Shown here piece after piece: positions 1-27,518 of a stretch of DNA of 27,518 bases. Numbering within the stretch: position 1 is the stretch's first letter; each line of letters begins with the position of its first letter. The notes below the pieces were generated by a model that made no database searches, was not told the DNA's origin, and saw only the letters and a list, made by a program, of their open reading frames with translations. A program made the position numbers and the translations under genes. This DNA comes from a virus. Location: IMG/VR virus record IMGVR_UViG_3300029908_000118, positions 1 to 27,518 of that record. One strand, given 5' to 3'.

Positions 1-1
1 G

Positions 2-481
2 ATACTATTTCTCGCGCTGGCTAATCGCTGCCGTGGTGGATTGATTAACGTCCCTTCTGGGGAGTTGGGGCGGATGTTTTGGGCTATACCGTTTGCGGTT
101 ACGGTTTTTCTTGTTCGGTATAATCAGGATTTATGGGTAAATCTGTGTTATGGGGCTTCGTTGTTTGTCGGTGGGTTTACCGGTGCTTCCCTTGCGGCGT
201 GGGGTAAGTACGACACTAAGCCAAATAACTGGGATGCGCTGAAACTGACTTATCAGGGGCTGATTTTTGTTTTCCCGGTTTCGGTTATCTGTGCGGCTTT
301 TACTTTATATTTTCTTGCGGCTTCTGTTTTGCTTTCAGGGCTTGCAATCGCACCATGCTATGCTTTGGGATGGAAGATTCCTTCAAAGATTAAAGGTTTT
401 GAACAAGGAACACCGCTTGGCGAGGTATTATTCGGCGGCGCGATCGGGTTGGTTATTTGGGTTGAATTTATTTTTCGGTGA
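2..481 (+). CDS. Phage membrane protein, 5' end outside window
   Basis: The reading frame is open to the left edge, so this is the C-terminal part of a gene that starts outside the window. A TTG at 41 could serve as a start, but the residues encoded before it (LALANRCRGG) look like real coding sequence. The product has about four hydrophobic segments (roughly residues 10-25, 35-50, 72-100 and 125-140 counted from the TTG) and a short polar stretch AAWGKYDTKPNNWDALK between them, so an inner-membrane location is inferred. It lies just before the head genes, where portal-proximal accessory genes sit in related phages. No family function is recognised. Confidence 0.6.
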   Translation: MLFLALANRCRGGLINVPSGELGRMFWAIPFAVTVFLVRYNQDLWVNLCYGASLFVGGFTGASLAAWGKYDTKPNNWDALKLTYQGLIFVFPVSVICAAFTLYFLAASVLLSGLAIAPCYALGWKIPSKIKGFEQGTPLGEVLFGGAIGLVIWVEFIFR

Positions 482-504
482 TTTTGTGATATTTATTTAT
501 GACT

Positions 505-513
505 GTTGTCATG
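505..513 (+). promoter_or_regulatory. Recurrent intergenic motif GTTGTCATG, copy 1
   Basis: An exact GTTGTCATG lies in the 65-base gap between the membrane protein and the first small lysine-rich gene. The same 8-mer core GTTGTCAT is found in three other gaps of this window. The extended 11-mer CTGTTGTCATG here is identical to the reverse-strand copy at 7797-7807. The role is unknown; an operator or promoter element is inferred from position only. Confidence 0.3.
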
Positions 514-546
514 TTGGCAACTTAACCTATTTCCGAGGGACTCCCG

Positions 547-708
547 ATGGCCAAGAAAGAACACGAAAAGAAAGAGCATCACAAGAAAGAAGCTCACAAG
601 AAAGAAGAAAAGAAAATGAAAGCCGGCGGTCATGCTAAAAAAGAAAAAGAGCATGAAGTAAAAGCCAAAGGCGGCGTGCACATCCACATTCACCACAGCG
701 GTAAATAA
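547..708 (+). CDS. Small Lys/His-rich basic protein (53 aa)
   Basis: ATG at 547 follows a clear ribosome binding site, GAGGGA at 535-540. The 53-residue product is almost entirely Lys, Glu, His, Ala and Gly. It begins MAKKEHEKKEHHKKEAHKK, carries two K-x-G-G elements (KAGGH and AKGGV) and ends in a His-rich tail HIHIHHSGK. The composition suggests nucleic acid or metal binding, but no domain is recognised. The next gene begins two bases after the stop. The K-x-G-G elements recur in other proteins of this phage (710-826, 6115-6486, 13730-15622). Confidence 0.6.
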   Translation: MAKKEHEKKEHHKKEAHKKEEKKMKAGGHAKKEKEHEVKAKGGVHIHIHHSGK

Positions 709-709
709 G

Positions 710-826
710 ATGGCCGAAACACCTAAAAACACCAATGCGCACAAGCTTCGCGCTATGGGCAAAGGCAGCAAACCTTTCCAAGCCAAGGGCGGCAAGGCAC
801 CTGCTGAGAAAAAACCTAAGAAATGA
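710..826 (+). CDS. Small Lys-rich basic protein (38 aa)
   Basis: ATG at 710 lies one base after the stop of the preceding gene. The stop TGA at 824-826 overlaps the ATG of the next gene at 823, so the frame is locked into a coupled chain. The 38-residue product is basic, starts MAETPKNTNAHKLRAMGKGS and contains AKGGKAPAEKKPKK near the end. It matches no family I recognise. Tight coupling and shared composition with its upstream neighbour support it as a real gene despite its size. Confidence 0.55.
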   Translation: MAETPKNTNAHKLRAMGKGSKPFQAKGGKAPAEKKPKK

Positions 827-1026
827 ATCTTCAGGATTTTATTTTAGGTCTTGAAGATAAGATTGGTAATTTAAGACAAGACGTAATTGAAAAGATTTCC
901 GTGATTGCGAGCGAGGATGAACTCTTGAGCGTAGTGCGCAACGCGGGAATCTTGGAAGGCGTAACAACAACAAAGGAAGAACTGGCTAAGTTCTTACGCG
1001 GAGACGATGAGCAAGAAGAAAACTGA
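823..1026 (+). CDS. Hypothetical acidic protein (67 aa)
   Basis: The ATG overlaps the previous stop (ATGA), and the 3' end overlaps the following co-chaperonin gene by 20 bases. The product is short and helical in appearance (MNLQDFILGLEDKIGNLRQD...), with an acidic C-terminus DDEQEEN. No known domain is recognised. Position before the GroES-like and scaffold genes suggests a role in head morphogenesis, but this is inference from neighbours only. Confidence 0.65.
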   Translation: MNLQDFILGLEDKIGNLRQDVIEKISVIASEDELLSVVRNAGILEGVTTTKEELAKFLRGDDEQEEN

Positions 1027-1495
1027 TTACGGCCTGACGGATGCGTTTCCTGAAGTCGATTGCAATGAAACCCCTTTAGGTGATTGCATTATTGTCCAGC
1101 TAAAACTGGCCCCCAAGAAACTAGAGAGCGGTTTATACCTGGCGCAAGAAACCATTGATCAAGAGTCTTATGATAACACGGTCGGCAAGGTTATTCTGAT
1201 TGGCCCTGATGCGTTTAAGTATTTCAATAAGGAAGATGGCACGCTGAAGAAATGGCCGGGCGAGCGCTGGTATCAAGTCGGTGATTACGTCCGCATTCCG
1301 AAACACCCGCGCACTGGATTTTTCAAGAGGGTAACGCGCGAATACAAGGAAAGCCGGACTTTCAAGGATGATGACGGCTATGAGACGGTGGAAACCGTGA
1401 CTGAGAAGGATAACATCACTTTCTGCATTCTTCAGGAAGCCGAGATTCTTTCCAAGATTATTGATCCACTCAAAGAACTAACGATTAACAAATAG
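1007..1495 (+). CDS. GroES-like co-chaperonin (phage Cpn10 family)
   Basis: Residues about 23-70 follow the GroES pattern. PLGDCIIVQL matches the N-terminal beta strand, SGLYL at residues 41-45 occupies the place of the mobile loop with its hydrophobic tripeptide (IVL in GroES, LYL here), and NTVGKVILIGPDAF matches the GKVVAVGPG strand. WYQVGDYVRIPKH corresponds to the GDxV strand. At 162 residues it is longer than bacterial GroES (about 97), with an extended charged C-terminal half. Phage co-chaperonins such as T4 Gp31 act with host GroEL to fold the capsid protein. The location directly before scaffold and capsid genes fits that role. Cytoplasmic, not structural. The start is preceded by GGAG. 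Confidence 0.75.
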   Translation: MSKKKTDYGLTDAFPEVDCNETPLGDCIIVQLKLAPKKLESGLYLAQETIDQESYDNTVGKVILIGPDAFKYFNKEDGTLKKWPGERWYQVGDYVRIPKHPRTGFFKRVTREYKESRTFKDDDGYETVETVTEKDNITFCILQEAEILSKIIDPLKELTINK

Positions 1496-1502
1496 GCGAA
1501 CC

Positions 1503-2456
1503 ATGGCTGAAGCTGAACCAGAAGACGATGATTTTGACGTTACCGTGGTTGAAGAACCTGGTGAAAACGTAACAACGGCGGAAGAACCACCCGAACCAGC
1601 CGAGCCGAAAGAAGGCGAAAATTACACGGTTGATGATTTAAGCGGCGAGAGCGGCGAGAAGATTGAAAAGCGCCGTTTGAGCAGTAAGGAAAAGCGCGAG
1701 CGCCAACGTGAACAGCGGAATCGTCTTGAGGCCAAGGTTAAGGCACTCACGGCGCAGACTGTTGAGATGCAGCGGAAACTTCAGGCGACTGAGAATAACC
1801 AATACGGCCTGCGACTTGATGGGATTAAATGGAAGAAAGAGGAACTACAAAATGTCTATAATAATACGCTTAGACAACTTGAAGAATTTGAAGCCAAGGG
1901 GAATTTGAGAGGCACGCGGGAAGCAGTTGAATTAAAAATTAAACTTGAAAATGAATACCGCGCTCTTGAGGAACGCGAGCAGCAGATAGCGCAGGTTGCC
2001 AGCCGTCCTTCACCGATTGATAACACCACGGCGAATTATTTTAAAGGTTGGATTGATCGCAATAAAGCTTGGTACAAGGCGGATTTGAGCAATCGGGATT
2101 CACGGATTGCTAATGAGCTATCCCAAGATATTCTTGGTGAAGGCTTTGTCACCTCGCAGCCTGAATTTTGGGAAGAACTGGATCGTCGGTGTGCGGATTA
2201 TATTCCCACTAAGCGGTTGGCTAAGAAACCAGCGAAAAATGAACCTGAATACGATGATGATGATGAGCCGCCCCCGCAGACTGTAAGCGGACGCGGTAGC
2301 GGTGCGCGCAGTGAAGGCAGCCGTCAGGAAGTTAAGATTCCTTCGTGGACGGTGCAGCAATGGAAGAACGCGGGTATTTGGGATGATCCCAAGGCACGCA
2401 ATAAGGCAATCAAGGAATATCAAGCGGTTATGGAGAAGGAGAAACGCAATGGATGA
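1503..2456 (+). CDS. Scaffold-like head assembly protein
   Basis: The 317-residue product has a strongly acidic N-terminus (residues 1-50, many Glu/Asp/Pro) and a long charged alpha-helical coiled coil from about 55 to 165 (SSKEKRERQREQRNRLEAK, then Leu/Glu/Lys heptad-like sequence). A central region follows (YFKGWIDRNKAWYKADLSN), then an acidic linker YDDDDEPPPQ and a helical basic C-terminus. This composition and its position two genes upstream of the major capsid protein are typical of podovirus scaffold proteins, whose basic C-terminal helix binds the capsid shell. No enzymatic domain is seen. The next gene overlaps its end by 8 bases. Confidence 0.7.
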   Translation: MAEAEPEDDDFDVTVVEEPGENVTTAEEPPEPAEPKEGENYTVDDLSGESGEKIEKRRLSSKEKRERQREQRNRLEAKVKALTAQTVEMQRKLQATENNQYGLRLDGIKWKKEELQNVYNNTLRQLEEFEAKGNLRGTREAVELKIKLENEYRALEEREQQIAQVASRPSPIDNTTANYFKGWIDRNKAWYKADLSNRDSRIANELSQDILGEGFVTSQPEFWEELDRRCADYIPTKRLAKKPAKNEPEYDDDDEPPPQTVSGRGSGARSEGSRQEVKIPSWTVQQWKNAGIWDDPKARNKAIKEYQAVMEKEKRNG

Positions 2457-3063
2457 GAGATTTAAGCGGCCACCTGGTCGTCCCAGAAAAATTATTGATG
2501 AGGTTAAAGATGCCCCTAGCGCCCAACATGAATCTGTTATAGATTCATTGTCAGATGCGCAGCCGCTACGACCTAGGCAGCGCCGAACCAAAAGGTTCCA
2601 GGACGCTGAATTGCTTCCCGCTCCACCGAAGCTATCGGGATATCACAGTACTTGGATTGGCGGCGAACCCCTTAATGAGGGCAGTATCCGAAACAACTTT
2701 CTAAGAAACGGATACACCCCGATCAGTTACAGTGAAGCAGCCAAAGGAGACCCAGAGAATTGGCCTCTAAGTGTTATTCCGGTTGGAATGGATGAAAACT
2801 CCAATGTAACCATCAATGAGAAGAAGGCTTACAAGGTTCCGCTAGAAGATTACTTAGAATACATGGCCGATGTTGGACACGATCAACCGCTCGAATACGA
2901 GAATGACGCGGCCACCAAATTCAAACGGGAAGCTCCCACGCATAGGGGAAACAGTTTAATCAGCGAAGATGGGGATGGATTTTCGTTTGGTCACCAGACC
3001 GGACAAAAGAGTAAACAGCCTAATTTTCGAGGCGCAGTGAATACGGGTGTAATCCGGCGCTGA
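2449..3063 (+). CDS. Head-module protein with AT-hook-like N-terminus
   Basis: The start at 2449 is chosen because GGAGAAGGAG lies just upstream and the start overlaps the scaffold stop. A longer in-frame extension to 2302 would lie inside the scaffold gene. The 204-residue product begins MDERFKRPPGRPRKI, and PGRPRK fits the AT-hook core that binds the minor groove. A second basic patch, RPRQRRTKR, follows. The middle, YHSTWIGGEPLNEGSIRNNF and then RNGYTPIS, resembles a family of phage proteins encoded between scaffold and capsid with a 'YHxxWxxxxPxxIxxxxxxGY' pattern. Its role is unknown; DNA or head association is inferred. Confidence 0.65.
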   Translation: MDERFKRPPGRPRKIIDEVKDAPSAQHESVIDSLSDAQPLRPRQRRTKRFQDAELLPAPPKLSGYHSTWIGGEPLNEGSIRNNFLRNGYTPISYSEAAKGDPENWPLSVIPVGMDENSNVTINEKKAYKVPLEDYLEYMADVGHDQPLEYENDAATKFKREAPTHRGNSLISEDGDGFSFGHQTGQKSKQPNFRGAVNTGVIRR

Positions 3064-3091
3064 GCTTCGATACAACAGTAAGGAGTATTGA

Positions 3092-3685
3092 ATGTCAGCA
3101 ATTTCAGCGCCACTTGGCCTAGTAGCAGTCCGCAACGGAATGATGGGTGCGGCGCCTAGCACGATTGAACTTACCAATGGTATTCAATCTGGTTATGCGA
3201 GCAACCTTTTCATTGGTGCGCCTGTAGCACTTTCTGGCGGTTACTTGGTAGCCGCAACCACTGCCGAAGATATCTGGGGTGTATTTGCTGGCTGTTCTTA
3301 TTACCCTTCAGGGAATATTATCGCTAACGTGGGTTACTGGCCCGCTAATACGACTGTTAATACGCAGGTGCCAATTCAGGCTTATGTATGGCAAGACCCT
3401 ACGACTATCTACCGTATTCAAGCGGCTGGCTCGATTGCACAGACTGCTATTGGCGCATCTTACGACTTTGCTACTGGCACGCTGACTAGCGGTGATAGCT
3501 TGAGTGGAAACTCATACACGTCGATGAGTACCACGGCTGCAGCTAACCCTGGCCTGACTGGTCAGCTTCAAGTGCTGAATCTTTGGGACGATCCAAGCAA
3601 TGCTTGGGGCGATGCCTACACCTGGGTTGAGGTTAAGATCGCACGTCTGCAAACGGTTGCAGATAAATCACCTGGCACCACATAG
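3092..3685 (+). CDS. Head-associated virion structural protein
   Basis: A good ribosome binding site (AAGGAG) precedes the ATG. The 197-residue protein starts MSAISAPLGLVAVRNGMMG, continues with IQSGYASNLFIGAPVALSG and then EDIWGVFAGCSYYPSGN and YWPAN. This matches a common phage family with the pattern 'PFGLRPVR...GYAxxIFxGDPV...GVFAGCxY...YWPA', usually encoded beside the major capsid gene. It is Gly/Ala/Thr rich with beta-strand character and no signal peptide. A decoration or cement role is inferred from neighbourhood, not shown by sequence. Confidence 0.65.
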   Translation: MSAISAPLGLVAVRNGMMGAAPSTIELTNGIQSGYASNLFIGAPVALSGGYLVAATTAEDIWGVFAGCSYYPSGNIIANVGYWPANTTVNTQVPIQAYVWQDPTTIYRIQAAGSIAQTAIGASYDFATGTLTSGDSLSGNSYTSMSTTAAANPGLTGQLQVLNLWDDPSNAWGDAYTWVEVKIARLQTVADKSPGTT

Positions 3686-3696
3686 GAGAATAGAAA

Positions 3697-4596
3697 ATGG
3701 CTGCACCGATTACCTCGGCCCGCTTTAAGGCGACTGTATCACCAATTCTGGGGAAAGCATTTGATGGTCTCTATGATGAGAACAAAGAATGGGAACTGGT
3801 CTTTAAGAAAATTAAGGGCCTTCCACGCAACCAGCACGTTGAGCCATTTTACTATGGTTTTGGGGCCGCGCCGGATGTCGGTGATGGCGACCCTGTAACT
3901 TATGACTTCGCGGGTGAGCAATACACGTCTATCTACGTTTATCGTCAGGTAGGATTGGCATTTGCTCTAACGAAAGTCTTGGTTGATGACGGCGATCATG
4001 AAAGTCTTGGCCCAATTCTTGCGAAACACCTTGGGAAATCCTTGCGTGAAACGGAAGAAATCAAGTGCGCTAACGTCCTTTCTCGCGCCTTCAACTCGGC
4101 TTATCCTGGCCCGGATGGAGTCTCACTGGCTAATGCAGCCCACCCTGGTGTCGGTTCGACTTATTCAAACCTGGTCACGGGAACGCTGTCTCAAACCACG
4201 CTGGAAACCTTATTGCAGAACATTCGTGCAGCGACTGACCCTCGCGGTAAGAAAATTGGCTTGCGCGGTAAGAAATTGTTTGTGCCGCCTGCGCTTGAGA
4301 TGACTGGGAAAGTATTGCTGAAATCAGCATTGCGGACTGGTACTGCTAATAACGACATCAACCCCGTGCTTGGCTCGTTGGATGATGTTCCTGCGGTGCT
4401 GTCACGATTGACGAGCAACACGCTTTGGGGCGTTACGACGGATGCGATGCAAGGCTTGCAGTATGTTGAGCGGACGGCATTGGAAAAAACCATGGAAGGT
4501 GACTTTGAAACCAACTCCATGCGTTATAAATCCATGGAACGGTACCAAGTTGGCTGGACAGATCCTCGCGGTGTGTTTTTGGCATCGGGCCAATAA
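3697..4596 (+). CDS. Major capsid protein, HK97 fold, Mu gpT-like type
   Basis: The 299-residue sequence has the hallmarks of a widespread HK97-fold capsid family. YDFAGEQYTSIYVYRQVGLAF and the E-loop region come early. ANAAHPGVGSTYSNLVTG matches the 'FSxxHPxGGxxSNL' segment, and LSQTTLETLLQNIRAATDPRG and KKLFVPPALEMTGKVLLKS fit the P domain. GTANNDINPV and the C-terminal GDFETNSMRYKSMERYQVGW complete the pattern. It forms the capsid shell, assembled on the scaffold and probably folded with the GroES-like protein upstream. No protease cleavage site or fused scaffold domain is evident. The ribosome binding site AGGAGAA precedes the ATG. Confidence in the function is high. Confidence 0.9.
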   Translation: MAAPITSARFKATVSPILGKAFDGLYDENKEWELVFKKIKGLPRNQHVEPFYYGFGAAPDVGDGDPVTYDFAGEQYTSIYVYRQVGLAFALTKVLVDDGDHESLGPILAKHLGKSLRETEEIKCANVLSRAFNSAYPGPDGVSLANAAHPGVGSTYSNLVTGTLSQTTLETLLQNIRAATDPRGKKIGLRGKKLFVPPALEMTGKVLLKSALRTGTANNDINPVLGSLDDVPAVLSRLTSNTLWGVTTDAMQGLQYVERTALEKTMEGDFETNSMRYKSMERYQVGWTDPRGVFLASGQ

Positions 4597-4609
4597 GTAG
4601 GAGCATAGC

Positions 4610-5398
4610 ATGACGCAGTTTTCTGACGGAATTAGGATTGGCACAGCTGGAACACAGCAAGGTACGGGTACGATCCGCAATTCGCCGCATAAGCTGACGA
4701 ATATCGGAAGCACGTCCAGCCCGATTTATGTCAATGCAGGTGGCTATACTGGTATTGAAAATGGTGTCCCATTGCTTGCCGATGGTGCTTTGGTTGTCGC
4801 GCCTGTTACCAGTTACACGAATAATCTCGCAGCGGCGCAAACTGTTTCTGCTGGCGGATTTTTCACCTTGCAAGCAACCACGGGTATTACGTCAGCCACG
4901 GTTAATGGTGTGCCTGTATTTGCTTTGGATACGCCTCGTACGGTTCAGTTTACGGGTGCATCTACGGCCACGACTTCATCTGTTGCTACCGTTAAGGGCT
5001 ATGATGTTTACGGCGAGGCGATGTCGCAGACTGCTATCACGCCAGTAGGTACGGCAACCACGGCGACTTTGAAGGCGTTTGCTTATGTCAGTTCTATTGT
5101 TTCGGCATCTACCACGACTTCATCAGTTTCAGTTGGGGTTGGCAGCGCGTTTGGATTGCCTTTTGCGGCTTCTGATTTTGGTTTTGTGCGTGCGGCTTGG
5201 AATCAAATTTATCCTACTGTCAGCACTGGTTTCGTGCCTGCTGATTTGACAACTCCGGCCACGGCTGCAACTGGGGATGTTCGGGGTACTTATACGCCGC
5301 AGACAACCGCGCCTAATGGTGCAATTAACCTGGTAGTTGAGCAAGTTTTGAAAAGCAACGCCAGTGTTGATCTTGCTTATGGGGTTCAACAAGCCTAA
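4610..5398 (+). CDS. Virion structural protein, Ig-like beta-rich repeat type
   Basis: A strong ribosome binding site (TAGGAG) precedes the ATG. The 262-residue product is Thr/Ser/Ala/Val rich. It contains the pattern TPRTVQFTGASTATTSSVAT followed by VKGYDVYGEAMSQTAITP, then LKAFAYVSSIVSAST and SVGVGSAFGLPFAASDF. The end carries TPATAATGDVRGTYTP. This series recurs in many phage head-associated proteins encoded directly after the capsid gene. The Ig-like fold and surface decoration role are inferred. A partly similar pattern is present in the protein at 22637-23359. Confidence 0.6.
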   Translation: MTQFSDGIRIGTAGTQQGTGTIRNSPHKLTNIGSTSSPIYVNAGGYTGIENGVPLLADGALVVAPVTSYTNNLAAAQTVSAGGFFTLQATTGITSATVNGVPVFALDTPRTVQFTGASTATTSSVATVKGYDVYGEAMSQTAITPVGTATTATLKAFAYVSSIVSASTTTSSVSVGVGSAFGLPFAASDFGFVRAAWNQIYPTVSTGFVPADLTTPATAATGDVRGTYTPQTTAPNGAINLVVEQVLKSNASVDLAYGVQQA

Positions 5399-5407
5399 AA
5401 TCGGTTT

Positions 5408-6082
5408 GTGATTCCTGAGAATATCAAGACAGTCTGCATCGCCACGCCTTGCTACGGCAATAGCGTCACTTCACAATATCTGCATTCTTATGGCCTGACT
5501 GTTGAGGCTTTAACCCGTCGCGGGATTGAGGTTAATCTTATCACGATAGAGAATGATGCGCTGATTGAGCGCGCGCGCAACCAATGCGTTTATGAATTTA
5601 TCAAAATGGGCTGTGATTATCTGGTTTTTATTGATGCGGATATTGGCTGGCAGCCGATTGATTTTATAAAACTGCTGGCATCGGGCAAGGATTGCTGCGG
5701 CATGGCATATCCGGCCAAAACGGAAGAACGGAAGTTTGTTTGTAATATTATTAGCCAAGATACGTTTATTGTTTGCCGTGAAACCGGATTTATTCAGGCC
5801 GATCACTTGGGTACTGGAATGCTGATGCTTTCTAAAGATATGCTTTTGAAAATGCAGCAGGCGCATATTCAAGAAGGGAAATGGTACCGCGATTGGAAAA
5901 CCAATGATCCTGTGGCGCGGTTGTTTGAGGTTGCGACTGGCCCTGATAATACGCTCTGGTCAGAGGATTTTGTTTTCTGTCAAAAGTGGAAGAATATCGG
6001 CGGCCAGCTTTGGGTTTATAAAGATGCGTGGGTGAAGCACTACGGCGGGAAAGTTTGGTTAGATAGTCTTGGGAAAGTATGA
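5408..6082 (+). CDS. Glycosyltransferase, GT-A fold
   Basis: GTG at 5408 is the only start that keeps the N-terminal strand TVCIATPCYGNSV. The 224-residue protein shows a GT-A fold: the nucleotide-sugar strand, then NDALIERARNQCVYEF, then the metal-binding DxD motif in YLVFIDADIGW (DAD at residues 76-78). VCRETGFIQADHLGTGMLML and LWSEDFVFCQKW, with a late acidic pair, are typical of phage and cyanobacterial GTs of this type. It transfers a sugar from a nucleotide-sugar donor; the acceptor is unknown and may be a virion protein or host surface polymer. It sits between head and connector genes, so it is expressed late. The ribosome binding site is weak. Confidence 0.75.
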   Translation: MIPENIKTVCIATPCYGNSVTSQYLHSYGLTVEALTRRGIEVNLITIENDALIERARNQCVYEFIKMGCDYLVFIDADIGWQPIDFIKLLASGKDCCGMAYPAKTEERKFVCNIISQDTFIVCRETGFIQADHLGTGMLMLSKDMLLKMQQAHIQEGKWYRDWKTNDPVARLFEVATGPDNTLWSEDFVFCQKWKNIGGQLWVYKDAWVKHYGGKVWLDSLGKV

Positions 6083-6096
6083 TTTTATGCTAGAAT
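6069..6096 (+). promoter_or_regulatory. Candidate sigma70-type promoter with extended -10
   Basis: TTGGGA at 6069-6074 and TAGAAT at 6091-6096 are separated by 16 bases, with TG one base upstream of the -10 (TGcTAGAAT). It lies mostly in the 32-base gap before 6115, with the -35 inside the end of the glycosyltransferase gene. The block GATTTTATGCTA at 6081-6092 is 11/12 identical to 22594-22605, which lies before another gene cluster, raising confidence that both are functional. Confidence 0.45.
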
Positions 6097-6114
6097 AGCA
6101 GCCGCGAGGTAGTC

Positions 6115-6486
6115 ATGGCTAAATTAACCAGTAAAGAGCGCAAGAAATTGCCCGATTCTAAATTTGCTGGCCCTGGGCGCAGTTATCCAGTGCCGGATAA
6201 ATCCCATGCAGCCAATGCCAAGGCACGCGCATCACAAGCAGTCAACGAGGGAAATATGTCTAAATCCACCAAAGAAAAAATCGATGCGAAAGCTGATAAA
6301 GTACTGCATAAAAAAAGCGGCGGTAAAGTCGAAAAGGAAGTCAGCGCATTAAAGGGTGAGTTGCGTGCACATGAAGCGTTACCCGCACGGATTGCCCATA
6401 AAGGCTTGAAGTCCGGTGGCCATGTTGAGATGAACACTGGTAGTTCTAACGGCCACGTTTGCATGAAAAAGGGCGGAATGTGCTAA
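6115..6486 (+). CDS. Basic phage protein with LPDSKFAGPGRSYP motif
   Basis: GAGG precedes the ATG at 6115. The 123-residue protein starts MAKLTSKERKKLPDSKFAGP and continues RSYPVPDKSHAANAKARASQ. That is a signature of small proteins in many phages and prophages, where the pattern 'LPxSxFAxPxRxYPxxDxxHAxNAxxRxxQ' is common. The C-terminal part is Lys/Gly rich, with KKSGGKVEK, LKSGGHVEM and a terminal MKKGGMC holding the K-x-G-G motif shared with other proteins here. The role is unknown; a virion or DNA-associated function is inferred from basic charge and location. The next gene starts directly after the stop. Confidence 0.6.
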   Translation: MAKLTSKERKKLPDSKFAGPGRSYPVPDKSHAANAKARASQAVNEGNMSKSTKEKIDAKADKVLHKKSGGKVEKEVSALKGELRAHEALPARIAHKGLKSGGHVEMNTGSSNGHVCMKKGGMC

Positions 6487-7566
6487 ATGGCAACTTCAGG
6501 TACAGTCGGGCAAACCGTTGTTACCACGGCGCGGTTAATTGAATCCGCGTTAAGGAAAGCTGGCGTTGCATCTACCAATCAAACTCCTGATATATTTCGC
6601 GCAGCTTTCGATTGCCTTTATGATTTCTGCATTACACTATCTAACGGCGGAGTAAATCTTTGGTGTATTGAACGGATTACGCAAGGCACCAGAAACGCGC
6701 AATATCAGTACACGCTACCTGATGGCACGCTTGATGTCATGCAAGGGATTTACCGCCAAAGCACGTTGGCTGCGAATGGCACGCCTATCAGCAGCGACGG
6801 AAATAATGCGGCCAATGCCTTCGATCAGAATCTAAGCACCTATTTCGTGCAATCGGCTGCGAATGGTTACATTGAGTATAATTTTGGCAGCGGAAACACG
6901 CCAATAGTGGATAATGTGGCGATCAATTCCTACGGCGCGAATACCTATAGCCTGATTTACGAATACAGCTATGATGGCGTGAATTGGGCTACGCTATTTC
7001 AGCCGCCTTCTGCCGTGGCTTATACGGATTACCAATGGCAGTATTATGATATTCCGCTTACGGTTCAAGCGCAGTATTACCGCGTCCGTGAGACATCAGG
7101 AGCGACGCTTTCCGTGCGGCAGGTTTGCTTTAATGTCACGTTCTTTGAGTATATCCTTGGCCGCTATAATTTTGATGATTACACGTCGTTAGCGCAGAAA
7201 TACCAAAGTGAGCGACAAGTGACGAATTTCTGGCTTGATCGGCAGCGCGGGAATAATTCTAATCCGATTGCGTGGATTTGGCCTGTTTCGAATTATGATT
7301 TTGACCAATTAGTATTTTGGCGGCAGCGGCAGATTCAAGATGTCGGCACCCTTAGCCAAGAGATTGAGGTTCCGGTGCGCTGGATTGCGGCTTTACGTTC
7401 AGGATTGGCAGAAAGGCTGTTTCTTGAAGTTCCTGGGGTTGATATGGAGCGCTATCCGATTGTTAAAGCCCAAGCCGATAAGGATTATGCGTTAGCTGAC
7501 ATGGAAGAAATTGATGATGCGCACGGCAGCTATATTCCCGACACGTCAGTTTATACGGCGGTATGA
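6487..7566 (+). CDS. P22 gp4-like tail adaptor with inserted discoidin-like domain
   Basis: Residues 1-90 (ARLIESALRKAGVASTNQTP, then GTLDVMQGIYRQ) and 219-359 (GRYNFDDYTSLAQKY, FWLDRQRG, WIWPVSNYDFDQL, then EVPVRWIAALRSGLAERLF and EVPGVDMERYPI) match phage neck/tail accessory proteins that sit under the portal, of P22 gp4 type. Between them, roughly residues 100-215, lies an extra beta-rich stretch: NAANAFDQNLSTYFVQS, GYIEYNFGSG, VAINSYG, EYSYDGVNWATLFQ and QYYRVRETSGA. This is the pattern of F5/8 type C (discoidin) carbohydrate-binding domains. The core would join portal to tail; the insert would project and might bind glycans. The fusion is unusual for an adaptor. Confidence 0.65.
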   Translation: MATSGTVGQTVVTTARLIESALRKAGVASTNQTPDIFRAAFDCLYDFCITLSNGGVNLWCIERITQGTRNAQYQYTLPDGTLDVMQGIYRQSTLAANGTPISSDGNNAANAFDQNLSTYFVQSAANGYIEYNFGSGNTPIVDNVAINSYGANTYSLIYEYSYDGVNWATLFQPPSAVAYTDYQWQYYDIPLTVQAQYYRVRETSGATLSVRQVCFNVTFFEYILGRYNFDDYTSLAQKYQSERQVTNFWLDRQRGNNSNPIAWIWPVSNYDFDQLVFWRQRQIQDVGTLSQEIEVPVRWIAALRSGLAERLFLEVPGVDMERYPIVKAQADKDYALADMEEIDDAHGSYIPDTSVYTAV

Positions 7567-7790
7567 TGAAACTGGATATTGTCCCTAAAGATAAGCAGAT
7601 GGCGGATAATGCCAAGAAGGTTTTGAATGATAGCCTCGCAGAAGAATACGATACGGTGATTGTTTTTGGGTTTAAGGACGGGAATATTCAAATGAAGATA
7701 AGCGCGACATCAAGTATTTTGACTTTGGTTGGCGCGCTGGAAGCTGCAAAGCTAAACTTGCTTTCTGCTGGTGGCTATTCTGATGACTAG
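7563..7790 (+). CDS. Small phage protein of unknown function (75 aa)
   Basis: The ATG overlaps the previous stop; a second ATG at 7566 is equally possible. The sequence holds YDTVIVFGFKDGNIQMKIS and then LVGALEAAKLNLLSAGG. This resembles a group of small phage proteins with a 'VVVxxxxDGxxxxxxS...LxxLExAKxxLL' pattern, found among late or DNA metabolism genes. No catalytic residues or domain name can be given. It sits between two connector genes. Confidence 0.6.
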   Translation: MMKLDIVPKDKQMADNAKKVLNDSLAEEYDTVIVFGFKDGNIQMKISATSSILTLVGALEAAKLNLLSAGGYSDD

Positions 7791-7796
7791 GCTAGG

Positions 7797-7805
7797 CATG
7801 ACAAC
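7797..7805 (-). promoter_or_regulatory. Recurrent intergenic motif GTTGTCATG, reverse copy
   Basis: CATGACAAC on the plus strand is the exact reverse complement of GTTGTCATG, in the 37-base gap between 7790 and 7828. On the minus strand it follows the AT-rich block CTATAAATTAG. The opposite orientation to the other copies argues against a simple late promoter and towards a protein-binding site. Confidence 0.25.
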
Positions 7806-7827
7806 AGCAACTAATTTATAGTGCGCC

Positions 7828-8121
7828 ATGCCTATCTTTCTGGACACTGAAAGCCGCCCCACGCTTGCCATTGCGGTATGCGATAGGTGCCATTTTAAGT
7901 ATCCGTGGGATATGCTGATGCGGGATGGCAACCAATCCGGCCTGATGGTTTGCCAGAAATGCCGCGATCCGATTGATCCTTATCGTTTGCCGCCGCCGCC
8001 GCCGGATAGGATTGGGCTGAAATGGGCGCGGCCTGATGTTCCGATTAGTGCAACGAGTGCTGATGTCGTAACACCGATTATTACGCCTTCTTACCCCTTT
8101 GATGATTCGGATGTTGACTGA
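7828..8121 (+). CDS. Zinc-ribbon phage protein (97 aa)
   Basis: Two CxxC knuckles, CDRC (residues 18-21) and CQKC (42-45), are spaced 20 residues apart. They are followed by DPIDPYRLPPPPPDRIGLKW, a proline-rich stretch that recurs in phage homologues with the pattern 'CDRCxxKY...GLxVCxxCxDxxDPYRLP...RPD'. It probably binds one structural zinc. The family is usually found among head-tail connector genes, as here, but its role is not known to me. The ribosome binding site is weak. The last base of the stop overlaps the next ATG at 8121. Confidence 0.65.
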   Translation: MPIFLDTESRPTLAIAVCDRCHFKYPWDMLMRDGNQSGLMVCQKCRDPIDPYRLPPPPPDRIGLKWARPDVPISATSADVVTPIITPSYPFDDSDVD

Positions 8122-8765
8122 TGGCTTACGTCCTAACCTATAACGATCTTGTAAATCAGATCACCAATTACTGCGTGCGGGTTGGCGATACGGATTTTGC
8201 TAACGAGATTCCGCTTTTCGTTCGGCAAGCAGAAAATAAGTGTGCAAGGGATATTAAGTCGCTTATTTATAAAACTTATTCGGCTTTCAATCTTGTGGCT
8301 GGCACACCGATTTACCAAAAGCCTGCGCTCTGGCGTGAGACTGTTAGCTTGTGGTTTGGCAATGGTACTAATAACAACACGCGGAATTATCTTATTCCAT
8401 CAGGTTATGAATTTTGCCGTGCTTACTGGCCTGATGATACGCAGACAGCGCCGCCGATTTATTACACCGATACCACGCAGAATAATATCCTGATCTGCCC
8501 CACGCCGGATCAAGATTACCCTGCTGAATGGGTTTATTATGGCAATCCGCCTTACCTGGATACGCTTAATCAAACTAATATCATCACAGAAACGGTGCCG
8601 GAATTGTTGATATATGCTAGTCTTGTGGAAGCATCGGATTACCTGAAGAACGGCGAGGATTTTCAGCGCCACATGGATTCTTATAACCGCGTGCTGCAAA
8701 CGGTGGATGTTGAGGACAAAGGCCGCATATCAGACGGCGGTACAGTGAGAGGGCAATCGGTATGA
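8121..8765 (+). CDS. Head-tail adaptor protein, SU10 adaptor type
   Basis: The 214-residue sequence follows the SU10-type adaptor pattern. YNDLVNQITNYCVRVGDTDF and then IPLFVRQAENKCARDI form the N-terminal helices; IPSGYEFCRAYW, then PPIYYTDTTQNNILICPTPD and YPAEWVYYGNPPYLDTLNQT form the beta core; and ETVPELLIYASLVEASDYL forms the C-terminal helix. Such proteins bind below the portal ring and connect it to the tail nozzle. Its coexistence with the gp4-like protein at 6487 suggests a two-layer neck. The next gene overlaps its stop. Confidence 0.75.
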   Translation: MAYVLTYNDLVNQITNYCVRVGDTDFANEIPLFVRQAENKCARDIKSLIYKTYSAFNLVAGTPIYQKPALWRETVSLWFGNGTNNNTRNYLIPSGYEFCRAYWPDDTQTAPPIYYTDTTQNNILICPTPDQDYPAEWVYYGNPPYLDTLNQTNIITETVPELLIYASLVEASDYLKNGEDFQRHMDSYNRVLQTVDVEDKGRISDGGTVRGQSV

Positions 8766-10924
8766 CTAGTTTTACAGACATCTATTCGGGCTTGCCGATA
8801 AACCCTACTGAAGTAGCGTACAACCCGCTTACGATTAGCGCGAACACGGCTCTATCTTGGCCTTCGGTTGCGGTTGAGGGCGACTATATCGCTGCTGGAA
8901 TTATGCAGATCACGGCGACTACGATTGGGCTTGAAGTGCTTTTGCCTGATGCCACGCAAGCAAGTCCTGGTACGTCTATTCTGTTTCAGAATGTTGGTTC
9001 ACATGCTTTCACGGTGACGGACAGTAGCGGCAATACAGTGCAAAGTTGTGCGCCTGGCCTGTCGAATTATATTTATCTTACCAATAACACGACAACGACG
9101 GGTTCATGGGCTGTCATTCTTTTCGGTGCTAATTCTGCCACAGTTAATGCAAGTGCTTTGGCCGGTGCTGGCCTACTGGCAATCGCAACTACGCTCAATC
9201 AGAACAGCCCGATTACTGCGGTAAGCGGTTCTTATACATTAGGCTCTGGTGATAGGGCAAACACGATTCGCAATACGGGCGGTTCAGTTGCTTATTCCAC
9301 GCAGTCACCTTCTGTGCTTGGAAATGGCTGGTACGCGCAGGTTAAGAATAGCGGTAGTGGCACTATCACGATTACGCCAGGTAGCGGCACGATTGATGGA
9401 AATAGCAATCTTGTATTGAATCCTGGGAGTTCCGCCATGGTGGCGACTGATGGGACGAATTTTTACTCGCTTTTTGTATCAAATAATTCGACTTTTTCCT
9501 ACACACGCTTGGTGTTGTCCGTTGCAGGAAGTTCGAATATCACCCTGACATCAACAGAGGCGGCTTTTTCGATTTTATCTTTTACTGGGGCACTCACAGG
9601 GAATATCAATATTTATGCCCCTGCAGCGGTGACAGAATGGATTGTGGAAAATAACACGACTGGTTCTTATACGGCGACGTTCACAACGCTTGCAGGAACG
9701 GGCGTCACTTTATCAACCAATGGGAATATTCCCGCCGCTGGTGTCAATCCTTGCTATTGTGACGGCACGAATATCCGACTTGGTGTTACGATTCCGTCTG
9801 CGGCGATTGCTGGTATTATGGGCGGAACGGGCATCGTTGTCGGTGTCACTTCAAGTATCGCAACGGTTTCTATTTCTTCAACGGGTGTGAGCGCAGGAAG
9901 CTATGGTGATTCACTTGATATTCCTAGTTTTATTGTAAACTCTCAGGGGCAACTGACATCAGCATCGAGTTACCCACTGGTTTCAAGCAATGGGAATTTT
10001 ACTGTTAGCGGGAATTTGGCTGTAACAGGAAGTGCGACTTTCTCAAGCGGCACTGTTAGCACATCATCAAATGGCGGCCCACTCGCGGGCCTCAGAAACC
10101 GTATTATCAATGGCGACATGCCAGTTAGCCAGCGTTACGGTTCTTCTTCCATCACGTTAACGGCTGGAGTTGCTGGTTATGTTATTGATCGCTGGCTGGC
10201 TGTTTCTGTTGGGGCAAATAGTACGGCTGGCCAGACTACGGGAACGGGTGGAAACCGTAACGCCTATCAGATAAACGGCGCAGCGGGGGTTACGCAGCAG
10301 CAGTTTCTTCACAGAATTGAATCCATAAATATTTATGATCTCGAAGGAGATACGGTAACGCTTTCTGCGGTGTTGGCAAATAGTTTGCTGAACACAATTA
10401 CTTGGGCGGCATATTATGCCAACAGTACCAATAATTTTTCTGCCGTCACTAGCATTGCATCTGGAAGCTTTACTGTGACAGAAACACCGACAAAATACTC
10501 TGCGCAGATATCTTTGCCATCCGGTGCCGAAAATGGCGTTGAGATAATGTTTTATGTTGGCGCACAAACATCAGGTTACTGGACAGTAACGGATGTGCAA
10601 TTGGAGCAGGGAACTGTTGCAACGCCGTACGAAAGATTGTCTTACGGCTTAGAGTATCTGCTTTGCTGCCGTTATTGTTATGTCGTGAATTCTAATTATC
10701 CTATCTACGCTGGTGCCTATCAAATGAGTGGTTTCGGTGCGGCTAATTTTACCTATTTTCCAACGCCCATGCTTGGCGCACCAACTATTATCGGATTGAC
10801 ATCTACAGGGTTGCCTACGGTGAGCGCCGGAAACATTACGCCGACAGGTTTTGCCCTGGAATGGACATCTTCCGGTAATTATAATTCGGGCACGTTTTAT
10901 TATCAAGCATCGGCGGAGCTATAG
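8762..10924 (+). CDS. Tail fiber protein with C-terminal carbohydrate-binding-like domain
   Basis: The 720-residue protein has a common phage fiber N-terminus (MTSFTDIYSGLPINPTEVAY, then ALSWPSVAVEGDYIAAGIMQ and LPDATQASPGTSILFQNVGS). ALAGAGLLAIATTLNQ and long Thr/Ser/Gly/Asn-rich beta repeats follow. From about residue 445 (GLRNRIINGDMPVSQRYG) to about 655 runs a jelly-roll module seen in many tail fibers: YVIDRWLAVSV, FLHRIESINIYDLEGDTVTL, PTKYSAQISLPSG, and VQLEQGTVATPYERLSYGL followed by LLCCRYCYV. It is the main candidate receptor-binding protein. The N-terminus probably attaches to the virion. No depolymerase active site was recognised. Confidence 0.8.
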   Translation: MTSFTDIYSGLPINPTEVAYNPLTISANTALSWPSVAVEGDYIAAGIMQITATTIGLEVLLPDATQASPGTSILFQNVGSHAFTVTDSSGNTVQSCAPGLSNYIYLTNNTTTTGSWAVILFGANSATVNASALAGAGLLAIATTLNQNSPITAVSGSYTLGSGDRANTIRNTGGSVAYSTQSPSVLGNGWYAQVKNSGSGTITITPGSGTIDGNSNLVLNPGSSAMVATDGTNFYSLFVSNNSTFSYTRLVLSVAGSSNITLTSTEAAFSILSFTGALTGNINIYAPAAVTEWIVENNTTGSYTATFTTLAGTGVTLSTNGNIPAAGVNPCYCDGTNIRLGVTIPSAAIAGIMGGTGIVVGVTSSIATVSISSTGVSAGSYGDSLDIPSFIVNSQGQLTSASSYPLVSSNGNFTVSGNLAVTGSATFSSGTVSTSSNGGPLAGLRNRIINGDMPVSQRYGSSSITLTAGVAGYVIDRWLAVSVGANSTAGQTTGTGGNRNAYQINGAAGVTQQQFLHRIESINIYDLEGDTVTLSAVLANSLLNTITWAAYYANSTNNFSAVTSIASGSFTVTETPTKYSAQISLPSGAENGVEIMFYVGAQTSGYWTVTDVQLEQGTVATPYERLSYGLEYLLCCRYCYVVNSNYPIYAGAYQMSGFGAANFTYFPTPMLGAPTIIGLTSTGLPTVSAGNITPTGFALEWTSSGNYNSGTFYYQASAEL

Positions 10925-11080
10925 ATGAATTACACTTACGCACTCACTGCCACAACTATCATTCTTAGAAGCGATGGGGCTTTTATTCCTGCTGACGCTA
11001 ATAATTCAGACTATCGTGCGTATCTGGCATGGTTGGCAGAAGGCAACACGCCCACACCGTATTCTTCTGAAGGAACCTAA
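10925..11080 (+). CDS. Small tail-associated protein (51 aa)
   Basis: The ATG directly follows the fiber stop and the TAA overlaps the ATG of the nozzle gene (TAATG), so the frame is coupled on both sides. The product contains ILRSDGAFIPADANNSDYRA and YLAWLAEGNTPTPY. This is the 'IPxDxxNxDYxxYLxWLxxGNxPxP' pattern found in small tail proteins and tail fiber assembly proteins of many phages. It is probably a virion or fiber-assembly component. Confidence 0.65.
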   Translation: MNYTYALTATTIILRSDGAFIPADANNSDYRAYLAWLAEGNTPTPYSSEGT

Positions 11081-12618
11081 TGCCACCAGATCAGCCGCAG
11101 CAACCACCTTCAGCTATGAGGCTCGCGACATTACAAAGCGCGCCAGGAATACGCAGGGACGGGACTAAATTCGCAAGCAAGGCTTATGTGGATGGCCAAT
11201 GGGTGCGCTTTAATCAGCGCAGTCTGCCGCAGAAAATCGGCGGCTATCGTCAGATTACCGATCAATTCGCTGGCCCGTCTTATGGGTGTGAACTGGTAAC
11301 GCGCAACGGGATAAATTATTTCACGTCAGGAAGCGCCAACGTCATTCAGCAGGTGCAGTTTGATCAATTTGGCTACGGCGCAGGAATATATGATCGCACG
11401 CCGTCAGGATTTGCGGCTAGTCCGAATAATATCTATTCCATGGACAGCATGTATGATGCAACTGATAATGATTCTCAAGTTCTAGTTCACGGCGCACCGA
11501 ATTTGCTTGATCTTACTAGCTCAACTCAAACGCCTGTTTATATTGGTGATAACTACGGCACGGCGGCGCTGACATCTGCTGGAATATCAGTATCAGGCGG
11601 GGTTTGTGTGCTTTGGCCTTTCGCAGTGGCCTATGATAATGATGGTTTGGTTAATTGGTCAGATGCCAATATGCCAACTAGCTGGACACCAGGTACCGGT
11701 TCCCAAGCAGGTAACGCAAGGATTGCCTCAAGCAAGATTATAAAGGGCACGCCATTACGCGGCGGTGCAGATAATGCCCCGTCAGGGTTATTCTGGTCGT
11801 TAGATTCCTTGCATGTGCTGTCCTATCAGGGCGGCACGGTGTTTTTCAGTTCGGATTTCGTTGGAGCAACGCAGCTTTTGGGGCAAAATGCTCCTGTTGA
11901 GTACAACGGGATTTATTTCTGGCCGACAGCAACGCGGCAGTTCATGACTTACAACGGCACGCTTCAGGTGGTGCAAAACCTGATGAATGTGGATGATTTC
12001 TTTAATAACCTAAACTGGCAGTACCGCAATCTGGTTTGGGGCTTTGCGAATTACATTCAAAATGAGATATGGTGGCTTTACCCACGCGGGACAGCAACCT
12101 ACTGCACCAATGCCGTGATTTATAATCTGGCCCTGAATACTTGGTATGACACGGAAATTTCCCGCAGCTCAGGAATATTTGGCACGTCTTTCCGCTGGCC
12201 AGTGATGTTTGATACGCAGCCCACGGCGGAAGGCACCTATCCGCTTTGGCAGCATGAATATAATTATGATCAGTATATTGGGAATATCGTCACTGCTATT
12301 CCGGCCTATATCGAAACAGCGGATTTAACATTGATTGCCGACGGTATGCAGGGAATAGATCAGAATATCTATATTGATTATGTCGAGCCTGATTTCGTGC
12401 AGAATGGCGATGTCACGCTGACTGTAAACACGCAGAAATTCTCAAATAGTCCTGTTGTTCCTTTTGGGCCTTATACCTTTGATGACACAACGCAATATAT
12501 TAACCCGCGTTGCCAAGGGAGGCAGTTGCGGTTTCGATTTGATAGCAATACGGCTGGCGGGTTCTTTGAATTGGGTAAAACCACCGTGCGTTGGAAGCCA
12601 GGGGACAAGCGCCCATGA
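11080..12618 (+). CDS. P22 gp10-like tail nozzle / packaged-DNA stabilisation protein
   Basis: The 512-residue product has the N-terminal signature ATLQSAPGIRRDGTKFASKA, then YVDGQWVRFNQRSLPQKIGG. It continues with repeated beta-propeller-like segments (LVNWSDANMPTSW, GLFWSLDSLHVLS and others) and a C-terminal beta domain ending in FELGKTTVRWKPGDKRP. This is the family that forms the tail nozzle or hub under the adaptor in P22-like podoviruses and seals packaged DNA. Its length is close to the family norm. Its presence is a main argument for a short-tailed phage, together with the absence of tape-measure, tube or sheath genes. Confidence 0.8.
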   Translation: MPPDQPQQPPSAMRLATLQSAPGIRRDGTKFASKAYVDGQWVRFNQRSLPQKIGGYRQITDQFAGPSYGCELVTRNGINYFTSGSANVIQQVQFDQFGYGAGIYDRTPSGFAASPNNIYSMDSMYDATDNDSQVLVHGAPNLLDLTSSTQTPVYIGDNYGTAALTSAGISVSGGVCVLWPFAVAYDNDGLVNWSDANMPTSWTPGTGSQAGNARIASSKIIKGTPLRGGADNAPSGLFWSLDSLHVLSYQGGTVFFSSDFVGATQLLGQNAPVEYNGIYFWPTATRQFMTYNGTLQVVQNLMNVDDFFNNLNWQYRNLVWGFANYIQNEIWWLYPRGTATYCTNAVIYNLALNTWYDTEISRSSGIFGTSFRWPVMFDTQPTAEGTYPLWQHEYNYDQYIGNIVTAIPAYIETADLTLIADGMQGIDQNIYIDYVEPDFVQNGDVTLTVNTQKFSNSPVVPFGPYTFDDTTQYINPRCQGRQLRFRFDSNTAGGFFELGKTTVRWKPGDKRP

Positions 12619-12848
12619 CGCGGGTGGCCTTTCCTGATTATATGTCGCTCGATGATTGGGCCGCGTCGCTCAAGACTAATTTCCCCAAGGGGAATATCCC
12701 GCCAATCAAGGCTTTTCCTAATTGGCAGACTTGGGCAAAATTCTTTATCGGCTTGCCTTATTTCTCCGGCTACCGCATCCCGCACCCAAACCAGAATGAA
12801 ACATGGCAGCAATGGGCCAGGAAGCTAATCCAAGTGCTTTATGTTTAA
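12615..12848 (+). CDS. Small protein with W-x2-W-A repeats (77 aa)
   Basis: ATG at 12615 overlaps the nozzle stop (ATGA), which fixes the start. A longer in-frame extension to 12591 lies inside the nozzle gene and is less likely. The protein shows three related elements, DDWAASL, NWQTWAKFF and TWQQWARKL, each an amphipathic helix around WA. Comparable short proteins follow nozzle genes in other phages and are likely tail or virion accessories, but no function is assigned. Confidence 0.6.
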   Translation: MTRVAFPDYMSLDDWAASLKTNFPKGNIPPIKAFPNWQTWAKFFIGLPYFSGYRIPHPNQNETWQQWARKLIQVLYV

Positions 12849-12969
12849 GCATGAGCATGGTATATAGGGGGTTGTCATATCATTACCCGCAGCGGTGAGA
12901 AACTGCACAACGGGGTAGTAAATTGACGCTACAAACCTTGGCTGGACTGAAAAGTTAGGCGATCCGCGA
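12849..12969. other. Longest non-coding gap of the late region
   Basis: No convincing gene lies in this 121-base gap. It contains an extended -10-like TGgTATATA at 12858-12866 and GTTGTCAT at 12871-12878. GGGG at 12912-12915 lies upstream of an ATT at 12922, the first sense codon of the downstream frame after an in-frame stop. It may therefore be a promoter and leader for the ejection module. A 15-codon ORF at 12851-12898 was considered and rejected. Confidence 0.4.
12871..12878 (+). promoter_or_regulatory. Recurrent intergenic motif GTTGTCAT, copy 3
   Basis: GTTGTCAT followed by A instead of G lies four bases after the -10-like TATATA (12861-12866). If that box is used, the motif would fall at the transcription start. 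It is in the gap before the ejection module. Confidence 0.25.
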
Positions 12970-13728
12970 TTGGGACGTTCGATGATTCAGCAGCACAAAA
13001 CTGCCGAGAAAATTAACGAGATATTGAATCATCCAGAGGTGTACCCTTGGGTGAAGGGTAAGAAAATTGATCCGTTTGAAATGACTGCCTTTTTGCAGCG
13101 GCCTCAGAATCTAGGGCTAGTTGGGGAATATGGATGTTTCATTGTCGTAAAGCACCAGATCGGTATCTATGAGTTTCACACGTCGATTGTGCCGGAAGGA
13201 CAAGGCGCTTGGGCGACTAATTTCTTTCTGCATGGCCTGAATTGGATGTTTACGAAAACCGATGCGTGCGAATTGCTCACCAAATGCCCAAGAAATAATC
13301 CGGCAACGAAAATGGCGGCACGCCGGGTAGGGTTTAAGGAATCTTTCAGCACGCGCCCAATCTGGCCAACTGATAACGGGCCTGTTGAGGTTGATGTATA
13401 TAGCATGTCTATTCAGGAATGGGCAACCAAAGATCCATTTATTACAAAGCGCGGCGTGGAATTTCATGATGAATTAGAAGCCCAGTATAAGAAGTTGGGT
13501 AAGAATCTTCCGCTTCATGATGAAGATCCAATCCATGATAGGTATGTCGGCGCAACCGTTATGATGTTTGAAAACGGCCAGTACAACAAAGCAATTAGTT
13601 TTTACAACCGATGGGCCGCAATGAGCGATTACCAAGTGGTTAAGGTTTTGAGCGCGCAGCCTTTGATTGTCGATATTCGGGAATCGAAGCTACGCATCAC
13701 TGATAACAAATTTTACGTGGAGGAATAG
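12970..13728 (+). CDS. GNAT-fold acyltransferase-like phage protein of the ejection module
   Basis: The region YEFHTSIVPEGQGAWATNFF, then LNWMFTKTDACELLTKCPRN and NPATKMAARRVGFKESF, is a GNAT-type core. It has a strand with H, a P-loop-like segment with a degenerate acetyl-CoA motif, then 'TxxPxxNxxAxxxAxxxGF'. Phage proteins of this shape (DUF2824-like, related to T7 gp13-type internal proteins) sit next to ejection protein genes. Whether it is catalytic is unclear. The start is uncertain: TTG at 12970, ATG at 12982 (GGGA upstream), or ATT at 12922 preceded by GGGG. The frame is open back to 12922, and those residues (NLGWTEKLGDPRLG) look plausible. The next gene follows by one base. Confidence 0.65.
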   Translation: MGRSMIQQHKTAEKINEILNHPEVYPWVKGKKIDPFEMTAFLQRPQNLGLVGEYGCFIVVKHQIGIYEFHTSIVPEGQGAWATNFFLHGLNWMFTKTDACELLTKCPRNNPATKMAARRVGFKESFSTRPIWPTDNGPVEVDVYSMSIQEWATKDPFITKRGVEFHDELEAQYKKLGKNLPLHDEDPIHDRYVGATVMMFENGQYNKAISFYNRWAAMSDYQVVKVLSAQPLIVDIRESKLRITDNKFYVEE

Positions 13729-13729
13729 G

Positions 13730-15622
13730 ATGCCAACAGGCGGAGCAGATGTAGCAATACCCTTACTTGGGGACGCAATCGGGACAACGGCGGCAGGTGC
13801 TTTGGGAACCGCCGCTGAAGGGGCTTTGATCGGTGGCGGTGTTTCTGCCATAACCGGCGGTAATATAGGCAAGGGAGCATTATATGGCGGCCTGACTGGT
13901 GGCGGAGCAAGTCTTGCAGGAAGTGCTATAGGTGGTGCAGGTGCTGGCATTGGTGGTTTAGGCTCTATCTTTGGTGGCGGCTCTAGTGCTGGAAGCAATC
14001 TAGCTAGTACCGCAGCAGACGGATCGCAGAATTTCGATCAGGTTATAGCGAATAACGCGGCGGCTGCACCTTCTGCGGCTTCAACGGGTGCGTCAGTTCC
14101 AACCAGCACTGTTGCTAATATAGTAAGCAAGGCACTAGGGGGCGGTAATAGCTCAGGCTCAACCAGCAGCGGCCTACTCGGGAATAATCCGCTTGCATCG
14201 CTTGGGATTCTGGCGAATGGATTGAGTTCCTATAATACTTCACAGGCCAATCAGAAAGCTTTGGCGCAGCAGCAGGCGCAGCAAAACCAACTTAATCAAA
14301 ACCTTTACAACAATGTCAGCAATTTCACGCCGCTCAACCGCCAGCTTTCCGTTACGCCGCAAACCGTTGGAAACCTGAATAACTACGGACAAGCTGGTTA
14401 CACAGGTTGGAATGGCCAAGGCGGTAATCAGCTTTTCTATAACAACGTCAATCCTGCTTCCTATAATGTTCCTCAAATGAAAGGTGGTGGTAAGGTTAAT
14501 TACGCAAGCGGTGGTATCATGGATGCGTTGCCTTCTGGCCTTTATGATATTTTCGATAAGATCCGTAGCAATCCTGATATCGCGAATATGCAAAGCAATC
14601 CCGTAAATTCCCCGCAAGTATCTTCTAACGCGCCCAATTCTTTCCCCATTGGGATGCAATCTGCTTATAAAAAAGGCGGCAAAGTAAACTACGCAAGCGG
14701 CGGAAACGCTCAATCAGAGCTTACGCCAACGCAGCAGTATTACACGAATATCCTGAATAATCTGATAAACCCTAATGAGGGCCGTCAGGTGCAAGCACCG
14801 GCAGCGCAAACACGGCAATTGCCGGATCAGGGTTCGGATTTAGCCAATGCCATGAAGTCTATGTATGCAACTGCCTTCGATCCAACCACCGGCGCAAACG
14901 CAATTACGCCGACGCACGCGAATAACCCCATGACTTATAATCTTAATAGCCAAGTTTATCCGCAAGCCAATCAAGCTACGCGCGTGCAAGCAGCACTAAC
15001 AGGACAGCCTTATGCCAAGGGCGGCGGCGTTAAAGCACCCAAGGTTAAGGGTTTACAGATATCGAAAACCACTCAGCTAACCTTGCCGCTCGCAAGTCAG
15101 GGGTTAAGCGGTAATCTTCAGCCGCAGCAGCAGTTGCCCACGCAGCCGACAATGGGGTCTCAACAAATACCGCAAGGACTTGCAGGTGGTGGATTGCCAA
15201 AGATTCTTGATAAGCCGCAGCGGAATATGGGTTTGCCGATGGAGTCTATGCCTAATCGGATACATCCAAATCTTACTGGCATGATGCCGAATAGGTTTAA
15301 TCCCTCGAATCCTAATCTGAATCTAAGTCCACTAAGAATGATGGCGCAGGGCGGGGCCTTAAGTGGATCGGAAGATGGCCAAGCGGATACAATTCCAGCC
15401 AAACTTTCGGACGGCGAATATGTGGTGCCGGCGGATGTGATTTCTAGCCTTGGAAATGGCAACAACGATGCTGGAGCAAAAGTGGTAGATCAAATGGTTA
15501 AGAATATCAGAGTGCATAAATCAGTAAATCCGCCTGGTGTTAAAGGCGCGAAAGGAAAGTTGCCGCCAAAGGCAAAACCTATTGTGCAGTATATTAAGAA
15601 AAGAAAGGTAACCAAGTCATGA
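13730..15622 (+). CDS. Internal virion (DNA ejection) protein with KGG and SDGEYVVPAD motifs
   Basis: The start at 13730 is preceded by a perfect GGAGG at 13719-13723. The 630-residue protein has a Gly/Ala-rich N-terminal half with hydrophobic glycine zippers (residues 15-85) that could enter membranes, then a Gln/Asn-rich part. The C-terminal signature SEDGQADTIPAKLSDGEYVV followed by PADVISSLGNGNNDAGAK is widespread in podophage ejection proteins. GGKVNYASGG occurs twice (14483-14515 and 14675-14704), and AKGGGVK and AQGGALSG also occur. It probably leaves the capsid with DNA and helps form a channel. It is the first of four clustered large virion proteins; the next gene overlaps its stop. 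Confidence 0.65.
   Translation: MPTGGADVAIPLLGDAIGTTAAGALGTAAEGALIGGGVSAITGGNIGKGALYGGLTGGGASLAGSAIGGAGAGIGGLGSIFGGGSSAGSNLASTAADGSQNFDQVIANNAAAAPSAASTGASVPTSTVANIVSKALGGGNSSGSTSSGLLGNNPLASLGILANGLSSYNTSQANQKALAQQQAQQNQLNQNLYNNVSNFTPLNRQLSVTPQTVGNLNNYGQAGYTGWNGQGGNQLFYNNVNPASYNVPQMKGGGKVNYASGGIMDALPSGLYDIFDKIRSNPDIANMQSNPVNSPQVSSNAPNSFPIGMQSAYKKGGKVNYASGGNAQSELTPTQQYYTNILNNLINPNEGRQVQAPAAQTRQLPDQGSDLANAMKSMYATAFDPTTGANAITPTHANNPMTYNLNSQVYPQANQATRVQAALTGQPYAKGGGVKAPKVKGLQISKTTQLTLPLASQGLSGNLQPQQQLPTQPTMGSQQIPQGLAGGGLPKILDKPQRNMGLPMESMPNRIHPNLTGMMPNRFNPSNPNLNLSPLRMMAQGGALSGSEDGQADTIPAKLSDGEYVVPADVISSLGNGNNDAGAKVVDQMVKNIRVHKSVNPPGVKGAKGKLPPKAKPIVQYIKKRKVTKS
14477..14704 (+). repeat. Protein-level repeat GGKVNYASGG with synonymous divergence
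   Basis: Copy 1 (14477-14515) reads MKGGGKVNYASGGI and copy 2 (14666-14704) YKKGGKVNYASGGN. The ten shared residues GGKVNYASGG are encoded with different synonymous codons at seven positions (for example GGT/GGC, AAG/AAA, GTT/GTA, AAT/AAC). This points to selection on the peptide rather than recent DNA duplication. Confidence 0.8.
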
Positions 15623-16500
15623 CTAATTTTCTTTTCGGCAGTTCGGGTGCTCAAGGGCCAACCACTATTACTTCTAGTGTTGGTGGGGTTCCCGATTATT
15701 ATCAAACATACCAAAGTGCCCTTCTTAATATGGGCAACCAACTGGCTTCGCAACCCTACGCGAATTATCCTGGGCAGACGGTTGCCAACTTAACACCGGA
15801 TCAGTTGCAAGCTCAGCAGATGACGGAGCAGAATGTCAATTCAGCGCAGCCTTATCTAAATCAGTCCGGGAGTCTTTATAGCCAGGCTGGGGCTGGGTTT
15901 AATCAGAATAACTTCAACCAGTACATGAACCCATATCAGAATGATGTGGTGAATGCGCTGACTAATGCGAGCAATACGAACTTTAACCAGAATGTCATGC
16001 CGCAACTCAATTCAGAATTTATCGGCAGTGGCACTTATGGCGGTAGTCGTAACGCGCAGATTCTTTCGCAAGCGGCGGTGCAAAACCAGCAGAATCTGAA
16101 TAACCAGATCGCCAGCACAGAATCCACCGGCTACCAAAATGCAATGAATGCATATCAGACTGGCACAAACCAGCAGATCGCTTCGGCGCAAGGGCTTGGC
16201 ACACTGGCTGGACAGGTGAATAATTCCAACTTGCAGAATGAGTCCGCGCTTAATGCCGTTGGCCAGCAAGAGCAAAACCAAAACCAGACAAGTCTTAATT
16301 CGGCATACAATAATTTTCAGCAGCAGCAGCAATATCCGTATCAGCAACTAAATTTCTTGAGCGGCTTGCTAAGTAATAACCAAGCAACGATCCCATATTC
16401 AACGCAGACATCAGCAACGTCACCGGTGAATACATCGAATCCGCTTTCTACGTTAGGCTCTAGCGTTCTTGGACTAGGTGCAGTGCAGGGGTTAAGCTGA
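15619..16500 (+). CDS. Gln/Asn-rich internal virion protein
   Basis: The ATG overlaps the previous stop. The 293-residue protein is rich in Asn, Gln, Ser and Tyr. It contains YMNPYQNDVVNALTNASNTN, then MPQLNSEFIGSGTYGGSRNA, QLNFLSGLLSNNQATIPYST and AYNNFQQQQQYPYQQ. This combination ('YxxPYxxxVVxALxxxxxxNFxxxxxPxxxxxFIxxGxxGGSR' and 'YPYxxLNFLSGLL') marks a family of podophage proteins encoded in the internal protein cluster. A role in DNA ejection is inferred. No enzyme motif or signal peptide is present. Confidence 0.6.
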   Translation: MTNFLFGSSGAQGPTTITSSVGGVPDYYQTYQSALLNMGNQLASQPYANYPGQTVANLTPDQLQAQQMTEQNVNSAQPYLNQSGSLYSQAGAGFNQNNFNQYMNPYQNDVVNALTNASNTNFNQNVMPQLNSEFIGSGTYGGSRNAQILSQAAVQNQQNLNNQIASTESTGYQNAMNAYQTGTNQQIASAQGLGTLAGQVNNSNLQNESALNAVGQQEQNQNQTSLNSAYNNFQQQQQYPYQQLNFLSGLLSNNQATIPYSTQTSATSPVNTSNPLSTLGSSVLGLGAVQGLS

Positions 16501-18158
16501 TGTTGGCGAATGGTAACTACCTTCCTAACCCTAACCAGCAGCTTGGGGGCAGTTTCAGTCAGGCTTTGCAGTCCGGCACTGGCCCATGGGGAAACACGGT
16601 TGCAACACCTACGGATAGCAGTATGCCCACAGGACAGGACGTGGATCAGTCATTGTCAGCCCTAGCAGCGAATATCCCCGGCACAAGTACAGGCAATACA
16701 GGCCCTAATTCCATGCCAGCCGGTGCGCCGACTGATTTGGCCTCTGCAATGGCCTTGGTGGGTGGAGGTAAAGGCCCGCTTGCCACTATCGCACAGGCTA
16801 CTGGTGCCCCTACTGCCGCCACGGCAAGTCCTGGGTTGGCAGGTATGGCAGGCTACTCACAGCTATTGGAGCAGCAGGCTTCGCAGCTTCCCGCGTTGCA
16901 GCAGCAGCAATCAAGCAACCGCGCCGCACTCATGCAGGCGTATAATAATCTTGCGCAGCAGCAGGCTAACTATAAACCGCCAAGCCAGATTAACGTGCCT
17001 TTGATGGCTATGGCGGCGGCGGGTGCTGAGAACCCGGCAAATCCATTGGGGCCGTCACTAGCGGCGTATGCTGGTGCGGCCAATCAGCAGGCACAGCAAG
17101 AACGGACGCAGAATAATCAGAATATTGACACGCAGATGAAGATTGCCGCGTTGCCAGTGCAGTTCTCAGATGAAGACGTGAAGAACGCTATGGATGCGGC
17201 GAAAGAGGGTTTGACTGCTGATAAGACGCAGCAAACTCTTTTGATGCAAATGAATAACGAAAGAATTAAGCAAGGATTGCCGCCAATAACAAGTTTGTAT
17301 AGCCCAACAGCAACGACACCATTGGGTAATGGGATGGCGCAAGATGAAAATGGCCTTCTATTAAATTCACAGGGGCAACGTATAACGCCAACTGGGAATG
17401 CTCTGTCACCTGCTGAAATTAAAGATTCACTGAAACAAGTGGATCAAATGACTAAAAATGAAGATTTGGCAAAAACAGATTCATTGGTGGATGCCGCAAA
17501 TACTTTAACCACAATAGCAAAACAAAATCCTAATTTGAATCCATACTCGTATTCAGTTTCTGGTTTTAATTCAAAACTTCCTGGTGCAAACAACGCAGTA
17601 AGCCCTCTTTTGGATTACTTAACGCCTGGTTCTGTTTTGACACCGGAAGATTTGGCACGTTATAATTCTGCTGCTGATATCGTGAACTCTGCTGCTTTTC
17701 AGGGTTCTAAAAACATTCGTAACTTGTTTGAATTTAGAACTACAATTGGTGGAACAGATGTTAAAGGTATGGCAGCTGCAGCCACCGCCGACATAGCAAA
17801 TAGTGCGGCGGCTAGGTATCAATTAAGCCAAACTGAAAATCAGTTTTTGAAAGATTACCAAGCGAAATACAACACATTACAAGGCTTCGATGAACTATTC
17901 CAGAAATATGTTAAAGATACTTCCCCCGCAATTAAGGATTCAACAGGCAAAGTTATTGGGGTAAATCAAGATGCGCTATCACCCGCAACTTATACAAAAT
18001 ACGTTGACAACGCTCCCATAATTTATAGAGCAGTTAAGAACAATGTATCTGCTCCTGCTGCGGCCATTTTAGATTTGACACAAAACCCGAATCTTAGTTC
18101 TGATTTTGATGAAAAGTATGGCGCGCAATCTTCCACTAAAATACTTGGAAGCCAGTAA
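16500..18158 (+). CDS. Large low-complexity internal virion protein
   Basis: ATG at 16500 shares a base with the previous stop. The 552-residue product has an Ala/Gln-rich first half with coiled-coil features (SQLLEQQASQLPALQQQQSS, then YNNLAQQQANYKPPSQINVP). A more complex helical second half follows (VLTPEDLARYNSAADIVNSA, LFEFRTTIGGTDVKGMAA). Its position between two ejection-type proteins suggests an internal virion role. No lytic transglycosylase or protease motif was recognised. The final TAA overlaps the next ATG (TAATG). Confidence 0.6.
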   Translation: MLANGNYLPNPNQQLGGSFSQALQSGTGPWGNTVATPTDSSMPTGQDVDQSLSALAANIPGTSTGNTGPNSMPAGAPTDLASAMALVGGGKGPLATIAQATGAPTAATASPGLAGMAGYSQLLEQQASQLPALQQQQSSNRAALMQAYNNLAQQQANYKPPSQINVPLMAMAAAGAENPANPLGPSLAAYAGAANQQAQQERTQNNQNIDTQMKIAALPVQFSDEDVKNAMDAAKEGLTADKTQQTLLMQMNNERIKQGLPPITSLYSPTATTPLGNGMAQDENGLLLNSQGQRITPTGNALSPAEIKDSLKQVDQMTKNEDLAKTDSLVDAANTLTTIAKQNPNLNPYSYSVSGFNSKLPGANNAVSPLLDYLTPGSVLTPEDLARYNSAADIVNSAAFQGSKNIRNLFEFRTTIGGTDVKGMAAAATADIANSAAARYQLSQTENQFLKDYQAKYNTLQGFDELFQKYVKDTSPAIKDSTGKVIGVNQDALSPATYTKYVDNAPIIYRAVKNNVSAPAAAILDLTQNPNLSSDFDEKYGAQSSTKILGSQ

Positions 18159-21034
18159 TGGCAAATTATTTTGATCAATATGATGCCACAGCACCAACTA
18201 ACAATGGACAAACTGCGAGTGCTAAAAATCAAAATACTGGTAAAAATTATTTCGACCAGTATGATGCGCCCATCCCTTCTTTGGCTGCCGATCAAAACCA
18301 ATCTAACGCCAGTACACCACAATTGCAGCCTAGCAATTTTTTCGAAAGGTTGGGTATGGCAAGTGCTGGCGATGCAGACCAACAAACTGAGGTAGCAAGA
18401 CAGGCGGCCCTTTATTCTAAAAATTTGGCCGTTGGAGCTTTAAATGCTTTGGATACACCGAACCAGGTTCTAAATACGGCATTGGCAATCCCCGGTGCTG
18501 CCACTAAATTTGCCCTAGATCAGTTCAAGTCAGGCACTCAGCCAGCTTTTGTGCAAGATTTAGGCAGCGAGATAGCCAAGAACGGTAGCCCGCCACCAAT
18601 CGGACAGCAATTTGAAAATGATTATAATAAATGGACTGGAAACCAGATTCAGCCAGTAGATAATACGGAAAAAGACATTGGTGCAATGCTTGAAATGGCA
18701 CCTAGCGGCGCATTATTTGGCGGAAAAGCGCTTCTTGGAGCAGCCCTCGGTGGTGGCGCTCAACAAGAAATGTCTAACCGTGGTTTATCACCCGACCAAT
18801 CTGCTCTTTTGGGAATAGTAACAGGTGGCGGAGTTATGAACGCGCCAGAAGATATCGCAAATATGGGCAAAAGCATCTCAAATGGTACGGGAAATATAAT
18901 TCGTGGATTACCTGGAATAAATCAAGATGCGCTTAAAGCGACATATGAGCAAATGCAATCGCAATATACACCTGCTATGCAAGCAGCAAAGAATGTTCCT
19001 TTAACTGATGATGCAACACAGAAATTTTCAGATAATTTTAACGATGCTGTTTCCAATGCAGACATTAAAGAAAAATTGCATCCCGCAACTACTGGTGTGG
19101 TTCAAGAGGTGCAGGATAGACTCGCTCCTCAAACGGATGATGATGGCAACGTCATTGGGCCAGCTCAGCCACTTAGCTTTGGAGAATTAGAGTATTTTAA
19201 ACGCCGGTTCCAACAGGCATCTCAGACTGGCGTAGGTTCTTCCGATAGCGGTGCAGCAAACGCGCTTAGAAAAAATATCATTGATTTTAGAAACGGCCTT
19301 GCGCCAGAAGATATAGATGGTGATCAGGCTGCCTTGCAAAATGTGCAAAATGCCAATGCTTCTTATCGCGCGGGTAGTCAGTATGAGCAATTGGCTGATT
19401 TGTTGACAAATTCCAATGGTGACATCAACACCTTTAGAAACAAGTTACGATCCCAACTCAATAATACAAAGAGCGACCCATTTGGCGGTTGGGCACCAGA
19501 AGACGTGCAAACTCTAAGAGACTTTGTTGATGGCTCAACAGTTGAGAACGTCGCTGGTTTGTTAGGAAAATTCGGGTTTGATTTTAAAAATCCAACATCT
19601 ACTGCCAATATAGTGCGCGGTGTGGCTGAAACTGGCGGAAGTTTAATGGCACCTGGTGTTGGAATACCATTGGGTGTTGCTGGCACCGTTTCTAAACTTG
19701 GCCTTAATGCCCTAAAACGTGGGCAGCTTCAGGGTATATTAAGCGATCTAGAATCTCGCACAAGGGATCCTGTTCCGCCTTCCCCTATGGCCCCCCCACC
19801 GGAACCACCAACACTGCCGCCTTCACAGCTTGCACTGCCGCCACCGACACTTGGAATTGAAGGCCCGCGCGATATCCAAGTCACTCCAAGTGGGCAGGCC
19901 ACTGAGGTAACCAGTTTTCAACAGCAGCTTGCGAATCTAATTAGAAACAATCGTTCTGATTTGGGTTTAACGCCTGATGTGCAGCAAAATATTCACAACC
20001 AGAGTCCTGATGTTGCTGGTGCGCGTGCGCTTTCACCTGCTTATCAGGCACCGACAACTTTGGCGCTACCTGCACCAGAACAACCCACAACGCTTGTTGG
20101 CAATAATGGCGCATTGCGTCCTATGACGGTTGAGGAAAATGCCGCTGCAACCCAAGCACGTCAATTGCGCGCACAACTTGGCCTTTTGCGCGCACAACTT
20201 GGCCTTTCGCCTGATGTGCAGCAGGTAATTACTCTTAATGATTTATCATCTATTCCGAATCTTGGGCAAGCATTTAAGAAGCTTGATCCCGTTCATCAAG
20301 AATATGTTTTGGAGCAACTCAATGCTGGATTTGATAATCCCCAATTGCCTCCTGGTGCAACATGGATTTCTGGCAAAGCGCCAGTTTCTGCTGATGAACT
20401 AGAAGCAAACAATAACGCTGCATTGGTGGGCACAAATAAAGATATTATTGATAGAGTAAATCTAATTCGCAATCCTCCTGCACCGCCGAATTTTTCTGGT
20501 TTGCTAAATTACCTAAAACAAAAGGGTGGTGTTCAAGATGTTGGCGGCGATGTCCGCTCAATTCTTGGTGGCGCAAATCAATACCCTGGCCTAGTTAATT
20601 CTGGCGGACAAACATTGGATGATGCTGCTTTAGCCGCACAAGAGGCAGGATATTTTCCTAGTAAAAATCTTGCGCAAGGCGATAGGGCAACCGTAAATGA
20701 TTTGCTGGATGCCATAGAAAAAGAACATAAAACAGGGAAAATTGCACCAAGTCAAAAGGACGTTGAAGCAAGTCATGACTATGCGCATAATATAGGCATT
20801 GCAGATGAAATGGAGCAAATTCTTGGCAATCATGGCCTTCACGCCGGAATGTCTGACGCGGATATTATTAAAGGGCTTGGACTAGATCATCCCTATGACC
20901 CTTATTTGCCGATAGAAAGGTATTCAAAGGGTGGGCTATTGCGATCCAAATATCCGCCCGTATCAATCCTTCCCCCACCGCCGCAATCCCTTGGCACCAT
21001 TGGCGCACAGCTACAGGGTGCAGGAAACTCTTAA
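18158..21034 (+). CDS. Very large internal virion / ejection protein (958 aa)
   Basis: The N-terminus carries two copies of NYFDQYDA (residues 3-10 and 30-37), comparable to FDQFD repeats at the start of large podophage injection proteins. Hydrophobic Gly/Ala segments follow around 185-225 and 470-500. A proline-rich linker comes at about 540-570 (PPSPMAPPPEPPTLPPSQL), then a tail with LAAQEAGYFPSKN and a final YSKGGLLRSKYPP. No lysozyme or transglycosylase catalytic signature is visible. The size and place at the end of the cluster fit the largest channel-forming ejection protein. A 21-base tandem duplication lies at 20165-20206. Its stop abuts the stop of the leftward gene. Confidence 0.65.
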   Translation: MANYFDQYDATAPTNNGQTASAKNQNTGKNYFDQYDAPIPSLAADQNQSNASTPQLQPSNFFERLGMASAGDADQQTEVARQAALYSKNLAVGALNALDTPNQVLNTALAIPGAATKFALDQFKSGTQPAFVQDLGSEIAKNGSPPPIGQQFENDYNKWTGNQIQPVDNTEKDIGAMLEMAPSGALFGGKALLGAALGGGAQQEMSNRGLSPDQSALLGIVTGGGVMNAPEDIANMGKSISNGTGNIIRGLPGINQDALKATYEQMQSQYTPAMQAAKNVPLTDDATQKFSDNFNDAVSNADIKEKLHPATTGVVQEVQDRLAPQTDDDGNVIGPAQPLSFGELEYFKRRFQQASQTGVGSSDSGAANALRKNIIDFRNGLAPEDIDGDQAALQNVQNANASYRAGSQYEQLADLLTNSNGDINTFRNKLRSQLNNTKSDPFGGWAPEDVQTLRDFVDGSTVENVAGLLGKFGFDFKNPTSTANIVRGVAETGGSLMAPGVGIPLGVAGTVSKLGLNALKRGQLQGILSDLESRTRDPVPPSPMAPPPEPPTLPPSQLALPPPTLGIEGPRDIQVTPSGQATEVTSFQQQLANLIRNNRSDLGLTPDVQQNIHNQSPDVAGARALSPAYQAPTTLALPAPEQPTTLVGNNGALRPMTVEENAAATQARQLRAQLGLLRAQLGLSPDVQQVITLNDLSSIPNLGQAFKKLDPVHQEYVLEQLNAGFDNPQLPPGATWISGKAPVSADELEANNNAALVGTNKDIIDRVNLIRNPPAPPNFSGLLNYLKQKGGVQDVGGDVRSILGGANQYPGLVNSGGQTLDDAALAAQEAGYFPSKNLAQGDRATVNDLLDAIEKEHKTGKIAPSQKDVEASHDYAHNIGIADEMEQILGNHGLHAGMSDADIIKGLGLDHPYDPYLPIERYSKGGLLRSKYPPVSILPPPPQSLGTIGAQLQGAGNS
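18164..18268 (+). repeat. N-terminal NYFDQYDA peptide repeat
   Basis: The peptide NYFDQYDA is encoded at 18164-18187 and 18245-18268. Four of eight codons differ synonymously (TTT/TTC, GAT/GAC, CAA/CAG, GCC/GCG). The repeat is therefore kept at protein level and probably binds a partner more than once. Confidence 0.7.
20165..20206 (+). repeat. Perfect 21-base tandem duplication
   Basis: TTGCGCGCACAACTTGGCCT plus T is present at 20165-20185 and again at 20186-20206 with no mismatch. It adds seven residues (LRAQLGL twice) in frame in the ejection protein. Zero divergence suggests a recent event. Confidence 0.9.
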
Positions 21035-21463
21035 TCACTGATAAGCGATTTCTGCGTGTTCCTTGCAGTAACTACCGATGGCTTTCTTGGCGCAGAACAT
21101 AGTGGCGACTTTTCCGTTATCTTCAACAGGCCAACGGCAGTCATTGGGGCCTAAATCAAACATGGTTTTAGAATCACTGCCCCCTGTGTAAAAAGATTTA
21201 TCATGTAATGCGCTTAAGTCTTTACAGGTTTTCTTTTTTTCCATATTTCGCTTTTTCTTTTCTTTAAGCAGTGCTTTCTTGAATGATGAGGCTAAAAGTT
21301 TCTCGTTATATTTCGATGGAATTTGCAGTCTTTGCATTTTAGCGATTATGGAATTTCGGGAAAATCCTAGTTTTGCACTTATTTGTGCAGCACTGAGATC
21401 GCCGTATGAAGCCAGTTTTCTTAGTTCTTCCTCTTTTTCAAGAGGCCAAGGTTTGCCCACCAT
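21035..21463 (-). CDS. GcrA-like cell cycle transcription regulator
   Basis: The 142-residue protein has the two-part GcrA architecture. An N-terminal helix-turn-helix (residues about 7-48: WPLEKEEELRKLASYG, then LSAAQISAKLGFSRNSII and AKMQRLQIPS) matches 'LSxxQIAxxLGxxTRNAVIGKxHRLGL'. A C-terminal sigma-interacting part (NDCRWPVED at 107-115, then FCAKKAIGSYCKEH) has Cys109, Cys124, Cys133 and His136. A lysine-rich linker (61-80) is longer than usual. In alphaproteobacteria GcrA binds sigma70 and activates promoters carrying CcrM-methylated GANTC. A phage copy could redirect host or phage transcription. It is encoded leftward, against its neighbours, downstream of a small overlapping gene. 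Confidence 0.8.
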   Translation of the reverse strand: MVGKPWPLEKEEELRKLASYGDLSAAQISAKLGFSRNSIIAKMQRLQIPSKYNEKLLASSFKKALLKEKKKRNMEKKKTCKDLSALHDKSFYTGGSDSKTMFDLGPNDCRWPVEDNGKVATMFCAKKAIGSYCKEHAEIAYQ

Positions 21464-21641
21464 TATCGAGATCCTGACGGTTTAGGATTTGTGAAAGCTG
21501 GTTTATGATGATGATATTGGCTTCACCAACTGCCAAGGTTGCGCCAATGGCTAGGGCTTCGGTTTCTAAAATATCATCGTCAAGAATGAGCTGAGCGTAG
21601 TAGTTGGCGCGTTCCAGGATTGGCGGTATTTGATTCGTCAT
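21438..21641 (-). CDS. Small protein upstream of the GcrA-like gene (67 aa)
   Basis: It overlaps the GcrA-like start by 26 bases, which suggests translational coupling in a two-gene leftward unit. The product (ANYYAQLILDDDILETEALA, then IGATLAVGEANIIIINQLSQ) is acidic and helical, with no recognised domain. No ribosome binding site is visible. A leftward TATAAT box at 21649-21654 would place the transcript start about at the ATG, so a leaderless mRNA is possible. Its CATG start is shared with a plus-strand ATG. Confidence 0.55.
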   Translation of the reverse strand: MTNQIPPILERANYYAQLILDDDILETEALAIGATLAVGEANIIIINQLSQILNRQDLDNGGQTLAS

Positions 21642-21704
21642 GCAGGATATTATATTATCGAATCAATCAATATGGAAAGGGTTTATTTTGCTGGACATCG
21701 AATC
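21632..21704 (-). promoter_or_regulatory. Candidate GANTC-containing leftward promoter of the GcrA-like operon
   Basis: TATAAT on the minus strand occupies 21654-21649, eight bases from the leftward ATG. GANTC sites occur at 21632-21636, 21660-21664 and 21700-21704, three in 73 bases against about one per 256 by chance. The middle one lies five bases upstream of the -10. GcrA promoters in Caulobacter carry GANTC close to the -10/-35 region, so autoregulation through CcrM methylation is a reasonable inference. No good -35 is seen. Confidence 0.4.
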
Positions 21705-22584
21705 ACTGTTGAAAGTGACTAATGCCGAAGCGTTTGCGCTGAAATATGCGTATGGGCGGGCGCTTGCGGCGCAGGTGAAAAAGAGAGTTCACTATCCTTA
21801 TAAATCTGTCAGCGTGATTATTGCATCAAGGTTGCAGCGGGATCCAACGGGTAGGCTATGGCTGGAAAGGGCTTTGGGAAGCATTTTTTGCCAATCAGTG
21901 CGTTCAAACCTTGATATTGAAATTATTGTTGGGGTTGATGAAGATGCGGAAGTACCTGAAAACCGGAATATCAAGGTTGTAAAATCTGAAGGAAAATCAC
22001 AGGCTCACGCGCTCAATGCGGCGGTTTCAGTGGCGCAGGGTGAAGTTTTGGCCTTTCTTGAAGATGATGACGTTTGGCACGCGAAAAGGCTCGATGAAGG
22101 TTTAATAGCCCTTGGTGGGTTTGATTTCGTCAGTTCAAACCAGTTGGAATACATTGTTGATGTAAACGCGCTGAGACTTTACCAAAATATCAACGATTAC
22201 GCGACACCTTCGGGTTGGATGCTGAAACGCGATTTATTCAATAAAATAGGGCCATTTGATGTCAGCTATAAATATCACCTTGATACTGAATGGCTTGGCC
22301 GCTTGAACCGTTTTGGCGCAACTAGGTGCCACATGGTTGAGAAAGGGTGCTTAGCGTCATCTAGTGATATGATTGTGAGACATAGGACGAAACTGGCTGT
22401 TATTATGTATCAGTCCGCCATTGGATCGTGTCTTTGGAACAGTTATGAAGATAATCCCCTAGTATATCGTGCCCTTCATCCTGAAAGCGGTATGGGGCAG
22501 ATAGCAAATAACATGGAAGCGGCAATCCAAAGCCAGAATGAGCACCGCCGTATCAAAGAAGTAAACAAGACTAACGTATGGTGA
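21688..22584 (+). CDS. Glycosyltransferase family 2 (GT-A) protein
   Basis: TTG at 21688 is preferred because GGAAAGGG (21674-21681) lies seven bases upstream. The ATG at 21640 has no ribosome binding site and overlaps the divergent gene's start. The 298-residue product shows a GT2 core: SVSVIIASRLQ (about residue 40), WLERALGSIFCQS, IEIIVGVDEDAEVPENRNIK, KSQAHALNAAVSVAQGEVLA and then the metal-binding FLEDDDVW (EDDD at 125-128). YATPSGWMLKRDLF and KYHLDTEWLGRL, with a late acidic DTEW, belong to the acceptor half. It transfers a sugar to an unknown acceptor. It lies beside the GcrA-like gene and before appendage proteins, so modification of virion or host surface is possible. Confidence 0.7.
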   Translation: MLDIESLLKVTNAEAFALKYAYGRALAAQVKKRVHYPYKSVSVIIASRLQRDPTGRLWLERALGSIFCQSVRSNLDIEIIVGVDEDAEVPENRNIKVVKSEGKSQAHALNAAVSVAQGEVLAFLEDDDVWHAKRLDEGLIALGGFDFVSSNQLEYIVDVNALRLYQNINDYATPSGWMLKRDLFNKIGPFDVSYKYHLDTEWLGRLNRFGATRCHMVEKGCLASSSDMIVRHRTKLAVIMYQSAIGSCLWNSYEDNPLVYRALHPESGMGQIANNMEAAIQSQNEHRRIKEVNKTNVW

Positions 22585-22593
22585 ATCTAATGC

Positions 22594-22609
22594 GATTTTA
22601 TGATAAATT
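22594..22609 (+). promoter_or_regulatory. Candidate promoter with extended -10 before the appendage genes
   Basis: GATTTTATGATA at 22594-22605 is 11/12 identical to 6081-6092. It gives an extended -10 TGaTAAATT (22601-22609). No clear -35 is present. A GAATC (GANTC class) lies at 22583-22587, 16 bases upstream of the -10, so GcrA-type control is conceivable. Confidence 0.35.
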
Positions 22610-22619
22610 AAGCCCTAGT

Positions 22620-22628
22620 GTTGTCATG
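22620..22628 (+). promoter_or_regulatory. Recurrent intergenic motif GTTGTCATG, copy 4
   Basis: An exact GTTGTCATG lies ten bases after the extended -10 and overlaps the ribosome binding site GGGGGA of the gene at 22637. A protein bound here could block transcription or translation start. Confidence 0.3.
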
Positions 22629-22636
22629 GGGGAAAA

Positions 22637-23359
22637 ATGGCCTTTAACTATAAACTTGCATTCCAAGCAGCCAGCAATAACAACATTGCTTTGGCTCAAA
22701 CCCTTGCGGCTGCGGGCAATCTTTCCCTAAACGGCTCACTGAAACAGACGCTAACGCCCAATGATGGCGGGACGATATCGTTTTTTCCAAACCAAGGACA
22801 AAACTCTACTAATTCTGATTCCACTGTATTCGGAGGCTATAATGTACCCGTTACGCTTACCAGCACGGGCAATTTGTCAGGGGTTACTTTTACAATCACT
22901 GGTTTTCAGAGTGAGCCTTATAATCCTTTTATTCCTGTTACCGAGACTATAGCTGGCCCGAATAATAACACAGTTACATCTGTAAATTTCTATAATCGGA
23001 TTTTGAGTATTTCGGCTTCGGCGGCGGTTGGGACGGCAGTATCAGCAGGTACTGGTGCAACCGCTGCGTATAGCAGATGGCTTCCTGTTGATGGCCCAGG
23101 TGCAAATAGCAATGCAGCAGTTGCCGCTTTTGTATCTGGTACAATAAACTACACAGTGCAACATACGTTTGATAATATTTTTAATTCTACGGAAACGATC
23201 AATGTGTTTAACATTGATGATACAAATTTAGTTAATGCGACAACATCGCAAGACAGCAATTATCTATTTTCGCCGCGTGCAATTCGTATCCTAATCAACA
23301 GTGGTACTGGTTCACTGGTGTTCTATGTCAACCAATCTGGCCTAGTGGGTTCAATCTAA
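22637..23359 (+). CDS. Beta-rich virion structural protein
   Basis: A strong GGGGGA ribosome binding site precedes the ATG. The 240-residue protein has the series NVPVTLTSTGNLSGVTFTIT, then GFQSEP, ETIAGPNNNTVTSVNFYNRI, then LSISASAAVGTAVSAGTGA, and finally TINYTVQHTFDNIF. This 'VTITSxGxxSGxxFTIxGxxxxG...ETIxGPN...VxxIxxS...VSxGT...GxxNYTVxxTxDD' order recurs in phage structural proteins of unknown detail. It opens a three-gene cluster of surface-type proteins and shares part of its layout with the protein at 4610. The next gene overlaps its stop. Confidence 0.6.
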   Translation: MAFNYKLAFQAASNNNIALAQTLAAAGNLSLNGSLKQTLTPNDGGTISFFPNQGQNSTNSDSTVFGGYNVPVTLTSTGNLSGVTFTITGFQSEPYNPFIPVTETIAGPNNNTVTSVNFYNRILSISASAAVGTAVSAGTGATAAYSRWLPVDGPGANSNAAVAAFVSGTINYTVQHTFDNIFNSTETINVFNIDDTNLVNATTSQDSNYLFSPRAIRILINSGTGSLVFYVNQSGLVGSI

Positions 23360-23664
23360 TGACGATTACATATTTATCTTCTGGCGGAGGCGGCCCCACT
23401 TCTGCTACCCCTTTTGAGTTCGGCGGCACGTCCACGGGCACAGCCTCACAACTGACATCATTCCCTATCACAAGCTTCGCGTTTCTTCAGAACACGAGCG
23501 CATCGGGCAATATTTACGTCGGCGGCCCCGGAATCCTAGCATCAGTTGGTGCCTCAGGAAGCGGGTACCCTGTTCTGCCCGGTGGTCAGGTGCCTCTCCC
23601 TGGTAACAACACAAACCTAACTTGGGTAATCGGCGTGGGTACTTACGCGGTCGCAGGGTGCTAA
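23359..23664 (+). CDS. Small Gly/Ser-rich structural protein (101 aa)
   Basis: The ATG overlaps the upstream stop. The protein contains FLQNTSASGNIYVGGPGILA, then SGYPVLPGGQVPLPGNNTNL and TWVIGVG. This is a compact beta domain resembling phage proteins with the pattern 'NTSASGxIYVGG...GxPLxPGxxVPL...LxVIG'. A minor virion or appendage role is inferred from its neighbours. Confidence 0.55.
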   Translation: MTITYLSSGGGGPTSATPFEFGGTSTGTASQLTSFPITSFAFLQNTSASGNIYVGGPGILASVGASGSGYPVLPGGQVPLPGNNTNLTWVIGVGTYAVAGC

Positions 23665-23665
23665 A

Positions 23666-24973
23666 ATGGCTTTCTCACCGATAACCGCACCGTCGATCAG
23701 CAAAGTTTCTGGTTTAGCAATTACAATCGGCTCGGTGGCGTACAGCCTAACCGCATCTTATGCCTTAGTGTCGCTCACAGGGGGCGGCCCATTTCAACTG
23801 CCAATTACAGCCGCCGGTGCTTATATCGTTACGGCAAATGTAGATATTACGGGTGCGACATCAGGCGACGATGTTCGGTTTAAGATTTACGATAGTGCCG
23901 CATCTGCGTATGTGGCAAACACAGAAACCTTGGTTTCAATTGATTCTAACGGCGAAGGTTCTGCATCACTACAATTTCCTTACACGGCATCGGGCGCAAC
24001 TAATTTACAGCTCTACGCGGTTAATAATACAGCGGCTCGCGGCTCTATTGCGGCCAACACTTCGCGCCTGAGTTACATATCCGTTTCTTCTGCCAGCACG
24101 CATCCCCTTCCAAATATCACGAGTTTCACACCGGCATACGGCGTTAGCACATCCGTTGCGATCACGGGAACAGGCTTTACAGGGGCAACTGCTGTTTCTT
24201 TCAACGGCACGGCGGCGACAAGTTATACTGTTAATTCCGACACGTCCATTACGGCAACAAGTCCGGCAAGTTTTACGAACGGCCCTATTTTAATTACAAC
24301 ATTAGGCGGTACGGCCACAAGCTCCACAAACTATACCCAAACCGCACCCGCTGCTGTGCTTCAAGTGGGTCATATCTATTCAGAGAATGGTGATACTAAT
24401 TCCCCAATAAATATCGGCGGTGTAACTTCAAGCGGCGCGAATAGTTTATGGGTTCTAGGTGTTTATTCAGCGACTCAATGCAATACACCTACCCTGAACG
24501 GCGTAAATATGAACACCGCCCAAGTAAGCACGGATTCAAGTGGCAAGTACTTGGGGGTTTATTATTTATATACTTCCGCATCCCTCAGTAATGTTACGTG
24601 TGCCACGCCTAATGAATTGTTTTTCGGCTACATTGCTCAATTGGTTGAATACAAATCTTCGCTGGATATAATTGGTAATTCGTCTTTCACATCTCTCAAT
24701 TACTCGGCTGGCACAATCAATCTTTCGCCTGTCACCACAGCCAATACTGGCTCTACGATTTACAGCCTGGTTGGCGGCGTCAGCAATAGTGCTACCACGG
24801 CAGGCACAGGCTATTCATTAAATGGCAGCCACATTATCGACGCGAATCTTGACTTCGCACTTTCTTCCGAGACAAGTACAAGCACGTTCTCAGCAAGCAC
24901 GACTGTAACGCCTACAGCTACGATGACTGACAATTCTTCCCGTGCTGCATCAATTACATTTGAGATTGCATAA
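23666..24973 (+). CDS. Appendage protein with an IPT/TIG domain
   Basis: The 435-residue protein has three parts. Residues 1-145 form a beta domain (VAYSLTASYALVSLTGGGPF and onward). Residues about 148-228 are an IPT/TIG Ig-like domain (PNITSFTPAYGVSTSVAITG, then TGFTGATAVSFNGTAATSYT and SPASFTNGPILITTLGGTA). The C-terminal 200 residues are Ser/Thr-rich beta sequence, with a final SITFEIA. IPT/TIG domains occur in phage tail adhesins and bacterial surface proteins. It is a candidate second receptor- or glycan-binding appendage. No enzymatic motif is seen. Confidence 0.65.
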   Translation: MAFSPITAPSISKVSGLAITIGSVAYSLTASYALVSLTGGGPFQLPITAAGAYIVTANVDITGATSGDDVRFKIYDSAASAYVANTETLVSIDSNGEGSASLQFPYTASGATNLQLYAVNNTAARGSIAANTSRLSYISVSSASTHPLPNITSFTPAYGVSTSVAITGTGFTGATAVSFNGTAATSYTVNSDTSITATSPASFTNGPILITTLGGTATSSTNYTQTAPAAVLQVGHIYSENGDTNSPINIGGVTSSGANSLWVLGVYSATQCNTPTLNGVNMNTAQVSTDSSGKYLGVYYLYTSASLSNVTCATPNELFFGYIAQLVEYKSSLDIIGNSSFTSLNYSAGTINLSPVTTANTGSTIYSLVGGVSNSATTAGTGYSLNGSHIIDANLDFALSSETSTSTFSASTTVTPTATMTDNSSRAASITFEIA

Positions 24974-25215
24974 TGAATCAAGATGGCAAACTAAGTGTAC
25001 TTACCCTAAGCCTCACGAGCGCGGCTTTGTTTGAGTTAGGCGGTAGTGGTGCGCTTTACGATGCAGCGGACAAGGTGGCTCGGCACACGCAGCATTATCC
25101 GCGCGCGGAATTGCTTGGCATTTGCGCTTTTGCTTTTGGTGCGGTGGGGCTGACGAAAGCGGTTTTTGTCGGGGCGAGTTTATTAGCCAGAAAATACAGA
25201 GGATTGAACTTATGA
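24973..25215 (+). CDS. Small protein with one membrane segment (80 aa)
   Basis: The ATG overlaps the previous stop (TAATG) and the stop overlaps the next start (ATGA). One hydrophobic segment, about residues 46-69 (AELLGICAFAFGAVGLTKAV), is followed by a basic end ARKYRGLNL. It begins the chain that leads to the lysis genes, so a holin-like or antiholin role is possible but unproven. Confidence 0.55.
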   Translation: MNQDGKLSVLTLSLTSAALFELGGSGALYDAADKVARHTQHYPRAELLGICAFAFGAVGLTKAVFVGASLLARKYRGLNL

Positions 25216-25448
25216 CCGACCTGCACAGCCTTGTTAAACGCCGCATCGCGCAGGCCAACCCTGGGCGCAAACTATTGATGGTGCGCGTGGAGTTTCATCG
25301 GACTTCGGAAAACGGCATCCATATCGTGCTTGAGGCTGAAGAAAAAAACAGGGCAGTTGTTGGGCAGATCGTTGTTCCAAATAATCTCATTCCTGTTTTT
25401 ATCCGCGAGAAACCAAGCAAAGAACTAGACAAGGAGTTCAAACTATGA
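25212..25448 (+). CDS. Hypothetical soluble protein (78 aa)
   Basis: ATG at 25212 overlaps the preceding stop, which decides the start over a longer frame to 25122. The protein is short, charged and probably alpha/beta (KLLMVRVEFHRTSENGIHIV). No family is recognised. It is coupled on both sides to membrane-associated lysis-region genes. Confidence 0.55.
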   Translation: MTDLHSLVKRRIAQANPGRKLLMVRVEFHRTSENGIHIVLEAEEKNRAVVGQIVVPNNLIPVFIREKPSKELDKEFKL

Positions 25449-25795
25449 CAGGGGATAACATACCCGGCAATCTAAGTGGCCGCATTAGTGTTCTTGAGGC
25501 AATCATTCCGCGCGTTGAGCGAATTGCCGAAGAAACCAATAAACTCATCTTTACGAAACTTGATTTCATCAGGGACAATATGGTTACGCAAAAGCAACTG
25601 GCCGAAGAACTGCATGGCATCCAGAAATATCAGACTTCAAATGATGATATGGCGCTAGATAATAAAAAAAAAATCCAAAATTTACAGCTCCAAGTGTACG
25701 GCCTGGGGATAGTTTTTGTCATCAGTCTTTTCGTGGGGGCAGCGAAAACCCTTTCGGTTATTAGTGTCATCGGCCCCAAGATAATTTCGCCATGA
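25445..25795 (+). CDS. Coiled-coil protein with C-terminal membrane anchor (XhlA-like topology)
   Basis: The 116-residue product has a helical, coiled-coil-like N-terminal part (residues about 12-75: ISVLEAIIPRVERIAEETNK, then LAEELHGIQKYQ). A transmembrane segment follows at about 83-103 (LQVYGLGIVFVISLFVGAAK). This topology is shared with XhlA-type lysis accessories, and the gene directly precedes the lysozyme. A run of ten A (25664-25673) lies before the membrane segment. The function is inferred from topology and neighbours only. Confidence 0.55.
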   Translation: MTGDNIPGNLSGRISVLEAIIPRVERIAEETNKLIFTKLDFIRDNMVTQKQLAEELHGIQKYQTSNDDMALDNKKKIQNLQLQVYGLGIVFVISLFVGAAKTLSVISVIGPKIISP

Positions 25796-26220
25796 AACCG
25801 TCAGAAAACGCTCTTGCACTGGCTAGAACCTTCGAAGGATGCAGATTGGCTGCTTATCGCGACAGTGCTGGAACCCTGACAATCGGATACGGGCATACGG
25901 ATGGCGTACAAGACGGCGATACTTGCACGCCAGAACAGGCTGAATTTTGGCTTAATAGTGATATGACGGCAGCGGGTTTATGGGTATCGCGCTATGTCAC
26001 GACTGAACTGACGCAGAATCAATTTGACGCGCTCAGTGACTGGGTTTTCAACCTTGGAGCGGGTAATTTCGAGGAGTCATCCCTGCTGCGCTATGTAAAC
26101 GCCCGCCAATTTGACGCGGCTTCAGAGGAATTTCCTAAATGGGTTCATGCGGGCGGTGTAGTGCTTCCTGGCCTTGTATCTAGGCGCGCGGCTGAACAAC
26201 AACTATTCGTGACGGTGTAA
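25792..26220 (+). CDS. Endolysin, GH24 (T4-type) lysozyme
   Basis: The 142-residue enzyme contains RTFEGCRLAAYRDSAGTLTI and then GYGHTDGV, the GH24 active-site region. Glu15, Asp24 and Thr30 have the E-8x-D-5x-T spacing of T4 lysozyme. LTQNQFDALSDWVFNLGAGN and the C-terminal SRRAAEQQLF also fit lambdoid and P22-type lysozymes. It hydrolyses the MurNAc-GlcNAc bond of peptidoglycan at the end of infection. There is no signal-anchor sequence, so release through the neighbouring holin is expected. The start overlaps the preceding stop. Confidence 0.9.
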   Translation: MKPSENALALARTFEGCRLAAYRDSAGTLTIGYGHTDGVQDGDTCTPEQAEFWLNSDMTAAGLWVSRYVTTELTQNQFDALSDWVFNLGAGNFEESSLLRYVNARQFDAASEEFPKWVHAGGVVLPGLVSRRAAEQQLFVTV

Positions 26221-26221
26221 G

Positions 26222-26443
26222 ATGGCTGGATTGTTTGACAGCACTGATCGAAGCGTGGAGGCCCACATTGTCTATGCCGGCCTGGGTGTGGTTGCAGTGA
26301 TTATCTGCGCTATTATATTCGTCATCCTGGATGTTAAGGATTTCCACCTCAGTGATCTAGGTATCGCAATCGGCAGCATCATGACGGGGAGCGGCGTTGG
26401 GGCTGTCGGGCAGGGAATACAGTCACGGATTACACCGCCATGA
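26222..26443 (+). CDS. Holin-like membrane protein
   Basis: The 73-residue protein has a strong membrane segment at about 14-38 (AHIVYAGLGVVAVIICAIIF) and a second weaker one at about 43-66 (LGIAIGSIMTGSGVGAVGQG). The context fits a holin: just after the lysozyme and overlapping the Rz gene start. It would form lesions in the inner membrane that release the lysozyme. No sequence family name can be assigned with certainty. Confidence 0.65.
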   Translation: MAGLFDSTDRSVEAHIVYAGLGVVAVIICAIIFVILDVKDFHLSDLGIAIGSIMTGSGVGAVGQGIQSRITPP

Positions 26444-26871
26444 TAGATTGGCTGCAAGTTATCCTGACTGCCATCGCCACGGCCACAATAGCCTTTGGGC
26501 TGCATGAGATGGACGTCGAGTTCATCAAGGCCAACCAGGCGGCGGCGCTGGCGGCGCAGAAGCAGGAACTATCTACCCAATGTGATGAAGCCAAACAACT
26601 AACAGAAAAGGTGTCCCATGATTATGAGACTCAGCTTTCTAGCCTTAATGCTCAGCTTAGCAAGCTGCGCCAGTCCACCATCTGCGTGCCAATTGCCCCC
26701 AATACCCCAAGACATAATGGCCCCGCCGCAAGCAGCAGATCCCCTGGAAAGAATGAAATTGCTGCTGGCACCCTTTATGATTACGCAGGGGACTACGCAA
26801 AAGAGCGACTCCAACTAGTCGCTTGCCAGAATTTCGTAACCCAAACATGGGATATGAACAGAGGGAGGTGA
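26440..26871 (+). CDS. Rz-like inner-membrane spanin
   Basis: The 143-residue protein has an N-terminal membrane anchor (MIDWLQVILTAIATATIAFG) followed by a helical periplasmic part (residues about 28-80, KANQAAALAAQKQELSTQCD and onward). This is standard i-spanin topology. A second gene is embedded in the +1 frame with a lipoprotein signal, the classical Rz/Rz1 arrangement. The two proteins bridge inner and outer membranes and disrupt the outer membrane after cell wall breakdown. The start overlaps the holin stop. Confidence 0.75.
   Translation: MIDWLQVILTAIATATIAFGLHEMDVEFIKANQAAALAAQKQELSTQCDEAKQLTEKVSHDYETQLSSLNAQLSKLRQSTICVPIAPNTPRHNGPAASSRSPGKNEIAAGTLYDYAGDYAKERLQLVACQNFVTQTWDMNRGR
26618..26818 (+). 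CDS. Rz1-like outer-membrane spanin lipoprotein, nested in Rz
   Basis: Lying wholly inside the Rz gene in another frame, the 66-residue product starts MIMRLSFLALMLSLASC, a signal peptide ending in lipobox LASC with Cys17. The mature part is proline rich (PPSACQLPPIPQD), as in Rz1 proteins. AAGGTG precedes the ATG at 26618; ATG at 26624 is an alternative. It would be lipidated, anchored in the outer membrane and pair with the Rz protein. Confidence 0.75.
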   Translation: MIMRLSFLALMLSLASCASPPSACQLPPIPQDIMAPPQAADPLERMKLLLAPFMITQGTTQKSDSN

Positions 26872-26876
26872 TTTGC

Positions 26877-26900
26877 ATGGCTAAGAAAAAGAAAAAATAA
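26877..26900 (+). CDS. Seven-codon lysine peptide ORF (MAKKKKK)
   Basis: A consensus ribosome binding site (GGGAGGTGA at 26863-26871) precedes the ATG by five bases, then GCT and five Lys codons before TAA. The strong initiation signal is unexpected if nothing is translated. It sits five bases before the intrinsic terminator. It may be a micro-peptide, a degraded Lys-rich gene like those at 547-826, or a chance signal. Confidence 0.35.
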   Translation: MAKKKKK

Positions 26901-26904
26901 CACT

Positions 26905-26943
26905 AGGGGGCCGGGCATATAGCACCACAACGGCCCCCTTTTT
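26905..26943 (+). terminator. Intrinsic terminator of the rightward late operon
   Basis: GGGGGCCG (26906-26913) pairs perfectly with CGGCCCCC (26931-26938). An A-T pair extends the stem, the loop is 17 bases, and TTTTT at 26939-26943 follows. It stands after the spanin genes and before oppositely oriented genes. The T run reaches the stop of the leftward gene. Confidence 0.9.
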
Positions 26944-27167
26944 CATGGCTCGAAACCGTGGATTTTAACCACATGATCACTCAAAGGCTTTAGGGCATCA
27001 ACCCGCGCTTTCAGAAAGCTTTGCGCTGTGCCAAGCGATCGGTAATAGACGGGTATGGCTATGCTATATCCCTTTGGTGTGTGTGTCATGCCGCGCCAAT
27101 CCTTCCCGTCAGTGGACTCCTGCGGAATAAAAGTTCCATCGGCCATTTCTGCGATCCGGTATTTCAT
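26943..27167 (-). CDS. Hypothetical leftward protein (74 aa)
   Basis: The product, MKYRIAEMADGTFIPQESTD and onward, has alternating strand and helix character (YSIAIPVYYRSLGTAQSFLK) and no recognised domain. It overlaps the upstream leftward gene by four bases (ATGA), consistent with one leftward operon. Its stop falls at the T run of the late terminator, so the two operons are convergent there. Confidence 0.6.
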   Translation of the reverse strand: MKYRIAEMADGTFIPQESTDGKDWRGMTHTPKGYSIAIPVYYRSLGTAQSFLKARVDALKPLSDHVVKIHGFEP

Positions 27168-27364
27168 AGCGTCTCCTTTGGTTTGTGTTTAGAAAATCGC
27201 TGCGTGGATAAGTGGATTAAGCCGCAAAATGGACATTCATACGGATGATAATCGAGTTTGAATTCCCTGGAATAATCCATAGCCGCTGCGATTGCCTCGA
27301 AAGGCGTTTTATAGGATTTCTTCTTAGTGCATGTTTTTCTGCGTGCGGAGTTGCTATTTGTCAT
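27164..27364 (-). CDS. Small zinc-finger-like protein (66 aa)
   Basis: The protein is basic with Cys12 and a YECPFCGLIHLSTQR segment giving Cys44, Cys47 and His51. This is a C...CxxC...H arrangement likely to bind one zinc. The pattern KxxYKTPFEAIAAAMDYS followed by 'YxCPxCxxxHLS' is common in tiny phage proteins that may bind nucleic acid. It is coupled to neighbours on both sides (TGATG upstream, ATGA downstream). Confidence 0.65.
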   Translation of the reverse strand: MTNSNSARRKTCTKKKSYKTPFEAIAAAMDYSREFKLDYHPYECPFCGLIHLSTQRFSKHKPKETL

Positions 27365-27459
27365 CAGTCATCCACCCAATCCTCGTTAGGTGTGTTTCTG
27401 GCGTGAAAGTACAGCCACACGATAAAGATCACAAAGGCGATGATGTAAAAGTAAGCCAT
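27364..27459 (-). CDS. Single-span membrane micro-protein (31 aa)
   Basis: Read on the minus strand from 27459, the product is MAYFYIIAFVIFIVWLYFHA followed by RNTPNEDWVDD: one hydrophobic helix with an acidic C-terminal tail. GGAA lies upstream of the ATG. Start and stop both overlap adjacent frames (TGATG), which supports translation. The function is unknown. Confidence 0.5.
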   Translation of the reverse strand: MAYFYIIAFVIFIVWLYFHARNTPNEDWVDD

Positions 27460-27518
27460 CAGTCTTTTCCGCTATCTGTAAAATGCTTCTTAGGTTTTCC
27501 TGTTATGGTTAAAGGTGG
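27459..27518 (-). CDS. C-terminal fragment of a leftward gene cut by the window edge
   Basis: Only this minus-strand frame is open from the right edge to its stop (TGA at 27461-27459), and it overlaps the next ATG as TGATG. It encodes 19 residues ending KPKKHFTDSGKD. Nothing more can be said without sequence to the right. Confidence 0.45.
   Translation of the reverse strand, partial: PPLTITGKPKKHFTDSGKD

Follow-up and report, generated by a model that had tools for sequence, protein, structure and literature searches.

In Caulobacter crescentus and other Alphaproteobacteria, host GcrA (PF07750; 5YIU, 5YIX and 7YE1) shares with the phage protein described here the two-domain layout, the fold, a CxWP motif, a Cys/Cys/Cys/His set and an AYQ motif, and its gene likewise has a GANTC-rich promoter. 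The phage protein differs from it by an identity of about 34%, several changed invariant residues, the absence of a C-terminal tail and a lysine-rich linker. In C. crescentus, GcrA activation is linked to methylated GANTC within an extended motif, TGATTCG or in its broader version YGAKTCK, which the same source did not recover for Brevundimonas (PMC7987155). Some sites are bound by GcrA without methylation (PMC3667746). In Caulobacter, a GANTC placed between the -10 and the -35 is associated with activation in S phase, 40-60 minutes into the cell cycle (PMC4287350). The gcrA promoter of Agrobacterium tumefaciens contains several GANTC sites, as does the one studied here. However, it is chromosomal and repressed by methylation, and its sites are not known to have the uniform TGATTCG form (PMC11514494).

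Phage-encoded GcrA has been known since 2012 from phiCbK and others. Full-length members of the GcrA family, like the protein found here, are gp222 of Caulobacter phage phiCbK and its relatives (PMC3556154). In its leftward unit gp222 likewise comes second, after a short ORF, and a divergent operon faces the unit. Nevertheless, the two proteins share only 23% identity, and phiCbK strongly avoids GANTC and has none in the upstream 200 bases. Caulobacter phage RW, a member of the same clade as the present phage, has gp061 at the corresponding place, directly after the structural operon and in opposite orientation, but gp061 comprises the DNA-binding half only. The literature we found only speculates that phage GcrA acts on host genes. 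The apparent novelty of our locus lies in a phage gcrA preceded by a divergent promoter that is host-like and rich in methylation sites.

The analyzed stretch (the window, 27,518 bases) is a virus record from IMG/VR and represents a fragment of a short-tailed phage. Its head, tail and DNA-ejection genes are orientated rightward and end at 21034. The 512-aa structural protein shared 39.5% identity with its RW counterpart over 97%, and several further genes matched RW, G030 and G031 with the gene order kept. The phage is RW-like. The features discussed below are as follows.

21035..21463, minus strand: gcrA-like gene, 142 aa, Pfam PF07750
About residues 5-47 of the 142-aa protein: DNA-binding domain (DBD)
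About residues 51-97 of the 142-aa protein: lysine-rich linker
About residues 98-142 of the 142-aa protein: sigma-interacting domain (SID)
21438..21641, minus strand: 67-aa ORF (P0002), first gene of the leftward unit, overlapping gcrA by 26 bases
21631..21637, plus strand: TGATTCG site 1; TTGATTCG (21630-21637) also gives the -35 of the rightward promoter
21659..21665, minus strand: TGATTCG site 2, between the -35 and -10 of the leftward promoter
21699..21705, minus strand: TGATTCG site 3, about 60 bases upstream of the predicted leftward start
-10 at 21654-21649 and TTTCCA at 21678-21673, minus strand: leftward promoter TTTCCA-18-TATAAT, 10/12 consensus matches (a consensus match only)
21630..21658, plus strand: rightward promoter-like TTGATT-17-TATTAT, 9/12 consensus matches (a consensus match only)
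21688..22584, plus strand: family-2 glycosyltransferase, first gene of the divergent rightward unit
22637..26871, plus strand: rest of the divergent unit, with surface-like proteins, small membrane-type proteins and endolysin
25792-26220, plus strand: endolysin, part of the divergent glycosyltransferase-lysis unit
26906-26943: hairpin-T5 sequence, before which the divergent unit ends

An earlier note on this DNA had described a leftward GcrA-type gene amid rightward genes, and this was borne out: gcrA is located between the rightward gene 18158..21034 and a rightward block from about 21688. The stop codons of gcrA and of 18158..21034 abut. Because no terminator was seen between the end of the late operon and that of gcrA, late transcription would run antisense through gcrA. 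An AGGA resembling a Shine-Dalgarno sequence was read 8 bases before the gcrA ATG. The 67-aa ORF and gcrA probably form a two-gene leftward operon with gcrA as the second gene. For the glycosyltransferase we preferred the TTG start at 21688 over the ATG at 21640 because of GGAAAGGG just upstream. Within the divergent unit, the 435-aa protein (23666-24973) had no family match; by eye it contains an IPT/TIG-like stretch, and it is possibly a surface or head-fibre protein. The lysis genes are followed at 26877-26900 by a very short ORF (MAKKKKK) that has GGAGG as its Shine-Dalgarno sequence, just before the terminator-like hairpin.

Past the structural operon, on the opposite strand, genes with similarity to gcrA were found in RW (DBD only), in G031 (full but diverged) and in G030, where a weak SID-only match stayed below the curated cut-off. 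A GcrA match was present in only 2 of 50 related records, many of which are fragments. The gene is therefore sporadic in the RW-like clade, and its position is recurrent. A split GcrA in RW consisting of gp061 and gp062 was ruled out, since gp062 has no SID. Near-identical contigs (L003-L005) were reached via the head-region protein; they are fragments of 7-12 kb and contained no gcrA match. No close relatives were found for the GcrA-like protein in viral contigs, genome contigs and phage records, for the glycosyltransferase and the 435-aa protein in viral contigs, or for the 958-aa protein in phage records. No relatives were found for the 67-aa ORF, including in the viral contigs, or for the locus as a whole.

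The match of the 142-aa protein to PF07750 spans both domains (75.7 bits, E 6.9e-21, profile positions 3-146 of 155) and is above the curated cut-off of 26.9. In the AlphaFold2 model two domains are confident, most of each having pLDDT >90, and the linker between them is poorly defined. In Foldseek the best PDB match was 7ye1_G from the C. crescentus GcrA activation complex. The SID matched 5yix_B (SID with sigma70) with a TM of 0.73 and the DBD matched 5yiu (DNA-binding domain) with a TM of 0.78, both by target length. By family and modelled fold, the 142-aa protein is a GcrA.

The protein was aligned with 115 host sequences, which include six second fetches of the same genomes. Here, W6, G21, I28, N37, K42 and R45 were kept, as were all of the SID invariant residues C109, W111, P112, D115, C124, Y132, C133, H136 and A140. 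With regard to a possible loss of GcrA contacts the alignment is mixed: CRWP, the Cys/Cys/Cys/His set and AYQ, which forms the exact C-terminal end, are present, but near-invariant residues were substituted in the DBD (W18 to A, G41 to A, H44 to Q) and in the SID (G114 to E, P116 to N, F121 to T). These six positions are conserved, yet lie outside the curated definition of PF07750, and the residues found in the phage occurred there in 0% of the 115 host sequences. Furthermore, the linker is indeed unusually lysine-rich as noticed before, with 28% lysine compared to a host mean of 6% (maximum 31%) and a phage mean of 11% (maximum 24%). The best-scoring full-length host matches reached the identity of about 34% given above. 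Placement in a tree was dropped, as the protein formed a long branch without resolved position. The divergence is consistent with a fast-evolving member of the GcrA family. Both contact surfaces may be affected by the changed residues, and the protein is a candidate methylation-dependent sigma70 cofactor.

The GANTC sites reported earlier at 21632, 21660 and 21700 are all present. They had been assigned to the start of the gene; this holds for the probable operon start at the 67-aa ORF but not for the gcrA ATG at 21463, of which they lie 173-241 bases upstream. The plain density of GANTC there is not beyond chance. The window contained 74 GANTC compared to 77 expected, and 57% of the shuffled windows held a cluster of three in 73 bases. 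The local P of about 0.016 refers to a place chosen after the fact. Raw GANTC density was therefore rejected as evidence. A tighter cluster of three GANTC is located at 16059-16124 inside the coding sequence of a structural gene and does not have the extended form.

All three sites at the operon start are TGATTCG, those of sites 2 and 3 being on the minus strand. The window contained four TGATTCG (3.7 expected), three of which lie within these 75 bases; the fourth (8103) lies within a coding sequence and has no obvious regulatory role. Given that only one of the 71 other GANTC has this form, the chance that all three do is 4/64,824. Three TGATTCG within 75 bases occurred in 0 of 3000 shuffles. 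For YGAKTCG and YGAKTCK, such a cluster anywhere in the window was found in 4 and 44 of 3000 shuffles, respectively, the figure for YGAKTCK being lower at this particular place. In 2.0 Mb of control phage and host loci no TGATTCG cluster was present, and of four YGAKTCK clusters one was located right before a host gcrA (L245). The extended-site cluster is non-random.

A chance cluster, with the GcrA-like gene acting elsewhere or decaying, was weighed against these numbers. Plain GANTC clusters of this density are expected randomly, the TGATTCG motif was noticed only after the three sites had been picked, and the protein departs from invariant residues. The shuffles and the 2.0 Mb of control loci argue against chance, however, and the gcrA ORF is intact with a well-folded model, so that we consider this explanation very improbable.

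The -10 boxes of the leftward and rightward promoters overlap. The GATTC of site 2 (21664-21660, minus strand) lies 5 bases upstream of the leftward TATAAT (21654-21649), as had been described, and site 1 overlaps the rightward -35. Since TATAAT is found 7 bases before the ATG of the 67-aa ORF and no Shine-Dalgarno sequence is present, the predicted start would fall on this ATG and the message is probably leaderless. GcrA-activated promoters are recognized by TGATTCG or YGAKTCK near the start; here three TGATTCG lie within -65 to +40 of a predicted start.

Sites 1 and 2 flank both -10 boxes as the arms of a perfect 8-base inverted repeat, TTGATTCG/CGAATCAA, and sites 2 and 3 form a direct repeat, ATCGAATCA, with 40-base spacing. 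Operators commonly have such a layout, with inverted and direct repeats at overlapping divergent promoters. The repeated TTGATTCG might be read by another regulator (a phage repressor or the 67-aa protein, for instance) and match the GcrA site by coincidence, and a genome without GANTC avoidance would fit such an operator as well. The repeated word is, however, exactly the published GcrA motif and is placed before a gcrA gene, and outside the TTGATTCG word the repeat is poor. We regard an unrelated operator as quite unlikely.

The start regions of host gcrA genes were analyzed for comparison. At 115 host loci, many of which are Hyphomicrobiales and hence not independent, 2.40 GANTC were found per 250 upstream bases compared to 0.30 expected from the flanks. 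A total of 45/276 host GANTC sites were located exactly 6 bases before a TANNNT box, compared to 5 before TATAAT here. The host promoters (L131-L245), mainly from Hyphomicrobiales, commonly showed the arrangement GACTC-TTG...GAGTC-N6-TATTGT, with GANTC about 8-fold over flanks. This shared GANTC-rich promoter, in which one site directly precedes the -10, suggests that gcrA is widely under methylation control in Alphaproteobacteria. A common host promoter of the form TTGATTCG-17-TANNNT was rejected, being present at only 2/115 loci. Enrichment before phage gcrA genes in general, as expected from the earlier interpretation, was rejected too: the 32 viral gcrA-like loci, including this one, had 10 upstream GANTC compared to 11.4 expected. 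Because host loci are enriched in GANTC and the other viral loci are not, this start region resembles a host gcrA promoter rather than other phage gcrA starts.

This resemblance also bears on a direct effect of methylation as proposed for A. tumefaciens gcrA. Full CcrM methylation of the promoter GANTC would repress the gcrA operon, and a replication fork or fresh unmethylated phage DNA would switch it on, with no binding of GcrA there. The A. tumefaciens promoter carries 6 GANTC in 250 bp and is CcrM-repressed even in E. coli (PMC11514494), and the hallmark of the host promoters, a GANTC before the -10, resembles the site here. The flanks tell against it. Host gcrA promoters mostly have other flanks, with a mean of 0.45 YGAKTCK among the 2.40 sites, whereas the uniform TGATTCG found here points to GcrA itself. 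Direct methylation control is in our view unlikely.

The explanation we prefer is control of divergent promoters by GcrA and methylation, which as a whole we judge to have about an even chance of being right. The gcrA operon and the divergent glycosyltransferase-lysis unit would start from overlapping sigma70-type promoters with three TGATTCG. Host GcrA, the phage protein or both, bound to sigma70 via the C-terminal domain, would be recruited to TGATTCG when it is methylated. Recruited GcrA would set the balance between the two promoters, acting back on the gcrA operon and also influencing the divergent unit, and the phage programme would thereby follow the methylation and replication state of the host. 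We infer binding, methylation dependence and direction of effect at the TGATTCG sites. The reading of the gene as a GcrA regulator is supported by family, fold and the three TGATTCG at the operon start, while GANTC density is weak evidence for it. In this sense the earlier observation is confirmed and its interpretation is partly supported, on stronger grounds than GANTC density. Through the TGATTCG sites at the operon start, expression of the phage genes may be coupled to the methylation clock of the host. Points against the preferred explanation are the lack of GANTC avoidance in this genome, the missing enrichment upstream of other phage gcrA genes, the substituted near-invariant residues and long branch of the protein, and the failure to recover the extended motif in Brevundimonas.

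A more far-reaching version is doubtful. Here, the phage would possess a complete epigenetic module, made up of a diverged GcrA of its own and two divergent promoters under the control of three optimal GcrA/CcrM sites. From the methylation state of its DNA it would sense whether this is newly entered, replicating or mature, and would switch accordingly between the glycosyltransferase-lysis unit and the gcrA operon. A phage gcrA together with a promoter with three optimal GcrA sites would allow a direct and cheap test of host DNA methylation as a phage clock.

GANTC is under-represented in Alphaproteobacteria with CcrM (PMC3973325). In this genome no avoidance was seen (observed/expected 0.96), unlike in phages whose hosts are known to methylate GANTC, compared to ratios of 0.15-0.25 in Caulobacter phages and 0.36-0.64 around host gcrA genes. 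The RW-like relatives ranged from 0.0 to 1.3, and many avoid GANTC. As avoidance is absent, the host may not methylate GANTC; either it has no CcrM, or the phage may be free of the avoidance pressure. If CcrM is absent from the host, the methylation part of the preferred explanation would no longer hold, though some sites are bound by GcrA in unmethylated form (PMC3667746). The Sinorhizobium (S. meliloti) phage phiM5 (L246, whole 44 kb) contained no GANTC at all (observed/expected 0.00), and neither did L092, L121 and L125, which is extreme avoidance. Additionally, a full GcrA-like protein is encoded in L033, 16495 bases of an AT-rich (31% GC) virus record of 313,762 bases, in which CTNAG was almost absent (0.07).
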